Below, in pieces: positions 1 to 64,000 of a DNA stretch of 64,000 nucleotides (within the stretch, counting starts at the first letter, position 1; each line of letters opens with the position of its first letter). The position numbers and the translations under genes are program-made. A model generated the notes under the pieces. The model ran no database searches, had not been told where the DNA came from, and saw nothing but the letters and a program-made list of their open reading frames with translations. The stretch covers positions 1 through 64,000 of the forward strand of contig CANMFX010000001.1 in the NCBI GenBank assembly GCA_947497315.1. The letters are read 5' to 3'. Source of the DNA: an uncultured Sphingomonadaceae bacterium. GTDB lineage: Bacteria; Pseudomonadota; Alphaproteobacteria; Sphingomonadales; Sphingomonadaceae.

Positions 1-1197
1 TTCGCATTCGATGTCACCTTCGATGGCGCAGGCTCGGCCGACACATTGGTCATCGCCGGCGCAGCAACGGGTAATACGGCACTTGTAATCGATGACATCT
101 CAATTAGCCCCAACTTCGGCAATATGGTCTTGATCGTGGATGCGGATGCGGGAACCACGGAAGACGCCTTTGTGATCGCTGATGAAAGTGCGGCGATCGG
201 CTTTTTCAGCTACTCATTGTCTTTTGACAATGCTGATAACGACTTTTTCCTCACCAACACGATCGGCACGCCTGTTTTCCAGACGCTCAAGTTTGTCGAA
301 GGGGTCCAATCGCTCTGGTACCGCTCGGCCGATGCATGGGCCGCCCATATGGCGTCGCGGCATACCGCACCGCAATCCCCGTTATGGATGCAGGTCTATG
401 GCAGCCTGTCCCAGCAGGATGACAGCTTTGAGTTTACGTCAGCAGGTTTCACCCAGTTGATCTCACTAAACTATGATCAGGATTATTTCGGTTTCCAGAC
501 CGGATATGATTTTACTCCTGCATTTGGCGAAGAAGATATCGTCCTTGGTCTCACAGGAGGTTACTTAAACTCTAACCTCGGCTTTGACGGAACGGCTGAT
601 AACGTCCGTTACAATGCGTTCAATCTCGGTGCTTATGCAGGGATCAATAGCGGCCGGTTCTTTGCCAACGCACTGGTCAAATATGACTTTATCACAGCTG
701 ACGTCAGAGCGCGCACCGCCGGCTATAGCGCGGACCTTGATGGTGCAGCCTATGGTGTCAGGCTTGAAGCAGGTTATCGTTGGGGTGAAGATGATTTCTT
801 CATCCAGCCGTTGGCAAGCTTCGAATATCAACGCGCGAGCCTTGATGATTTTTCTGCGCTCGGTGCAAATATCGACTTTGATAGGTTCGATGGCCTGCGC
901 GGCATGATTGGAGCAAGACTGGGCGGAGAAACCAAGATGAATGGAAGCAATACGCTCACCTACTATCTCGGAGGACAGGTTGTGCATCAATCGCAGACCG
1001 GTGATGGACTAACCTTCTCGACTGGCGCATCTTCGATTGAGATTGAAAACCGCCTGTCCAAAACGTTCGGACGGTTCGAGTTGGGGCTCAACATCGCCTC
1101 CCGGAACGGCGTCACCGGCTTTATCGAAGCCAATGCGGACATCAGCGGTGATTACACCAGCTACGGCGGACGCACTGGACTCAAAATCCAGTTCTAA
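1..1197 (+). CDS. Autotransporter, C-terminal beta-barrel domain (5' partial)
   Basis: The frame is open from the first base of the window, so the gene begins upstream and only about 398 C-terminal residues are visible. The last 290 or so residues alternate aromatic/hydrophobic and polar positions with many Gly, Tyr and Asn, and the protein ends in Phe (KIQF), the usual terminal residue of an outer-membrane barrel. The stretch before it (AWAAHMASRH, then PLWMQVYG) resembles the start of the autotransporter beta domain (Pfam PF03797 type). Known role of the family: the barrel sits in the outer membrane and exports an N-terminal passenger. The passenger is mostly outside the window, so its function cannot be stated. 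Confidence 0.8.
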   Translation, partial: FAFDVTFDGAGSADTLVIAGAATGNTALVIDDISISPNFGNMVLIVDADAGTTEDAFVIADESAAIGFFSYSLSFDNADNDFFLTNTIGTPVFQTLKFVEGVQSLWYRSADAWAAHMASRHTAPQSPLWMQVYGSLSQQDDSFEFTSAGFTQLISLNYDQDYFGFQTGYDFTPAFGEEDIVLGLTGGYLNSNLGFDGTADNVRYNAFNLGAYAGINSGRFFANALVKYDFITADVRARTAGYSADLDGAAYGVRLEAGYRWGEDDFFIQPLASFEYQRASLDDFSALGANIDFDRFDGLRGMIGARLGGETKMNGSNTLTYYLGGQVVHQSQTGDGLTFSTGASSIEIENRLSKTFGRFELGLNIASRNGVTGFIEANADISGDYTSYGGRTGLKIQF

Positions 1198-1269
1198 CGA
1201 CACTCGTTTTAAGAGTTCCAAAGATTTCTGAGAAAGCTCTTCCCGCGAAATTTTAAGCTTCTCAGAATA

Positions 1270-1307
1270 GGCGGGGACCGGAAGTTCGAAGCAGTCCTGT
1301 CCCCGCC
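1270..1307. terminator. Inverted repeat between convergent genes
   Basis: A perfect 9-bp GC-rich stem (1270-1278 with 1299-1307, ggcggggac and its complement) encloses a 20-nt loop. It lies between the autotransporter end and the MarR gene end. No T-run follows on either strand, so it may be a weak or factor-assisted terminator; that role is inference. Confidence 0.35.
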
Positions 1308-1360
1308 GACCAATAAATCTGTGAAACCCTGGAGCACTTATAATGCGATCTGTGCAAGGT

Positions 1361-1816
1361 TCAGACATGGTCCACCCCTGCATCGTCAAGAGCTTCAAGA
1401 TGGCGTATAATATCCATCAACCCATCAGCAATACGTTCAACATCTTCGGGTGGGAAAGCGTCGTCCAAAATCGCATTTATGCTTGCAAACGGTTCGCTCA
1501 TGGCGTCAAGCGCAGCCAATCCTTCCTTCGTAGACTTCAGCACCCATGCCCTGCCGTCGGTATCAGAACGCATTCTGGTGATGTAACCGGCTTTCAGGAG
1601 GCGGTTTGCCATCGTGGTGATCGCACTCTCACGCTGCATCAGTTTATCCGCCAAATAACGCTGCGATACCCCCTCTTGGCTGGCGATTATTGACATCACC
1701 ACCGCTTGGGCCGTGGACATACCACCGGCATGCAGTAATTCTGTATCCGCCTTTTTCTTCAAGCCATGCGCTGCCCGCTGCAGCAGAAAAAACATCTTGT
1801 GTTTTGATGCGGTCAA
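1361..1816 (-). CDS. MarR family transcriptional regulator
   Basis: A 151-residue protein with the MarR winged-helix layout: an N-terminal dimerisation helix (residues about 5-30), a helix-turn-helix around 45-90 (STAQAVVMSII, then QRYLADKLMQRESAITTMANRL), and the wing with the family-type DGRAWVL at about 105-111. The start is TTG at 1816, chosen because AGGAG lies 9 nt upstream; an in-frame ATG seven codons later is the alternative. MarR proteins bind palindromes as dimers and usually repress their own or a divergent gene. The gene diverges from the small hypothetical gene at 1974, and an 18-bp palindrome lies between them (1854-1871). Ligand and targets are unknown. Confidence 0.88.
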   Translation of the reverse strand: MTASKHKMFFLLQRAAHGLKKKADTELLHAGGMSTAQAVVMSIIASQEGVSQRYLADKLMQRESAITTMANRLLKAGYITRMRSDTDGRAWVLKSTKEGLAALDAMSEPFASINAILDDAFPPEDVERIADGLMDIIRHLEALDDAGVDHV

Positions 1817-1853
1817 CCTGGTTTACTCCTTGACAAATTAGCACATCCAATAT

Positions 1854-1871
1854 TACTCTATATATGTAGTA
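1854..1871. promoter_or_regulatory. Candidate MarR operator palindrome
   Basis: TACT-nn-ATATAT-nn-AGTA is an 18-bp inverted repeat with only two mismatched positions per half. It sits 38 bp before the marR start and 103 bp before the divergent gene at 1974. Its size and AT-rich centre fit a MarR dimer site. Assignment is by position and symmetry only. Confidence 0.45.
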
Positions 1872-1973
1872 TACGCAGGTGCGAGGCGTTTGACTACTTC
1901 GATGAGAATTTACATCACATCTCATTGATCCCGTCAAATAGCGCGATTTGTAGTAACCAAAGAGAGAAACCCC

Positions 1974-2288
1974 ATGATCTTTTTTGAACGTGAAACATTG
2001 TCCGAATTAATGATCGGCTGCACGCACTATGTTGATCTCGGAGACCGTAAGCAAGTTTCAGTTTATTATCCTAGCAGTACTGAAGTTTATTTTAAGGGGT
2101 TGAGTTCAAATGTTTTTAAGGGGCAAATGATCATTGAAGGTGTCGGCTACAAAATCGATTGGGAGGACGGCTCCGACGGTTACTACAAAATAGCCGAGCA
2201 TCAGGGTGCGTATATGTATATTGATGATCACGGAAGATCAGCTGGCACCATAACAAAAATAGCACCCGGGAATCCCGAATATTTCTGA
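1974..2288 (+). CDS. Hypothetical protein, 104 aa
   Basis: No family recognised. The product is a small, acidic, Tyr- and Gly-rich protein without an evident signal peptide or membrane segment; it contains a strand-rich stretch (VYFKGLSSNVFKGQMIIEG, then YKIDWEDGSDGYYKI) that could be a small beta fold. A purine-rich AAAGAGAGAAA precedes the ATG at suitable spacing. It is divergent from the MarR gene, so it is a plausible target of that regulator. The local base composition is more AT-rich than the neighbours, which could mean recent acquisition or simply a fast-evolving gene. Confidence 0.55.
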   Translation: MIFFERETLSELMIGCTHYVDLGDRKQVSVYYPSSTEVYFKGLSSNVFKGQMIIEGVGYKIDWEDGSDGYYKIAEHQGAYMYIDDHGRSAGTITKIAPGNPEYF

Positions 2289-2427
2289 GAGCCCGTACCT
2301 TTTCATTGACAGCATATAGCCGGGGTCAATCAATGCGGCCCCCGATCATAACCATCGGCGACGGATTATCATATTCACGATTGGGTCAAACCATTTCTAA
2401 CGGCCTAGTTCACCTGACTCACATGCA

Positions 2428-4278
2428 TCAGCCAAGGGGCGAGGCTCGCAAGACGGCCAGAAGCAAACGATGCTCTTCAACGGCGCGCATTGCCGGATCC
2501 GAGATTTCAGAAACAACTTTTTTGGCCGGGACAAATTGCTGATAGCCGCTGAACACATATGCCATGTTCAGTAAAAATCTGTCGCGCTCGGCACTCTCGT
2601 CAATTGTTTTGGCAAGATCAAAAATCGGTTCAGATTTTCCCGCATAAACCAGCTGTGAAGCCAGCTCCGTTAAAAGCTGAGATTTTACCTTCCCCGACTC
2701 CACGGTGTAGACTGCCCGTCGGGCGATCTTTAGATATCTGTTATAGTCATCTTGCGATCCATGCGTAGCTGCAAAACCGAAGTTGGCAATCCGCGCCCGC
2801 ACCTGTATCTCTTGATCCTCAATATGTTGCAGTCGCAGTTCTGCTTCTTCATACTGACCGGTACGCGATTCATATCTGGCCAGCATGCTGACCGTGGAGT
2901 CGCTAACGGGAACGAAGTCAGGCCCTTCAACGAGGCCAATAGCGGTCGAAATCGCTTTTTCTGCCACAGCGCTTTGACCATAATTATCGGCAATTTGAGA
3001 GAGGCGGATATATCCCTGAACTTGCCTGTCCCGGTTTGGCTGAAGCTGCAGCACAGCGACCGCTTCTTGAAACCGCATACTGTGAATCAAGATCATCGCG
3101 ATGGTATCCATAGCCGCCTGCTGCACGTCTTTATCAGGAATACGCTGGACCAGGCTTGTTGCCAATTTTGAATCTCCCGAGACGGCGACTGCAGTGGCCA
3201 ACCGCCTCCAATCATTGTTCCGACGCTCGGCCGACATTTGTACCTTACGGGGTTGATTTGCGCGTAGAAAAATTAACTCATCAGCGATAGGACGCCATTC
3301 TGTTTGGTCCAGCTTTCCGGCTCCGATATCGAAAATCGTTTGTAACGCGGCGGCACGGTCAGTGGGAAAACTGCTGACGTCGTCCACCGCCTTCAGCGCG
3401 AAGTCGAGCCTGTTTCCCGCAATGGCCGAGCGGGTAAAGCTTTCGAATATGCGGAACCGATCCTCTGGGTGATCCAGGGCAGCCATCTTACGCCTCGCCT
3501 GGCCAAAAAGTTCCTCCGCGTCAGCCATATGCCCATTTTTCGACAATTCTGCAGCCACCCGGCTTTTGGCCGTAGCTTCCCACAAGGGGGCCTTTATATG
3601 GGTCAGTAGTTTCGTCGCATCAGCTATCCGACCTTTGTCAATCAGTGTCATAACAAGAGATTCCAGCACCATGCCTTCATGGCTTTCATCACCCTGGCTG
3701 CTATTTAGAATAAGGTCGCGAGCATCATCGAACCGGCCCTTGAGAGCCAGCGCATGTGAGAGTTGATATACACCGACATATCTCATCGGCTCCCCCGGTT
3801 GATTAGTGGCTACCAGCTCTTTCAAGGCCGTATCGACATCAGATGTCCGTATCAGATTTATGATATAGGCTGCCCTTGCAGTTTCATAATATTCCCGGGA
3901 TGCAATCCGGGACAACAGAAGCCTGCCCCGCTGCACCGGATCCCGAGTCGGCACAGAAATAATCGCCACAATTGCCGAGTCTTTGAAAGCCGGATTGCTT
4001 GAACTGTCTGGCATTGAATCGACTGCAGCTTCTGCCAAATCCAGTCTGCGTAGCAACGCCAATGCTGTAACACGTCCAAGCTTTGCCACTGCTTCATCCT
4101 CAGAGTCTTGCAGGGCATTTTCAATTTCTTCCAAACGGGTATTAAGCGTGTCCACACAGGCCGCATCTTGTGATGCAAGGCAGTTTGCTATACTAGTTTG
4201 GGCCTGCGCCGTGTCACCCAACAGGGCAAAGCCGGTAGCGGCAAGAAACACACAGACAGTCAACCGAAGATCAGACAT
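2428..4278 (-). CDS. Secreted TPR/alpha-solenoid-like protein
   Basis: The start is placed at 4278 because AGGAG lies 9 nt upstream and a clear signal peptide begins there (MSDLRLTVCVFLAATGFAL, then cleavage after AQA). Upstream in-frame codons lack this. The 616-residue mature chain is almost entirely helical repeats with Ala/Leu/Asp-Ala spacing such as GRFDDARDLIL, GRIADATKLL, GHMADAEELFGQA, MRFQEAVAVLQL and GQYEEAELRLQ, about 35-40 residues apart, which is the TPR/SEL1-like solenoid pattern. Such proteins are scaffolds for protein-protein contacts; here the location would be periplasmic. No catalytic motif is seen and no neighbour hints at a partner. Confidence 0.7.
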   Translation of the reverse strand: MSDLRLTVCVFLAATGFALLGDTAQAQTSIANCLASQDAACVDTLNTRLEEIENALQDSEDEAVAKLGRVTALALLRRLDLAEAAVDSMPDSSSNPAFKDSAIVAIISVPTRDPVQRGRLLLSRIASREYYETARAAYIINLIRTSDVDTALKELVATNQPGEPMRYVGVYQLSHALALKGRFDDARDLILNSSQGDESHEGMVLESLVMTLIDKGRIADATKLLTHIKAPLWEATAKSRVAAELSKNGHMADAEELFGQARRKMAALDHPEDRFRIFESFTRSAIAGNRLDFALKAVDDVSSFPTDRAAALQTIFDIGAGKLDQTEWRPIADELIFLRANQPRKVQMSAERRNNDWRRLATAVAVSGDSKLATSLVQRIPDKDVQQAAMDTIAMILIHSMRFQEAVAVLQLQPNRDRQVQGYIRLSQIADNYGQSAVAEKAISTAIGLVEGPDFVPVSDSTVSMLARYESRTGQYEEAELRLQHIEDQEIQVRARIANFGFAATHGSQDDYNRYLKIARRAVYTVESGKVKSQLLTELASQLVYAGKSEPIFDLAKTIDESAERDRFLLNMAYVFSGYQQFVPAKKVVSEISDPAMRAVEEHRLLLAVLRASPLG

Positions 4279-4445
4279 TGTTAACGCTCCTGTCGTGAAT
4301 AGGCCTCGCCCATGATCAAAAACTTCCATTTTTCAAGTCTGAAAGCATTTGGATGTGAGAGGGCTGAAGGCTTGGCAAAACCTGTTTCGCCAAATTTGAA
4401 ATCGACTTTACGTGTAAAGGAGGCAAACGCGAAGGCGCATAAATG

Positions 4446-4634
4446 CAGAGCAGCGGTGCGGTTTTACGGGTTCTGCTCTGAACGTTGACAGGGTATTTGG
4501 AACTTGTCTCTAGGGTCGCTGGCTGGCGCGGGGGCTGGTTTAATTCAACCTTTCCAGTCAGTTGCCCGGCTTCCCGGTGCTCGTTTCCCCCCTAAGGAAC
4601 GACCATACGGGAAGCCAAGAGATACTGTCTTTTT
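4446..4634 (+). ncRNA. Candidate structured non-coding RNA, unidentified
   Basis: An intergenic stretch between two minus-strand genes contains nested pairings that read best on the plus strand. A hairpin has an 8-bp perfect stem (4446-4453 with 4473-4480). A closing stem pairs 4487-4491 with 4625-4629 and 4505-4511 with 4618-4624 (one G-U). A 9-bp stem (4568-4576 with 4608-4616) lies inside, with a further partly paired segment within its loop. A five-T run follows the closing stem at 4630-4634, as at an intrinsic RNA 3' end. Size (about 150 nt from 4487) and long closing stem are loosely like 6S RNA, but I do not recognise a family and the usual zapA neighbour is absent. Confidence 0.4.
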
Positions 4635-4917
4635 CAAGCGATCTAAGTTGGCCTTACATTTACTCGATGCCATTTGAATAGATACAAATCGATACCAGAT
4701 TTAAGGCAGGCACCAGATCACCGGCCGCGCCTGCAAAATGACCAAAATGCATGAAAATAGGGAGCCGTGACTATTGGCTTCTGGCTTCAATGAAGTTCAG
4801 CTCTGTTGCTTCTGATGGATCCCGATATCGAGGAGGTACTGCGGGGAAGTTGTCACACCTTATTTCCATTGCCGGCAGATGCCCGATTGGAATCCCGAAA
4901 CAAGCCGCAGCGCACAG
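4635..4917. other. Non-coding stretch, nothing recognised
   Basis: Between the RNA candidate and the 3' end of the globin gene. Open frames here are antisense to, or run into, the globin gene and show no family resemblance. I see no clear terminator. Confidence 0.4.
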
Positions 4918-5394
4918 TCAGGAATTTGATGCCGCCCTATATTTTGAGATACTCGATTTCCCAAAAGAGCTTTGTATCATTGTCAGAGCAATTCCATCAT
5001 ATGCTTTTGTCCACGCCGCTTCCATCTCGGGCGTAAAATCGGATCCGAGAACATCTCGAATCATATGCAGGAGCGCACGGCCAACATCTTCATAATGCTC
5101 GATCTTTACTCCGTAGACCAAATGACGCCTCGCGAGATCTCCCAGCATTGGCAACAAATCCGGCAAGTTATGAATTTGCGACACGATCATGCCCAGCATG
5201 TTTGTCAATTTTTCGGATTGAACAGAAATATCTCCCACAAACAATCCGCGAAGCTCTGGCTTGTCTTCAAACAGCCGCTGATAGAATATTTCTCCTGCAC
5301 GCGCATTTTCAACACTTACGTTGAGGAAACTTCTCCGGACAATATCAATCTCCGACACAGTCAGAATATCCTGAGCCTTTGATTGATGAGCCAT
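4918..5394 (-). CDS. Single-domain globin
   Basis: A 158-residue protein with the globin fold pattern of the flavohaemoglobin-like branch. The proximal haem ligand is the His near residue 91 in ARRHLVYGV, and Gln59 (VQSEKL) is a likely distal E7 residue. There is no FAD/NAD reductase domain, so it is a stand-alone globin rather than Hmp. Known members bind O2, NO or peroxide and act in NO detoxification or redox sensing; which applies here is not shown. The ATG has GGGAG about 11 nt upstream. Three inverted repeats lie in the 90 bp before the start (5417-5480), suggesting tight control. Confidence 0.85.
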   Translation of the reverse strand: MAHQSKAQDILTVSEIDIVRRSFLNVSVENARAGEIFYQRLFEDKPELRGLFVGDISVQSEKLTNMLGMIVSQIHNLPDLLPMLGDLARRHLVYGVKIEHYEDVGRALLHMIRDVLGSDFTPEMEAAWTKAYDGIALTMIQSSFGKSSISKYRAASNS

Positions 5395-5416
5395 AAGATT
5401 TAAACTCCCGCAATAT

Positions 5417-5480
5417 GGTGGATATCCACCGAAAATCGTAACAACCTACGATCGTAGCAACGGACTTTTGTGATCAAAAG
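5417..5480. promoter_or_regulatory. Cluster of three inverted repeats upstream of the globin gene
   Basis: GGTGGATATCCACC (5417-5430) is a perfect 14-bp palindrome. CTACGATCGTAG (5446-5457) is a perfect 12-bp palindrome. CTTTTG-TGAT-CAAAAG (5465-5480) is a perfect 6-bp inverted repeat. All three sit 23-86 bp before the globin ATG, where a promoter is expected. The third resembles an Fnr/Dnr-type half-site pair but has a shorter spacer than the consensus. Confidence 0.55.
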
Positions 5481-6333
5481 CGCGAAAAACTCACGCCTAT
5501 GTCAACCTGTACCGATTTCTTCCAAATGCCTCGATAATCGGCGGCATTGAACCCGAAAATCCGCAATAGCCTCATGCAACAAAATGGGCTGCTGGTATGG
5601 TGCGACTTCATTGCTCTCGTTCAGCTTATAAAAATCTGATGCAAGTCTTCCAATAGGCATCCGTGCATTGCGGCATTGCGTGTATGCCGGTTCCTGCGCG
5701 GAACGGGTGCGTCTAAAGTCAGCTCATAACCCGCAGACAGCAAATTTTGTCCGTTCGGGGCACCCCGCTTGAACTTCAAAGGATATCACAAATGTTGCAA
5801 CGATGTGCAGACTCAATATCCTGCAAGGGTGTTTCCGTTGTCGCTGACAGCAAAATGAAACGGTTTCAGGCCAGTGCTGTGAAAAGCTTCGAGCTTGACG
5901 AACTGACTTACGCGCCAAAATCATTTTTGATCAAAGATGTTCCCGGTTCACAAACTGAAACGGATCCCCGACAAAGCAAAAGTAAGGTGCAAAGCGAAGC
6001 CAGGTTCCTGCCCAACCTGAAGACGCTGGATGGATTACCTCCTTTCATTCATTTTGAACGGAAGCGTCGCCGGCCGCTTTCCTTATCTCTGCATAGCCAT
6101 ATACGAGCATCGCGAAATTGGCGGATAGTCAAAAGCTTGTTGGTATTATATCTGAGCCTGGTGATATTGATGCTTTGGAATCTCGAATAGGATCTGCTGT
6201 TACCGAAGCCAATCCACACAAGACTGGTGCAACGACGTATTACATAATGTGACAAGTTTGCGGTGAAATACGGGCTGAGGCCTTGCGGCTGTGCTAAAGA
6301 GTTTATTCCCTGCCCCCTACCCCGGAGCCTTCT
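5481..6333. other. Long intergenic region without a confident gene
   Basis: About 850 bp. The longest frame (5747-6190, plus, 147 codons) begins without a convincing ribosome-binding site, has no domain I recognise, and overlaps other open frames on both strands. A second plus-strand frame ends at the TGA at 6249-6251, coding roughly 45 residues with no start codon. The region may hold decayed coding sequence, but no specific transposase or gene family can be named. Confidence 0.4.
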
Positions 6334-6882
6334 ATGCAACCTGTTGTCTATGACGTAGCCGTATCTATTGATTGTTACATCTCTGGCCCGGATGGAGATA
6401 TATCAAAATTCGCCCACGAAGGTCCGGTTGTCGATGACTATAATCAGAGGCTATCCACCTATGCATGCGCTATCATGGGTCGGAAGACGTATGAATTTGG
6501 GTATAAGTACGGGCTGGAACCCGGCGGCAATCCTTATCCACATCTCAAAACCTATATATTTTCACAGACACTCAACCTTCCCGCAGAACGAGAGGTAGAG
6601 ATTGTGCGCGATAACCAGAAGGCGCTTTTGCAGGAGTTGCGGGAAGATCAGGATGGTCCAATCTATCTTTGTGGTGGCGGTGATTTTGCCGGTTCGCTCA
6701 TGATCGATGGCGAGATTGACATTATCCGCCTCAAAAGAGCCCCGATCTTTCTGGGCGGCGGAACAAAGCTGTTTGGTGACACAGCTTGCAGCGGCAATGT
6801 GTCTTGCACGGGTTCGAAAGTATATGACGGCGGTTACATATTTCAGGAGTTCACTTCATCGGCATTGCAAGAGAGGATTTGA
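6334..6882 (+). CDS. Dihydrofolate reductase / RibD C-terminal-like family protein
   Basis: A 182-residue protein of the YyaP/YwjB type in the DHFR superfamily (RibD_C). Visible features are the N-terminal strand with VYDVAVSIDCYISGPDGDI, the CAIMGRKTYEFG motif near residue 50 (the family's GRxTY), and the nucleotide-binding LCGGGDFAGSLM near residue 115 (GG-[GD]-x-hydrophobic). The family binds NADPH and reduces pterin- or pyrimidine-like substrates; the substrate here is unknown. GGAG lies 7 nt before the ATG. It appears to be a single-gene unit ahead of the AbgT transporter gene. Confidence 0.82.
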   Translation: MQPVVYDVAVSIDCYISGPDGDISKFAHEGPVVDDYNQRLSTYACAIMGRKTYEFGYKYGLEPGGNPYPHLKTYIFSQTLNLPAEREVEIVRDNQKALLQELREDQDGPIYLCGGGDFAGSLMIDGEIDIIRLKRAPIFLGGGTKLFGDTACSGNVSCTGSKVYDGGYIFQEFTSSALQERI

Positions 6883-6933
6883 TTATCGATCAGCAGGCCT
6901 ATAGTCTTTGTTAAGTTTGTCGCGCTGGCACTC

Positions 6934-6977
6934 TCCAGTCGCGGTTGTATTGGGTACGCGATAAATTGGAGACTGGA
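6934..6977 (+). promoter_or_regulatory. Hairpin overlapping the AbgT ribosome-binding site
   Basis: TCCAGTC (6934-6940) is complementary to GACTGGA (6971-6977), directly before the ATG at 6979. The 3' arm touches the last G of the GGAG ribosome-binding site (6968-6971). In RNA this 7-bp stem could limit access to the start site; the effect is inference. Confidence 0.35.
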
Positions 6978-6978
6978 C

Positions 6979-8568
6979 ATGGCTGATGGCCAGCAGCAGG
7001 CGATAGCACCTCGTCGCAACGGCTTTACCCGCTTTCTTGACGGGGTCGAATGGCTCGGGAATCTCCTGCCACACCCGGTAACCCTGTTTGCTGTGCTGGC
7101 AATCGGTATCGTTTTCCTGTCCGGCCTATTGGGCTGGATCGGCGTCGCCGTTGTTGATCCACGACCTGCCGGTGCTCCGGGCGTTGCAGAAGATGGAATG
7201 ATCAGGGCGGTCAGCCTGCTCGATGGCGATGGTATCCGGCGTATCTTCACCAACCTCGTCACTAACTTCACCAGTTTTGCGCCGCTAGGCGTGGTATTGG
7301 TGGCTATGATTGGTGTTGGTGTAGCCGAGAAATCGGGTTTGCTATCGGCCGCCGTGCGGTCCATGGTTCTGTCCGCCCCGCCTCATATGGTAACAGTGGC
7401 CATCGTCTTTGCCGGCATTGTTTCCAACACCGCATCGGAAGTGGGTTATGTCGTTTTAATCCCGCTCGCCGGCGCAATTTTCTATGCCCTCGGTCGCCAT
7501 CCTCTTGCCGGCATGGCGGCGGCCTTCGCAGGAGTTTCAGGCGGCTATAGCGCGAACCTGCTAATAGGTACGATTGATCCCTTGCTCGCCGGAATCACCC
7601 AAGAAGCTGCGCGCCTTATTGATCCCGACTATACGGTCGTAGCGACGGCCAACTGGTATTTCATGATCGGCTCCACTTTCCTGATCACCATCATCGGCTC
7701 TCTGGTAACAATCTTCATCGTTGAGCCTAAGCTGGGCAAATATGATCCATCCGGAGCTGATTCCACTATTCTCGATGATCATATGATGGAAGAGATCAGT
7801 CCAACGGAGCGCAAGGGGCTACGTTGGGCTGGGATTGCGCTGCTCGGTGTTCTTGGCCTGATGGCTCTGACCTTACTGCCTGACTGGGGTGTCCTACGCA
7901 ATCCGGACACCGGTGACCGCATTGATTCGCCATTTTTCGACGGCTTTGTGGTCTGGATCCTGATTTTCTTCGTGGTCACAGGCTATGCGTATGGACGTGT
8001 GGTCGGCGTCATGAAAAGTGACCGGGATGTGATTGATGCCATGGCACAGGCGCTCGCTTCACTTGGCCTCTACATAGTCCTCGTTTTCTTTGCGGCCCAG
8101 TTTGTGGCCTTCTTTGGTTGGACCAATTTGGGAGCCATTACAGCAGTTACCGGATCGCAGTTCTTGCTGGATACCGGGATGACCGGCCCCGCCATCTTCT
8201 TTTTCTTCATTCTGATCTGCGCTCTCATCAACCTGTCGCTGGGTTCAGCGTCAGCGCAATGGGCGGTCACAGCCCCAATTTTCGTGCCCATGCTGATGCT
8301 GATCGGCTATGCGCCGGAGGCTATTCAGGCGGCTTACCGAATTGGCGATTCGACGACCAACATCATAACACCGATGATGAGCTATTTCGGCCTGATCCTC
8401 GCATGGGCGACGCGCTATGACAAAAATCTTGGCGTGGGTACCCTGATCGCGATGATGCTGCCCTATACGATCTTCTTCCTGCTATTCTGGTCGGCTTTCT
8501 TCTTTGTCTGGACGTTCGTCATAGGATTGCCCGTCGGTCCAGGATCGCCGACCTATTACACGCCCTGA
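6979..8568 (+). CDS. AbgT family transporter
   Basis: A 529-residue inner-membrane protein with about 11-13 hydrophobic segments, the size usual for AbgT/MtrF. Diagnostic stretches are the N-terminal NGFTRFLDGVEWLGNLLPHP, the re-entrant-loop pattern GVSGGYSANLLIGTIDPLLAGITQEAA near residues 180-205, and the C-terminal SASAQWAVTAPIFVPM and RIGDSTTNIITPMMSYF, both highly typical. Characterised members import p-aminobenzoyl-glutamate (AbgT) or export p-aminobenzoate and sulfonamides by proton antiport (MtrF, YdaH); no aminobenzoyl-glutamate hydrolase gene is adjacent, so uptake is not specifically supported. GGAG precedes the ATG and may lie beside a small hairpin. Confidence 0.92.
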   Translation: MADGQQQAIAPRRNGFTRFLDGVEWLGNLLPHPVTLFAVLAIGIVFLSGLLGWIGVAVVDPRPAGAPGVAEDGMIRAVSLLDGDGIRRIFTNLVTNFTSFAPLGVVLVAMIGVGVAEKSGLLSAAVRSMVLSAPPHMVTVAIVFAGIVSNTASEVGYVVLIPLAGAIFYALGRHPLAGMAAAFAGVSGGYSANLLIGTIDPLLAGITQEAARLIDPDYTVVATANWYFMIGSTFLITIIGSLVTIFIVEPKLGKYDPSGADSTILDDHMMEEISPTERKGLRWAGIALLGVLGLMALTLLPDWGVLRNPDTGDRIDSPFFDGFVVWILIFFVVTGYAYGRVVGVMKSDRDVIDAMAQALASLGLYIVLVFFAAQFVAFFGWTNLGAITAVTGSQFLLDTGMTGPAIFFFFILICALINLSLGSASAQWAVTAPIFVPMLMLIGYAPEAIQAAYRIGDSTTNIITPMMSYFGLILAWATRYDKNLGVGTLIAMMLPYTIFFLLFWSAFFFVWTFVIGLPVGPGSPTYYTP

Positions 8569-8654
8569 TCAGATCACAGGGTCGAAAGACATCGATGGAC
8601 CGGGGCCGGGCCTCATGCCTTCTAGCAGACGCCTTTCGAACCAGCCGAAGCCGA

Positions 8655-8948
8655 TTATATCCCGTCGAGATATTCGATTACGGGAGCTCCAGCCATACAT
8701 GGGGCCAGCTTTGGGCCGCTGGCGCGGAAATGATCCGATTTGCCGTGAGCATCCAGCGCCGCCTGATCAACATAGCGCTCCAGTACTTTATATTGCTGGG
8801 GATTGTCCTTGCATTGAAACACAGAGTAAAACTCGTTGCCCGGTTCATTCTCCCGAACGGCAGCCATCAGTTCACTAAAGGCTGCTTCAAAATCAGCGTT
8901 TTTACCTTCCGCTACCGTCAAAGTCGCCAATACACCTACGCCCGCCAT
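8655..8948 (-). CDS. Putative quinol monooxygenase (ABM domain)
   Basis: A 97-residue protein matching the antibiotic-biosynthesis-monooxygenase fold (YgiN type): start GVLATLTVAEGKNADFEAAF, middle ENEPGNEFYSVFQCKDNPQQYKVLERYVDQAALDAHGKSDHF, where the ERY-x2-QAALDAH-x3-HF segment is the family signature. The dimeric ferredoxin-like fold acts without cofactor on quinols or polycyclic aromatics, or only binds them. AGGAG stands 6-7 nt before the ATG. It is convergent with the AbgT gene. The natural substrate cannot be told from sequence. Confidence 0.85.
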   Translation of the reverse strand: MAGVGVLATLTVAEGKNADFEAAFSELMAAVRENEPGNEFYSVFQCKDNPQQYKVLERYVDQAALDAHGKSDHFRASGPKLAPCMAGAPVIEYLDGI

Positions 8949-9031
8949 ATTCTGTTCTCCTGATCATTTTATATTGATGTGTAAAAGACTGTTGCGGAGT
9001 CAGCAGTGTCACGCAAGTCTAATCTGGAGGT

Positions 9032-9526
9032 TCACCAAAATCGGCTGCCAGGAATACCCTTGAACGGACCAGCAACATGCGATGTGATCCAGCCGCCATA
9101 AAAGCCGCCCGGTTGCGGAGTAACTGTTTCGCCGTCGACAAGGCACTGGTCAAACGGTTCGGGATAGAAGGCCACATGATTGCGGATCATTGCGAAAGAG
9201 GCGGTCGGGACCGGATAAGTCCAGGCAGAAGCCTCCAGCGAATCTCCGTCAATGGTTGCATCAAGGTAACGCGCCTGCCCTTTCCATTCACAAAGTGAGC
9301 GCTTTGGATTGGCGCTTAAATGGGTCCAAGTCACATCTTCCGGCGGGAAGTAATAGGTCGGTGGGTGGCTCGTTTCCAGTGTCCGAAATCCTGCACGCGT
9401 ACTGGCAATTTCCACGCCCTTGTGGATGATTTGCAGATGACGGGTGTTGGGCTCTGCAATAGCTGGCCGGGGATAATCCCAGACACTTTCCTGACCGGGT
9501 TTGGTGGGCTCGGGAGGAATGTTCAT
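9032..9526 (-). CDS. DUF427 domain-containing protein
   Basis: The ATG at 9526 is chosen over an upstream in-frame TTG; GGAAG precedes it. The 164-residue product fits the DUF427 family: ESVWDYPRPAIAEPNTRHLQI near the start, then TSHPPTYYFPPEDV, SLCEWKGQARYLD and ASAWTYPVP, the conserved landmarks of the family. Members are small beta-rich proteins of unknown biochemical role, often encoded singly. Nothing in the neighbourhood (an ABM protein downstream, a thiolase upstream on the same strand) suggests a pathway. Confidence 0.88.
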   Translation of the reverse strand: MNIPPEPTKPGQESVWDYPRPAIAEPNTRHLQIIHKGVEIASTRAGFRTLETSHPPTYYFPPEDVTWTHLSANPKRSLCEWKGQARYLDATIDGDSLEASAWTYPVPTASFAMIRNHVAFYPEPFDQCLVDGETVTPQPGGFYGGWITSHVAGPFKGIPGSRFW

Positions 9527-9662
9527 GCGGCTTCCCGCAAGCAAGAGGCGCAGGAACCATCAAACCAGACAGTGACTTCAGACATATTTCCCGGTTACGG
9601 GATATCTGAGCCTCTGTCTGGCTGTACTTTGTTCGGTATTGGTGTGCTATTGTCGAGACCTG

Positions 9663-10841
9663 TTACAGAACTTCGAACAATCCTGCAGCACCCTGACCAC
9701 CGCCAATGCACATTGTGACGACGGCATATTTCACACCGCGGCGTTTGCCCTCGATCAACGCATGTCCGACACAACGGGCACCAGTCATGCCATAAGGGTG
9801 ACCGATCGAAATGGACCCACCATTCACATTCAACAGCTCATCAGGAATGCCCAGTTTCTGCTGACAGTAAAGAACCTGCACTGCGAAGGCTTCATTAAGT
9901 TCCCAAAGGCCGATATCATCCATTTTCAGGTCGAATTTTTCGAGCAATTTTGGGATCGCGAAAACAGGGCCAATACCCATTTCATCCGGCTTGGTGCCTG
10001 CCACAGCCATTCCGACATAGCGACCGAGCGGGTTCAGGCCTGCTTTCTCAGCAGCGCTGGCTTCCATCACCACGCTGGCAGAACTGCCGTCGGAAAGCTG
10101 TGAGGCATTACCGGCTGTGACGATCTTGTCTTCGCCGAGCACGGGTTTCAGGGATTGCAAACCTTCCAGCGTGGTTGACGGGCGATTGCCCTCATCTTTG
10201 CTGAGCGTGATTTCGTGCATGGAAATCTCTTTGGTTTCCTTGTCCTGCACACCCATGGTGGCGGTAACCTCGACAATCTCGTCGTCAAACTTGCCCGCTT
10301 CCTGAGCCGCGGCTGTCCGCTGCTGGGATTTCAACGAATATTCGTCGCACGCCTCTCGGGAGATACCATAGCGTTCACCAACCACCTCAGCGGTTTGCAG
10401 CATCGGCATATAGATATCGTCATGCATAGCGACCAACGCCTTGTCCGGTGCCATCCGCATCTCCGGGGTTTGCACGGTCGAGATGGAGTCCTGTCCACCA
10501 CCAACGACAACATCCATACGGTCAATCGTGACCTGCTTGGAGGCCGTGGCAATCGCCATCAGACCAGAGGAACATTGGCGGTCCAATGTCATACCCGGGA
10601 CCTCGATCGGAAAACCGGAGCGCAATGCTACGTTACGGCCAAGGTTACCCCCTTGCGATCCCTGTTGCAGCGCGCTGCCCCAAACAACATCTTCAACCGT
10701 CGCCGGATCAATACCGGCACGCTCGACGGCCGCTTTGGCTGAATAGCTGCCAAGTGTTGGGCCGGCGGTGGCGTTAAAGGCGCCTTTATAAGCGCGTCCG
10801 ATGGGGGTTCGAGCGGTGGAAACGATGACTGCGTCACGCAT
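9663..10841 (-). CDS. Acetyl-CoA C-acyltransferase (thiolase)
   Basis: A 392-residue full-length thiolase. The nucleophilic Cys90 lies in [12 protein letters not shown], the active-site His in [11 protein letters not shown] near residue 350, and the second Cys in [11 protein letters not shown] near residue 380. It forms or cleaves 3-oxoacyl-CoA by thiolysis or Claisen condensation in the cytoplasm. The sequence looks closer to the FadA/PcaF-like group used in beta-oxidation than to PhaA, but that is a judgement. No FadB partner is adjacent, so it is a stand-alone gene. The loop residue pattern is complete and no lesion is seen. Confidence 0.9.
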
Positions 10842-10953
10842 GATATTGATCCTTTACTGTGATGGATTGGAGTCGAATTTGGCGCGCATATTCTCTTTTA
10901 ATCGGCCTATTAACAAGGTTTTTCTTTGCTACTGGTCCTGACGCTACGGCAAG

Positions 10954-12120
10954 CTAGCTATCCTGGATGTGAACCGGAAATCCGCCCTCGGGATAGGGCA
11001 TGATCATCTTGCCGTCTGGCGCAGAGGTAAAGGTTGTTTGTGTCGGATAGGCAAATTCCAGACCCTCCTCGTTAAATTTTTGCAGGATGGCCAAACCGAT
11101 TTTATGGCGACCTTCATAGACCACTTCATAGTCGCTGCTCATAATGTCAAAATCCAGTTCGAAATTGATCGAACTGTCGCCAAAACCAACAAAGCCGGAG
11201 CGGATAAACTTGGCACCATTATCTTCGACTATCTGCTTCAATAGGCTCGGAATACGGCGGGCATCATCTGGCTCTGTTTGATAGATAACGCCAATGCCGT
11301 AACGTGTCCGGCGGCGCCCTAATTGCGTCAAGTTGGTGATTTCTTTGTCGAGTAAATTGGTGTTGGAAATAATGATTTCCTCGCCTGTGACAGCGCGAAG
11401 CCGGGTGCTTTTAAGACCGATTTCCTCAATCCTGCCAGTCGTATTGTCATAGCTGATAAATTCGCCGCGACGGAACGGTTTGTCGAAGATGATCGACAGC
11501 GCTGCAAACAGGTCAGAAAATATCCCCTGTGCTGCCAAACCAATAGCAATACCGCCCACACCAAGACCCGCGACTAGGCCGGTGACATCCACACCGAGAT
11601 TGTCGAGAATGACAATGGTCGCAATCGCAAAAATCACGCAGGTAACCAGCACCCGGATCAACGACATCGCGCTTTGCAACGTATCACTCTGGTTAGGATC
11701 AGCCGACAGTTTGCGGGTAAAAAAGCCCAGGATCAGTTCGCGCAGCCAGATCGCGACCTGCACAACGATTGAAATGGTGAACAGAAATCCGACAGTCCGC
11801 ACAATCTCGTTAGGTGCGTTCGAGTAGGTGACCACAATCTGTGCCGACACCATGAACATAAAAAACTTGCTCGTCCGGGCGATCGCCTGTGTTATGATAG
11901 CCCGATAACCGATCAGACCTTCATTGTTGCTCACCTGGCGCGCAGCATATCGCTTCATGGCGCCGAGCAGGAAGAAAATGAGCGTGCCAATTGCGATCGT
12001 TATGATCAGTTCGGCATAGTTATTATTCAGCCAGGCCATGCTCTCGTCGAACAGGCGCATCATTGAGAGACTCTCGTCAATGTCAAACGGCACGGGTGTA
12101 TTGTCTGTAGAATTTGCCAT
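10954..12120 (-). CDS. Mechanosensitive ion channel (MscS family)
   Basis: The start is set at 12120 (MANSTDNTP), because the longer frame would add 27 residues with no signal or family similarity. The 388-residue protein has three or four N-terminal membrane helices (about residues 40-175), then the pore-lining TM3 rich in Gly and Ala (VTGLVAGLGVGGIAIGLAAQGIFSDLFAALSI, near 180-210), followed by the beta domain with RRGEFISYDNTTGRIEEIGLKSTRLR and the C-terminal domain. MscS channels open on membrane tension to release solutes at hypo-osmotic shock. It lies 61 bp from tlyA on the same strand. Confidence 0.92.
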   Translation of the reverse strand: MANSTDNTPVPFDIDESLSMMRLFDESMAWLNNNYAELIITIAIGTLIFFLLGAMKRYAARQVSNNEGLIGYRAIITQAIARTSKFFMFMVSAQIVVTYSNAPNEIVRTVGFLFTISIVVQVAIWLRELILGFFTRKLSADPNQSDTLQSAMSLIRVLVTCVIFAIATIVILDNLGVDVTGLVAGLGVGGIAIGLAAQGIFSDLFAALSIIFDKPFRRGEFISYDNTTGRIEEIGLKSTRLRAVTGEEIIISNTNLLDKEITNLTQLGRRRTRYGIGVIYQTEPDDARRIPSLLKQIVEDNGAKFIRSGFVGFGDSSINFELDFDIMSSDYEVVYEGRHKIGLAILQKFNEEGLEFAYPTQTTFTSAPDGKMIMPYPEGGFPVHIQDS

Positions 12121-12181
12121 ATGATGTTGCGCTAATGGTCGCCGCCGCCAATGGCAAGCTGTCTGATCTCGATGCGAGCCA

Positions 12182-12982
12182 TTATTGCGGCTTATTGGCA
12201 AGGATCAGAAATTCGACATTACCCTTCGGCCCTGTGATTGGACTTTGCGATATACCCTGCACCACCCAACCGTTTGAAGTTAGCCAGTCGCTGACTTTCC
12301 GGCACACCTGATCGTGCACAGCTGGATCGCGAACAACCCCCCCTTTGCCGACATCTGCGCGTTCCGCCTCAAATTGCGGCTTGATCAACGCGACCAGTTT
12401 TGCACCGGGTTTGGCAAAGGTCATCGGCCGTTCGAGTACTTTGGTCAACGATATGAAGCTGGCATCGCAGACAATCAGGTCAACTTCTTCGGGAATATGC
12501 TCCGCCGTTAATATCCGGGCGCTGGTCTGTTCGTGGACGACCACGCGTTCATCCTGACGCAGCTTCCAGGCAAGTTGGTTGGTGCCGCTGTCCACCGCGT
12601 AGACTTTCGCTGCACCGCGGCTCAACATGACGTCGGTAAAGCCGCCGGTGCTGCTTCCGACGTCAATTGCAATCATATCGGTCACGGCAATGTCGAAATG
12701 ATCCAGGGCATGGTCCAGCTTTATCCCTCCGCGAGAAACCCAGGGATGGTCTTTGCCTTTCAGATCGACGGCAATATCATTGAGATATTTCTGACCTGGC
12801 TTTTCCACTTTCTGATCACCGACGGTCACCAGCCCAGCCATGATGTAGGCCTGCGCCTTGGCACGGCTTTCCGCGAGACCGCGATCAACCAATATCTGGT
12901 CAATCCGCAATTTTTGAGGTTTTGCCTGGTCCGCCGCAGCAGGTGGAGCGGTTTTCGCCGGGCGCGTTTCATTTTGTGCCAT
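12182..12982 (-). CDS. TlyA family rRNA 2'-O-methyltransferase
   Basis: A 266-residue protein with an N-terminal S4 RNA-binding domain (about residues 25-85: RIDQILVDRGLAESRAKAQAYIMAGLV) and a C-terminal FtsJ-like methyltransferase domain with the SAM-binding loop DVGSSTGGFTD at 107-117 and the FISLTKVL region. Characterised TlyA enzymes methylate 2'-OH of cytidines in 16S and/or 23S rRNA. The N-terminus carries a 20-residue Ala/Pro-rich extension. It is divergent from the proline-rich lipoprotein gene and followed by the MscS gene. Confidence 0.9.
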   Translation of the reverse strand: MAQNETRPAKTAPPAAADQAKPQKLRIDQILVDRGLAESRAKAQAYIMAGLVTVGDQKVEKPGQKYLNDIAVDLKGKDHPWVSRGGIKLDHALDHFDIAVTDMIAIDVGSSTGGFTDVMLSRGAAKVYAVDSGTNQLAWKLRQDERVVVHEQTSARILTAEHIPEEVDLIVCDASFISLTKVLERPMTFAKPGAKLVALIKPQFEAERADVGKGGVVRDPAVHDQVCRKVSDWLTSNGWVVQGISQSPITGPKGNVEFLILANKPQ

Positions 12983-13031
12983 ATCAAAATGGGACTAGCC
13001 GAAGCATATGCTTTTGACCATATTCGATATC

Positions 13032-13595
13032 ATGAGAATCACTTTTACGTTTTCCGCCATATTGTTAGCGGCCGGTTGTTCCGGCGTAGTGCCCGCACCG
13101 GCACCCGCCCCCGCAGAGACACAGGTGCCGACCCCCGCTCCTGCACCGACGCCAACCCCGGCTCCTTCCCCCACACCGCCACCGGAACCGATGCGCGGGA
13201 TCTGGACCGATTGGCCACTGGCGAAAGGAAACTGGGTTTATCGCGCGGATGAAAGGGGTTCCATCGCACTATTCGGCCCACCCAATATGGAAGCGACATT
13301 TTTGATCCGCTGCGATCAGGGCCGCAATCAATTATTCCTGTCGCGTGAAGGCGTGGTCCCGGAAACCGGAGCACAAATGACTTTGCGAGCCAGCTCTGGC
13401 ATGCAGTCCTATCCGGCCCGCAACAGCGGCGGTCCTTTAGATTATGCGGCGATCGCGCTGCCGGTTTCAGATTACATGATGGACCGGATCGCGTTCAGTC
13501 GTGGCCGGTTTGCGGTTGAGACAACGGGATTGAGCTCTCTTGCTATCCCGATCTGGCCCGAATTTACACGCGTTGTAGAGGATTGCCGTCGCTAG
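13032..13595 (+). CDS. Proline-rich lipoprotein of unknown function
   Basis: The ATG at 13032 is preferred because it begins a lipoprotein signal (MRITFTFSAILLAAGC, lipobox LAAGC); an ATG eight codons upstream is the alternative, and neither has a strong ribosome-binding site. After the Cys comes a linker of about 40 residues built of Pro-Ala and Pro-Thr pairs, which probably spans the periplasm. The remaining 125 residues (GIWTDWPLAKGNWVYRADERGSIALFG and following) look like a small beta-rich domain. I cannot name a family. The product is probably an outer- or inner-membrane-anchored periplasmic domain. Confidence 0.7.
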   Translation: MRITFTFSAILLAAGCSGVVPAPAPAPAETQVPTPAPAPTPTPAPSPTPPPEPMRGIWTDWPLAKGNWVYRADERGSIALFGPPNMEATFLIRCDQGRNQLFLSREGVVPETGAQMTLRASSGMQSYPARNSGGPLDYAAIALPVSDYMMDRIAFSRGRFAVETTGLSSLAIPIWPEFTRVVEDCRR

Positions 13596-13756
13596 TCTCA
13601 TGCAGTGAACAGGTTTCAGCCGAGCAGTGAGGCTGGTGCGATAGGCTCGTTTTTGGACGGAACGCCGGATTTTGACAGCAAAATAAAATAATTCAAGTCT
13701 TGTTCGCGCCAGATGAATGATTCACATTCGAATCGTCGAACAAGCGGAGATTTTCA

Positions 13757-13861
13757 ATGCAACAGTTCGTATCTTATCAACAAGCGAAAGGAGGTGGTCC
13801 GATGTCTCATGGTTCAGCACAGGGGTCGGAAAAATCCGTTCGGGGGACATATTTGATCTAA
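13757..13861 (+). CDS. Small ORF with near-perfect extended Shine-Dalgarno (34 or 19 aa)
   Basis: Two in-frame ATGs share one stop. From 13757 the frame codes 34 residues. From 13802 it codes 19 (MSHGSAQGSEKSVRGTYLI). The second ATG is preceded by AAAGGAGGTGGTCC (13787-13800), which pairs with the last 14 nt of 16S rRNA (reverse complement of GGATCACCTCCTTT) at all but one position, far longer than any other site in the window. The stop is followed by hairpins and a T-rich terminator, so this looks like an independent short transcript. It may be a leader-like or regulatory peptide, or the SD may itself be the functional element. No family recognised. Confidence 0.45.
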   Translation: MQQFVSYQQAKGGGPMSHGSAQGSEKSVRGTYLI

Positions 13862-13909
13862 AGATCAGGTTTCCCGGCAGCGGCACTTCCAACCGCTGAC
13901 CCATGCTTA

Positions 13910-13950
13910 GAGGCTGTTGATCCGAGAGATTGACAGCCTCTTTTCATTTT
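13910..13950 (+). terminator. Rho-independent terminator
   Basis: GAGGCTGT (13910-13917) pairs with ACAGCCTC (13933-13940) as an 8-bp perfect stem, followed by a T-rich run (ttttcatttt, 13941-13950). It closes the small transcript at 13.7-13.9 kb. It also abuts the stop codon of the minus-strand DUF2721 gene. Confidence 0.75.
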
Positions 13951-14405
13951 TGCGCGTCACTTCGCTCAAGAAACTCTTCGCGGATCATGAAGTCACGAAC
14001 GCCTATGCGGACTTCCCGCAGAAACTGGACGAGGGCAATCGACAGCAAGCTCATCGCGATAATGAAGGCACCGGCAATCACTCCGGACAGATTAAAACCG
14101 GTCAGCCCCATAACAAATAGCAGGCCAATGAGAATACAGGCTACAATGGCGCTGATAACACTGAGATAGATCGCGCTGTTTACGATTTTGATCCGAAGCT
14201 GCAGATCGTGCAGCTCGTCGACAATACATTGATGCTCATGGCCTTCGGTTTCGTTGAACAGGTTCTGCAATATACGCGACCGGTCAATAATCCGCGCCAA
14301 TCGACCTGCAAAAAGGCTCAGCATGCCGCCGACGGCCACCAACAGAAAAGCCGGTGCCAGTGCGGTTTGCAATACCGCGATAATATCGCCCTGCCCCAGT
14401 GTCAT
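13944..14405 (-). CDS. DUF2721 family membrane protein
   Basis: A 153-residue integral membrane protein with three hydrophobic segments: residues about 9-30 (ALAPAFLLVAVGGMLSLFAGRLARIIDRSR), about 75-97 and about 100-125. The first helix followed by a basic, arginine-rich stretch and the order of segments match DUF2721. No biochemical role is known for the family. It is the last gene of the minus-strand run argH - lipoprotein - lysA - precorrin-2 dehydrogenase - DUF2721, 18 nt after its predecessor, so probably cotranscribed. Confidence 0.85.
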   Translation of the reverse strand: MTLGQGDIIAVLQTALAPAFLLVAVGGMLSLFAGRLARIIDRSRILQNLFNETEGHEHQCIVDELHDLQLRIKIVNSAIYLSVISAIVACILIGLLFVMGLTGFNLSGVIAGAFIIAMSLLSIALVQFLREVRIGVRDFMIREEFLERSDAQK

Positions 14406-14423
14406 ATGAACCCCCTGCTCCGC

Positions 14424-15194
14424 CTACCCGTATCGTATCACCAATGTCAGTCCTGTGACCTGTGTGGCATCAAATGTGTCCAAATCAAAACGTTCAGCGT
14501 CCGCGCGTGCTCGGACCAATATGGCTTCCGGTACACTGGCATCCGCATAGATCACATCGGCCTGGCCCAATAGCCGCGCCTGTTTGATCGTCAGATCGTC
14601 GGGGTCAGCGCTGTGTAGACTAAGTTCGATCACTCCAGTCTGATTACCTGCCGCTGGATCCGCGAGCCAAAGGTCAATGGCCTGTGCATCATGATCGGCA
14701 AACGGGTCGAGCGTTCCCCCGGGATTGAGCGCCGCATCAATCGCTCGGCGACGGTCGGCTCCATCTGGCCAGAGGTTCTTGATCCGCGCGCGGGCAGCCA
14801 AAAGGCCCCGGGCCAGCTGTCCCAATCGCCCAGGCAACATCTGTTCCAACCGCTGGCGCACGGCCTTGGCAAGACCTGCTGACGCACCGCCCGTTCCAAT
14901 GGCGATCAGCACCGGATCGCGATCGACAATGGCGGGCGTGGTGTAATCACAAAGCGCCGAGCGATCGACGGCATTGACCAACAAGCCGCGCGCTTTCAGG
15001 CGCTCGACCGCTGCCGCTGCTTCATCATCATCTTCAAGAGCAACGACCGCCAAGGCAGCATCGGCGTTTTCATCACCGGTGATTATAGCACCAGCGCGTT
15101 CGTAGAGCCGCCGCTTAGCATCTGCCATTTCTCCGCTGCCGAGCAATATGACTTTGCGGCCTTTCAACGTCACGAAGATCGGTAGCTGGTCCAT
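14424..15194 (-). CDS. Precorrin-2 dehydrogenase / sirohydrochlorin ferrochelatase with a vestigial methyltransferase tail
   Basis: The first 200 or so residues match the CysG N-terminal (Met8p-like) enzyme: LPIFVTLKGRKVILLGSGEMADAKRRL is the NAD-binding fold, followed by NAVDRSALCDYTTPAIVDRDPVLIAIGTGGASAGLAKAVRQRLE. This enzyme oxidises precorrin-2 and inserts iron to make sirohaem, the cofactor of sulfite and nitrite reductases. The last 65 residues resemble the beginning of uroporphyrinogen-III methyltransferase (IELSLHSADPDDLTIKQARLL, compare VGAGPGDPDLLTLKA), but the glycine motif is degraded and the rest of that domain is missing. It lies 3 nt after lysA. Confidence 0.85.
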   Translation of the reverse strand: MDQLPIFVTLKGRKVILLGSGEMADAKRRLYERAGAIITGDENADAALAVVALEDDDEAAAAVERLKARGLLVNAVDRSALCDYTTPAIVDRDPVLIAIGTGGASAGLAKAVRQRLEQMLPGRLGQLARGLLAARARIKNLWPDGADRRRAIDAALNPGGTLDPFADHDAQAIDLWLADPAAGNQTGVIELSLHSADPDDLTIKQARLLGQADVIYADASVPEAILVRARADAERFDLDTFDATQVTGLTLVIRYG

Positions 15195-15197
15195 GGT

Positions 15198-16457
15198 CTA
15201 TTTCAGCCAGTCGGGCACATGCTCTGCGGCCATGATGGTCGCTGGTTCTATCCGCTCTGCCACTACGGCATATTTGTCGCCATCGACCAGCACCTCGGGA
15301 ACCAGTGGACGGCTGTTATAGGTATTGGCCATGGTCGCTCCATAGGCACCTGCGGTTCGGAAAATACCAAGATCATCGGTTTGCACCCGGTCCACCTCGC
15401 GTTCCTTGGCGAAGATATCACTGCTTTCGCAAATCGGACCGACAATGGATGCGGTCATGGTATCGCCAGATGGCTGGACGGCTTCGAAATGGTGCCAGGC
15501 ATCATAAATGGCCGGTCGCATCAGATCATTCATCGCGGCATCGACAATCACAAAGTCGCTGTTCACGCCGGGTTTGATCCGAATGACCTGTGTCATCATC
15601 ACACCGCTGTTACCCGCAATCACCCGGCCGGGCTCAAACATCAACGTCACGTCCCACCCCTGGGTCACACGCGCGACCATTGCTCCGTAATCGGCCGGAC
15701 TGGGGGGATTTTCCTCTGGCTTATAGGGCACACCAAGACCGCCGCCGAGATCGACATGCGTGATTTCGTGACCCGCAGCGCGCAGGTCACTGACCAATTG
15801 CCCCATGCGCACGTAGCATTTTTCCAGCGGGTCGAGTTTTTGTAGCTGGCTGCCAATATGTACCGCAACACCGCGCAGGTTCAGCCCTTCAAGCTTGGAT
15901 AGGCGCTCAAAAATTTCGGGTGCTACATCAATCGCGACGCCGAATTTATTCTCTGCTTTACCGGTGGAGATTTTCGCATGGGTGCCCGCGTCGACATCAG
16001 GATTGACGCGCAGCGTTGCGGAGGCTCTTTCACCGCGCGCTGCGGCAATCTCAGCCAACATCTGACCTTCTTCTTCAGACTCGAGGTTGAATTGGCCAAT
16101 CGCTTTGTCGAGGCCGAGTGTGAGTTCGGCGCGGCTTTTGCCAACGCCCGAAAACACGATATCCTCAGCCTTCATACCTGCCGCCAGAGCACGCTCCAGT
16201 TCACCGCCGGAGACCACGTCTGCCCCATAGCCTTGATTGGCAAGAATTTTCAGCACCGCAAGATTGGGATTGGATTTCACTGCAAAGGCCAGATGGACCT
16301 TGCCAGCATCTTTTAACCCGTCCCGAAATACGCGAGCATGACGCTCCAGCGTGGCGCGGGAATAAACATAAACGGGCGTGCCAACCTGATCGGCAATGTC
16401 CGGGAGCGCAACATCTTCGGCATGCAGCACGCCATCTTTAAGTTGAAAATGGTCCAT
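15198..16457 (-). CDS. lysA: Diaminopimelate decarboxylase
   Basis: A 419-residue PLP enzyme of the alanine racemase-like fold III. The PLP lysine is Lys61 in FAVKSNPN; other landmarks are HIGSQ near residue 210, the glycine-rich DLGGGLGVPY, EPGR near 275, and CESSDIFAKERE with the second active-site Cys. It converts meso-diaminopimelate to L-lysine, the last step of the pathway whose dapB step is encoded at 31.5 kb. It lies between the LptM-like lipoprotein and the precorrin-2 dehydrogenase genes on the same strand. Confidence 0.95.
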   Translation of the reverse strand: MDHFQLKDGVLHAEDVALPDIADQVGTPVYVYSRATLERHARVFRDGLKDAGKVHLAFAVKSNPNLAVLKILANQGYGADVVSGGELERALAAGMKAEDIVFSGVGKSRAELTLGLDKAIGQFNLESEEEGQMLAEIAAARGERASATLRVNPDVDAGTHAKISTGKAENKFGVAIDVAPEIFERLSKLEGLNLRGVAVHIGSQLQKLDPLEKCYVRMGQLVSDLRAAGHEITHVDLGGGLGVPYKPEENPPSPADYGAMVARVTQGWDVTLMFEPGRVIAGNSGVMMTQVIRIKPGVNSDFVIVDAAMNDLMRPAIYDAWHHFEAVQPSGDTMTASIVGPICESSDIFAKEREVDRVQTDDLGIFRTAGAYGATMANTYNSRPLVPEVLVDGDKYAVVAERIEPATIMAAEHVPDWLK

Positions 16458-16499
16458 CGGGCGGGGCTTTCAGATTTAGATAGTAGAGGAAATGTAGTC

Positions 16500-16748
16500 T
16501 TAGCCAGGCGGCGGCAGATCGAATTTATCATCCTGCCGTTTCTCCGAACGGCGCAGCAGTTCATCGCTGCGCTCGGGCTGTGCCTGGGTGGAGGGGGTGA
16601 TCAATTCTTCACCGGTAGGCCTTTCTGCCTCACCATAAACGGGCGCCGGAAGCGATTGCCCTTTGGCCGGTTCCAATGTCCCGCGATTGCCGCAGGCAGA
16701 AACAATGACCAGTGAAGCGATAACCGCTATTTTTCCAAAATTGTTCAT
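16500..16748 (-). CDS. Small LptM-like lipoprotein
   Basis: An 82-residue lipoprotein: signal [19 protein letters not shown] with a lipobox ending VSAC, and immediately after the Cys [12 protein letters not shown], close to the CGQKGPL-type motif of LptM (YifL). LptM in enterobacteria assists maturation of the LPS translocon LptD. The position between argH and lysA is the same as in E. coli relatives and in many proteobacteria, which supports the assignment. Its ATG overlaps the argH stop by 4 nt, implying translational coupling. The tail beyond residue 45 is polar and poorly conserved in such proteins. Confidence 0.75.
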
Positions 16749-18115
16749 AACCGATTCGTCTGTTCCAGTTCCGCGATCCGCTGTCTTACCTGCTCCGGCG
16801 CGGTTCCGCCATAGCTGGTTCGGCTCGCCACCGAGCCTTCGACGCTCAAATCCGGCATATCATACCCTTCAACCCTGGCATCAATTGCGACAAGGTCGGC
16901 AGGCGTCAGGTCGGCAAGACCGCATCCGCGCTCCTCGCACAGCTTTACCGCAGCCCCGGTAATATGATGTGCTTCCCGGAACGGGATGTTGACATCCCGC
17001 ACCAACCAGTCGGCAAGATCGGTTGCAGTTGAAAAGCCGCTGTCAGCAGCGGCGCGCATCCGTTCGGGTACAAAAGTCACACTCTCGACAATGCCGGTCA
17101 TCGCGGCAAGCGAAAGGGCAAGCAGGTCATGTGCCTCGAACACCGGTGGCTTGTCGTCCTGCATATCCTTGGAATAGGCAAGTGGCAGGCCCTTCATGGT
17201 CATCATCAAAGCGTTGAGGCATCCGATAATCCGGCCAGCATGTCCGCGCACTAGTTCCGCCGCGTCAGGATTGCGTTTTTGCGGCATGATTGAGCTGCCG
17301 GTGGACCATTGATCGGACAATTTCACAAAACCAAATGGTTGAGATGCCCAGATAATGACCTCTTCCGCCAGCCGCGATAAATGAAGCGCTGTTTGTGACG
17401 CAGCCATCAGATAATCCAGCGCAAAATCACGGTCGGAGACACTGTCCATAGAATTGGCTGTCGCCGCACCAAAATCCAAAGCCTTAGCAGTCATCTGCCG
17501 ATCATTGGGAAAGCCGGTACCGGCAAGCGCAGCAGCACCCAGCGGGCATTCATCCAAACGCTGTTTGGCCGCCCAGAAACGGCTACTGTCACGAGCAAAC
17601 ATTTCATAATAGGCCAGCAGATGGTGCCCCATGGTAATCGGCTGCGCGACCTGCAGATGCGTAAAGCCGGGCATGATCGTATCTGCCTGTTCCTTGGCCC
17701 GGGCAATCAGCGCTTCCCTAAGATTCCAAAGACCGCCCGACACATCATCCATGGCATCGCGCACCCAAAGGCGAAACGATGTCGCAACCTGATCATTGCG
17801 CGAGCGCGCCGTATGCAGCCGCCCGGCCACCGGGCCGACAATCTCGGTCAGCCGCGCTTCAATCGTCATATGAATATCTTCAAGGTCAAGATTCTCGGGA
17901 ACGCCGTCAGTTTCATATTCCCCGGCGATCTGATTGAGGCCGTCGATGATCTTCGCTGCGTCTTCCGCCTCGACAATGCCCTGCTTTGCAAGCATCTCAA
18001 CATGAGCGAGCGATGCGCGAATGTCCTGGCGCCATAATTTCTTGTCGAACGGGATAGACGCGTTTATCTCGCGCATGATTGACGAGGGGCCGTCGGCAAA
18101 CCTGCCGCCCCACAT
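16745..18115 (-). CDS. argH: Argininosuccinate lyase
   Basis: A 456-residue enzyme of the fumarase/aspartase superfamily. It starts with [21 protein letters not shown], the canonical argH opening; [12 protein letters not shown] near residue 100 and the signature [12 protein letters not shown] near 280 are present. It cleaves argininosuccinate to arginine and fumarate. It is first in the minus-strand operon leading to lysA, and is divergent from the thioredoxin-like lipoprotein gene with about 43 bp between starts, so the two promoters probably share this short space. Confidence 0.96.
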
Positions 18116-18158
18116 TGTGTTGGAACTCTGGCTGTTGGAATCTGATGTGCGATTAGTG

Positions 18159-18752
18159 ATGCGATTATTCCTGTTTCTATCCCTGCCTGCAATGCTCGTT
18201 GGCTGTAATGATCAATCTGGCGATAAGCAATCCGATGAAGTGGGGCAAGTTAATGATGGCCCCAGGCAGAGTGAAACCATCGAAAGCCATAGCGGCCTTG
18301 TCGGCCGTCTTGATATTTCCAAGCGCGGTAGCCCGATGGTTGACACTCCGTTCAAGGACCCGGATGGCAAGACGGTCAGCCTGTCAGATTTTATCGGCAA
18401 ACCAGTACTGGTGAATATATGGGCGACATGGTGTGCGCCTTGTATCGTTGAAATGCCGATGCTGGATGAATTGGCTGCACGGGAAAAGAATCGGTTGAAA
18501 GTCCTTGTCGTTTCTCAGGATATTCAGGGCGCTGAGAAAGTGGATCCGTTTTTTGCCAAGGCGAATTTCAATGAGCTGGAGGCCTATACCGATCAGGAAA
18601 ACGGACTGAGTTTCGGATTCGGATCGGGACTAATGCCGACCACCGTGCTCTATGATGCCAGTGGTGAGGAAGTATGGCGGGTATTAGGTGCCATGGATTG
18701 GGATGGTGCAAGAGCCGCAATGCTGATGGAAGAGACACTGGCCGAGAGTTAA
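18159..18752 (+). CDS. TlpA-like membrane-anchored thiol:disulfide oxidoreductase
   Basis: The ATG at 18159 begins a lipoprotein signal ([16 protein letters not shown]); upstream in-frame codons overlap the argH promoter. After a Ser/Asp/Gln-rich linker, the domain from about residue 65 is thioredoxin-like: [39 protein letters not shown], with the redox pair in WCAPC, a cis-Pro in GLMPTTVL and the TlpA/ResA insertion. The family reduces disulfides outside the cytoplasm, for example in cytochrome c maturation, with electrons from CcdA/DsbD; no such partner is adjacent. It is 197 residues long, a usual size. Confidence 0.88.
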
Positions 18753-18780
18753 TCGGAATTGAAGTTCTTGACGGGAGGAG

Positions 18781-19016
18781 TCTTTATTGACCTCAAGCGC
18801 CGGACGGGCGCATCCGCGCCCTTGGCTATCGCGCCATAAGGCGCGGCGGCCGGTCGGCCTTGCCTCGCTACGCTCGGACGATGCTCTTTAGGTTTACCCA
18901 GTTAAGTCTGTCACCAGACCGACGCGAAGAGTCAGCAAGCGCGACCGCGCGCCCGAGCTTATGCGAGGAAAGCCAAGCGGGCGGATGCCCGCGCCCGGCG
19001 CTTGAGGTTAAAAAGA
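18781..19016. repeat. Large imperfect inverted repeat (236 bp)
   Basis: The left arm (18781 to about 18850) and right arm (about 18945 to 19016) are reverse complements with scattered mismatches. For example, CCTCAAGCGCCGG (18791-18803) mirrors CCGGCGCTTGAGG, and GCATCCGC and TTGGCT reappear inverted in the same order. The outermost TCTTT/AAAGA pair also matches. No coding frame fits. It lies between the convergent thioredoxin-like gene and tRNA-Val. Possible explanations are a non-autonomous mobile repeat (MITE-like) or a strong bidirectional transcription barrier. Confidence 0.6.
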
Positions 19017-19026
19017 GAATCAAAAA

Positions 19027-19102
<76 letters not shown>

Positions 19103-19621
19103 TTGCACGAGACCAGCTCATGAAGTGTTCGGGGCCATTGCCAAATCATGAGGGCTTTGGCAAGCACCTTTCCGCAGGCTTTTTCAAAATATAAAAATAC
19201 CAGTCATTTGCAAATGTCCGTGCAACTCGATTTTGTAACATGATGCAAAACCTACGGTCATACCGCGATTCGCAGCTTATACCTGATTATCCACAGAATA
19301 TATTTATTTTATTTCAATAGCTTAGTTGGATTATTCGATTTTTCCTCAGCTTGCCGCTGTCAATCAAATTATTTCATTTTTTTTACACCAGCGGCCTTGC
19401 TCGACTCGTTCCTACGCGCTTACTAAGAGGCATCGGCTGGCGGCTAAGGATTCGACAATCCTGGCCTCTATGACATTGAAAAAAGTACCGTTGAAAACGA
19501 GTTTTCAGCATAAGGTTTTCTGTGTCCCGCGTTTCCTTTGGCTGGGAATCATTGGGAAGCGCAGCAAATTGTCCAGTCGACGAGCGGCCCCGCGATGACG
19601 CGGGTAGAGATAAATCGGGGG
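19103..19621. other. dnaA upstream region
   Basis: About 520 bp between tRNA-Val and dnaA. It is AT-rich from about 19180 to 19390, with runs such as the A/T stretch after 19295 and an eight-T tract near 19375-19385. One perfect DnaA box lies at 19287-19295. I found no cluster of further consensus boxes, so a full replication origin is not demonstrated here. No gene fits this stretch; open frames are short and lack initiation signals. Confidence 0.5.
19287..19295 (+). promoter_or_regulatory. Consensus DnaA box
   Basis: TTATCCACA matches the high-affinity DnaA box exactly, about 330 bp before the dnaA start and directly followed by a 25-bp AT-rich segment. DnaA boxes upstream of dnaA commonly serve autoregulation and can belong to an origin. 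One box alone fits autoregulation better. Confidence 0.55.
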
Positions 19622-21079
19622 ATGTTAGTGGTACAAAGTTCAGGAAAAGCGGGCACCAATCCAGCCACAAAGGCGGCGACAGCGAAAGTGCGTATTCAGG
19701 ATTCACAAAGTCAGGATGGTGTTGCATCTCAACTGACTGATACATGGCAGACAATCTGTTCGGGCCTGCGCCGTGACCTGGGTGCACAAATTTTTGGTCA
19801 GTGGATAAAGCCAATTAAACTCGCTCGATTCGATTCGGACAGCGGTGAATTGCAACTGATCCTGCCTTCCGAATTTGCGGCCAATTGGGTACGCGAACGC
19901 TACGCAGAGCGATTGGCATTGGCTTGGAAGGCCCATTCTGCCGAGGTAAAGAATATCAATTTTTCAGCTAAGGCCGGCGCCGCGCGTATCGCAAAGGTCA
20001 AAAAAGACAAAGCACTTGCCAGCGAAGCGCCTACAGAGACCTCATCCGGGAAATTCCAGCTCGATCTTGATCCCCGGATGACTTTTGATGAATTTATCGC
20101 CGGGCATAGCAATGTTCTGGCGCTCAATGCATCGCAGCGCATGGCGTCTCCCGAAAAACCACTATTCAGCCCGCTATATCTGCAGTCCTCTACTGGTCAG
20201 GGCAAAACCCATTTGATGCATGCGATTGGCCATGCTTATCGCGCCGAATTTCCGAGCGCACGGGTCATCTACATGTCTGCCGAGCGTTTCATGGTAGAAT
20301 TTGTGTCGGCTATGCGGCGCAATGAGGCCATGGAATTCAAAGCGGCACTGCGAGAAGCAGATCTTTTGATGATTGATGATATCCAGTTCATCGTCGGCAA
20401 AATTTCTACACAGGAAGAGTTTCTTCATACTGTTGATTCCCTGATCAGCCGGGGCAAGCGGGTAGTCGTCGCTGCCGATCGTCCGCCACAGGCATTGGAC
20501 GGCGTGGACCAACGGCTATTGTCACGCCTGTCCATGGGGCTGGTCGCCGACATACAATCGGCAGGTCTCGAATTGCGCCGCGATATTTTGCAGCATCGTC
20601 TTGCCAGCTTGCCGCATCAGGAAGTGTCTGAGGATGTGGTTGAATTTCTTGCGCGCACGATAAGCCGGAACCTGAGAGAGCTGGAAGGGGGCCTCAACAA
20701 ACTGCTTGCTTACGCTCAACTGACCGGCAGACCTATCACCAAGGAATTGGCTGAGGAACAGTTATCGGATATATTGAGCGCTTGCCGCCGCCGGATTACG
20801 ATTGACGAAATCCAGCGCACAGTATGCGAATATTATCGCCTTGACCGCAATGAGATGTCATCCAAGCGCCGTGCTCGCGCGGTTGCCCGCCCTCGTCAGG
20901 TGGCCATGTATCTCGCCAAGGTAATGACGCCGCGCAGCTATCCCGAAATTGGCCGAAAATTCGGCGGACGCGATCATAGCACGGTTATCCATGCAGTGAA
21001 GCTGGTCGAACAATTGCGCGGTGAGGATACCGAGATGGACAATGATGTAAGGATGTTGCTCCGTCAGCTCGAAAGCTGA
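19622..21079 (+). CDS. dnaA: Chromosomal replication initiator DnaA
   Basis: About 485 residues from the ATG at 19622; in-frame ATG 19595 and TTG 19538 are alternatives, none with a clear ribosome-binding site. Domain I begins near TWQTICSGLRRDLGAQIFGQWIKPI, then a variable linker. The AAA+ domain has its P-loop as SSTGQGKTHLMHAIG (residues 189-196 for SSTGQGKT), Walker B LLMIDDIQFI, the Arg finger in QRLLSRLSMGL, and the domain IV signature GGRDHSTVIHA. The first P-loop glycine is Ser, unlike the usual GGVGLGKT. DnaA unwinds the origin. The gene stands alone, and the neighbouring order is typical for alphaproteobacteria. Confidence 0.96.
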   Translation: MLVVQSSGKAGTNPATKAATAKVRIQDSQSQDGVASQLTDTWQTICSGLRRDLGAQIFGQWIKPIKLARFDSDSGELQLILPSEFAANWVRERYAERLALAWKAHSAEVKNINFSAKAGAARIAKVKKDKALASEAPTETSSGKFQLDLDPRMTFDEFIAGHSNVLALNASQRMASPEKPLFSPLYLQSSTGQGKTHLMHAIGHAYRAEFPSARVIYMSAERFMVEFVSAMRRNEAMEFKAALREADLLMIDDIQFIVGKISTQEEFLHTVDSLISRGKRVVVAADRPPQALDGVDQRLLSRLSMGLVADIQSAGLELRRDILQHRLASLPHQEVSEDVVEFLARTISRNLRELEGGLNKLLAYAQLTGRPITKELAEEQLSDILSACRRRITIDEIQRTVCEYYRLDRNEMSSKRRARAVARPRQVAMYLAKVMTPRSYPEIGRKFGGRDHSTVIHAVKLVEQLRGEDTEMDNDVRMLLRQLES

Positions 21080-21130
21080 CAGAACACAGAAATATCCTGT
21101 TCAATCAAAGGGTGGAAGCTTAAAAGTCGG

Positions 21131-21814
21131 TTAGTTCTTTTCCGGCGCTACCGAGATGCGAACACGTTCCCCACTATTGCCCGGAAAGTCGGTAAACATC
21201 GCTTCGACCAGATTGGGTACCAGATAAGTCAGGTTCTTTGACCGCGACATTGCCTCTGCCTTGCCTTCAAACAGGCGCTCTCCATCGGCTGTCCGGTCGA
21301 TCTTCATATCCAGCTCTGTGGTGTAAACAGTAAAACTGCGAACCCCGCCATAACCCGAAAATCCATAGCCGCCGAACAGGAACGGGTCATGGAAACCATA
21401 GCGATAGCGATGACGGCCATAGAAACCACGATGGCCGTAAAAACCGCGGCGACCGTAGAAGCTGGTCGCAAAGAACGGATCATAATCGCCAACAACCTTT
21501 TCACGGCCTTTGTCGACATCATAGTCCATGCTGACAATCAACTGCGCTTGAGCGGGATCATTGGTCAATTGGTAGCCAAGGTCTGTCATGCGTTGCTCGA
21601 CAAGCGTCGCATATTGGGCAAACTCCAGTCCGCCGGAAAGTTCTGGATCAGAAGCAACCACCGCAAAACTTTGCCCCTGTGCTGGCGGCAGGGCTGCAAA
21701 TCTCTGCACGTCCGCCCGAAAGGGAGAAGCACAGGCACCGAGTGCCAGAAACGCGAGCGGCATGAAAATTTTCAACTTCAAGCCCTTGGGACTTTTGAAT
21801 TTGGACGCTGTCAT
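21131..21814 (-). CDS. DUF4136 family lipoprotein
   Basis: The second of two adjacent ATGs (21814) is chosen because AAGGA is 6 nt before it but touches the first. The signal ends in the lipobox LGAC (FLALGACASPF). The 227-residue chain has DUF4136 traits: ADVQRFAALPPAQGQSFAVV at the start, the ARTL-like repeated strand segments (QYATLVEQRMTDLGYQLTNDPAQAQLIVSMDYDVD), and a final strand with RTADGERLFEGKA. In the middle is a low-complexity Gly/Tyr/Phe/Arg/His stretch (residues about 118-155: GRRGFYGHRGFYGRHRYRYG). The family is periplasmic and without known activity. It is convergent with dnaA. Confidence 0.83.
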   Translation of the reverse strand: MTASKFKSPKGLKLKIFMPLAFLALGACASPFRADVQRFAALPPAQGQSFAVVASDPELSGGLEFAQYATLVEQRMTDLGYQLTNDPAQAQLIVSMDYDVDKGREKVVGDYDPFFATSFYGRRGFYGHRGFYGRHRYRYGFHDPFLFGGYGFSGYGGVRSFTVYTTELDMKIDRTADGERLFEGKAEAMSRSKNLTYLVPNLVEAMFTDFPGNSGERVRISVAPEKN

Positions 21815-21820
21815 GATCAT

Positions 21821-22165
21821 TCCTTCAACTTACAACTAACCCGCCATCCTTTTAATGTAGTAACTTTAGCATGCTGAACCACCATTGAACGACAAAATAG
21901 TACCGTTCATCGACAGTTTATTCCTTCCAGATCCCGGTTTTTTTCTGACAATATGCCAAAATTCGCCGGATCCTCCGATATTCATGTTTAATAATAAGCA
22001 CTTGATGCACAAATGAGATGACTGAGGTTTTCATCGGTATATGTTCCACATCACCTAGGGCAAAAGTTGGTGTAACCGGTATGAATCATAGCAAAGGCCA
22101 GAGCAGTATGTCGTTTTACACCAAGATACGAATCGACCGATATTATTTGGAGACGAGCCATCATA
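21821..22165. other. Divergent intergenic region upstream of the DUF4136 and receiver/MarR genes
   Basis: About 345 bp, AT-rich, presumably holding both promoters. A 35-codon frame (ATG 22081) overlaps the next gene and has no good ribosome-binding site. No palindrome or hairpin stands out clearly. Confidence 0.4.
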
Positions 22166-23242
22166 ATGTTAGGTGGAGCAGACGATAAGATTTCGCAGGG
22201 TTGTTCAGAAGAGTATTATAGCGACATGGGTCAAACGACAGATGATGATATTTGGGGCGGGCAGATATTATTGGTTTCTGACGATCCGCAACTGCGTGCC
22301 CTTTATACTCACGCGATAGAATTGCTTGGCGGGCGATGCACATCGCTGCCGATGGATACCTCTGATGAACAGCTTACCGAGCGGCTCAATGTCGCTGCTG
22401 TTGTTATTCAGATTACAAAGTGGGATGACGCGCAGCCGGGAGCTCTGGCGAGGGTTGAACGCTTCTGTGAAACATCAAACCTGCCGATGCTGGTTCGCAC
22501 GGATCTGGACCTCCTCGATTCGACATTGGCGGCAGTCGAATATCCTCATGTTGAACATCTGCTCAGCGACAGCGTAGCCGAGTTATTTGTCTCTCTGGAG
22601 CATAGAACCCAACGATCGATCAGCAGTCTTTTTGCCGACCGGGACGAAATAGATCTGGCGGATCTCAAGAAAATTTCGGCTGACGTAGAGCGTATTGCCA
22701 GGGCGCTGGTCAAATTATCCGGGCCAGATCAGTCGGACAGCGACAGGGATCTAATCGGCAACCCTTTTCACGAGCGGGATGAAGATACAAAGCTTGCCGA
22801 TCCCCCGGTCAGTTTCAAACCAATGCGACCACCAACCCCGCAAACTAAAGAGGCTGACGGGGAAACGGATAATCAAGCTGTTAGCCTTTCTCGGCCAATA
22901 TCAGCGGATGAAGTACGCGGCCTGATCAAAGCGAGACGCCTCCGCGATCAGTATTTTGATTCAGAACTGTTTGCCGACCCAGCCTGGGATATGTTGCTGG
23001 ACCTGATGGCAGCGCGGTTGGAAGGCACCAAGGTTGCGGTTTCCAGCCTGTGTATTGCCGCAAGCGTGCCGCCAACAACCGCCCTGCGCTGGATTAAGAC
23101 AATGACCGAAGAACAGATTTTCCTGCGCAAGGCCGACGAACAAGATGGTCGGCGGATTTTTATCGAGCTCAGCGACGAAGCAACTGCCGGGATGGTAGGG
23201 TTTTTCGCCATGATTCGGCGCAGCGGACTGATGCTAATCTGA
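22166..23242 (+). CDS. Pseudo-receiver plus MarR-like winged-helix protein
   Basis: The start at 22166 is uncertain; ATG 22226 is possible. Residues about 32-150 look like a response-regulator receiver (GGQILLVSDDPQLRALYTHAIELLGGRCTSL), but the strand that should end in the phosphorylated Asp reads AAVVIQI, with no Asp, so phosphorylation is unlikely. A polar linker (about 185-245) leads to a C-terminal MarR-type winged helix (FADPAWDMLLDLMAARLEGTKVAVSSLCIAASVPPTTALRWIKTM, wing DEQDGRRIFIEL, about 265-345). It is therefore probably a DNA-binding protein controlled by something other than a kinase. Its place beside dnaA may point to a cell-cycle or growth role; that is inference. Confidence 0.7.
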   Translation: MLGGADDKISQGCSEEYYSDMGQTTDDDIWGGQILLVSDDPQLRALYTHAIELLGGRCTSLPMDTSDEQLTERLNVAAVVIQITKWDDAQPGALARVERFCETSNLPMLVRTDLDLLDSTLAAVEYPHVEHLLSDSVAELFVSLEHRTQRSISSLFADRDEIDLADLKKISADVERIARALVKLSGPDQSDSDRDLIGNPFHERDEDTKLADPPVSFKPMRPPTPQTKEADGETDNQAVSLSRPISADEVRGLIKARRLRDQYFDSELFADPAWDMLLDLMAARLEGTKVAVSSLCIAASVPPTTALRWIKTMTEEQIFLRKADEQDGRRIFIELSDEATAGMVGFFAMIRRSGLMLI

Positions 23243-23257
23243 TTCAGGCAAAAGAAA

Positions 23258-23290
23258 ACCCGCCGGATATCAGGCGGGTGATTCTTTTTT
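23258..23290 (+). terminator. Rho-independent terminator, probably bidirectional
   Basis: ACCCGCC (23258-23264) pairs with GGCGGGT (23273-23279), followed by a T-rich run (gattctttttt, to 23290). Read on the minus strand the same stem is followed by ttttctttt. It therefore can end both the receiver/MarR gene and rpsT, which converge here. Confidence 0.8.
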
Positions 23291-23322
23291 CGAAAATCTG
23301 TCCGGCCGTGGCCGAGACCACA

Positions 23323-23586
23323 TTATCCCAGCGCAGCGACCCGTTTTGTCAGGCGGCTGAATTTCCGAGATGCTGTATTCTTGTGGAACACACCGCGTGC
23401 TACGCCACGCGCCAATTCCGGCTGAACTGCGGCAAGAGCGGTGGTCGCGGCGGCTTTATCGCCTGCTTCCAGGGCAGCTTCAACGGACTTGATCTTCGTA
23501 CGAATCTGGCTCACGCGGTTCTTGTTGATGACCGTGCGGCGCTCGTTGCGACGGATACGTTTCTTTGCTTGCGGCGTATTAGCCAT
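23323..23586 (-). CDS. rpsT: 30S ribosomal protein S20
   Basis: An 87-residue basic protein. [33 protein letters not shown] is the canonical S20 N-terminus, and the C-terminus contains [25 protein letters not shown]20 binds 16S rRNA in the body of the small subunit. It is single-gene, convergent with the receiver/MarR gene across a shared terminator, and upstream of mutM in the usual alphaproteobacterial order. Confidence 0.97.
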
Positions 23587-23713
23587 GAAATTTCCTCAAA
23601 ACTGAAATGCTGGGTAGCCGTCGATTACATACGCAACCTCGGCTCAAGTCGGCGGTCATTAGCTTCCTAGATGATTCCCGTCAATAGCTTAGTCAAACAG
23701 CCGCAACGGCTCT

Positions 23714-24526
23714 TCAGCTCTGGCATTTTCGACAGTAAAAGGTGGATCGACCGCTGTCGACCTTACGCAAGACAGAACCACCGCACGCGCAATCCTCTCC
23801 TTCACGGCCATATACAAGCCATTCCTTGGCAAAATAGCCCAGTTCCCCGTCCGGTTGGACGAAATCTCGCAACGACGATCCGCCAGCGGCAATGGCCGAT
23901 GCCAACACCTGTTTGATCGCCACGACCAGCTTGTCATAGCGGAGCTTCGAGATTCCGCCCCCCATCCGGCTTGGCAAAATTCCCGCCATATGCAGCGCCT
24001 CGCAGACATAAATATTGCCCAGCCCTGCGACATTGCGTTGATCGAGCAGCAGTTGTTTGATTGGTGCTTTGCGGTCCCTGGTGACCGCTTTGAGATAGGA
24101 GCCGGTAAAATCATCTCCCAAAGGTTCCGGCCCCATCGTCGCAAACGGACCATATTGATCCATGTCCTCCAACCGAATCAGATCCAGCGAGCCAAAGCGG
24201 CGTGGATCATTGAGCACCAGCCGCCGGTCCTCTTCGGTTTCCAACACCAGATGATCGTGCTTTTCCAGCTCCGCCGGATCAATCCGCCACCGCCCCGACA
24301 TGCCCAGATGAAAGATCATCACGTCCCCGCGATCCGTCTCAATCAAACCATATTTGGCGCGGCGCGCAAGTTGCGTCACTCTGGCTCCCGTCATCCGCTG
24401 TCGCAGATCGGTCGGGATGGGGCGGCGCAAATCAGCCCGGCGTGGCTCGACCAGAGTAAGCCTTTTGCCTTCCAATACCGGCCGCAAACCGGCGACGGTT
24501 GTCTCAACTTCTGGTAATTCTGGCAT
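23714..24526 (-). CDS. mutM: Formamidopyrimidine-DNA glycosylase
   Basis: The start is placed at 24526 so that the protein opens MPELPEVETTV: processed Pro2 is the catalytic nucleophile and Glu3 the general acid. Four extra N-terminal codons are possible but not in keeping with the mechanism. Other landmarks are the helix-two-turn-helix region (VAGLGNIYVCEALH) and the C-terminal zinc finger CACGGSVLRKVDSGRSTFYCRKCQ. It is a base-excision repair enzyme for 8-oxoguanine and formamidopyrimidines. Its length of 270 residues is normal. It is divergent from ubiE. Confidence 0.96.
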   Translation of the reverse strand: MPELPEVETTVAGLRPVLEGKRLTLVEPRRADLRRPIPTDLRQRMTGARVTQLARRAKYGLIETDRGDVMIFHLGMSGRWRIDPAELEKHDHLVLETEEDRRLVLNDPRRFGSLDLIRLEDMDQYGPFATMGPEPLGDDFTGSYLKAVTRDRKAPIKQLLLDQRNVAGLGNIYVCEALHMAGILPSRMGGGISKLRYDKLVVAIKQVLASAIAAGGSSLRDFVQPDGELGYFAKEWLVYGREGEDCACGGSVLRKVDSGRSTFYCRKCQS

Positions 24527-24672
24527 CATGCCTCTCAAAATATCGCAATATCGCTCTGTTCAGCAGCTACAGGGTGATTGCAGTGCTGCCAAGCGTCGTC
24601 TAATGCTTGTCATTGAAAATAGGGCCCGGACAGATTCCGGGGACTGATTCCAAAGATACGAGCAACCAGTAT

Positions 24673-25410
24673 ATGATCGAAACCAAGACAGTCTCCTTCG
24701 GCTATGAAGAGGTGGATGAAGACGAAAAGGTGGGCCGTGTCGGTCAAGTCTTCTCCAACGTTGCCAGCAAATATGATGTGATGAACGATGCCATGAGTGC
24801 AGGCACACATCGATTGTGGAAGGATCGCTTTGTTCGCCGGGTAAAGCCGCGTGAAGGCGAAGAGATATTGGATATGGCCGGAGGTACCGGCGATATCGCC
24901 TTTCGTATGGTCGACAGCGGCGCGAACATCACGGTGGCTGATATCAACCCCGATATGCTGTCAGAAGGGCTCGACCGCGCGATCAAAAAGGGCGAAGGCC
25001 GCCTGGTCTGGAGCGAACAGAATGCCGAGGAACTCAATTTCCCCGATGCCCATTTTGACGCGTACACAATTGTCTTCGGCATCCGTAATGTGACCCATAT
25101 CGAAAAGGCTCTGGCTGAAGCACACCGCGTCTTGCGTTATGGCGGGCGTTTCTATTGCATGGAATTTTCCAAGACGCTGTGGCCCGGGTTTGACAAGATT
25201 TATGATTTTTACTCGCATCGTATCCTACCCAAAATCGGCAAGGCCGTGGCAAATGATGAAGACAGCTATCGTTATCTTGCCGAATCCATTGACCGGTTCC
25301 CGCCGATGGAGAAATTTCGCGGCATGATCGAAGATGCTGGTTTTGGCCAGACGAAGGTTGAGCCGATGATGGGCGGCCTTGTTGCTATCCACAGCGGTTG
25401 GAAAATCTGA
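24673..25410 (+). CDS. ubiE: Ubiquinone/menaquinone biosynthesis C-methyltransferase
   Basis: The start at 24673 (MIETKTVSFGYEEV) matches the usual alphaproteobacterial opening; a longer frame adds 22 unsupported residues. The 245-residue SAM methyltransferase shows VFSNVASKYDVMNDAMSAGTHRLWK (UbiE signature 1), the SAM loop DMAGGTGDIAF, and RNVTHIEKALAEAHRVLRYGGRF. It C-methylates 2-polyprenyl-6-methoxy-1,4-benzoquinol in ubiquinone synthesis. It is first in the operon ubiE - ubiB - coaBC - dut, with 13 nt to ubiB. Confidence 0.96.
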   Translation: MIETKTVSFGYEEVDEDEKVGRVGQVFSNVASKYDVMNDAMSAGTHRLWKDRFVRRVKPREGEEILDMAGGTGDIAFRMVDSGANITVADINPDMLSEGLDRAIKKGEGRLVWSEQNAEELNFPDAHFDAYTIVFGIRNVTHIEKALAEAHRVLRYGGRFYCMEFSKTLWPGFDKIYDFYSHRILPKIGKAVANDEDSYRYLAESIDRFPPMEKFRGMIEDAGFGQTKVEPMMGGLVAIHSGWKI

Positions 25411-25423
25411 GCACCTATCTGAC

Positions 25424-26989
25424 ATGACATCATCCCGAACCCATATCTTTCGCTTGCTCAAATGGGGTCGTACCCTCGCCAAACATGGCGCGCTGCGCGA
25501 CATTGAGAAGCATAAAGCAACACCGCCGCAGGTCCGGCGCCTTTGCCGTTTCGCGCGCTTGGGCACAATCCAGCCCAAGACGCCAAATTATTCCGCTGCT
25601 TTGCAGGCCATTGGTCCTGCAGCGATCAAGCTTGGCCAGACATTGGCGACACGGCCGGATATTATCGGCGAAGAAGCCGCCCGTGACCTGTTACAGTTGC
25701 AGGACAATCTGCCGCCCGTTGCCTTCGATAAGATCAAGGACGAAATTGAAGCGAGCCTCGGCAAGCCGATCAACGCGCTCTACAGTGATATTGATCCCGA
25801 GCCGGTGGGCGCCGCCTCTATCGCACAGGTCCATCGCGCGACCACGATCGAAGGCAAAGCAGTTGCGGTTAAGGTGCTGCGACCCGGTATTATAAAGAAA
25901 TTCACCGCCGATATTGAAACCTATGAATGGGCGGCGGCTCATCTTGAAGCAATGGGCGGGGAAGCAAAACGGCTGCGTCCACAGCTGGTCATCGCCAATT
26001 TCCGGCGCTGGACAATGCGCGAGCTGGATCTCCGCCGCGAAGCGGCATCGGCATCAGAGCTTGATGAGCATATGGCCAATGTCGAACAGTTTGAAATCCC
26101 GACCATTGACTGGGACCGGACATCGGGCCGGGTTCTGACGCTCGACTGGGTCGATGGCATCAAAATCTCTCGGCGTGACGACCTGATCGCCGCCGGTCAT
26201 GATTTGAACGATATAGCCAACCGGCTGGTCCACACCTTCCTGAAACAGGCGATTGAGGCCGGTTATTTCCACGCCGATATGCATCAGGGAAATTTGTTCG
26301 TGAAAGCCGATGGTACTATTGTCGCCATCGATTTTGGCATCATGGGCCGCATCAATCGCAAGGCGCGCTTCTGGCTGGCAGAAATTTTATATGGATTGAC
26401 CACAGGCAACTACAAGCGTGTGGCCGAAATTCATTTTGAAGCACAATATGTGCCCGATCATCATAATATGGAAGATTTCGCCACCGCGCTTCGCGCTGTG
26501 GGCGAACCGATGCGCGGCAAACCTGTTAGCGAGCTTTCTGTCGGCGATATGCTCGACGGCCTGTTCGCAATTACGCGAGATTTCGACATGGAGACGCAGC
26601 CGCATCTGCTGCTACTTCAGAAAACCATGGTTATGGTCGAAGGCATAGCGACCGACCTTAATCCCGGTATCAATATGTGGGATGCCAGCGGGCCTTATGT
26701 GAAAAACTGGATCCGCGGCGAACTGGGGCCAGAGGCGGCAATTGCCGACCGGATTAATTCGGATATGGATACGCTGATGATGCTGCCCGACATAGTCCGG
26801 CGACTGGATCAGCAGCTTCCACGCCAAGGCGGCGCCCCGCCGCCACCGCCTGTGGCTGATGTGGAACTGATCTGGGAGCGCCGTAAGCCGGGGCGTAGCG
26901 GCGGATTTTGGCGTTATGCCTTGACCGCTGTTATAGCCGCATCAGCGGGCGCAGGCGCGCTGTGGATGTGGGGACAAAGCTGGCTATGA
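25424..26989 (+). CDS. ubiB: Ubiquinone biosynthesis protein UbiB
   Basis: The ATG at 25424 (MTSSRTHIFRLLKWGRTLAKHGAL) is chosen over an upstream TTG that overlaps ubiE. The 521-residue atypical kinase of the ABC1/ADCK family has the KxGQ motif (AAIKLGQTLATRPD), the Ala-rich nucleotide loop (GAASIAQVHRATT) in place of a glycine loop, the invariant Lys in AVKVLRPG, and the catalytic segments FHADMHQGNLFV and AIDFGIMG. There are two C-terminal hydrophobic segments, the last at YALTAVIAASAGAGALWMW. It assists ubiquinone synthesis at the membrane, likely through ATPase activity. It overlaps coaBC by 4 nt. Confidence 0.95.
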   Translation: MTSSRTHIFRLLKWGRTLAKHGALRDIEKHKATPPQVRRLCRFARLGTIQPKTPNYSAALQAIGPAAIKLGQTLATRPDIIGEEAARDLLQLQDNLPPVAFDKIKDEIEASLGKPINALYSDIDPEPVGAASIAQVHRATTIEGKAVAVKVLRPGIIKKFTADIETYEWAAAHLEAMGGEAKRLRPQLVIANFRRWTMRELDLRREAASASELDEHMANVEQFEIPTIDWDRTSGRVLTLDWVDGIKISRRDDLIAAGHDLNDIANRLVHTFLKQAIEAGYFHADMHQGNLFVKADGTIVAIDFGIMGRINRKARFWLAEILYGLTTGNYKRVAEIHFEAQYVPDHHNMEDFATALRAVGEPMRGKPVSELSVGDMLDGLFAITRDFDMETQPHLLLLQKTMVMVEGIATDLNPGINMWDASGPYVKNWIRGELGPEAAIADRINSDMDTLMMLPDIVRRLDQQLPRQGGAPPPPPVADVELIWERRKPGRSGGFWRYALTAVIAASAGAGALWMWGQSWL

Positions 26990-28257
26990 CTAAACCCAAA
27001 CATATCCTGCTGATTATAGGCGGCGGCATCGCCGCTTATAAGGCCAGTGAACTCATCCGGCTGATCCGTAAGGCGGATATGACCGTGCGCTGTGTTCTGA
27101 CCGAGTCGGGCGCACAATTTGTTACGCCGATGACCTTGGCTGCACTTTCCGAAAATGAAGTGCACACAACGCTTTGGTCGCTGAAAGACGAGACAGAGAT
27201 GGGTCACATCCAATTGTCCCGCGAAGCAGATTTAGTCGTAGTCTGTCCGGCGACCGCCAATCTGATGGCCAAGATGGCAGGCGGCGTTGCGGATGACCTG
27301 GCGACAACTTTATTGCTCGCAACCGATACGCAGGTGCTGGCCGTACCGGCGATGAACGTACGCATGTGGGACCATCCAGCGACCCAGCGCAACATTGAAC
27401 AACTCCGCGCCGATGGCATCATCGTCATGCCTCCGGATGAAGGTGATATGGCCTGCGGTGAATTCGGTCCGGGCCGTTTGCCTGAACCACGCGCAGTGAT
27501 GGAAGAGATCAAGCGCTATCTTGGCGGTGATGATAACCCATCTGTCCTCATCGGTGAGAATGAACTTGGTCGCAATCCGTTGGAAGGACAGCCTGCTTTT
27601 GCGCCTGACCAGCATCGACCGCTTCACGGCAAGCATGTGCTTGTAACCGCAGGCCCAACGCGCGAACCGATTGATCCGGTGCGCTATATTGCCAACCGGT
27701 CATCCGGTCGTCAGGGTTTTGCCATTGCCGCAGCCGCAGCCGCAGCTGGCGCGCAAGTCACATTGGTGGCAGGTCCTGTCCACCTGCCAACCCCTGCGGG
27801 CGTAATGCGAGTAGATGTGGAAACCGCATTGGAAATGGAAGCAGCCGTGCATGATGTTTTGCCTTGCGATGTTGCGATCATGGTAGCTGCCGTTGCCGAC
27901 TGGCGGGCAGATGCGCGCGCGGATCAGAAAATCAAAAAGCAAAAAGGGGATGATCCCGCACCACTCGCACTGGTTGAGAATCCGGATATATTGGCGGGTC
28001 TCGCAAAGCATGAAAAACGCCCAGGCTTGCTGATAGGCTTTGCTGCTGAAACCGAGAAAATCGAAGAGCATGCCCGTGCGAAGCTCGCCAAAAAAGGCTG
28101 CGACTGGATTGTCGCCAATGATGTGTCAGGAGACGTCATGGGCGGCGCGGAAAACAGCGTGCATATTGTGACTTCCGACGGCACCGAAATCTGGGAACGT
28201 CTTCCCAAGCCAGAAGTCGCCCGACGGCTGGTGAACAAAATCATTGAAGAAATCTGA
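26986..28257 (+). CDS. coaBC: Bifunctional phosphopantothenoylcysteine decarboxylase / synthetase
   Basis: The start overlaps the ubiB stop as ATGA. The 423-residue fusion has an N-terminal CoaC flavoprotein ([23 protein letters not shown]; active-site His in [44 protein letters not shown]) and a C-terminal CoaB domain from about residue 215 ([38 protein letters not shown]). It makes 4'-phosphopantetheine precursors of coenzyme A from 4'-phosphopantothenate and cysteine with CTP. The gene order next to dut is the common one. Confidence 0.96.
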
Positions 28258-28264
28258 GGGACGA

Positions 28265-28711
28265 ATGTTTGAACCGATCGAGATAGCCGTGAAACGGTTG
28301 GATGGGGCGGGCGACCTGCCTTTGCCCGGATATGAAACCAGCGGCTCTGCTGGCATGGACGTGCGCGCAGCCGAAGCATCCACTATCGCGGCGGGCAAGC
28401 GCGGCCTGGTCGGCACCGGATTCGCCTTCGCTATACCGGAAGGTTATGAAGTGCAGGTGCGTCCTCGCTCGGGACTGGCATTGAAAAAGGGTATATCCGT
28501 CCTTAATACGCCGGGAACGATCGACAGTGACTATCGGGGCGAGATCAAGGTGATCTTGGCCAATCTGGGCAACGAAGATTTTGTCATCGAACGTGGCGAC
28601 CGGATCGCCCAGATCGTCGTAGCACCTGTGCAACGCGGAACCCTGATAGAAGTCGATAACCTGGATGAAACTGCTCGTGGTTCTGGCGGTTTTGGTTCTA
28701 CCGGTGTATGA
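28265..28711 (+). CDS. dut: Deoxyuridine 5'-triphosphate nucleotidohydrolase
   Basis: The start at 28265 ([12 protein letters not shown]) has GAGG about 6 nt upstream. The 148-residue trimeric dUTPase has its five motifs visible: [53 protein letters not shown], and the C-terminal [11 protein letters not shown]. It hydrolyses dUTP to dUMP and pyrophosphate, keeping uracil out of DNA and feeding thymidylate synthesis. It is the fourth gene of the ubiE operon. Confidence 0.96.
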
Positions 28712-28746
28712 ATTTGTGTTGAAACGCTTTTGGAAAGGAATAACCG

Positions 28747-29151
28747 ATGATTGACCTTCTTTTTGCCATGGCTCTCGCCAGTACCACGGCACAGAATGCT
28801 GATACTATTGCTGCCATGCCAGAGGATTATTCTGTACTGGAAACGGCACAATTCAGAAAACCAATTTATTATGCACAGCGCCATGAAATGGCGGCTGAAC
28901 GGGCTGCCAAAAAAGCCAAATGCAAGTTACCAACAGCAGAGCAATGGGTCTATGCTCGAATAGAGGCGGCTATATTGGTCGCGCCCAATGGTGAACTCGT
29001 CAAAATTGTGCCCGTTGAAAGCGGGTGCCGGGAATTGGAAGTGTACATGGTTAATCATCTTTCCAAATATGGAAAGAAGGCAGGACCAATCTCGACGAGT
29101 GGCGAAACCACCTGGTACAAAACGGCGATGCATTTTCGCTGGCCTGAATGA
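28747..29151 (+). CDS. Small secreted protein of unknown function
   Basis: A 134-residue protein with a short signal-like N-terminus (MIDLLFAMALASTTAQNA) behind a strong GGAAAGGAA ribosome-binding site. The C-terminal half (WVYARIEAAILVAPNGELVKIVPVESGCRELEVYMVNHLSKY) loosely resembles the TonB C-terminal fold seen in many small periplasmic proteins, and contains two cysteines that could form a disulfide. I cannot assign a family firmly. Its stop overlaps the next start (ATGA), so it is translated together with the MoeB/ThiF-like gene; a functional link is possible but not shown. Confidence 0.6.
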   Translation: MIDLLFAMALASTTAQNADTIAAMPEDYSVLETAQFRKPIYYAQRHEMAAERAAKKAKCKLPTAEQWVYARIEAAILVAPNGELVKIVPVESGCRELEVYMVNHLSKYGKKAGPISTSGETTWYKTAMHFRWPE

Positions 29152-29930
29152 GCGGTCTAACCGACGAGCAGCTTGACCGATATGCGCGCCATATCGTCTT
29201 GCGGGACGTCGGCGGTGTCGGTCAGAAGAAGATACTGGACGCGCACATATTAATCATCGGCGCAGGTGGTATTGGTTGTCCTGCGATACAGTATCTCGCG
29301 GCTGCAGGCGTCGGCGCTTTGACTATCATTGACGATGATGTGGTGTCTTTATCCAACCTTCAGCGGCAGGTTTTGTTTTCGTCAGAGGATATTGGATTAC
29401 CGAAGGTTGATGTTGCCAAAAGGGCCGCGCAGCGGATAAACCCGGAAGTGTTAATAAACACAGTTAATCAACGACTTACCGCGCAGCATTTTTCCGATGA
29501 TGCTGCAGCATTTTTTGAACGGTTTGATGCCATATTGGATGGTTCTGACAACTATCAAACCCGGCTTCTGGTGTCTGACTATTCGATCGCCCACCATGTC
29601 CCGCTGGTATCGGCGGCGATCGGCCAGTTTCAGGGGCAGCTTGGCGTTTTCCGTGGATGGGAAGCCGACAAACCCTGCTACCGATGCTTCGTCGGCGATG
29701 CGCTCGACCCGGATGATTGCGACAATTGTTCGGAAGTTGGCGTGTTGGGGGCAATGGTAGGACTGATGGGCAGCTTTGCCGCCATGGAAGCGATCCGGGT
29801 GGTTACCGGCTTTGGCGATGACCCGGCTGGCAAGCTGCAACTGTTCGATGGGCTTAAACCTTCGATGCGCAGCATCAATCTGCCTAAGGATCCGGAATGT
29901 AAAAGCTGCGGAATGACGCCCGAAAGCTAG
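29148..29930 (+). CDS. HesA/MoeB/ThiF family adenylyltransferase
   Basis: A 260-residue E1-like enzyme. The ATP site GAGGIGCPAIQYL is at about 38-50, the DDDVVSLSNLQRQVLF segment at about 65-80 is the family hallmark, and the zinc-binding pairs are CYRC near 180 and CKSC near 255. CSEVGVLGAMVG follows the usual MoeB pattern. The family adenylates the C-terminal glycine of a ubiquitin-like sulfur carrier (MoaD or ThiS). There is no rhodanese domain. No MoaD, MoaE or ThiS gene is adjacent; the IorAB-type molybdoenzyme at 41-43 kb gives a possible need for molybdopterin. Confidence 0.88.
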   Translation: MSGLTDEQLDRYARHIVLRDVGGVGQKKILDAHILIIGAGGIGCPAIQYLAAAGVGALTIIDDDVVSLSNLQRQVLFSSEDIGLPKVDVAKRAAQRINPEVLINTVNQRLTAQHFSDDAAAFFERFDAILDGSDNYQTRLLVSDYSIAHHVPLVSAAIGQFQGQLGVFRGWEADKPCYRCFVGDALDPDDCDNCSEVGVLGAMVGLMGSFAAMEAIRVVTGFGDDPAGKLQLFDGLKPSMRSINLPKDPECKSCGMTPES

Positions 29931-29997
29931 TAACAGGGCAACCAATTGCCTTTCTTCCTATATTGCGCAATGATTGCGGGTAACAGGGGAGAAAATC

Positions 29998-30408
29998 ATG
30001 ACATTACCAGTAACTGCCTTAACCGCCGCCGTCTGCGCTTTGCTGATGATATATCTGATGTTCAGGGTCATCGGTCAGAGACTGCGCACCGAAACCGGAT
30101 TTGGCGCAGGCAGCGACCCGAAAATGGACATGGTCCGCGGCTGTCATTCCAATTTGATGGAGAATGCACCCATCGCGATATTGTTGCTCGCTTTGCTCGA
30201 AATGACCAATGCCCATCATTGGACCCTGACCGGGCTGGCTGCGCTTTTTCTGATCGCGCGGGTGATCCATATCTATGGCATGTATCAGCATTTTGCGGAC
30301 AAAACCGTGCGGTTTCGCCAGCTTGGTGTTATGGGCTCGACACTGTCCATTCTCGCAATGGCGCTTTGGGTGATCTATCTGTTCGTGACGGTCAATCTGC
30401 TGAACTAA
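29998..30408 (+). CDS. MAPEG family membrane protein
   Basis: The ATG at 29998 has a GGGGAGA ribosome-binding site; an earlier in-frame codon lacks this. The 136-residue product has four membrane helices: residues 3-20, 55-75 (NAPIAILLLALLEMT), 78-98 and 112-133. The family motif is clear in the RGCHSNLMENAPIAILLLALLE segment (R-x2-H-x-N-x2-E-x2-P). MAPEG proteins include glutathione transferases and peroxidases of membrane lipids; most bacterial members are untested. Its stop overlaps that of the convergent GFA gene. Confidence 0.88.
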   Translation: MTLPVTALTAAVCALLMIYLMFRVIGQRLRTETGFGAGSDPKMDMVRGCHSNLMENAPIAILLLALLEMTNAHHWTLTGLAALFLIARVIHIYGMYQHFADKTVRFRQLGVMGSTLSILAMALWVIYLFVTVNLLN

Positions 30409-30743
30409 AAGCTGGCCCCATCCACTTCGCGGACTGGCAAGTGCTGCCAGTCGGCCGGCTCGAATATACGCATATTCACTGCCATCCGGTCAGGCGGCGC
30501 CGTGCGCGGCGTCCAGTGGGTATGCGTACCGCAGCGCTTGCAATTCCACAGCGTGATCATCCTGTCACCTTGCACATAGCTGTTCAGCATTTCCGGCTCG
30601 GCATCAATGGTCACCACTTCCGGATTCCAGAAACCACCCCGCCAACCGCTTTTTCGGCACAAGGAACAATTGCATCGCAGCGTTTCCTTGGGCGGTGACG
30701 GGACGGTGATCTGCACGGCCCCACAATGACATTGCCCTTTCAT
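30405..30743 (-). CDS. GFA (CENP-V/GFA) family zinc protein
   Basis: A 112-residue protein with the cysteine layout of the GFA family: CHCGAV at 5-10, CNCSLCRKSG at 24-33, and CKRCGTHTHW near 67-77, two zinc sites in a beta fold. The name comes from the glutathione-dependent formaldehyde-activating enzyme, but most members are of unknown substrate. It is convergent with the MAPEG gene, with overlapping stop codons, and is followed on the same strand by no close gene. Its ATG is near the end of the sirtuin gene (14 nt). Confidence 0.86.
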   Translation of the reverse strand: MKGQCHCGAVQITVPSPPKETLRCNCSLCRKSGWRGGFWNPEVVTIDAEPEMLNSYVQGDRMITLWNCKRCGTHTHWTPRTAPPDRMAVNMRIFEPADWQHLPVREVDGASF

Positions 30744-30757
30744 TTCAGCCCCTTATT

Positions 30758-31462
30758 TCATCCATCGTTCAACACATCGTCAACCCATGTGGGTACCAAT
30801 TCCCCTGCCTTGCCCATCCGGCTTTCATCAAAATAGAGGCTGCCATCCGACGGATCCAAATTCATTTCCAGCGTTTGCGCGCCGTAATGAGCCGCTGATC
30901 GTACAAATCCTGCCGCCGGATAAACGGCTCCAGAGGTTCCGATGGAAACGAATAAATCACATTGCGCCAGCGCCAGTTCTATCCGCTCCATCTGATAAGG
31001 CATTTCGCCAAACCAGACGATATCTGGCCTGAGAGCGATCTGATCACAATGCGGGCAAGCAGGGCCGCTCGATAAATTTTGTTTCACCGCAGAGCGCTCG
31101 CCACAGGCCAGACATAGTCCGCTCAAAAGCTCGCCATGCATATGCACCAGCCGCTGCGATCCCGCCCGGTCATGTAGGTCATCGACATTTTGTGTTACCA
31201 CCAAAAGGTCACCGCCCCAGTTTGCATCCAGCTTGGCCAGCGCCTTATGGGCGGCATTGGGATGCACGGTCTGCAATGTACTGCGCCGCTCATCGTAAAA
31301 TTTCTGGACCAGCGCCGGGTCCCGCTGAAACGCCTCTGGTGTCGCGACATCTTCGACCCGGTGCCCTTCCCAAAGGCCATCGGGTCCGCGAAAGGTTGCG
31401 ACGCCGCTTTCGGCGCTAATCCCCGCGCCGGTCAGAATGACAATATTGTTTATTTCGCGCAT
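30758..31462 (-). CDS. NAD-dependent protein deacylase (sirtuin, SIRT5/CobB class)
   Basis: The start at 31462 (MREINNIVILTGAGISAESG) fits the family; a longer frame would overlap dapB. The 234-residue enzyme has the NAD motifs GAGISAESGVATFRG and TQNVDDLHDRAG, the catalytic His in HMHGELL and the zinc pairs CLAC and CPHC. The segment FYDERRSTLQ holds Tyr-x-x-Arg, which in class III sirtuins (SIRT5, CobB) binds the acid group of succinyl-lysine, so desuccinylase activity is likely besides deacetylase. It is divergent from dapB. Confidence 0.92.
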   Translation of the reverse strand: MREINNIVILTGAGISAESGVATFRGPDGLWEGHRVEDVATPEAFQRDPALVQKFYDERRSTLQTVHPNAAHKALAKLDANWGGDLLVVTQNVDDLHDRAGSQRLVHMHGELLSGLCLACGERSAVKQNLSSGPACPHCDQIALRPDIVWFGEMPYQMERIELALAQCDLFVSIGTSGAVYPAAGFVRSAAHYGAQTLEMNLDPSDGSLYFDESRMGKAGELVPTWVDDVLNDG

Positions 31463-31514
31463 AACGCTATGCCAGCAGCTTCTGCAAATTAATGCAAGTC
31501 TAGGGTGGGAAGTT

Positions 31515-32249
31515 ATGACATCAATCGGGATTATCGGCAGCCAGGGCCGAATGGGCCATGCCCTCGTAAATGCCATTGGCGAGCGGGAAGAGCTGAGCCA
31601 TGCCGGCGGCGTGGATCAGGATGACGATTTTGCCGCATTGCTCGCGCAGAGTGATGTGCTGGTCGACTTCTCGGTACCTGACGGCCTGAGTAACCGCCTG
31701 GACCTCTGCGCAGAGGCTCGCAAGCCGATGCTGGTTGGCACCACCGGACTTGAACCTGCGCATCACCTATCCATCGATGCCGCTGCACAGACCATTCCGG
31801 TGCTCCAGACCGGCAACACATCGCTTGGCGTCAACATGCTGGCAGCCTTGGTGAAAGAAGCCGCATCCCGCCTTGGCGATGACTGGGATATCGAAATTGT
31901 CGAAATGCATCACCGTCATAAGGTTGATGCGCCATCCGGCACTGCTATCCTGCTCGGTGAAGCCGCTGCCAAGGGGCGCGAAATCAATCTGTACGATCAT
32001 AGCGAGCGCGGGCGGGATGGGCAGACCGGCGCCCGGGCGAAAGGCGCAATCGGCTTTGCATCGCTGCGCGGTGGATCAGTCGCCGGCGACCATCATGTGA
32101 TTTTGGCCACGGATGAAGAGCGGATCGAACTGGCTCACCGCGCCGAAAACCGGATGATCTTTGCACGCGGCGCGGTCAAGGCAGCGCTATGGCTGACCCG
32201 GCAACAACCGGGTCGCTATGACATGACCGATATGCTCGGCCTCGACTGA
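31515..32249 (+). CDS. dapB: 4-hydroxy-tetrahydrodipicolinate reductase
   Basis: The start is ATG 31515, with GGGA spaced before it, giving MTSIGIIGSQGRMGHALV. The 244-residue enzyme shows the nucleotide loop GSQGRMG, VGTTGL near 78, and the active-site signature EMHHRHKVDAPSGTA near 130-145. It reduces hydroxytetrahydrodipicolinate with NAD(P)H in lysine and peptidoglycan precursor synthesis, feeding the lysA product at 15.2 kb. It is first of a run dapB - M48 protease - nth, with 37 nt to the next gene. Confidence 0.96.
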   Translation: MTSIGIIGSQGRMGHALVNAIGEREELSHAGGVDQDDDFAALLAQSDVLVDFSVPDGLSNRLDLCAEARKPMLVGTTGLEPAHHLSIDAAAQTIPVLQTGNTSLGVNMLAALVKEAASRLGDDWDIEIVEMHHRHKVDAPSGTAILLGEAAAKGREINLYDHSERGRDGQTGARAKGAIGFASLRGGSVAGDHHVILATDEERIELAHRAENRMIFARGAVKAALWLTRQQPGRYDMTDMLGLD

Positions 32250-32286
32250 CAAGATCGCCAGCATTGAACATGGGGAGGGAGAGATA

Positions 32287-33483
32287 ATGACAGCATTTAA
32301 TCCAGAGGCGGCAACCAACGCCTATATTGACGGCCTCGGTACCGAAGCACTGGCCAAGGCCGCCGACTATACCATCGGCAATCACTGGCTGCTCCTGTGG
32401 GGCTTGCTGGTCTCGGCTTTGGTCACCTGGATCATCATCCGTTCCGGCCTGCTCGACCGGCTCGCTGACAAATTGTCGGCGCGCGGCTTTGCGGTGCGCA
32501 CCTGGATCATCTGTGCCGTTTATTTTCTGGTCTCGACGATCCTTACACTCCCTTGGACGCTGTATACCGACCATTTCCGGCAACATGCTTATGACCTGTC
32601 GAGCCAGCCGCTTGGCGATTTTCTTATGCAAGGCGGCATTTCACTCGTCATGTCGGCCATTTTCGCGGGCCTGTTCTTCCTCGGCATCTATGCCCTGATC
32701 CGCAAGATAGGCCGGCGCTGGTGGATTTGGTCCGGCGGTCTGGCAGCGATCACCATTCTCGCTTTGCTGCTATTGGGACCCGTACTGATCGAGCCGCTGT
32801 TCAACGACTATAAACCGCTGCCCGAAGGCGAAGTGAAGGTCGCGCTGGTGGCCATGGCGGAGGAAGCCGGCATTTCGGAAGACCGTATCTTTGTCTATGA
32901 TGGCTCCCGCCAGTCGGAGAATTTCACCGCCAATGTGTCTGGCATTGGTGGTTCGGCGCGAATTGCCATTTCTGACGTCGCGCTCACATCCGCTTCCCTT
33001 GATGAGGTCAAGGCTGTCACCGGTCATGAGATCGGCCATTATGTCCTCGGCCATGTCTGGCGCTACGCCATCATATTTCCGCTGCTGGCCATCGCGCTCT
33101 TTTTCCTCGCCGACCGACTCTATCTGCGCTTCGCCAAGCTGTTCGGCAGCGATGCGGAAATTGGCGATCCGCGCGGTCTGCCGGTGCTGATTTTCATTGT
33201 TTCGCTATTTTCGCTTCTGGTCCAGCCGATCACCAATGCGCTCACCCGCAGCGGCGAGCGCGAGGCTGATGCCTATTCACTCGAAACTGCGAAGCTTCCC
33301 GATGCACTGGCCAGCGCGCTTGTGAAAACTGCCGAATATCGCTACGCGCGCCCACATCCGATGCAGGAGATGATCTTCTACACCCATCCATCGGTCGAGA
33401 AACGCGTGCGCACGGCGATGGAGTGGAAAGCGGCGAATATGGCGCCTACGGAGTCACCGGCGGAAACGCAAAGCACGCCATGA
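32287..33483 (+). CDS. M48 family metalloprotease (Ste24/CaaX-protease-like)
   Basis: A 398-residue integral membrane protease with a GGGGAGGGAGA ribosome-binding site. Hydrophobic helices lie at about 35-55, 75-95, 115-135, 145-165, with a further pair after residue 255. The zinc motif HEIGHYVLGH (about 247-256) sits within VKAVTGHEIGHY, and the third ligand in EREADAYSLE near 320. The arrangement matches the Ste24-type subfamily (N-terminal helices, long cytosolic insertion), which cleaves membrane or prenylated proteins; bacteria use relatives for membrane-protein quality control. It is followed by nth with a 4-nt overlap. Confidence 0.9.
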   Translation: MTAFNPEAATNAYIDGLGTEALAKAADYTIGNHWLLLWGLLVSALVTWIIIRSGLLDRLADKLSARGFAVRTWIICAVYFLVSTILTLPWTLYTDHFRQHAYDLSSQPLGDFLMQGGISLVMSAIFAGLFFLGIYALIRKIGRRWWIWSGGLAAITILALLLLGPVLIEPLFNDYKPLPEGEVKVALVAMAEEAGISEDRIFVYDGSRQSENFTANVSGIGGSARIAISDVALTSASLDEVKAVTGHEIGHYVLGHVWRYAIIFPLLAIALFFLADRLYLRFAKLFGSDAEIGDPRGLPVLIFIVSLFSLLVQPITNALTRSGEREADAYSLETAKLPDALASALVKTAEYRYARPHPMQEMIFYTHPSVEKRVRTAMEWKAANMAPTESPAETQSTP

Positions 33484-34118
33484 AAAAAGACGATATCTTC
33501 GAATTTTATTCGCGGCTGGCGGCAGACAATCCTTCGCCGGAGACGGAGCTGAACTACGGTAACGTTTATCAGCTTGTCGTTGCGGTGGCCCTGTCGGCGC
33601 AATCCACCGATATTGGCGTGAACAAGGCGACGCGTTTGCTTTTTGAGCAGATTAAAACACCGCAGCAGATGGTCGATCTGGGCCTTGATGGGCTGAAAGA
33701 GCATATCAAGACCATCGGGTTGTATAACAATAAAGCCAAGAACGTCATCGCCCTGTCGGAGCTGCTGATCGCCGACTATGGCGGAGAGGTGCCAGCAGAT
33801 CGCGATGAACTGACCAAGCTGCCCGGCGTGGGGCGCAAGACCGCGAATGTCGTCATGAACTGCGCCTTTGGTGCCGAGACCTTCGCCGTCGATACCCATA
33901 TTTTCCGGGTCGGCAACCGCACCGGACTGGCGCCGGGAAAAACCGTGTTGGCGGTCGAGAAAAAGCTCGAGAAACAGACCCCGGGTCCGTTTCGCGTCCA
34001 TGCTCATCACTGGCTGATCCTACACGGCCGTTATATCTGCAAGGCGCGCAAACCGGAATGCTGGCGCTGTCCGGTTATTGACCTGTGCCGGTTCAAAAAG
34101 AAAACGCCCGCTCCCTGA
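33480..34118 (+). CDS. nth: Endonuclease III
   Basis: The ATG at 33480 overlaps the protease stop (ATGA). The 212-residue DNA glycosylase/AP lyase has the catalytic Lys in the helix-hairpin-helix region (KLPGVGRKTANVVM, Lys near residue 119), the catalytic Asp in VDTHIFRV, and the [4Fe-4S] cysteines C-KARKPE-C-WR-C-PVIDL-C near the C-terminus, the normal Nth spacing. It removes oxidised pyrimidines from DNA. Translation is coupled to the upstream protease. Confidence 0.96.
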   Translation: MKKDDIFEFYSRLAADNPSPETELNYGNVYQLVVAVALSAQSTDIGVNKATRLLFEQIKTPQQMVDLGLDGLKEHIKTIGLYNNKAKNVIALSELLIADYGGEVPADRDELTKLPGVGRKTANVVMNCAFGAETFAVDTHIFRVGNRTGLAPGKTVLAVEKKLEKQTPGPFRVHAHHWLILHGRYICKARKPECWRCPVIDLCRFKKKTPAP

Positions 34119-34227
34119 TCCAAACGGCCTCACCCGCTCATGGCTCAGATCACCGTTCAGCTTTCAGAAATCCTAAGAGGCGTATTTTTTCCGGGATGGG
34201 TCAATTTTGAATATTAGGAGAAATCTA

Positions 34228-34644
34228 ATGAAACTATTAGTTCCGGCCCTGATCGGTGCCGCCCTAACCGTTGCTGGAGCGGCTTATGCTGGTGAGAAGC
34301 GGTCGAAAGACGATAAATATATCATCGAAAAAGTCGGCGAACCGAAAACCTGCATCAACCGGTCTCAAATTCGCTCCACCGATGTAATTGATGACCGGAC
34401 GATCGACTTCAAAATGCGCAACGGCGATATTTATCGCAACAATCTGCCGAACAAATGCAGCGGACTGCGTTTTGAGGAAGCCTTTTCCTATCGCACGTCC
34501 ACCAACCGGCTGTGCAACGTCGATATCATCCGCGTTCTGGACAACACCGCCGGACGCATAGAGACCCGTGGAGCTTGTGGTTTGGGGAAATTTCAGGAAA
34601 TCACCAAGACCAAACGCGAAAAGGCGGAAAAGAACGAAAGCTGA
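34228..34644 (+). CDS. Secreted DUF6491-like protein
   Basis: The ATG at 34228 has AGGAG 7-8 nt upstream. The signal peptide is MKLLVPALIGAALTVAGAAYA. The mature part of about 115 residues has a spaced-cysteine pattern: KTCINRSQIRSTDVIDDRTIDF, then DIYRNNLPNKCSGLRFEEAFSY, NRLCNVDIIRVLD and GACGLGKFQEI. This looks like the DUF6491 family. It has a partner in the window (40202-40594) with the same scheme CI-x2-R-x-[IV]-R-ST-x-VID and LC-x-[DG]-D-I-[IV]-R-[VF]-LD. Four to five cysteines suggest disulfides in the periplasm. Function unknown. Confidence 0.72.
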   Translation: MKLLVPALIGAALTVAGAAYAGEKRSKDDKYIIEKVGEPKTCINRSQIRSTDVIDDRTIDFKMRNGDIYRNNLPNKCSGLRFEEAFSYRTSTNRLCNVDIIRVLDNTAGRIETRGACGLGKFQEITKTKREKAEKNES

Positions 34645-34724
34645 AATAGCGCTGTTTCTGCAAAATTAGTGATTGGCAAAGCAGCCCGCCCGCTGCTAAG
34701 CGCTCGGTTGGTATCTGATACCAA

Positions 34725-34801
<77 letters not shown>

Positions 34802-35102
34802 GTTTTTCCTGCATATTTTGATGTTCTTGGCATTTTCCCACTTTCATCTTGTCGCTCACCATCGGGTTTGCTCAGCCTGTCGGAGCGGGGCCTTCGAGGA
34901 TCGAAACCGACAGAGAGATGCGATCAACTATATGAGTCGCCAGAAGCGGATCGCCCAGCTTGGCTGGCGACCCGCCCTGAACTAACCCGACGCAAATCCG
35001 GATCGTCGGGCTATCGTCGTCTGAAATGGACCGGCCTTCAAAAGCCTTGGGAGTCAATTACTTTAGAAGACGGGCGCCAAAACTCCGGCGCCCGCCGGGA
35101 AC
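34802..35102. other. Intergenic region after tRNA-Arg
   Basis: No coding frame is convincing. It contains a T-run straight after the tRNA and, at 35071-35094, a perfect 8-bp GC stem with an 8-nt loop (given separately). Nothing else is recognised. Confidence 0.4.
35071..35094 (-). terminator. GC-rich hairpin after the LCCL-like gene
   Basis: CGGGCGCC (35071-35078) pairs with GGCGCCCG (35087-35094), loop AAAACTCC. It sits 9 nt downstream of the minus-strand gene that ends at 35103, and on that strand is followed by tcttct rather than a true T-run. It is a plausible terminator of moderate strength. Confidence 0.5.
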
Positions 35103-35678
35103 TCAGTTGACGAACACCAGAGTGCGGATTCCACTGCTTCCGGGCTTTGTTGTGATCCCGTTGCGTGTGCTGCCTTTCAGTTTCATGCTGCCCGCCTCCA
35201 TGCGCAGGGTCACGTTGCCACCGCCAAAGTCGATCTTGCCCGCATGAACTGCGGCCCGGCAGATCAACGTGTGGAAGGCATATCGGTCAATCCCGCTGAA
35301 ACGGCGCGGCGTCAGGCGGTTCGGTGCAGGTGGGCAATAAAACTTGAAACTATGCCCGGTCTTGTGGCGATCAGCGAGTCCGGTCGCGGTAAATTTGGTG
35401 TCCCAGTCGACATGATGGGCGTCGCTGGCCGGGGCCTCACCCGGGCCGCGCTTGCCCCCTGCTGCCGCGACCTCAGCCTCGCCGCCCGACCGGTTCGCAC
35501 TACCGATATCGGGTACATCGAGCTTTTCGCGCGCAGTCGATTTGACCTTGGCTTCGACTGCCTTTTTCAGGCCATCGAGAGGCCCAGCCTGTGCTGGTGC
35601 CGCCAACGCAAGTGTTGCGACAGTGATCGCCAGAATCGTTGTTGGTCGCATGTCGTGATTGAAGAGTGCCTTCGTCAT
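35103..35678 (-). CDS. Secreted protein with LCCL-like domain
   Basis: The start at 35678 is chosen over the in-frame ATG at 35651 because AAGGA is 7 nt before it; the signal peptide (TTILAITVATLALAAPAQA) fits both. After a linker (AREKLDVPDIGSANRSGG and an Ala/Gly-rich stretch), the last 80 residues resemble the LCCL fold: RYAFHTLICRAAVHAGKIDFGGGNVTLRMEAGSMKLKGSTRNGI, where ICRAAVHAG and the late NGI are the hallmark positions. LCCL domains occur mainly in animal extracellular proteins but also in some bacteria. The role here is unknown. It is 191 residues long, probably periplasmic. Confidence 0.65.
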   Translation of the reverse strand: MTKALFNHDMRPTTILAITVATLALAAPAQAGPLDGLKKAVEAKVKSTAREKLDVPDIGSANRSGGEAEVAAAGGKRGPGEAPASDAHHVDWDTKFTATGLADRHKTGHSFKFYCPPAPNRLTPRRFSGIDRYAFHTLICRAAVHAGKIDFGGGNVTLRMEAGSMKLKGSTRNGITTKPGSSGIRTLVFVN

Positions 35679-35867
35679 AACTTATTCCTTTTTCAATTTT
35701 TTTCGAAGCGGCCGAAGATCTGATCGCCATCCTTATGGGCGCGACCCGGCCTGAGCACCTGCGACTCTATCGGTTGGCACGCACAGGCAGAACCCGCATC
35801 GCCACACGCACGCTATGCAAAAATGCCGTGATAAACTTACCTTGGCATGTGCAGTGAATATCGCAGT

Positions 35868-38300
35868 CTAAAATTTGAAATCAAAACCGATGCGAACAGT
35901 GCGCGGGCGCAGGGGTGTAATTTGGTCCGCAAAAGGCAATGTGAAGGGGGAACCAAGGCCAAAGCGATTGCCGCTGGCATTGAAAATATTGGTTGCTTCC
36001 AGCCAGACCGTTCGCGGGCCCAGATCAAGGCTGGCAGACAGGCCGGTATCCACGACATCGCCTTGCTCCACGCCCAATACCGGGCCGATACCAAGTCGCG
36101 ACTTGCCAGTGTACCGGGCCCAGGCAGCGAGTGACAGGTCCGCCTCCTCTGACAGTCTGGTCGCGTAGCTCAGGCCCAAGCGTCCTGAAAAATCAGCGAC
36201 ATTGGGTAGATTGTCACTATCTGCAATCACTGTGCCGGCTGGAAGGTCGGCTACAAGCAGAAATTCAGGATCACCGACGAAAATAGTCTCGGCGGGTTGG
36301 GTCAAACGGCTGTCTGCCCAGATGGCCGATGCTTCAATCGACAGGCCGGGCAGCGGCCGCCAATTGGCCGATGCATCGATTGTCCAGATTCGCCCGGTCC
36401 CGATATTCTCCGTCACGGGAAGACCGTCATTGTCGATCAGGTCGGCCTGAATATCATTCCATCTGGTATGGGCCAGTGTAATCCCGGCATCAAATCCGGT
36501 TTCGCCGCCGCTGGTGTAAGATAACCCACCTTCTATAGCCGCAACCTCATCATTGAAAAAGCGCTGCACCATGTCATCACGCACAGCAATGCCACCTGCT
36601 CGAAAACCTTCCTGATAGCGGACATGGCCGACCAGGCCGTCAGCCAGCCGGTAGCGCGCACCTACCGATGGCAGAAATGCCGTCTGGTTTCGCTTCGCTT
36701 CATCACTGGCAGCAATCCGGAAACCGGCCGGTGCATCAAGGGTCCTGCCCATCGTCCAGACGTGACTGACACGTCCGCCGGCGTTGACCGTCAGGCGATT
36801 TGACAAGGGCCAGACGATTTCACCAAAGCCGGTAACCTCATTCACTTCATTTTCTATGCCGCCAATATTGGTCGTCAGCAAACCACCTTCGCGAGCACGC
36901 CGAATCTGGTAACGGTTGTTCACAAGGCTTGTGCCGACAAACCAGCTACCGCCATTTTCCAGTGACTTTGACAATCGGGTTTCAGACGTAAACAGCTTGA
37001 TTTTCCCGCGTTGACGGAAAAGCGAGGGGATGGCCGGAAAAGGATCAATCCCCGGTAGCGTCGTATCAAAAGTCTCCGACACCCGCTGGTCGGCATAGCT
37101 GACCTCGGACAGGAATTCCAAATCGTCCCAATTTTTACGAACGACCAGTTGCCCCAAAGCAAAGCGGTTGCGATAAGGTTGCGCGAAGGGTGAAGCGCGA
37201 TCAAGATCGTCGCCAAGCCGGTCGGCATATTGACTATCCCGCCCGTCAATTTCCTGCGCTGCCGCCATCAGGTCAATCGACCAGCCTGCACCGGGATCAG
37301 CTCTCAGCATGAACCGGCCGCCTATCGTATCCACCTGGTTGACGTCATTCAAACGGCGCAACCGGTCATCGATATAACCACCCTGACGACCACCGTAGAT
37401 CGAAGCGCGTATGCCGACGGATCCTGCGACTAACGGCAAGTTCAAGGTCGCATTTGCATCGACCGATGGATCGCCGTCCTCCGTCGCAGCCACAGCAATG
37501 GACGTCTTGCCGCTGACTTCATTCAGCTGCACGGCATTGGGGATTAGGCGAATGACCCCGCCCAGGGTTCCGGCGCCAAAGCGGGTCCCTTGCGGTCCCT
37601 GATGAATTTCAATGGCGCTCAGATCAATCATCCGCAAATCCGGATCCGGCGCGTTGTAGTTCAACCGGGCCTCACCCAGATATTGACCGGACACGGCCTG
37701 GTTCGGACCGTTGAAACTGGAATCGGCAATGCCCCGGATAAAAAGACGGTTACGGCCTGGTCCAAATTGTGTCGAACTGATCGTCGGTATGGTTTCAATC
37801 AATGCGTCAGTACCGCGCAACTCAGCCGCTGGGCTCATTTCATCCAGCGTCACTGTCTGGAGTATTCCTGGCTGACCCAAGGCAATATCGCTGTCATTCA
37901 ACAGACCTGTAACAACAATGTCAGGATTGATTACAGGTGGAGGTATCACTCCGATTCCTGGATTTCCGGGAGAAGCCGTCGCAAGGCTAGCACCTTTGCG
38001 CACGCGCACGATCCGCCAGTGGCGATCATCGACCCGCTCCGGCCTGGTCCCGCTTCCCGCCAGTAACCGCGTCAGAGCTTGGAGAGAGGTCATCCGGCCC
38101 TTGATCGGCGGCACCTTTTTCGCACCCATTTGCGGATCAGACATTCCAATGCTGATTCCTGCCTGTTGGCCAAGCACAAAAATCGCAGAATCGAGACGAC
38201 CTGCGGCAATATCTATTTCAACTATACTGTCGGCATGAGCGGGAGCGGCAATGGCAACACCCAGCACAGCGGCCGGGATCAACTCACGGTACCGCATCAT
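35868..38300 (-). CDS. TonB-dependent receptor with N-terminal STN signalling domain
   Basis: An 810-residue outer-membrane receptor. A signal peptide (about 1-23, ending AHA) is followed by an STN domain (about 26-100: VEIDIAAGRLDSAIFVLGQQAGISIGM, then TSLQALTRLLAGSGTRPERVDD), which transmits ligand binding to an anti-sigma factor. The plug (about 130-260: DIVVTGLL, PTISSTQFGPGRNRLFIRGIAD, GPQGTRFGAGTLGGVIRLI) and the 22-strand barrel with a terminal Phe (IGFDFKF) follow. Its start overlaps the fecR-like gene by 17 nt, so the three genes form one signalling set. The ligand is unknown; ferric siderophores are usual, but plant or algal compounds also occur in this group. Confidence 0.92.
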   Translation of the reverse strand: MMRYRELIPAAVLGVAIAAPAHADSIVEIDIAAGRLDSAIFVLGQQAGISIGMSDPQMGAKKVPPIKGRMTSLQALTRLLAGSGTRPERVDDRHWRIVRVRKGASLATASPGNPGIGVIPPPVINPDIVVTGLLNDSDIALGQPGILQTVTLDEMSPAAELRGTDALIETIPTISSTQFGPGRNRLFIRGIADSSFNGPNQAVSGQYLGEARLNYNAPDPDLRMIDLSAIEIHQGPQGTRFGAGTLGGVIRLIPNAVQLNEVSGKTSIAVAATEDGDPSVDANATLNLPLVAGSVGIRASIYGGRQGGYIDDRLRRLNDVNQVDTIGGRFMLRADPGAGWSIDLMAAAQEIDGRDSQYADRLGDDLDRASPFAQPYRNRFALGQLVVRKNWDDLEFLSEVSYADQRVSETFDTTLPGIDPFPAIPSLFRQRGKIKLFTSETRLSKSLENGGSWFVGTSLVNNRYQIRRAREGGLLTTNIGGIENEVNEVTGFGEIVWPLSNRLTVNAGGRVSHVWTMGRTLDAPAGFRIAASDEAKRNQTAFLPSVGARYRLADGLVGHVRYQEGFRAGGIAVRDDMVQRFFNDEVAAIEGGLSYTSGGETGFDAGITLAHTRWNDIQADLIDNDGLPVTENIGTGRIWTIDASANWRPLPGLSIEASAIWADSRLTQPAETIFVGDPEFLLVADLPAGTVIADSDNLPNVADFSGRLGLSYATRLSEEADLSLAAWARYTGKSRLGIGPVLGVEQGDVVDTGLSASLDLGPRTVWLEATNIFNASGNRFGLGSPFTLPFADQITPLRPRTVRIGFDFKF

Positions 38301-39297
38301 CCCCTATCAATATCCAACCCTTCGCTTGTTTCTCCGCACGCACGCCCAACAAGGCGGCAATCGGTTCCATATCTTCCGGATCGCGGTTTTTTAGCTGTAT
38401 CACGCCGCTAAATGGCCGCGCCGCGATCGCTTCGGATGCTGTGACAGTAACGCCCAGATTCCGGTCCAGCGCTTCAGCCACTTCGCCCAGCGTCGCTCCG
38501 GTAAAGCTCAACTGACCGGTGCGCCAAATGCCGACCTGTTCAATCGCAATATCGGATATGGTCACCCGGCTTCTGGATATATCGCGATACAGTCGTTTGC
38601 CGGCTGGCAAGCTGACATTCTCTCGCCCGGGATTGTAAATGACCAAACCTTCGGAAACCGCCACATCCAGCGCCTCGTCGCTTTTTACGACGTTAAACTC
38701 AGTGCCGGCGTCGACCAGGCGCATTTTTCCGGTGTCGACAATGAATGGATCATCATCATTGTGCACCACCGTGAACAAGGCTTCACCGCGATTGAGCCTG
38801 GCATAGCGAGGCTTCTTATGGTCCAGTTCAATACTTGTATCGCCGTTCAGCGTAATTTGACCCCCGTCGGGAAGCGCAACAATTTTTCGCTGACCCGGCT
38901 CGGTCATTACACCATAAGGCTGCGGCATCTGGGTCCAGACACCGGCGCTGACAGCGACAACCAGCGATGCAGCAAGCGCCCCGAACATAATACGGCGGCG
39001 ATTTGTCTGCTCGCGGGGCAACAGATAGTCGTCATTTGCCGGTTGCAGCGGAATCGGAGCATCCATTTGCCCATCCTGATCAATCGGCGCGCCTTTCGGC
39101 TCTGCTGCCGATACAACATCGTCGGATAGCGCTACCAGCCGGTCTTCTGCGGCGAGCGCTTCCTCATAGACGACATTATGCTGCGGATCAGCCTCCAGCC
39201 ATAGCGTGAAGCCGTCCCAGTCGGTAAAATCCGCGTCGCGGGTGCGGATTGCCCAGGCAATCGCCTGTTCCCGGATCATGTCATTCATATCAGCCAT
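38284..39297 (-). CDS. FecR-family anti-sigma factor
   Basis: A 337-residue inner-membrane protein. The N-terminal DUF4880-like segment is MIREQAIAWAIRTRDADFTDWDGFTLWLEADPQH (cytoplasmic, binds the sigma factor). A single membrane helix lies near 104-122 (IMFGALAASLVVAVSAGVW), then a periplasmic FecR domain (GQRKIVALPDGGQITLNGDTSIELDHKKPRYARLNRGEALFTVVHNDDDPFIVDTG). The C-terminal part contains LGEVAEALDRNLGVTVTAS, typical of the STN-interacting end. It senses the STN domain of the adjacent receptor and controls the adjacent sigma factor. Translation of the receptor begins before this gene stops. Confidence 0.92.
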   Translation of the reverse strand: MADMNDMIREQAIAWAIRTRDADFTDWDGFTLWLEADPQHNVVYEEALAAEDRLVALSDDVVSAAEPKGAPIDQDGQMDAPIPLQPANDDYLLPREQTNRRRIMFGALAASLVVAVSAGVWTQMPQPYGVMTEPGQRKIVALPDGGQITLNGDTSIELDHKKPRYARLNRGEALFTVVHNDDDPFIVDTGKMRLVDAGTEFNVVKSDEALDVAVSEGLVIYNPGRENVSLPAGKRLYRDISRSRVTISDIAIEQVGIWRTGQLSFTGATLGEVAEALDRNLGVTVTASEAIAARPFSGVIQLKNRDPEDMEPIAALLGVRAEKQAKGWILIGDDAVP

Positions 39298-39345
39298 AAT
39301 TTCTTTCCCGGGACATAGACGTCACCACAAGCGGGATCCCGCATA

Positions 39346-39858
39346 TCATTCGACATCTTCGCCCTCCCGCCACCTTGCCAGCGCGCGATAGGCTCTCTGC
39401 AGATCTTTCTCCACCGAGCTCAGGCTGATGCCCAGTTCTTCGGCAATCTGCCGCTGGCTGATCCCATCAACCCGAAAACGACGAAAAACCTCCAGCACAC
39501 GCGGTCCCTCGCTGCCGATTGTTGCTTCGATCTCGGCCAAGCGCTGGCGCGCAATCAGGGCGCGGTCGGGAAGCGGCAGGTCAGAGGCATCACCGGTTCC
39601 CCTGTGGACATCGCTCCAGTCATGGTCCCGCTGACGCGAGCGCTGAGCCATACGATAACGGTCGTGCATGAGATTATTTGCCGCGCGATAGAAATAAGGC
39701 AGCGGGCTGGTGATATTACTGTCGTCCATATCCGACACCCGCAGCCACAGGTCCTGCAATATGTCTTCGGCATTGTCCCCCGCACCGCGCGCGCGCAAAA
39801 ACCGCAACAATGCGTCACGATGATTGAGGAAAACCGCCTGAAGTTCGTGTTGCGTCAT
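39346..39858 (-). CDS. ECF sigma factor, FecI type
   Basis: The start at 39858 (MTQHELQAVFLNHRDALLRFLRARG) fits the family; a longer frame adds 52 residues with no similarity. The 170-residue protein has region 2 (GDNAEDILQDLWLRV, PLPYFYRAANNLMHDRYR) and region 4 (LEVFRRFRVDGISQRQIAEELGISLSSVEKDLQRAYRALARW). FecI-type factors are released when receptor and FecR signal ligand binding, then transcribe the receptor gene. It is first in the set sigma - anti-sigma - receptor. A hairpin lies upstream at 39890-39929. Confidence 0.92.
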   Translation of the reverse strand: MTQHELQAVFLNHRDALLRFLRARGAGDNAEDILQDLWLRVSDMDDSNITSPLPYFYRAANNLMHDRYRMAQRSRQRDHDWSDVHRGTGDASDLPLPDRALIARQRLAEIEATIGSEGPRVLEVFRRFRVDGISQRQIAEELGISLSSVEKDLQRAYRALARWREGEDVE

Positions 39859-39889
39859 AAGCTGACGAATCTCTGCAATTGGGGGTTGG

Positions 39890-39929
39890 CGGGCTTTAGT
39901 GAATGCATCGATATCATTCCGCAAGCCCG
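39890..39929 (-). promoter_or_regulatory. Hairpin upstream of the FecI-type sigma gene
   Basis: CGGGCTT (39890-39896) pairs with AAGCCCG (39923-39929), and inside it GAATG pairs with CATTC. It lies about 32-71 bp upstream of the sigma-factor start, in the likely leader or promoter. There is no T-run, so a terminator is unlikely. Function unknown. Confidence 0.35.
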
Positions 39930-40077
39930 GAGGGATGCTATTTTGGACTCTGTTATATCGTATCTTGCAACAGAGTCTTGGATAAAATTTACACATAGAT
40001 ACAGGCAGTTTCAACAGCCTTGAAAATAATTTGGAAAAACTTTGCGGGTTTCGCCGGTCGACAACGTCTCAATTATT

Positions 40078-40165
40078 GGACCCACCCCGAACCCTGCGGG
40101 TCCATTTTCCGAAATCTTTCCCCGAAGAGTTCGGATCCCGGAGGAAGGTATCAACCTTCCTCCGG
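40078..40165 (+). promoter_or_regulatory. Paired hairpins in the leader of the DUF6491-like lipoprotein gene
   Basis: GGACCC (about 40078-40083) pairs with GGGTCC (about 40098-40103). Further on, CCGGAGGAAGGT (40138-40149) pairs perfectly over 12 bp with ACCTTCCTCCGG (40154-40165) around a 4-nt loop. Neither is followed by a T-run. The stronger hairpin ends 36 nt before the ATG at 40202 and carries an AGGAGG-like string inside its stem. Possibly a leader structure; role unknown. Confidence 0.4.
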
Positions 40166-40201
40166 CCTATTCGGAAAGTTGGATTGAGTAGGAGTCAGTA
40201 A

Positions 40202-40594
40202 ATGATACGCATTGGACTTTTCATGGTGCTGTTCATACTTGCTGGCTGCGCGTCCCCGGAGACCACTGGTCAGATTGCAGACAGATCAGAGATGATTTTC
40301 GTACCTCCTGTAGAGGTTTACGAAACGACAGAATGCATCCCGTTGCGTAAGGTGCGTTCCACCAGAGTCATTGATCGTGTCGGCATTGCCTATGAAATGC
40401 CCGACCGCAAGGTCTGGCTCAATCGCCCTGAATGGGGGGCATCCATGCTTGATGATGATCTCGTCATGGTGACCAGCACAAATGGCAATATGCTATGCTC
40501 CGGGGATATCGTGCGATTTCTGGACAGCTCCCCTGTCGGTTTTCGAAGCGCTATCGCACTGGGACCATTTGTCAGCTATACCCGCAGCGAGTGA
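40202..40594 (+). CDS. DUF6491-like lipoprotein
   Basis: A 130-residue lipoprotein: MIRIGLFMVLFILAGC gives a clear lipobox (LAGC), and AGGAG precedes the ATG. The mature part has TECIPLRKVRSTRVIDRVGIAYEM, KVWLNRPEWG and NGNMLCSGDIVRFLDSS, the same scheme of paired cysteines and RST-x-VID as the secreted protein at 34228-34644, so the two are probably paralogues of one family. Function unknown. It is convergent with the iorA-like gene (21 nt). A leader hairpin lies upstream. Confidence 0.7.
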   Translation: MIRIGLFMVLFILAGCASPETTGQIADRSEMIFVPPVEVYETTECIPLRKVRSTRVIDRVGIAYEMPDRKVWLNRPEWGASMLDDDLVMVTSTNGNMLCSGDIVRFLDSSPVGFRSAIALGPFVSYTRSE

Positions 40595-40615
40595 CAGGCA
40601 TAGCCGACAGCTTGA

Positions 40616-41071
40616 TCAGACATCGGAAGCCGCTTCCTTGATGGCTCTGCGGATGCTCATATAGGTGGCGCATCGACAGATATTACCGCTCATCGCAGCA
40701 TCGATATCTTCATCACTCGGACTGGAATTTTCGACCAGTAGCGCCGTAGCCGCCATGATCTGACCCGACTGGCAATAGCCGCATTGCGGGACATCATTTT
40801 TTACCCAAACCGCCCGGATAGCGTCGGCCGCCCGGCCTTGGACACCCTCAATTGTCGTGACCTTTGCACCGTCAAGCGAGTCGTGAGCGGTTATGCAGGA
40901 GCGCGTCGGCGCGCCATCGACATGCACCGTACAGGCGCCGCACTGCGCGACACCGCAACCAAATTTGGTGCCGGTCATCTTCAGATGATCCCGCAATACC
41001 CAGAGCAACGGGGTGCCCGGCGCTGCATCGATGGTTTCGTCTTTTCCGTTGATATTCAGTGTGGTGGCCAT
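40616..41071 (-). CDS. (2Fe-2S) subunit of an isoquinoline 1-oxidoreductase-type enzyme
   Basis: A 151-residue protein with both iron-sulfur domains of the xanthine oxidase family: plant-type ferredoxin CGVAQCGACTVHVDGAPTRSC in the first half (Cys near 39, 44, 47 and 59) and the helical [2Fe-2S] domain with PQCGYCQSGQIM and GNICRCATY in the second. It carries electrons from the molybdenum site encoded by the gene just upstream (14 nt apart). In characterised members (IorAB, aldehyde dehydrogenases) the electron acceptor is a cytochrome. It has no signal peptide of its own, so it is probably exported with the large subunit. Confidence 0.92.
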   Translation of the reverse strand: MATTLNINGKDETIDAAPGTPLLWVLRDHLKMTGTKFGCGVAQCGACTVHVDGAPTRSCITAHDSLDGAKVTTIEGVQGRAADAIRAVWVKNDVPQCGYCQSGQIMAATALLVENSSPSDEDIDAAMSGNICRCATYMSIRRAIKEAASDV

Positions 41072-41085
41072 GAGCAGCTCCTGAC

Positions 41086-43473
41086 TTAAGCGGTTTCTTT
41101 TGCGGGCAATGACAATTTGCTTCCGCTCGCGCCGATGATCGGCAATTTCCGGATTCGGTGTCCCGTTGCATTGAATATCGCATTGGTAAGGGCGGGAGCA
41201 GCCGGCGGCGTTGCCGGTTCGCCGACACCGGCCGGTGCGCTGTTTGATTTGACGATTTCGACTTCAAATGCGCGCGGCGCCTCACCCATGCGCAAAACCC
41301 GCCATGATGGAAAATTCTCCTGTACCACGGAACCGTTCTTGGCGGTGATTTCTCCAAATAATGCATTGGACAGGCCGTAGATTGTTCCGCCTTCCATCTG
41401 CGCCTTGGCATGGCGGGGATTGATCACCGTCCCGGCATCAAGGGCGAGCCAGATACCCGGTATGGTCATGCTTCCGTCCGGACTAACCGCCACTTCGATG
41501 ACCGTTGCAATATAGGATAGAAAAGAACGGTGGACGGCAATGCCGAGGCCATGACCGGACGGCAAATCACGCCCCCACTTGGCCATGTCGGCTGCCATGT
41601 TGACGACGTTGGTCAATCGTGCGGTTTCAATCGGATATTCTTCGATCGAGGCGTCATAATTAGGGTAGGTGGCGCCCTCATTCCCCGGATCAATAGTGCG
41701 TGCATCACCGATCAGTTCAAGCAGATATTCTTTTTGATCCCGCTCGGCGGCATGTGCCATTTCAGCCGCAAAACTCTGCACCGCAAAGGCGTGGTAGATA
41801 TTCGAAACGGACCGCAGCCATCCGATCCGCAAATGCCCCTTTGCATTGCCGGATTCCACCTGCAGATTCGGCATGGCGAAGGGGACATCAGTAGCCCCCA
41901 GACCCATTTCACCATCTGTCGGCACGTCCATTCCCGGCACGAATGTCGAAGCGATTGGCGGGAATACCGTGCGGTGGAGATAGCTGGTACATTTACCATT
42001 TTCGTCCATACCGGCCTCCAGCCGCTGCGCGCTGACGGAGTGGTAATAACCGTGGCGCACTTCGTCTTCCCTGGTCCAGGTAACTTTCACCGGTTTGCCG
42101 ACTTCCTTGGCGATCAGCGCAGCCTCGACGACAAAATCCGGTTTGGACTTGCGGCCAAATGCACCGCCCAGCCATGTCGCGTTAACGGTAATGTTTTCCT
42201 TATCGATTTTAAGCAGGTCGGACAGGGTCTGACGCGTCGCTTGCGGGTCCTGCACGCATGCCCAGCATTCCAGCTTGTCACCGTCCCACTGGGCTGTCGC
42301 CGCGGGCGGCTCCATGGGCGACTGCGACAGATGCGGCGCGTAATATTCAGCCTCAATTCTGTTTGCTGCGCTCGAAAGGCCGGAGGCTACATTGCCTCGT
42401 TTGCGCCGGACAGTGCCTGACTGTTTTGCGGTCTGTTGCATTTGTTCGGCAAAAGTTTCCGAATCATATCCCGCATTCGGTCCGTCGATCCAGTCCACCT
42501 CGAGCGCATTGCGGCCCTGAATGGCCGCCCATGTATCCTTTGCGACAACGGCGACCCCGCCCAGCGCCTGAAACAGGGCTGGTGGTTTGGCATCAGGCAG
42601 CTTCACCGTCTGCAGCACGCCGGGAACGGCCAATGCATCTGCATCGCGAACAGCACCTGTTCTTCCGAATAGCTGCGGCGGGCGCGCAATAACAGCATAG
42701 ACCATCCCCGGCTTGTCGACATCTATGCCAAATGTCCCTTCACCGCGCGTGATCTGTGGAATGGTCAGGGATGGAATTTCCTTGTTGATATAGCGCCAGT
42801 CTTTTGGATCCTTCACCGTGATATCTGCTTCGCCGGGCACTTGCAGTCTGGCGGCAAGCTTGGCGAGATTGCCATAGGACAGGGTATCGCTGTTCTGGCT
42901 GTTGCTGACCAGCCCCTGCGAAGCCGAGCATTCGGATGGGCGCATCTTCCAGTACACGGCCGCTGCTTCGGTCAGCATTTGCCGCATGGCTGCCCCGGCG
43001 AGACGAAGGCGATGGAAATTATACCGCACAGAACGGGACCCGTCGGTATTCTGATCGCCATAGCGCTCATGCCCTTCCGCCTGAACGATTTGCACCTTGT
43101 CCCAGTCGGCTTCCAGTTCGTCAGCGACAATCTGCGCCATGGAAGTCCACACCTGCTGGCCCATTTCTGAACGATGACAGGTAATCTTGACGGTGCCGTC
43201 TTCTTCAATGGCAATCCACAAGGCCGGCGTTGCATCGCCGCCTTTGACCTCGGTCAGCGGGCTGGGTCCGGCCTCCGGCAGATCAATGGCGTCGGGATCA
43301 ATTTTCGGTTCTTCGTAGCTTGAACAACCGGTTAGCGCGACGCCAACTATAAAAAGACTCGAGCCGACCACAAAGCCCCGGCGGCTGAGATTCGTGATCG
43401 AGAGTGTATCTTTACCAACCGCGTCGGTCTTTTTCCCGCCGGGAATGATCCCGATATCATGCAAAAACATCAA
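41086..43473 (-). CDS. Molybdopterin-binding subunit of an isoquinoline 1-oxidoreductase-type enzyme
   Basis: A 795-residue catalytic subunit. The N-terminus has a twin-arginine signal (SRRGFVVGSSLFIVGVALTGC) that also ends in a lipobox-like TGC, so it may be exported and anchored. The molybdenum-binding core shows GWLRSVSNIYHAFAVQSF, and the catalytic Glu in GVGEPATPPAAPALTNAIF. The large subunit hydroxylates N-heterocycles or oxidises aldehydes; the substrate cannot be read from sequence. It is divergent from cysD, with 248 bp between, holding a palindrome and a direct repeat. Confidence 0.9.
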   Translation of the reverse strand: MMFLHDIGIIPGGKKTDAVGKDTLSITNLSRRGFVVGSSLFIVGVALTGCSSYEEPKIDPDAIDLPEAGPSPLTEVKGGDATPALWIAIEEDGTVKITCHRSEMGQQVWTSMAQIVADELEADWDKVQIVQAEGHERYGDQNTDGSRSVRYNFHRLRLAGAAMRQMLTEAAAVYWKMRPSECSASQGLVSNSQNSDTLSYGNLAKLAARLQVPGEADITVKDPKDWRYINKEIPSLTIPQITRGEGTFGIDVDKPGMVYAVIARPPQLFGRTGAVRDADALAVPGVLQTVKLPDAKPPALFQALGGVAVVAKDTWAAIQGRNALEVDWIDGPNAGYDSETFAEQMQQTAKQSGTVRRKRGNVASGLSSAANRIEAEYYAPHLSQSPMEPPAATAQWDGDKLECWACVQDPQATRQTLSDLLKIDKENITVNATWLGGAFGRKSKPDFVVEAALIAKEVGKPVKVTWTREDEVRHGYYHSVSAQRLEAGMDENGKCTSYLHRTVFPPIASTFVPGMDVPTDGEMGLGATDVPFAMPNLQVESGNAKGHLRIGWLRSVSNIYHAFAVQSFAAEMAHAAERDQKEYLLELIGDARTIDPGNEGATYPNYDASIEEYPIETARLTNVVNMAADMAKWGRDLPSGHGLGIAVHRSFLSYIATVIEVAVSPDGSMTIPGIWLALDAGTVINPRHAKAQMEGGTIYGLSNALFGEITAKNGSVVQENFPSWRVLRMGEAPRAFEVEIVKSNSAPAGVGEPATPPAAPALTNAIFNATGHRIRKLPIIGASGSKLSLPAKETA

Positions 43474-43548
43474 TTATCTCCCGGCTGTTTGGTTTCGGTT
43501 TCCTCGTCTTCGGCAGTTTGCCGTTCACCACTTGATGGTTTTTGAAGG

Positions 43549-43564
43549 GCTATCGACCGATAGC
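43549..43564. promoter_or_regulatory. Perfect 7-bp inverted repeat between iorB-like gene and cysD
   Basis: GCTATCG-AC-CGATAGC is a perfect inverted repeat with a 2-bp centre. It sits 75 bp upstream of the oxidoreductase gene and 157 bp before cysD. It looks like an operator for a dimeric repressor; the regulator is unknown. Confidence 0.45.
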
Positions 43565-43604
43565 ATAGTGTCAAATGCACGAACGACAAGACGATCCTTA
43601 TTAT

Positions 43605-43645
43605 GGCTTGGATAACGAAATATAACAGAGGTTGGGCTTGGATAA
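43605..43645 (+). promoter_or_regulatory. Direct repeat upstream of cysD
   Basis: GGCTTGGATAA occurs at 43605-43615 and again at 43635-43645, exactly 30 bp apart (about three helical turns). It is 77-117 bp before the cysD start, where an activator such as a LysR-type cysteine regulator would bind. Assignment to any named regulator is not possible. Confidence 0.45.
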
Positions 43646-43721
43646 GAATTTATTGTGCCCACTCTGATGTGGGATTTGCTAAGCGCGATGGGCTATCCCT
43701 ATTATCATCGGAACTTTCTCA

Positions 43722-44639
43722 GTGCAGCATTCAGCAACAGCAACACCCCTAACCCATCTCCAAAGACTTGAGTCCGAAGCCATCCATATCATGCGCGAGG
43801 TTGCGGCCGAGGCAGAGAATCCAGTAATGCTCTATTCTGTTGGCAAGGATAGCGCAGTGATGCTGCACGTAGCGAAAAAGGCGTTTTTCCCTTCGCCTCC
43901 ACCTTTTCCATTGCTGCATGTCGATACCACCTGGAAATTCCAGGAAATGTACAGGATGAGAGAGAAAGCGGCCAAAGATGCCGGCATGGAATTGCTGATC
44001 CATCAGAATCCGGAAGCCAAAGAACGCGGCATCAATCCCTTTGACCATGGCGCTGTTCACACGGATATGTGGAAAACCCAAGGCCTGAAGCAGGCCCTTG
44101 ATCACTATGGTTTTGACGCGGCCTTTGGCGGTGCCAGAAGAGACGAAGAAAAAAGCAGGGCCAAAGAACGGATATTCTCTTTCCGCTCTGCCAACCATCG
44201 CTGGGACCCCAAAAACCAGCGGCCGGAGCTCTGGAAACTTTACAATACACAGAAAGCCAAGGGCGAGAGCATAAGGGTTTTTCCGCTCAGCAACTGGACC
44301 GAACTTGATATCTGGCAATATATTCACCTTGAGAATATCGATATCGTGCCGCTTTATTTTTCGGCGCCAAGACCGACGGTGGAACGCGACGGCATGCTCT
44401 TGATGGTTGATGATGAGCGGTTCCGCTTTGAAGAGGGAGAAGAACCGGTGGAACGCTCGATCAGGTTCCGCACATTGGGCTGCTATCCTCTGACCGGCGC
44501 TGTCGAGAGCGAGGCCACCACCCTTCCCCAGATCATTCAGGAAATGCTGCTCACCACCACTTCGGAACGACAAGGGCGGGCGATTGACCACGATCAGGCG
44601 GCGTCGATGGAGAAGAAGAAACAGGAGGGCTATTTCTGA
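43722..44639 (+). CDS. cysD: Sulfate adenylyltransferase subunit 2
   Basis: A 305-residue protein of the PAPS-reductase/PP-loop superfamily. The start codon is GTG (43722); GGAA lies about 7 nt before it, and no better ATG is in frame. The PP-loop is [12 protein letters not shown] near residue 39; then [31 protein letters not shown] and the C-terminal [24 protein letters not shown], which is typical of CysD. With CysN it makes adenosine 5'-phosphosulfate from sulfate and ATP. It overlaps cysNC by one nucleotide (TGATG). Confidence 0.96.
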
Positions 44640-46579
44640 TGGATAGTTCTGAAAATATCGATTCTGAAACCATCTATAAAACCGACGCCCTGATTGCCGA
44701 GGATATTGATGCCTATCTGGAAGCGCATCAGCATAAAACGATGCTGCACTTTATCACCTGTGGTTCGGTAGACGATGGCAAATCGACACTGATCGGGCGC
44801 TTGCTTTATGATTCCAAGATGATCTTTGAGGATCAGCTGGCAACCCTGGAAGCCGACAGTAAGAAAGTCGGGACGCAGGGCCAGGAAATTGATTTTGCCT
44901 TGTTGGTCGACGGATTGGCGGCGGAACGCGAACAGGGCATTACGATTGATGTGGCTTACCGTTTCTTCGCGACGGAAAAGCGTAAGTTCATTGTCGCGGA
45001 TACTCCCGGGCATGAGCAATATACGCGAAATATGGTCACGGGTGCATCGACAGCAGATCTGGCCATTATTTTGATCGACGCGCGTCAGGGAATCCTGACC
45101 CAGACGCGCCGGCACAGCTATCTGGCGCACCTGATCGGCATCAAACATCTCGTCGTTGCCGTGAACAAAATGGATCTGGTTGACTATGACCAGACAGTCT
45201 ATGATCAGATCATCGCCGATTATGCCGCCTTTGCCGAAGAAATCGGCATAGAAGCCTTCACGCCCATTCCCATCTCCGGGTTGGCCGGCGACAATATCAC
45301 AAGCAAATCCACCCATACGCCCTGGTATGACGGGCCTGCGCTCGTCGAGCATCTCGAAAATGTAGAGGTTATGGCGACCGCCAATCAGGCAAAGCCGCTG
45401 CGCATGACGGTCCAGTGGGTCAACCGGCCCAATCTCGATTTCAGGGGTTTCAGCGGACAGATTGCCAGCGGTACGGTAAGGCCCGGAGATGAGGTCCGCG
45501 TGCTGCCTTCCGGAAAAACATCCACGGTCAAGCGCATTGTCACGATGGACGGTGATCTTGACGAAGCGGTGGCTGGCCAGTCGGTCACACTTACACTGGC
45601 GGAAGAGATTGATTGTTCTCGCGGTGATGTGATCGCCGCGGCCGATGCACCGCCGCAGGTTGCCGATCAGTTTGAATCAACCATCGTCTGGATGGACGAA
45701 GCAGAGCTTTTGCCCGGCCGCAGTTACTGGATGAAAATCGGAACGCAATTTGTCAGCGTGACAATCCAGTCGCCAAAATATCAGGTCAACGTCAACAATA
45801 TGGAGCAGTTGGCGGCCAAGACATTGGAGTTAAATGGCATTGGCGTGGCTGAAATTGCCACAGACCGGCCGATTATCTTTGAACCTTATGAGGATAACCG
45901 CGATCTTGGCGGCTTCATTCTGATAGACAAGATCAGCAATGCGACCGTGGCGGCCGGGATGCTGCATTTCTGCCTGCGGCGGTCCCAAAATATCCATTGG
46001 CAGGATGTTGATATCGACCGCGCGGCCCATGCCCTGCAAAAGCGTCAGCAACCACGTGTGGTCTGGTTCACCGGCCTTTCCGGCTCGGGCAAGTCAACCA
46101 TCGCAAATATGGTCGAAAAGCGGCTTCATGCACTCGGCAAACACAGCTTTTTATTGGACGGCGACAATGTGCGTCACGGGCTGAACAAGGACCTTGGCTT
46201 TACCGATGCCGACCGGGTGGAAAATATCCGGCGCATTGGCGAAGTGGCGAAGTTAATGGCTGATGCCGGGCTTATCGTCCTGACCGCCTTTATCTCTCCA
46301 TTCCGAGCAGAACGGCAACTCGTCCGTTCGATGCTGCCCGAGGATGAATTTATCGAGATTTTTGTCGATACACCTTTGGCTGTTGCCGAAGAACGCGATG
46401 TGAAGGGCTTGTACAAAAAAGCGCGTGCTGGCGAACTGAAGAATTTCACCGGCATCGATAGCGATTATGAAACCCCTGAAAATGCCGAAATGCGGATCGA
46501 TACGACCAAGATGAGTCCGGAAGAAGCCGCTGAGATTATCGTGGACAAAATTGTCGGTAGTTGGTCCTATACGATATGA
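44639..46579 (+). CDS. cysNC: Sulfate adenylyltransferase subunit 1 fused to adenylylsulfate kinase
   Basis: A 646-residue fusion. The CysN part (about 1-440) has GTPase motifs [10 protein letters not shown] (about 41-50), [21 protein letters not shown], and the beta-barrel. The CysC part (about 465-640) has P-loop GLSGSGKST near 478-486, [15 protein letters not shown] and [15 protein letters not shown] hydrolysis drives sulfate adenylation, then the kinase phosphorylates APS to PAPS. This fusion is common in proteobacteria. It is followed directly by cysQ. Confidence 0.96.
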
Positions 46580-47304
46580 CGGATGCTGAATTGGCTGCAA
46601 AGCTGGCTGAAGATGCCGGCCAACTGCTTTTGAACCTGCGCAACAACTCCGATTTGACCGGAAGGGAACTGGGCGATGCCGGAGACACGGCGGCAAATGA
46701 GATGCTTGTGGCAGCGCTGCACGAATTGCGCCCTGAAGATGGCTTGCTGTCCGAAGAAAGCAGGGATACGCAGGAGCGATTGGGCAAAGATCGTGTCTGG
46801 ATAATCGATCCGGTGGATGGCACCCGCGAATATAGTGAGGGGCGGAGTGATTGGGCAGTGCATGTCGCGCTGGCGGTCAAGGGACAGCCATCAGTCGGGG
46901 CAGTTTCCCTGCCTGCACTCAACCTCACCTTACGCAGCGATTTTCCCATCGCAGCGCCTGTTCGCCAAGATAGACTGCGTATGGTCGTCAGTCGTTCACG
47001 ACCCGCCAAAGAGGCTATCGCGGTGGCGGAAATACTGGATGCAGAGCTTGTCCCAATGGGATCGGCTGGCGCCAAGGCCATGGCCGTCGTCCGCGGCGAG
47101 GCCGACATTTACCTTCATTCAGGCGGTCAATATGAATGGGACAATTGTGCGCCAGCGGCGGTGGCACAGGCGCATGACCTACACTGCTCACGCATTGACG
47201 GCAGCACGCTGCAATATAATCAGAAAGACACATATCTGCCCGACCTGTTGATCTGCCATATGCAAGATGCGGATAGAATACTGGATTTGGTTACGAATCT
47301 CTGA
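46576..47304 (+). CDS. cysQ: 3'(2'),5'-bisphosphate nucleotidase CysQ
   Basis: The ATG at 46576 overlaps the cysNC stop (ATGA). The 242-residue inositol monophosphatase-fold enzyme has the metal motif [25 protein letters not shown] and the EES site ([10 protein letters not shown]); the second motif is [15 protein letters not shown]. It removes the 3' phosphate of PAP, the by-product of PAPS use, with Mg2+. Position at the end of cysD - cysNC is the usual arrangement. Confidence 0.94.
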
Positions 47305-47338
47305 GATCTGCAACGACGCCCGACGATCTGCACAAACT

Positions 47339-49246
47339 TTAGGACGCTTCTTCGACTTTCATATTGTCCCGTTCATGTTCAAATTCCGGAACCAGCATTT
47401 TTAAAAGTGCTATTATCTCATCGGACGTACGACATTGCCTGATATTATTCAGTAGCTGATCCAGATCGGCCTCCGCCAAATGGCTCTCATGAGCCATCAT
47501 GATCCGGTTATGAACAGTTGGCTTTGGATCATTGCCGATAATCAGCTCTTCATAAAGCTTCTCGCCAGGCCGTAAGCCTACTTCTTCAATTTCGATATCG
47601 CCGTCCGGATCAGCATCGTCTCGAATAGTCAACCCAGATAGCTGGACCATGGTCTTTGCCAAATCCATGATCCGGACCGATTTGCCCATGTCCAGCACAA
47701 AGACCTCACCACCCTTGGCCATTCCACCGGCCTGAATAACCAGCTGTGCCGCTTCCGGAATTGTCATAAAATACCGGGTCACATCGCGGTGGGTAAGAGT
47801 GATCGGCCCGCCGGTTTCAATCTGTTGCCGGAACAAGGGAACGACCGAACCACTGGATCCCAGGACATTGCCAAAGCGGACCATGGAAAACCTGGTCTCA
47901 CTGATATCCGCAAGCGCCTGTACAATCTGTTCAGCACCGCGTTTCGTCGCGCCCATGACATTGGTTGGACGAACGGCCTTGTCCGTGCTGATCAGGATAA
48001 AGTCGCTGACTTTCGCCAGATGAGCCGCATGAGCAACCTCATAAGTCCCCAATATGTTGTTTCTTGCGCCTTCGACAGGATTGGCTTCCACCAACGGTAC
48101 ATGCTTGTAAGCCGCGGCATGAAAAACCGTATCGGGTCGCCAGAACGCAAGAACTTCCTCCACACGATTTGCGTCGGTCACCGATCCCAGCACAGGAATG
48201 ATTTCCATATTTTCAGAGCCATGTTGCTCGAGATAGTTTTTGAGCTCTTTTTCGATAGCGTAGAGCGAAAACTCCGACAGCTCGAACAATAGGAGTTGGC
48301 GTGCCCCGGATTTTGTAATTTGCCGGCAAAGTTCGCTACCAATAGAACCTCCCGCTCCGGTCACCATCACCGTCTTGCCAACTATTGTCCGGCCGAACAG
48401 CAGTTCATTCGGCGGAACCGTTTCTCGGCCAAGCAAGTCCTCGATATCCAGTTCACGAATATCGCTGAATGAGACTTGGCCATCCATGATATCCTTCATG
48501 TTTGGTAGAGTCTGGACGTGGACCTTGAACTCCTGAATCTGATCAACAATCGCTCGTCGTTTCTTCCGAGAGATGTTCGGAAGAGCCAGCAGGATGTCGG
48601 TAACCGCATATCTGTTGATTATTTCCGGCAGGTTACCGCTCCAGAAAACCTTGTCGCCGTCGAGCTTTTGGCCATCCAGACGCTGATCATCATCCACATA
48701 GCCGCGCAATCGCATTGCGGGCTCAGAGCGCATGGATGATGCTAATTGTTGGCCCGCGCTACCCGCCCCGTAGATAAGCACCGTTTTTACCTGCCCGCCA
48801 AAACGGTTGCGCCCCAATATATCGACCATCAGATAACGTGCGGTAACACGTGAAAAACCGACCATTATGAAGAAGATAATGGGTTGAATAACACCAATGG
48901 TCCTCGGAACACCGGCAATCCCGATAACCGAAAAAATTATCACCATTGGTACACCATAGACTGCAAAAGCCCGCACCAATGTCTTCATCATACCAGAGCC
49001 CGCATAGCGAAAAATCGCATTGTAGACACCGACCAGGTAAAATACCGGAATCATGATCAACAGGGCGCCAAGCACTACTTTCTGAATTGCCAGATCCCAG
49101 TAAATCCAGACTCCCACGCGTAGCGAATAGGCTATCCATATCGATTGGACGCAAAGGACCATGTCCAATATCAGAACGATGGCCTGTTTCTTTCGGCGTG
49201 AAATATCTGCTATTCGCTCCAAGATGGAGATGGCGAGGGCGGTCAT
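47339..49246 (-). CDS. Nucleoside-diphosphate-sugar epimerase/dehydratase, FlaA1/CapD (WbpM) type
   Basis: A 635-residue two-part membrane protein. Four membrane helices (about 18-35, 47-68, 80-100, 108-130) precede a CoA-binding-like Rossmann region (VLIYGAGSAGQQLASSMR near 170). The main SDR domain from about 290 has TGAGGSIGSELCRQI, FHAAAYKHVPLVEANPVEGARNNILGT, STDKAVRPTNVMGATKR (active-site Lys) and RFGNVLGSSGSVVPLFRQQI. The family performs C4,C6-dehydration (and sometimes C5 epimerisation) of UDP-N-acetylglucosamine in surface-polysaccharide synthesis. It is divergent from the ugd gene. Confidence 0.93.
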   Translation of the reverse strand: MTALAISILERIADISRRKKQAIVLILDMVLCVQSIWIAYSLRVGVWIYWDLAIQKVVLGALLIMIPVFYLVGVYNAIFRYAGSGMMKTLVRAFAVYGVPMVIIFSVIGIAGVPRTIGVIQPIIFFIMVGFSRVTARYLMVDILGRNRFGGQVKTVLIYGAGSAGQQLASSMRSEPAMRLRGYVDDDQRLDGQKLDGDKVFWSGNLPEIINRYAVTDILLALPNISRKKRRAIVDQIQEFKVHVQTLPNMKDIMDGQVSFSDIRELDIEDLLGRETVPPNELLFGRTIVGKTVMVTGAGGSIGSELCRQITKSGARQLLLFELSEFSLYAIEKELKNYLEQHGSENMEIIPVLGSVTDANRVEEVLAFWRPDTVFHAAAYKHVPLVEANPVEGARNNILGTYEVAHAAHLAKVSDFILISTDKAVRPTNVMGATKRGAEQIVQALADISETRFSMVRFGNVLGSSGSVVPLFRQQIETGGPITLTHRDVTRYFMTIPEAAQLVIQAGGMAKGGEVFVLDMGKSVRIMDLAKTMVQLSGLTIRDDADPDGDIEIEEVGLRPGEKLYEELIIGNDPKPTVHNRIMMAHESHLAEADLDQLLNNIRQCRTSDEIIALLKMLVPEFEHERDNMKVEEAS

Positions 49247-49551
49247 GGTTTCGATTTTACTAAATCCTGAACTAGTTGAACCGCTGCGTCAAAAGCGACT
49301 ATTTCCCAATAAACGACTTCACCGCATTTTCCAAATATTTCAATTTCGCAGTTCGAATTGGCATATCAACCGCTGAGGCATTAATGTAAGCTGGCCCACA
49401 ATTTTTACTTGAACCCAGTAATATAAAGACAGAATGCACCTTAAAGCGGTCGGAATAAGCGGCCATGCTTGACCGACATTCTTGAACGGGCCACAGAAAC
49501 AGGAATACTGTGTCATAACCGACTCAATATCAATCACGCCAAAGGAAAAAT
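49247..49551. other. Divergent promoter region of the polysaccharide genes
   Basis: About 305 bp, AT-rich, between the epimerase and ugd genes. Both promoters should lie here. I see an AACTAGTT palindrome near the epimerase start but no convincing operator or RNA element. Confidence 0.35.
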
Positions 49552-50877
49552 ATGAAAATTGCAATGATCGGCTCCGGCTATGTCGGTTTGGTTTCTGGCG
49601 CATGTTTTGCTGATTTTGGACATGAAGTCGTCTGCGTGGACAAGGATCCGCGTAAAATTGAAAAGCTTGAACAAAATATCATGCCCATTTTTGAACCCGG
49701 ACTTGCCAGCCTGGTCGAGCGCAACGTCACCGGCGGGCGACTGTCCTTTTCGGGTGACCTCAAAGAGTCGGTCAAGGATTGCGATGCCGTGTTTATTGCC
49801 GTTGGCACACCATCCCGGCGCGGTGACGGCCATGCCGACCTAAGCTATGTTCATGCCGCGAGCGAAGAAATTGCTGATTCCATTACCAGGCCAACCGTCG
49901 TCGTCACAAAGTCCACTGTGCCCGTCGGAACAGGAGACGAGGTTGAACTGATATTATCGAAAAAGCTCAATGCCGATCAGTTTGCCGTGGTATCCAATCC
50001 CGAATTTCTTCGGGAAGGTGCGGCCATTAACGATTTCAAACGACCTGATCGCATTGTGATTGGTGCTGAAACCGAATGGGCTAAAGATGTCATGAGTGAG
50101 ATTTACCGACCACTGTTTCTCAATGAATCGCCTATCCTTTTCACAGGCCGCCGGACCGCAGAATTGATTAAATATGCTGCCAACGCCTTTCTGGCCACCA
50201 AGATTACGTTCATCAATGAAATTGCCGATTTGTGTGAAAAAGTTGACGCCGACGTGCAGGAAGTCTCTCGCGGTATCGGACTGGACAACCGGATCGGTGC
50301 TAAATTTCTCCACGCCGGACCTGGCTATGGCGGTAGCTGTTTTCCAAAAGACACCCTGGCATTGCTTAAAACAGCTCAGGACAATGAAAGTCCGGTGCGG
50401 ATTGTCGAAGCCGTCGTACAGGTAAACGACCAGCGCAAACGCGCAATGGGTCGAAAAGTTATCCAGGCGCTGGGCGGAGAAGCTCGTGACAAGAAAGTGG
50501 CACTGCTGGGCCTGACGTTCAAACCCAATACGGATGACATGCGTGATGCGCCATCTATCGCCATTGCCCAGACTCTGATTGATGCTGGTGCTCAGGTCAG
50601 CGCCTATGATCCTGAAGGAATGGAAATAGCGGCAGAAATCATGCCGGATGTCACAATGACGGAAAGCAGCTATGAAGCGGCAACTGATGCCGATGCGGTT
50701 GTGATCGTAACCGAATGGGATGCGTTTCGCGCCCTTGATCTCAACAGATTGTCTTCTTTGATGACCGGCAAAGTGCTGGTTGATTTACGAAATATATATC
50801 ATCCTGCCGATGTCGGCAAAAGCGGACTGGAATATACAGGTGTTGGCCGTAGTCGAGGTCCCATGGGCAGCCTATGA
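49552..50877 (+). CDS. ugd: UDP-glucose 6-dehydrogenase
   Basis: A 441-residue enzyme with AAGGAAA before its ATG. The NAD loop is MIGSGYVGLVSGACFADFGHEV; other signatures are VGTPSRRGDGHADLSYV, the STVPVGTGDEV segment, the catalytic Cys near residue 263 in GYGGSCFPKD, and the C-terminal VALLGLTFKPNTDDMRDAPS. It oxidises UDP-glucose to UDP-glucuronate for exopolysaccharide or LPS. It overlaps manA by 4 nt. The set ugd - manA - manC provides UDP-glucuronate and GDP-mannose. Confidence 0.95.
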   Translation: MKIAMIGSGYVGLVSGACFADFGHEVVCVDKDPRKIEKLEQNIMPIFEPGLASLVERNVTGGRLSFSGDLKESVKDCDAVFIAVGTPSRRGDGHADLSYVHAASEEIADSITRPTVVVTKSTVPVGTGDEVELILSKKLNADQFAVVSNPEFLREGAAINDFKRPDRIVIGAETEWAKDVMSEIYRPLFLNESPILFTGRRTAELIKYAANAFLATKITFINEIADLCEKVDADVQEVSRGIGLDNRIGAKFLHAGPGYGGSCFPKDTLALLKTAQDNESPVRIVEAVVQVNDQRKRAMGRKVIQALGGEARDKKVALLGLTFKPNTDDMRDAPSIAIAQTLIDAGAQVSAYDPEGMEIAAEIMPDVTMTESSYEAATDADAVVIVTEWDAFRALDLNRLSSLMTGKVLVDLRNIYHPADVGKSGLEYTGVGRSRGPMGSL

Positions 50878-51677
50878 AACTAAGACAGAAAAAGGTCAGA
50901 AAGCCATGGGGGCAATCGATGTTACCCGAGGTATTTGGCGGAAAACAAAAGGAAAAAGTCGGCGAAATCTGGTTTGCACCACCCAAGGCTATAACGCCTG
51001 CCCTCTTGGTCAAATATTTGTTCACCAGTGAAAAACTATCCGTTCAGGTGCACCCGAATGATCGTCAGGCGCGTCGGCAGGGAGCCCCCAGTGGTAAAGA
51101 AGAATGCTGGTACATATTGGCTGCCGAACCGGATGCTGTTCTGGGCATCGGACTGACCAAAGAGGTCAGCCCGACCAAATTGCACGCAGCGGTTGCTTGC
51201 GGCCAGATTGAACAGCTGATTGACTGGAAATCCGTTAAACCGGGCGATCTGTTCTACGTGCCTGCTGGTACCATCCACGCGATTGGACCCGGAATACAGC
51301 TGATTGAAGTGCAACAAAACTCCGATATTACCTACCGGCTTTACGACTATGGACGCCCGCGCGAACTGCATCTGGATGACGCTATATCGGTAGCGACACC
51401 GGCCCCCTATGATATGAAAAACTATCGTGAAACTGTGCCGGATCAGTCTGTCAAACTGGTCGATGGGCCACATTTCAGGCTGTTTCAGGTTGTTGGCGAC
51501 GATCACGATATATTAACAGCTACTGTTGCAGGGGAATGGCAAGTCATACCGCTAGAAGGTAAGGTAACTGCCAGAGGTAAAACTATTAGCACCGGGGGAT
51601 GCGGACTTTGCACCAAAGTTTCCGAAATCGATCTATCCAAAAATATCAGATGCCTGATTGCGTGTACCATGAAATGA
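50874..51677 (+). CDS. manA: Class I mannose-6-phosphate isomerase
   Basis: A 267-residue short-type isomerase. PKAITPALLVKYLFTSEKLSVQVHPNDRQARRQG contains the zinc-binding VHPND; Glu and His follow in GKEECWYILAAEPDAVLGIG and the GDLFYVPAGTIHAIGPGIQLIEVQQNSDITYRLYDY segment, which is diagnostic. It interconverts fructose-6-phosphate and mannose-6-phosphate. The cupin barrel is complete. It is the second gene of ugd - manA - manC, 10 nt before manC. Confidence 0.93.
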   Translation: MKLRQKKVRKPWGQSMLPEVFGGKQKEKVGEIWFAPPKAITPALLVKYLFTSEKLSVQVHPNDRQARRQGAPSGKEECWYILAAEPDAVLGIGLTKEVSPTKLHAAVACGQIEQLIDWKSVKPGDLFYVPAGTIHAIGPGIQLIEVQQNSDITYRLYDYGRPRELHLDDAISVATPAPYDMKNYRETVPDQSVKLVDGPHFRLFQVVGDDHDILTATVAGEWQVIPLEGKVTARGKTISTGGCGLCTKVSEIDLSKNIRCLIACTMK

Positions 51678-51687
51678 ACATGACAAC

Positions 51688-52755
51688 ATGAGCAGCGATA
51701 ATCTCATAACCCCGGTAATTCTGTCAGGCGGCTCAGGCACTCGTCTATGGCCGCTGTCGACAGATAAACGGCCCAAGCAGTTTTTGAACCTGACCGGCCC
51801 ACTCAGCATGTTCCAGATGACATTGGAAAGATGCCAGGAACCTGATGTATTTGGATCACCAATCATCGTTGGCAGTGCCAAACACGCTGCGCTCGTTGAA
51901 GAACAAATGGATGAAATTGGCGCGGCAGGGGCCGTTCATATACTCGAACCCTGTGCGAGAAATACCGCGCCAGCAATCGCTTTAGCAGCTCTTGCCTGCA
52001 AAAATCCGCAAAGTCCGATGCTTGTGATGCCCAGTGACCACGTCATCAAGAACGTAGCGGCATTTCATGATGCTGTCAGGGAGTCACTGCCCCTGGCAAA
52101 AGCACGGTGGCTGGTGACTTTCGGTATCGAACCCGACGGCCCTGAAACCGGCTATGGCTATATCCGGCAAGGCGAACCGATTTTCGGCAGTACCAATAGC
52201 TTTGCTGCACAAAAATTTGTTGAGAAGCCGAACCGCGAAAATGCCGAAAAAATGCTCGCCAGCGGCGATTATTTCTGGAATGCGGGAATCTTCCTGTTCA
52301 GGGCCGATACCTATTTGCAAGCTCTGGGAGATCATGCGCCAGAAATGCTGGAAGCAGCACAAAATGCTATGAGACAGGCGCATAAAGACGGAAGTCAGAC
52401 AAGCCCGGATGAAGGCAGCTTTTCGCGCGCGCCTTCTGATTCCATTGACTATGCTGTTATGGAAAAAGCTGAGAAAGTTGCCGTTACCCCGGTAAATCCA
52501 GGTTGGTCCGATGTCGGCAGCTGGGATTCGCTGTTTGAGATCAGTGCTTCAGATGACCAATCCAACGTAACCACTGGCGACGTTTTGGCGATTGATGCAA
52601 AGGACAACCTGATTCACACCGATGGAATTGAGGTCGTAACACTTGGTGTAAATGATCTGATCATAGTAGCCAGCGGAGACAAGGTGATGATCATGCCCAG
52701 GGGCCAGTCACAAGATGTCAGAAAGATCGTCAGCGAGCGACAGAAAAACGACTAA
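51688..52755 (+). CDS. manC: Mannose-1-phosphate guanylyltransferase
   Basis: A 355-residue nucleotidyltransferase. The signature PVILSGGSGTRLWPLSTDKRPKQFLNL, AIALAALACKNPQSPMLVMPSDHVI, TGYGYIRQG, FVEKPNRENAEKML and WNAGIFLF are present. It lacks the C-terminal isomerase domain found in bifunctional ManC/AlgA, in agreement with a separate manA gene upstream. Together with a phosphomannomutase (not in the window) it makes GDP-mannose. Its stop overlaps that of the convergent gene at 52752. Confidence 0.93.
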   Translation: MSSDNLITPVILSGGSGTRLWPLSTDKRPKQFLNLTGPLSMFQMTLERCQEPDVFGSPIIVGSAKHAALVEEQMDEIGAAGAVHILEPCARNTAPAIALAALACKNPQSPMLVMPSDHVIKNVAAFHDAVRESLPLAKARWLVTFGIEPDGPETGYGYIRQGEPIFGSTNSFAAQKFVEKPNRENAEKMLASGDYFWNAGIFLFRADTYLQALGDHAPEMLEAAQNAMRQAHKDGSQTSPDEGSFSRAPSDSIDYAVMEKAEKVAVTPVNPGWSDVGSWDSLFEISASDDQSNVTTGDVLAIDAKDNLIHTDGIEVVTLGVNDLIIVASGDKVMIMPRGQSQDVRKIVSERQKND

Positions 52756-53129
52756 ACAGCAGTCTCTGATTGAAGCCCATTGGTATGGACACCGTCAACT
52801 TCCTTAGATTTGCCAATCATCCATGTGGGCCAGAACCGTGCAATGAGCATTAGTACCGTCGGAATCAGCATCGTGTTCCAAAGATCATGATATGCTTCCT
52901 GTCTCAATAGCGCTTCTGGCGCTTTGCTCAAGCCAAGTCGTTGATAGTCTAAATATTCATTGGCTAATGCCGCAGCAAGAACAACTGTCCATGGCCACAG
53001 ACTTCCAAGTGACCGGCGAAAAAACAAAGCAAGTGAAAATTGTATGGCCAAAGCTCCGTAGATGTGAAGCGCGTCACGGTCGAGGCCCGTTACGTTTTCG
53101 AGCATTATTTTTATATCCAACCACAACAT
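52752..53129 (-). CDS. Small membrane protein of unknown function
   Basis: A 125-residue protein; AAGGG precedes the ATG. Hydrophobic segments lie at about 22-40 (YGALAIQFSLALFF), 45-60 (LWPWTVVLAAALANEYLDY) and 85-102 (NTMLIPTVLMLIARFWP). No family is recognised with confidence; the EYLDY and YHDLWNTML pieces recall small VanZ-like or polysaccharide-associated membrane proteins, but the match is weak. Position between manC and an O-antigen-ligase gene suggests a surface-polysaccharide role; this is inference. Confidence 0.6.
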   Translation of the reverse strand: MLWLDIKIMLENVTGLDRDALHIYGALAIQFSLALFFRRSLGSLWPWTVVLAAALANEYLDYQRLGLSKAPEALLRQEAYHDLWNTMLIPTVLMLIARFWPTWMIGKSKEVDGVHTNGLQSETAV

Positions 53130-53309
53130 GGGTGACCCTTGGCGAAGTGATCCCTAACCGTCAATGAACAAATACCGTAGTTGAACCATATCAATTCACC
53201 GGTGGGCCAATGTTTGCCTAGTCCTGCTAAACTTGAGAGAAGCGTCAGTTTTTCCAACAACCCGGCTGTGCAGGCCTTTTATAACCCCAGCTTCAAACCA
53301 GGAAAATAC

Positions 53310-54575
53310 TCAATTGGGCAAACTGGTTTTCCTTGGCACCAAAAGCATCAGGATCGATATCGTATATATGGCTATCGGATAGGGGTAATATAGGAAATTA
53401 TCATATAGCATGTAGATGGAACCACCGCCAAAAAATGCCAAAGCAGCCATCTGGTGCGGATCCCTGATCTCGATTTTGAAGATAGTTATCATTCGAAATA
53501 TTGCATACAATAGTGAGAACAAGCCTATGATACCGACCGAAAATAACAGTTGTACCGGGAAACTATGTGGTCCCTTAAAACCGAGTGTTTTTCGAGGACC
53601 CATTCTTTGAAACTGATCAATGCCATGGCCGGCAACAGGATTGTCGAGAAAAATTCTGAGAGATGAAGCCCAAAGTTCACTTCTGCCGCTACTGACTTTA
53701 TACATATCGTCAGTCTGTTGACTGGATGACAGAATTCTTTCCATCCCATATTGTGACATCGGCGCTGGGCTGACTAAATTGGTCGCAACTGAAAACGTAA
53801 GAGAAATCAGAAAATACTTGGCAAGTGTTTTGCGGTTCTTCGGAAAAAACAAAACGGCTATCGACAATGCCGCAAGAATAGCGAGCAAACTGCCTCGCGA
53901 TCCGGTCCACAGAGTCATAGCCAATCCAAAACTGCCAAAAACATACGCCAGCAATTTGCCATGGATTCCCTCTTTGTTGATTAGGGCTAAACCAGCGGCA
54001 AATATCGACAGCCAGAAAAATCCGGCCCACCGGACATTGGTAACACCCGGAACTCTGTTTATCCAATCAGACTCCGAGGGTGGATAGATGCTAAAATCGA
54101 TAGCCCATAATAAAGTATAGACCAGGACAGATATCCCTAGAATCGTCCAAAAACACTCAAACAACCAGGGCTGCTCACGTCGCATGACATCATACAGTCC
54201 GATCGCAAATAGCGCATGAACGATAAGACTGATGAGACCCAAGGCCGCCGCAGCGGGGTTAACGGAAACAAATATAAAAACATATGCTATTGATAGCAGG
54301 AATATCGCCAATACCAGTAAATCAAGCTTATTGGTTCCATTCAAGAACCGCTTTGGGGCACTATCGCCGCGAAAGAATATGCAGCAAAGTAGTAATTCTA
54401 CAATTGGAATCGCCAGTGAGTTTCCTGCAATGACCTTACGATAAAACCCCTCCTGAGGCCCGAAATCCCAAGGGATCAGAATCGATAAAACTGGAGTCAA
54501 AGCCATCAAAATATACAAAAAATATATCCGCGACTTTGTGGTCGGTCGCGACTTTAAGATAGCCCCATTTATCAA
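53310..54575 (-). CDS. O-antigen ligase family protein
   Basis: The start is TTG 54575 with GAGGA 8 nt upstream. The 421-residue membrane protein has about 11 hydrophobic segments and the Wzy_C-type region: WTGSRGSLLAILAALSIAVLFF, SSGRSELWASSLRIFLDNPVAGHGIDQFQRMGPRKTLGFKGPHSFPVQLLFSVGIIGLFS, with GRSELW and the late PHS in the large periplasmic loop being typical. Such proteins are WaaL ligases or Wzy polymerases. Together with the sugar-nucleotide genes it fits LPS or capsule assembly. Confidence 0.88.
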   Translation of the reverse strand: MINGAILKSRPTTKSRIYFLYILMALTPVLSILIPWDFGPQEGFYRKVIAGNSLAIPIVELLLCCIFFRGDSAPKRFLNGTNKLDLLVLAIFLLSIAYVFIFVSVNPAAAALGLISLIVHALFAIGLYDVMRREQPWLFECFWTILGISVLVYTLLWAIDFSIYPPSESDWINRVPGVTNVRWAGFFWLSIFAAGLALINKEGIHGKLLAYVFGSFGLAMTLWTGSRGSLLAILAALSIAVLFFPKNRKTLAKYFLISLTFSVATNLVSPAPMSQYGMERILSSSQQTDDMYKVSSGRSELWASSLRIFLDNPVAGHGIDQFQRMGPRKTLGFKGPHSFPVQLLFSVGIIGLFSLLYAIFRMITIFKIEIRDPHQMAALAFFGGGSIYMLYDNFLYYPYPIAIYTISILMLLVPRKTSLPN

Positions 54576-54718
54576 GCGATCATCCTCACATATTTGATCA
54601 AACGATTTCGCCTAACACTCATTTGTCACTTTATGGTTAACTAGGTAGAGTTTAACATTAACCACCAACTCGTTTTGAGCCGAAACATGAAGCCATCAGA
54701 AGTCTGAAAGAAAAAGTT

Positions 54719-55579
54719 ATGAAGCCACGCCGTTCCTGTCTTTATATGCCGGCATCCAATGCGCGGGCTCTGGAAAAAGCGAAGACATTGCCAGCCGATA
54801 CGATCATCCTTGATCTGGAGGACGCCGTAGCGCCTGATGCCAAGGATGACGCCCGCAAGGCCGCATGCGACGCTCTTGCCGAAGGCGGATACGGCAAGCG
54901 GGAAATGGTGGTGCGTGTAAATGCAGCCGACACCCCGTGGTTTGCGCAGGACATAAAAAGCATCTGTGCCAGCAAAGCCAACGCGATACTGGTACCCAAA
55001 GTGCGCAGCGCCAGCGATATTGCAGAGATATCCGGGATCATGGACGGAGAAAAGGCTACCGAAAAATTGAGCCTGTGGGCCATGATTGAAATGCCGATAG
55101 CTATACTGAACATAGCCGGAATTGCGGAAGTGGCCGCATCGACCCGCCTGACGACTTTCGTCATGGGCTTTAACGATCTCGCCAAGGAAATGCGCGCCGA
55201 ACAGGACCGGGCTTTGTTTACACCTGCCATGGCCCAAACCATCATGGCGGGGCGGGCCTATGGACTGAATATTCTCGACAGTGTGTATAATGATTTCAAG
55301 GATCCGGCCGGGTTCGAACAGGAATGCCGCCAGGCGAAAGCATATGGATTTGACGGAAAGACGCTGATCCACCCCTCCCAGGTCGACATTGCCAATCGCG
55401 AATTCGCGCCCGATGATAACAAAATTGCCGAAGCGCAAGCGATTATCGCGGCGTTCAAAGACCCGGAAAATGCTGGTAAAGGTGTCATAACTGTCGACGG
55501 TAAGATGACCGAGCGGTTGCATTTGCAGCAAGCGGAACAGACCATGGCGATGGCTAAAGCAATTGCCGCCGCTACTTAA
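54719..55579 (+). CDS. CoA ester lyase (CitE/HpcH type)
   Basis: A 286-residue TIM-barrel lyase. MKPRRSCLYMPASNARALEKAKTLPADTIILDLEDAVAPDAKDDAR is the family start; then LVPKVRSASDIAEI, WAMIEMPIAILNIAGIA, MGFNDLAKEMRAE and KTLIHPSQVDIAN, with the metal-binding Glu and Asp in the expected places. Family members cleave malyl-CoA, beta-methylmalyl-CoA or citramalyl-CoA, or hydrolyse the malyl-CoA thioester; the substrate here is not shown. It lies upstream of the aldehyde dehydrogenase gene, with about 110 bp between. Confidence 0.9.
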   Translation: MKPRRSCLYMPASNARALEKAKTLPADTIILDLEDAVAPDAKDDARKAACDALAEGGYGKREMVVRVNAADTPWFAQDIKSICASKANAILVPKVRSASDIAEISGIMDGEKATEKLSLWAMIEMPIAILNIAGIAEVAASTRLTTFVMGFNDLAKEMRAEQDRALFTPAMAQTIMAGRAYGLNILDSVYNDFKDPAGFEQECRQAKAYGFDGKTLIHPSQVDIANREFAPDDNKIAEAQAIIAAFKDPENAGKGVITVDGKMTERLHLQQAEQTMAMAKAIAAAT

Positions 55580-55689
55580 TCCGGCATCTAATAAGGCGTT
55601 CGATCTCGACAAACCGCAAAAATATGGTTTAAGTGGTTAATTGAAACCAAAATGATGCGCGCAAACTGGCGCTTTGCAGGAGAAGAGAC

Positions 55690-57144
55690 GTGGAAGCATT
55701 GGAAGCAGCAGCTGGCGAAGTCAGCAAAGACGAAATCATGGCGGCATTTCAGGCGCAGCGCGATGCTTTTCATGCCGAACTGCCGGTCAGCTATGAAACC
55801 CGCATGGACCGGATCAACCGCACCGCCCAGATGATCATTGATCATAAAGATGCGCTGTGTGAAGCAGTATCCAATGACTTTGGCCATCGCAGCTCGGTTC
55901 AGACAGTTATGACCGACCTTATGTCAGTGGTCGGCCATGCCAAGGATCACAAGAAAAACCTGCGCAAATGGATGCGGCCCGAGAAGCGTAAGATGGATTT
56001 CCCGCTTGGTTTGCTTGGTGCCAGCGGGGCGGTGGAATATCAGCCGAAGGGCGTGGTCGGCGTTATCTCGCCATGGAATTTCCCGATTAACCTCGCTTTT
56101 GATCCGGCCATCGGTGCTTTCGGCGCCGGTAACCGGGTGATCATCAAATTTTCCGAATTCTGTCCGGAAACCGGCGAGCTGGTGAAGAAGCTCGTCTCCG
56201 AATATTTCGCGCCCGAAGAGATGGTCGTCATCACCGGTGGTCCAGAAACCGGCAAGGCATTTTCGGAAATTCCTTGGGATCACCTGATCTTCACCGGCGG
56301 AGGCGGCATTGCCAAGCATGTGATGGCAGCAGCAGCACAGAATCTGACGCCGGTTACACTGGAACTCGGCGGTAAGTCCCCGACCATTGTCGGCCCAGAT
56401 GCGGATGTTCAGAAAACCACCCAGCGGATTGCCATGGGCAAGATGATGAATGCCGGGCAAATCTGTCTGGCGCCTGATTATCTGATGGTACCGCAAGACA
56501 AGGAACAAGCGGTTGTCGATGGCATCGCCCGCAATGTCGCCGAACAATATCCGACAATGATCGCGAATGATGACTACACGTCGGTGATCAACGGACGGCA
56601 TAAGGAACGCCTTCAGGGCCTGATTGACGATGCGGTTGCAAAGGGTGCGAAACAGACAGTGGTCAATCCGGGTGACGAGGATTTCGCAAACACAAACAGC
56701 AACAAGATGCCCCTCACGGTGCTGCAAGATGTCAACGAGGACATGCGCGTCATGCAGGAAGAGATTTTTGGTCCGGTGCTTCCGGTCAAAACCTACCGCA
56801 ACCTTGATGAGGTGGTCGATTATGTGAACGATCATGACCGTCCACTTGGGCTCTATTATTTCGGGGAAACGGAATCGGACAAGCGCAAAGTGCTCGACAA
56901 GACGATATCGGGCGGTGTCACGGTCAACGATGTGATCTTCCATATCGCCCAGCATGACTTGCCCTTTGGCGGCGTTGGTCCTTCGGGCATGGGTGCCTAT
57001 ACCGGACCAGATGGCTTCAAGGAATTCAGTCACGCCAAGGCCGTTTATCGCCAACCCAAAGTGAATATTGCCAAAATTGCTGGTTTCCTCCCGCCCTATG
57101 GTGCGAGTACGGAGAAGACCATGAAACAACAGATGAAACTCTAA
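55690..57144 (+). CDS. Aldehyde dehydrogenase (coniferyl-aldehyde dehydrogenase type)
   Basis: A 484-residue NAD(P)-dependent dehydrogenase starting with GTG behind AGGAGAAGAG. PKGVVGVISPWNFPINLAFDPAIGAFGAGNRVIIKFSE and TGGGGIAKHVMAAAAQNLTPVTLELGGKSP, with the catalytic Glu in ELGGKSP, and the catalytic Cys in NAGQICLAPDY are all intact. The CLAPDYL variant and C-terminal HIAQHDLPFGGVGPSGMGAYTGPDGFKEFSH are typical of the CALDH class, acting on aromatic or medium-chain aldehydes. It is 12 nt before a CoA-transferase gene. Confidence 0.9.
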   Translation: MEALEAAAGEVSKDEIMAAFQAQRDAFHAELPVSYETRMDRINRTAQMIIDHKDALCEAVSNDFGHRSSVQTVMTDLMSVVGHAKDHKKNLRKWMRPEKRKMDFPLGLLGASGAVEYQPKGVVGVISPWNFPINLAFDPAIGAFGAGNRVIIKFSEFCPETGELVKKLVSEYFAPEEMVVITGGPETGKAFSEIPWDHLIFTGGGGIAKHVMAAAAQNLTPVTLELGGKSPTIVGPDADVQKTTQRIAMGKMMNAGQICLAPDYLMVPQDKEQAVVDGIARNVAEQYPTMIANDDYTSVINGRHKERLQGLIDDAVAKGAKQTVVNPGDEDFANTNSNKMPLTVLQDVNEDMRVMQEEIFGPVLPVKTYRNLDEVVDYVNDHDRPLGLYYFGETESDKRKVLDKTISGGVTVNDVIFHIAQHDLPFGGVGPSGMGAYTGPDGFKEFSHAKAVYRQPKVNIAKIAGFLPPYGASTEKTMKQQMKL

Positions 57145-57156
57145 CGTCAGGCAACT

Positions 57157-58326
57157 ATGGCAAACTTTCCGCTAGCGGGGCTTAAGGTCCTCGATTTTTC
57201 GCGCGTAGTAGCAGGACCTTATGCCACACGGATGCTGTCCGATCTGGGCGCGGAAGTGTTGAAGGTCGAACCGCCGGAAGGCGATGTCACCCGCAAACTG
57301 GCCAAACGCGACAGCGGGGTCAGCGGCAATTATCTACAGCTCAATATCGGCAAACAGAATATCTGCCTGGACCTCAAAGCCGAAGGCGCGCCGGAACTGG
57401 TGAGGAAATTGGCGGCAGAGGCCGATATCGTCGTGGAGAATTTTCGCCCGGGCATCATGGATAAATTTGGCGTTGGCTGGGACGATCTGTCCAAGGTCAA
57501 TCCGCGGCTCGTGATGCTATCTATTTCCGGCTATGGCCAGAACGGACCAGAACGGGAAAAGGCGGCCTATGCACCTGTTCTCCATGCAGAAACCGGTCTA
57601 ATCGCACGGCAAGCCCAGATGAGCGGCGGGCATCCGACCGATATCCAGTTTGCCATGGCAGACAGTTACAGCTCCCTGCACGGGATTATCGCGATCCTGT
57701 CGGCTTTGCGCACGCTCGACCAAACGGGCGAAGGCCAACATATCGATCTGGCAATGCTCAATGTCCTGCATTCAGCCGATGATTATGCGCATTTCGCGCT
57801 TGATGATATCTGGCCGAAACCACCGGAAACTTTGGTCTGGGAAGCACCGGGGGATCGGCAGATCCTGATCGTCGGCGACATGAAATGGCTCTGGCTGATG
57901 TTTTCGACCAAAGACGGCCTTGAGGATCCAACACCGGAGGGTGCGGATATTCCGACCAAGGTGAGACTACGCCGCGAGGCCATGGAACAGCATATCCGGT
58001 CCCATGACAGCTTTGATGCGCTAACCGCGACGCTCGACCGGCTCAATCTCGCTTGGGGCGAAGTGCATCCCTTTGGCCCGGATGTCTATGATCAACCGAG
58101 TATCGAACATCTCGGCACTATTGTCGATGTCACCGATGATGAAGGCAATGCCCGCCGGACGGTTCAATCACCCTATCGTTTTTCAAAATCGAAAAGCGGT
58201 ATCGATAGCAGCGCCAAAACAGCCAAACGCGGCGAACATAATGTCGCCGCGCTCAAAAACTGGCTGGGCCTGACAGATGAGGAAATTTCTCAGCTGTCAG
58301 ATACCAAGGCATTACGCAGCGACTAG
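57157..58326 (+). CDS. CaiB/BaiF-type CoA transferase
   Basis: A 389-residue family III CoA transferase. LAGLKVLDFSRVVAGPYATRMLSDLGAEVLKVEPPEGD, LDLKAEGAPELVRKLAAEADIVVENFRPG and SISGYGQNGPEREKAAYAPVLHAETGL are classic motifs; the catalytic Asp is in FAMADSYSSLHG near residue 167. These enzymes move CoA between carboxylic acids; donor and acceptor are unknown. Its neighbour is an aldehyde dehydrogenase, so an acid-CoA step after aldehyde oxidation is possible. Its stop is shared with the convergent helicase gene. Confidence 0.92.
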   Translation: MANFPLAGLKVLDFSRVVAGPYATRMLSDLGAEVLKVEPPEGDVTRKLAKRDSGVSGNYLQLNIGKQNICLDLKAEGAPELVRKLAAEADIVVENFRPGIMDKFGVGWDDLSKVNPRLVMLSISGYGQNGPEREKAAYAPVLHAETGLIARQAQMSGGHPTDIQFAMADSYSSLHGIIAILSALRTLDQTGEGQHIDLAMLNVLHSADDYAHFALDDIWPKPPETLVWEAPGDRQILIVGDMKWLWLMFSTKDGLEDPTPEGADIPTKVRLRREAMEQHIRSHDSFDALTATLDRLNLAWGEVHPFGPDVYDQPSIEHLGTIVDVTDDEGNARRTVQSPYRFSKSKSGIDSSAKTAKRGEHNVAALKNWLGLTDEEISQLSDTKALRSD

Positions 58327-59693
58327 GCGTCGGCTTTGCGAGCTTGCCGGCGCTTGAAAGATTTTGCGCCATTGTTCCAATGCTTGGGACCATCGCTCTT
58401 GGCTTTGGAACCAGGGCCACCGCGACCATTACCACCGCCTGGGCGCCCTTTTCGCGAACTATGTTTGTTCTTCGCCGGACCACCGCGTGTCGGTTTGGCA
58501 TTGTAACGCTTCGGCTTCTGGCCATAGATGCGCGGTGCCACTTCTTCGCGGGACGGTTCATCATAGCCTTCCGGCAGAGCGACAACATCGGGTTTCACAC
58601 CGGTCAACTTCACCACGTCACGCAGGAACTGGCGCTCGTCTGGCGCCACCATCGAGTAGGAAATACCCGAAGCGCCTGCCCGTGCGGTCCGGCCGATGCG
58701 GTGGACATATTGCTCGGGCACATTGGGCATATCAAAATTGATCACATGGCTGACGCCGTCCACATCGATGCCGCGCGCCGCTATATCGGTGGCAACGAGA
58801 ATGTTGATTTTGCCCTTTTTAAAGTCGCCCAAAGCGCGTTCACGCTGTGGCTGGCTTTTATTGCCGTGGATGGCTGCGGAATGAATACCGACCGCCATCA
58901 GGTTTTTCACAACCTTGTCCGCACCATGTTTGGTCTGGGTAAAGACTAGCATGTGATCGGGATTTTCCTTGTTGATGAAATCTTTCAAGAGGCGCTGTTT
59001 ATCGTCCTGATTGATATAGGTAACCTTCTGATCCACCCGTTCTGCGGTGGTCGATTGCGGCGCAACCGAAACCTGCACGGGGTTGGTCAGAAACTGGTCG
59101 GCCAGCTGCGAAATGGTCTTGGGCATGGTTGCCGAGAAAAACAGGCTCTGGCGCTGACGGGGCAGCATCGGAACAATTTTCTTGAGCGGCACGATGAAGC
59201 CCAAATCGAGCATTTGATCGGCTTCGTCGAGCACAAGAATTTCGACTTTGTCCAGCGTAAGGAAGCGCCGGTCGATCAAATCAAGCAAGCGCCCCGGTGT
59301 GGCAACGAGAACATCGACACCCCGTTCCAATACGCGTTTCTGTTTGTTGATCGGAACGCCGCCAAAAGCGGAGGTCACGAACATGCCAAGACCTTTGGAA
59401 TAGCCGACCATACTGTCGGCAATCTGCCTTGCGAGCTCGCGCGTCGGTGCCAGTACCAGCATCCGGCATTCAAAACGCCCGGCGCGTTTTTTGTTGTTCA
59501 GCAGGTGATGGATAGAAGGAAGCGAGAAAGCAGCGGTCTTGCCGGTGCCCGTCTGTGCGATGCCAAGGATATCCTTACCTTCCAGCGCTGGCGGAATGGC
59601 CTGCTGCTGAATCGGGGATGGCTTGGTGTAGCCGCCTTCCGCCACACGCGTTTGAATGGGTTTCGCCAGAGCGAAATCAGAAAATAATGTCAA
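58323..59693 (-). CDS. DEAD-box RNA helicase (RhlE-like)
   Basis: The TTG at 59693 is favoured because AAGG lies 8 nt before it and the protein then opens LTLFSDFALAKPIQTRV, as RhlE-type proteins do; an in-frame ATG at 59732 is the alternative. The 456-residue helicase has Q-motif GYTKPSPIQQQ, motif I AQTGTGKT, II DEAD, III SAT, and VI HRIGRTARAG. A basic Gly/Lys/Arg-rich tail (from about 390) follows. It unwinds RNA in ribosome assembly or mRNA turnover. The upstream leader is long (hairpin 59824-59841), as often in cold-regulated helicases. Confidence 0.92.
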   Translation of the reverse strand: MTLFSDFALAKPIQTRVAEGGYTKPSPIQQQAIPPALEGKDILGIAQTGTGKTAAFSLPSIHHLLNNKKRAGRFECRMLVLAPTRELARQIADSMVGYSKGLGMFVTSAFGGVPINKQKRVLERGVDVLVATPGRLLDLIDRRFLTLDKVEILVLDEADQMLDLGFIVPLKKIVPMLPRQRQSLFFSATMPKTISQLADQFLTNPVQVSVAPQSTTAERVDQKVTYINQDDKQRLLKDFINKENPDHMLVFTQTKHGADKVVKNLMAVGIHSAAIHGNKSQPQRERALGDFKKGKINILVATDIAARGIDVDGVSHVINFDMPNVPEQYVHRIGRTARAGASGISYSMVAPDERQFLRDVVKLTGVKPDVVALPEGYDEPSREEVAPRIYGQKPKRYNAKPTRGGPAKNKHSSRKGRPGGGNGRGGPGSKAKSDGPKHWNNGAKSFKRRQARKADA

Positions 59694-59823
59694 AAATAAT
59701 ACCTTAAAATAAGCAGCCAGTGGGCGCAGCATGAGAAAAACTCTTGCGCGCGTTCGCCGTCGGTTAAGACGACCCGCGTGATCAGGCTGCCGGAAAATGA
59801 GAAGCAATGAAGGCGATAGGTTC

Positions 59824-59841
59824 GAGATAGCTTTCTATCTC
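59824..59841 (-). promoter_or_regulatory. Hairpin in the helicase leader
   Basis: GAGATAG (59824-59830) pairs perfectly with CTATCTC (59835-59841), loop of 4 nt, about 130 nt upstream of the helicase start on its transcript. It suggests a structured 5' untranslated region. The 59694-60056 gap otherwise holds the promoters of the helicase and of the gamma-glutamyltransferase genes. Confidence 0.4.
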
Positions 59842-60056
59842 TCACGCAGAACTTCCGCCAGACGGAAACCGCCTTTGCTGCAATGCAACATAGGGATGTT
59901 CGCGACGAAGTCAAGCTTTGTGATTGTTGCGCTGCCTTGATCATAACTTGCCACAGAACGACCGAAACCTGTTGATGCATCATGCAGAGTGGGTAGAGTG
60001 CTGTCTCATCCGTCGCCCTGCAAGGGGCACAGCGCACCAGCCCAAGGGATTTTCTT

Positions 60057-61850
60057 ATGCCTAAAGCCATCCTCCCAGCCTTGCTCGCTTCGATGCTCTG
60101 CATCACACCTGTCTCCGCCCAAGACACTGAAAAAGCCGTCACAAAACCAGTACTCGAAATTGGTGGTGGCGGACGGCCGGTTGGCGAGGCCTGGGCCCGC
60201 AGTCCCGTTTATGCCGCCAATGGCTTGGCCGCGACTGCCCATCCCTTAGCTAGCCAAATAGCGATTGATATCCTCAAGAAAGGTGGCACCGCCGTCGATG
60301 CCGCCATTGCCGCCAATGCAGCGCTTGGCCTGATGGAGCCCACTGGCAACGGTATTGGCGGCGATCTTTTTGCCATCATCTGGGATCCCAGAACGCAAAA
60401 GCTATATGGCCTCAACGCTTCGGGCAAGAGCCCGATGGGTACATCCTATGATGAATTTATCGCGCAGCTTGATGGACGAAAGAGCATCCCGCCCTTTGGC
60501 CCCTTACCGGTGACGGTACCCGGCACAATCGACGGCTGGTTTGAAATGCATCAGCGGTTTGGCAAGCTGAGTATGGCCGATATACTCGCGCCGACGATTG
60601 ACTATGCCAATGACGGCCACCCCGTTTCACCAGTCATCGGCTATTATTTCAGCCGCAATCTGAAACGCTTTGAAGAACGTCTCGATATGATCGGAGAGTT
60701 TGACAATGCACGCGCGACCTATTTTGCGGATGGCCCGCCCAAGGAAGGAAAGATTTTCAAAAATCCGGACCTGGCCAGCACATTGACGAAAATTGCCGAA
60801 GGTGGCCGCGATGTGTTTTACAAAGGCGAGATCGCCCGGACAATGGATAGTTATTTCAAACGCATCGGCGGCAATCTGCGCTATGAGGATTTTGCGGCCC
60901 ATAGCAGCAAATGGGTGAAGCCGGGCTGCGTGACCTATCGCAAGGGCTATGAATTGTGTGAACTTCCACCGAACAGCCAGGGCTTTGCGGCGCTGCAAAT
61001 GGCCAATATCCTTAAGAATATCGACCTCGCGCAATATCCACGCGGCAGCGCCGAAGTGCTGCATTATATCACCGAAGCCAAACGACTGGCCTTTGAAGAT
61101 GTTGCGCGTTTCTATGCGGATCCGGACATGTCGCCGGCCCCTCTAGATTGGCTGCTCAGTGATGCTTACGGCAAGGAGCGGTTCGCGCTGATCGATCCAG
61201 CCAAGGCGTCGCCGGAATTTGGTCCGGGCGAGCCCAAGCTGGAAGGCGAAGGCGACACGACCTATCTCACCGTTGCCGACAAGGACGGCATGATGGTGTC
61301 GCTGATCCAGTCCAACTATCGCGGCATGGGCAGCGGTCTGGTTGCCGATGGGCTGGGCTTCATGTTTCAGGATCGCGGAGAGCTTTACTCGCTCGATCCC
61401 GCTCATCCCAATGTCTATGCGCCAGGCAAACGTCCGTTCCAGACAATCATCCCGGCGTTCATGAAAAAAGACGGCAAACCCTATATGTCCTTTGGCCTAA
61501 TGGGCGGCGGCATGCAGCCGCAGGGACATGTGCAGGTGATGATCAACATGGTCGATTATGGCATGAATCTGCAGGAAGCGGGCGATGCCGCGCGGCTCAA
61601 CCATGATGGCGGACGGCAACCGACCAACGATCTGGCCGGTACGAGCGCGGACCTGCTCGGCACGCTGAATGTGGAACCGGGCATTTCAGATAGGGCGGTC
61701 GAGCGTCTCAAGGCGATGGGTCACAAGGTCAAGCGGGTTGATAATGGTGTGATGTTCGGCGGCTATCAGGCGATAGTCCGCGATCCGGAAACGGGTGTTT
61801 ATCATGGTGCCACCGAAATGCGCAAAGACGGGCAGGCACTAGGTTATTGA
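60057..61850 (+). CDS. ggt: Gamma-glutamyltransferase
   Basis: A 597-residue precursor with a signal peptide (MPKAILPALLASMLCITPVSA). AAGGGA precedes the ATG. The large subunit shows NGLAATAHPLASQIAIDILKKGGTAVDAAIAANAALGLMEPTGNGIGGD, the family opening; the autoprocessing site is near Thr401 in EGDTTYLTVADKDG, giving the small subunit whose N-terminal Thr is the nucleophile. GSGLVADGLGFMFQDRG and MGGGMQPQGHVQVMINMVDYGMNLQEA complete the active site. It cleaves gamma-glutamyl bonds such as in glutathione, in the periplasm. Confidence 0.93.
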   Translation: MPKAILPALLASMLCITPVSAQDTEKAVTKPVLEIGGGGRPVGEAWARSPVYAANGLAATAHPLASQIAIDILKKGGTAVDAAIAANAALGLMEPTGNGIGGDLFAIIWDPRTQKLYGLNASGKSPMGTSYDEFIAQLDGRKSIPPFGPLPVTVPGTIDGWFEMHQRFGKLSMADILAPTIDYANDGHPVSPVIGYYFSRNLKRFEERLDMIGEFDNARATYFADGPPKEGKIFKNPDLASTLTKIAEGGRDVFYKGEIARTMDSYFKRIGGNLRYEDFAAHSSKWVKPGCVTYRKGYELCELPPNSQGFAALQMANILKNIDLAQYPRGSAEVLHYITEAKRLAFEDVARFYADPDMSPAPLDWLLSDAYGKERFALIDPAKASPEFGPGEPKLEGEGDTTYLTVADKDGMMVSLIQSNYRGMGSGLVADGLGFMFQDRGELYSLDPAHPNVYAPGKRPFQTIIPAFMKKDGKPYMSFGLMGGGMQPQGHVQVMINMVDYGMNLQEAGDAARLNHDGGRQPTNDLAGTSADLLGTLNVEPGISDRAVERLKAMGHKVKRVDNGVMFGGYQAIVRDPETGVYHGATEMRKDGQALGY

Positions 61851-61855
61851 AACCG

Positions 61856-62518
61856 CTAACCGGCGTTGATGACTGCGTATAGGCTGGCTGCAACGATGAC
61901 GACGCTGGCAATGAGGGCCATGGGGTTTACTTTTACGGTCGATACCGGCTCGAGATCGCCCCGGCGGCCGGTGACCATCGGGCGAACCAAGTCGTCTTTC
62001 AGGGCAAACCGGTAGATGGCGACGGCGATAATATGCAGCGCAATCAGCACCACGAGGATATCGAAGTTCAGTTCATGGAAATCGGCTATCTCCCGGCCAG
62101 TTTTGAAGCTGACCAGAATTGCCAAGGGCCCAGATTCAAGCCCATCGACATCCACGGAAAACAGACCCGTTCCGACCTGAATGGACAAAGCCGCCAACAG
62201 GGCAAACACGGCTAACGAGCCAACCGGACTATGGCCGAAAGACGGACCATTCCGCCGCGCAATCAGGTCGCGAACATAGGCAGGGAGCGATCCCAGCCGC
62301 CGGATCATCGGGACAAAGCGGGCTGTCCAAGTGCCAACAATGCCCCAGATAAGACGAAACAGCACCAGAGCAAACATGGTCAGGCCCAGCCGCCTGTGCC
62401 AATCCATCATGCCTTCTTCGGCGGTCCACCACAGCAGCGGGATGAGCAGGACGATCAGCCAGTGAAACAGGCGGATCGTCCAGTCCCAGACCAGTGTCTG
62501 CGCCGTGCTGGCAGTCAT
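61856..62518 (-). CDS. Cytochrome b561-type membrane protein
   Basis: A 220-residue protein with a four-helix haem b core: residues about 14-33 (IRLFHWLIVLLIPLLWW), 45-63, 97-116 and 145-168, where HW (residue 19), HRRLG (41) and HELNFDILVVLIALH with two His are possible haem ligands. The family passes electrons from quinol or soluble donors across or along the inner membrane. Its gene follows the cytochrome c' gene by 6 nt on the same strand, a common pair; the b subunit probably reduces that cytochrome. Confidence 0.85.
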   Translation of the reverse strand: MTASTAQTLVWDWTIRLFHWLIVLLIPLLWWTAEEGMMDWHRRLGLTMFALVLFRLIWGIVGTWTARFVPMIRRLGSLPAYVRDLIARRNGPSFGHSPVGSLAVFALLAALSIQVGTGLFSVDVDGLESGPLAILVSFKTGREIADFHELNFDILVVLIALHIIAVAIYRFALKDDLVRPMVTGRRGDLEPVSTVKVNPMALIASVVIVAASLYAVINAG

Positions 62519-62524
62519 CGCACG

Positions 62525-63052
62525 CTAGTCGTCCAGACGATAATCGTCATGACAGGCCTTGCAGGTGCCGCCAGTCGTCTTGAACGCCTCGCCAATGGCC
62601 GCCATATCGCCGCCCTGTGCAACCGTATTCAGATTGGCAGCCGCTTCCTGCATATTGCCGACCTTCTCTTGGAAATCTGGCATATTTTCCCAGATAGCCG
62701 GAAGTGCATCTGTATCGATACCGGATTCAGGACCGCTGCCTTCCGGGAACCAGTCTGCCATGCCTTGCGTCGCTTCCGGAACAACCGCTGCGGCCTCTTG
62801 GATGATCGCAATGTCGGGGGTGCCCGCTTTCAGTTGATCGCTGATTGCCTTGAACGCGTCGCCGACTTTCTCGAGTTGCGACTGACGCGCCTCAATCTGT
62901 TCCTTGATCGTCATCCCGTTAGGCAATTGCGCGCCCGCCGCTTCGCTTGACGCTTCAGGAGCAGCCTCTGACCCGCCATTATCACCACATGCGGTGAGCA
63001 TCATCACGGCGGCGATAGCCGGAACTGCAATCTTTACCTTCAGAATTTTCAT
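62525..63052 (-). CDS. Cytochrome c' type lipoprotein
   Basis: The start at 63052 has GGAGG 5-6 nt before it; an earlier in-frame ATG precedes that site. The 175-residue protein carries a lipoprotein signal (MKILKVKIAVPAIAAVMMLTAC), an Ala/Ser/Glu-rich linker and a four-helix bundle with the haem-binding CKACHDDYR at the C-terminus (cytochrome c' family, CXXCH). Known members bind NO or act as electron carriers. The lipoprotein anchor is not universal in the family. Cotranscribed with the cytochrome b gene. Confidence 0.88.
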   Translation of the reverse strand: MKILKVKIAVPAIAAVMMLTACGDNGGSEAAPEASSEAAGAQLPNGMTIKEQIEARQSQLEKVGDAFKAISDQLKAGTPDIAIIQEAAAVVPEATQGMADWFPEGSGPESGIDTDALPAIWENMPDFQEKVGNMQEAAANLNTVAQGGDMAAIGEAFKTTGGTCKACHDDYRLDD

Positions 63053-63148
63053 CAAGGCCTCCATATCTGTTCAGATCCCCAAAGGATGCTGGGGTGAGCG
63101 ATAATTATAGGAAAAAGGCCGATTTGGCCAGTCCCGATAAGATCGATT

Positions 63149-64000
63149 TTAATAGGAGCGTGGCAGCTTGAGGACATGTTCTGCCAGATAGGACAGGATC
63201 AGGTTGGTCGAGATCGGCGCAATTTGGTAGAGCCGTGTCTCCCGCCATTTCCGTTCAATGTCATAATCCTCGGCAAAAGCGAAGCCGCCATGCGTCTGCA
63301 TACACGCTTCGCCCGCCGCCCATGATGCTTCGGAGGCCAGCATTTTTGCCATGTTCGCTTCTGCGGCCATTCCTTCGCCAGCATCAAACATCGCCGCTGC
63401 CTTGCGTACCATCAGGTCTGCTGCCTCGGTTTGCGCATAGCTGCGCGCGATGGGGAACTGAACGCCCTGGTTTTGGCCGATAGGGCGATCAAACACCTCT
63501 CGCTCACTGGCATAATGCGACGCCTTTTTGGTAAACCAGCGCGCGTCACCGATACATTCGGCCGCGATCAAAACCCGCTCGGCATTCATGCCGTTGAGGA
63601 TGTAGCGTAACCCCTTGCCTTCCTCGCCAATGATGTTCTTCGCAGGCACGCGCAGATCATCGAAATAGACCTCGGTTGTGCTGTGATTGATCATGGTTCG
63701 AATAGGCTTGATGGTCAGGCCATTGCCAACCGCCTCACGCATATCGACGATGAATACGGACAGACCATCGGTCCGCTTCTGTACCCGATCTTGCGGTGTG
63801 GTGCGGGCAAGTAAGACCATCAGATCGCTATATTCCGCGCGGCTGGTCCAGACCTTTTGACCATTGATCACATAGTGGTCACCGTCACGAACGGCCGTCG
63901 TTTTCAGGCCCAGTGTATTGGTACCGCTCCCCGGCTCGGTCACGCCAAAGGCCTGTAAGCGCAATTCGCCTGTCGCGATTTTGGGGAGATATTGCTGCTT
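63149..64000 (-). CDS. Acyl-CoA dehydrogenase (5' part outside the window)
   Basis: The frame is open through the last base; the visible 283 residues are the C-terminal two thirds. QYLPKIATGELRLQAFGVTEPGSGTNT is the usual ACAD first substrate/FAD-binding motif, followed by HYVINGQKVWTSRAEYSDLMVLLART. The C-terminal domain has FDRPIGQNQGVQFPIARSYAQTEAADLMVRKAA and QTHGGFAFAEDYDIERKWRETRLYQIAPISTNLILSYLAEHVL. It oxidises an acyl-CoA to the trans-2-enoyl-CoA, with FAD. Substrate unknown. The intergenic region to the cytochrome gene holds nothing I recognise. Confidence 0.93.
   Translation of the reverse strand, partial: KQQYLPKIATGELRLQAFGVTEPGSGTNTLGLKTTAVRDGDHYVINGQKVWTSRAEYSDLMVLLARTTPQDRVQKRTDGLSVFIVDMREAVGNGLTIKPIRTMINHSTTEVYFDDLRVPAKNIIGEEGKGLRYILNGMNAERVLIAAECIGDARWFTKKASHYASEREVFDRPIGQNQGVQFPIARSYAQTEAADLMVRKAAAMFDAGEGMAAEANMAKMLASEASWAAGEACMQTHGGFAFAEDYDIERKWRETRLYQIAPISTNLILSYLAEHVLKLPRSY

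Follow-up and report, generated by a model that had tools for sequence, protein, structure and literature searches.

Comparison among relatives shows that the window, i.e., the stretch of 64,000 nucleotides analysed here, carries an element whose predicted three-way junction is conserved in five genomes and whose shared conservation ends at a T-run. This element is very probably a real structured RNA gene, and we file it as a new RNA family of a familiar kind. The complete statement, namely a free-standing gene on the + strand for a small RNA that folds into a three-way junction, ends at the T-run and acts in trans with the sequence CCCCUA as seed, is in our judgment fairly probable. The RNA, which has no match in Rfam, was spotted in the raw sequence and came through a comparative test that could have failed. 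With it a defined locus for deletion and a covariance model for searches are at hand in a group in which few named small RNAs were found.

Fold and setting of the element

The sequence set consisted of the window genome (G000; 3.4 Mb on nine contigs), three genomes with close copies (G014, G024 and G030), one genome with a diverged copy (G019) and two possible members (G020 and G021). In the window the element is flanked by two − strand genes coding for a TPR-like protein (2428–4281) and a globin (4918–5394). The TPR-like protein matches Pfam TPR_19 with 22.7 bits, which is under the cut-off of 25, and searches in PHROGs and NCBIfam were uninformative. The initial annotation had described the stretch as intergenic with no protein frame. 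It does lie between the two genes, but six open reading frames of 36–58 amino acids overlap the region 4420–4650.

All the stems that had been named, as well as the five-T tail (TTTTT at 4630–4634), are present. The outer helix is GACAG/CTGTC, the closing helix is TGTCTCT/AGAGATA with one G-U pair, and the 9-bp stem is formed by GGCTTCCCG/CGGGAAGCC at 4568–4576/4608–4616. In the minimum-energy fold the closing helix encloses two arms in a three-way junction (Table 1). A longer arm with an inner hairpin rises from the 9-bp stem, and arm 1, a second long arm, occupies the space originally taken for a large internal loop.

The region 4440–4640 folds with −83 kcal/mol versus a mean of −65.7 kcal/mol for its dinucleotide shuffles, none of 200 shuffles being as low (z −4.01), which agrees with the earlier estimate that such a nesting would rarely arise by chance. 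The z value of the element itself (Table 1) was likewise obtained with 200 shuffles, and control stretches of the same length across the window (n = 100, 40 shuffles each) had a mean z of −0.29 and a minimum of −3.7. We also considered a structured RNA extending up to 4300; this was rejected, as 4300–4486 gave a z of +0.47 with 132 of 200 shuffles folding as well.

Two of the proposed helices are less well preserved. The 8-bp hairpin at 4446–4480, which spans the upstream block, is present in the window with CAGAGCAG/CTGCTCTG at 4446–4453/4473–4480 but is intact only there: of the eight pairs six are found in G014, five in G024, four each in G030 and G019, three in G020 and two in G021. Since its pairs are not conserved at the other loci we do not regard it as part of the RNA. 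The weakest helix of the fold itself is the outer one, for which the sequence alignment gives five of five pairs in the window, G030 and G024, four in G014 and G019, two in G021 and one in G020.

The minus strand folds well too, with z values of −2.6 to −6.0 in the five copies which in G030 and G014 are lower than those of the plus strand, as is expected of long hairpins. We favor the + strand because only there the T-run follows the closing helices, because of the side on which the upstream block is situated, and because three pairs are G-U in all five copies. Scans of 4200–5000 returned neither a simple hairpin-plus-T terminator nor a sigma-70-like hexamer pair.

Table 1. Features of the element (window coordinates)
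Feature	Position	Strand	Evidence and remarks
Structured small RNA, three-way junction, about 136–148 nt	4487–4634	+	Fold z −4.8; conservation; diverged copy at 61 bits; seven two-sided compensatory pairs
Conserved upstream block TGCRSTTTTRCSGGTTCTR, 19 bases	4457–4475	+	Kept at 7 of 7 loci; likely promoter or regulator-binding site
Outer helix, 5′ side (weakly supported)	4487–4491	+	Partner 4625–4629; 5, 5, 5, 4, 4, 2 and 1 of 5 pairs at the seven loci
Closing helix, 5′ side	4505–4511	+	Partner 4618–4624
Arm 1 of the three-way junction	4513–4567	+	Fold; two two-sided compensatory pairs
Arm 2: 9-bp base, inner hairpin 4581–4587/4596–4602, C-rich loop 4588–4595 (CCCCCTAA)	4568–4616	+	Five two-sided compensatory pairs
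Closing and outer helices, 3′ side, then T-run: presumed terminator	4618–4634	+	Invariant to 4633 in four genomes

Conservation and compensatory changes

Besides the window genome itself, a BLAST search of 60 relatives found three genomes with the element, which all belong to its genus, and a second search of 32 genomes of the genus returned the same four as strong matches together with short fragments (E 0.01 to 0.95) which we take as chance. When named genome records were scanned with a pattern, matches were obtained in one record of Sphingorhabdus sp. EL138 and in three of uncultured Sphingomonadaceae. Matches in two spirochaete records (L079 and L082) were dismissed as chance; these records are near-identical to each other, have no model match and are presumably coding at the matching position.

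In the four close copies 114 of 120 columns are invariant in the core (4505–4624), as compared to 119 of 160 upstream and 28 of 171 downstream. Over 4492–4634 the count is 135 of 143, and in the 50 bases past 4633 only 8 of 57 columns are invariant. The mean pairwise identity is 0.97 for 4492–4634, 0.84 for 4282–4440 and 0.48 for 4635–4795, so that the conservation common to the four copies stops at the T-run. Window and G030 are still 0.93 identical over 4700–4800, whereas the other pairs drop to 0.10–0.50; for the 3′ edge of the RNA the evidence thus comes from G024 and G014.

Over 4635–4900 the window closely resembles G030, with G024 and G014 being strongly different, and upstream of the element the genomes group as window–G024 and G030–G014. 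This pattern is one of recombination or indel turnover whose boundary lies where the RNA ends.

The four copies differ in seven columns of 4499–4634. Five of these are paired, and all five paired changes keep a standard pair. Taken alone this is weak evidence, since a pair would survive 57 of the 94 transitions that are possible at paired sites. No indels occur in the core of the four copies and the upstream stretch has one-base indels.

More information came from a covariance model built from the four close copies, which scored in five of the 32 genus genomes (E up to 1), with one copy in each. The new copy, in G019, has an E value of 1e-14 (score in Table 1) and had escaped blastn at E up to 1. 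Folded alone it forms the same closing helix and two arms with a z of −4.94. It continues into CTAGTTTTT, where a converging gene ends, so that here, too, a T-run follows the closing helices, with letters different from those in the window.

In the five-copy model alignment 98.7% of the cells pair, and the number of two-sided compensatory pairs was seven versus 1.4 ± 1.1 in shuffled alignments, none of 500 shuffles reaching seven and slid controls giving 0 to 1; all seven come from G019 alone and are counted on an alignment fitted to the model. The number of further pair types (18) was reached by 20 of 500 shuffles. When the alignment was based on sequence only, two-sided changes were seen at 5 of the 53 pairs, and at 17 of the 53 the pair was broken or gapped in at least one sequence. 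Arm 1 of the G019 copy contains one G-A mismatch and one further G-A/other mismatch. In the five copies every lettered cell of the closing helix is paired, with one-sided variation at two pairs and a gap at one pair in G019, whose core has indels of one and two bases. By inspection, the longest conserved unpaired run is the CCCCTA in the loop of arm 2, which is found in all five copies. A lack of conserved stems or of compensatory changes among relatives had been named beforehand as what would refute the RNA; in the core, both conserved stems and compensatory changes were found.

Surroundings, distribution and known RNAs

Seven of the 32 genus genomes have the upstream block, and the same seven have the TPR protein and the globin. 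As a pattern the block gave seven exact matches in these 32 genomes, all at this locus, the pattern having been derived from those very loci; three matches with one mismatch lie elsewhere, inside long open frames, and the reversed control gave one match. In its own genome, the 14-base core of the block has 19 sites when one mismatch is allowed, no more than the 23 of the reversed control. In the diverged pairs (window–G019, window–G021 and G019–G021) the segment 4455–4476 has an identity of 0.77–0.82, the highest of the upstream segments compared. Judged from its sequence conservation the block is likely the promoter or a regulator site of the RNA. A further stretch, 4338–4398, located about 100–160 bases upstream of the RNA and without notable structure, has an identity of 0.74 with G019, in which the TPR gene lies elsewhere, but of only 0.44 with G021; 4330–4454 was detected by blastn in 4 of the 32 genus genomes, solely at this locus.

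In G019 the RNA is located on contig 1, downstream of a small open reading frame and against the end of another gene, whereas the TPR gene (31% identity) and the globin gene are on contig 3, where no model match was found beside them. The small open reading frame of the window (+ strand, 1974–2288, 104 amino acids) is present in 7 of 60 relatives and has no match in Pfam, PHROGs or NCBIfam. Beside the RNA it is broken in G024 and not detected in G030, which has only a paralogue on another contig. Elsewhere in the genome, G000 and G014 have a 73% identical paralogue; in G024 and G030 there is a relative of the same type. As each neighbor is absent, moved or broken in some carrier of the RNA, the RNA has no obligate partner among them. 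This suggests a gene that stands free and acts in trans; a small RNA gene would thus be kept where the surrounding genes have been lost, moved or broken.

In G020 and G021 the TPR and globin genes are arranged as in the window, and the upstream block is present as well, but the RNA region is different. This region has z values of −2.5 to −2.7, and a 22-bp hairpin is found roughly at the position of arm 2. In neither genome can the core fold be recognised, and on the expected strand the loop lacks CCCC. The model matches only the opposite strand, with 16.7 and 19.6 bits. Relative to the upstream block the arm-2-like hairpin (G021, L057 1103–1225; G020, L058 1161–1206) thus appears as if inverted, and arm 2 could be either flipped or rebuilt. 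We regard both genomes as possible members of the family. In both, a further globin paralogue lies some 10 kb away from the first (G020:C2:1392029-1392499 and G021:C1:3270453-3270920).

At the level of family and order we searched drawn genomes with strict filters. A draw of 397 genomes at family level returned G000, G019 and a weak match in G104 (E 0.06), and a draw of 396 genomes at order level returned G000 and weak matches in G521 (E 0.007) and G587 (E 0.08). With about 400 genomes per search these weak matches, which are in other genera, are taken as chance. Of the five model members the family draw returned G000 and G019 and the order draw only G000; being based on drawn genomes and strict filters, these searches are no proof of absence from other genera. 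Plasmids gave no match at E 1e-5 and viral contigs no exact match to the pattern. As far as searched, the element is confined to one group within the genus, a few Sphingorhabdus-type bacteria, to judge from these sequence matches.

The Rfam search proposed in the initial annotation assigned the element to no family of Rfam 15; together with the conservation and compensatory change in relatives, this bears out the designation as an unassigned structured RNA. Matches of 4250–4950 to microRNA and RMST_1 families (E 1.2 to 9.2) are far below the cut-offs and were discarded as chance.

A loose likeness to 6S RNA had also been pointed out. 6S RNA forms one extended hairpin that opens into a large bubble at its centre. 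The element shares with 6S RNA (RF00013), as generally known, the length range, a closing stem and the free-standing gene, but its fold is branched with two arms, and the 6S model has no match in the window at gathering score or in 4250–4950 at E up to 10. Moreover, a full-length match to the 6S model is found at G000:C3:672626-672800 (38.5 bits, E 3.6e-6; family cut-off 46.4), which is probably the 6S RNA of the window genome. We therefore dropped the identification as 6S RNA.

The literature, searched by title and abstract with most subscription journals outside the coverage, contained no paper on this RNA. Among the small RNAs described in sphingomonads, SuhB of Sphingopyxis granuli is 61 nt long, Hfq-dependent and reported as conserved within a genus, and it binds to the 5′ UTR of thnR (PMC6563040). 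Both are intergenic small RNA genes and, if the trans reading is right, would also share the mode of action. The element differs from this description in being about twice as long and in having a three-way junction. FnrS is another small RNA described in sphingomonads. Small RNAs of Zymomonas are the subject of PMC6970203.

Proposed function and alternative readings

We propose that transcription would start a short way downstream of the block at 4457–4475 and would stop at the T-run, with the closing helices serving as terminator. The RNA may then act in trans on mRNAs, with the CCCCUA of the arm 2 loop as putative seed against purine-rich ribosome-binding sites; the arms may stabilise the RNA. 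We are less sure of these last two steps. Pairing of C-rich loops with ribosome-binding sites is a known mode of small RNAs, and for this reason we take mRNA pairing as the most likely mechanism. Trans base-pairing with CCCCUA as candidate anti-ribosome-binding-site seed is nevertheless put forward tentatively, as a plausible proposal.

The main rival to mRNA pairing is a structured RNA that binds or sequesters a protein, as 6S RNA does with RNA polymerase and CsrB-type RNAs with their protein. The compact fold with little unpaired sequence and the retention of both arms in the diverged copy would suit such an RNA, but the element has no 6S match, a probable 6S RNA lies elsewhere in the genome, and no short repeated motif for binding stood out; we consider this reading unlikely. 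Somewhat more doubtful still is a new compact three-way-junction family with its own upstream regulator site which follows a route other than mRNA pairing, e.g., holding a protein, and evolves fast, the second arm being seemingly flipped or rebuilt in G020 and G021 while the block is kept.

A cis-acting leader or attenuator of a neighboring gene, for instance a − strand leader of the TPR gene, is very improbable. The well-folding minus strand would be consistent with it, as would the TPR start codon following about 220 bases after the element on that strand and the order of TPR gene and element, which is kept in the four close copies. In G019, however, the RNA is not adjacent to the TPR gene, the three invariant G-U pairs would be A-C on the other strand, and the T-run is placed after the closing helices on the + strand only. 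For a leader on the + strand, the next gene with a family match starts only at 6334.

Least probable is that the free-standing RNA gene we prefer is no RNA at all but a DNA-level feature, e.g., the remnant of a mobile element, or else a gene for a small protein, with incidental pairing: the very high identity over a short stretch in four copies and the overlapping short reading frames, one of which has 115 amino acids in G014, are set against a single copy in each of the five model-positive genomes, the negative plasmid and viral searches, and the indels in the G019 core and upstream in the four close copies. A coding frame was rejected on these indels, the indel-free core of the four close copies being uninformative on frame.
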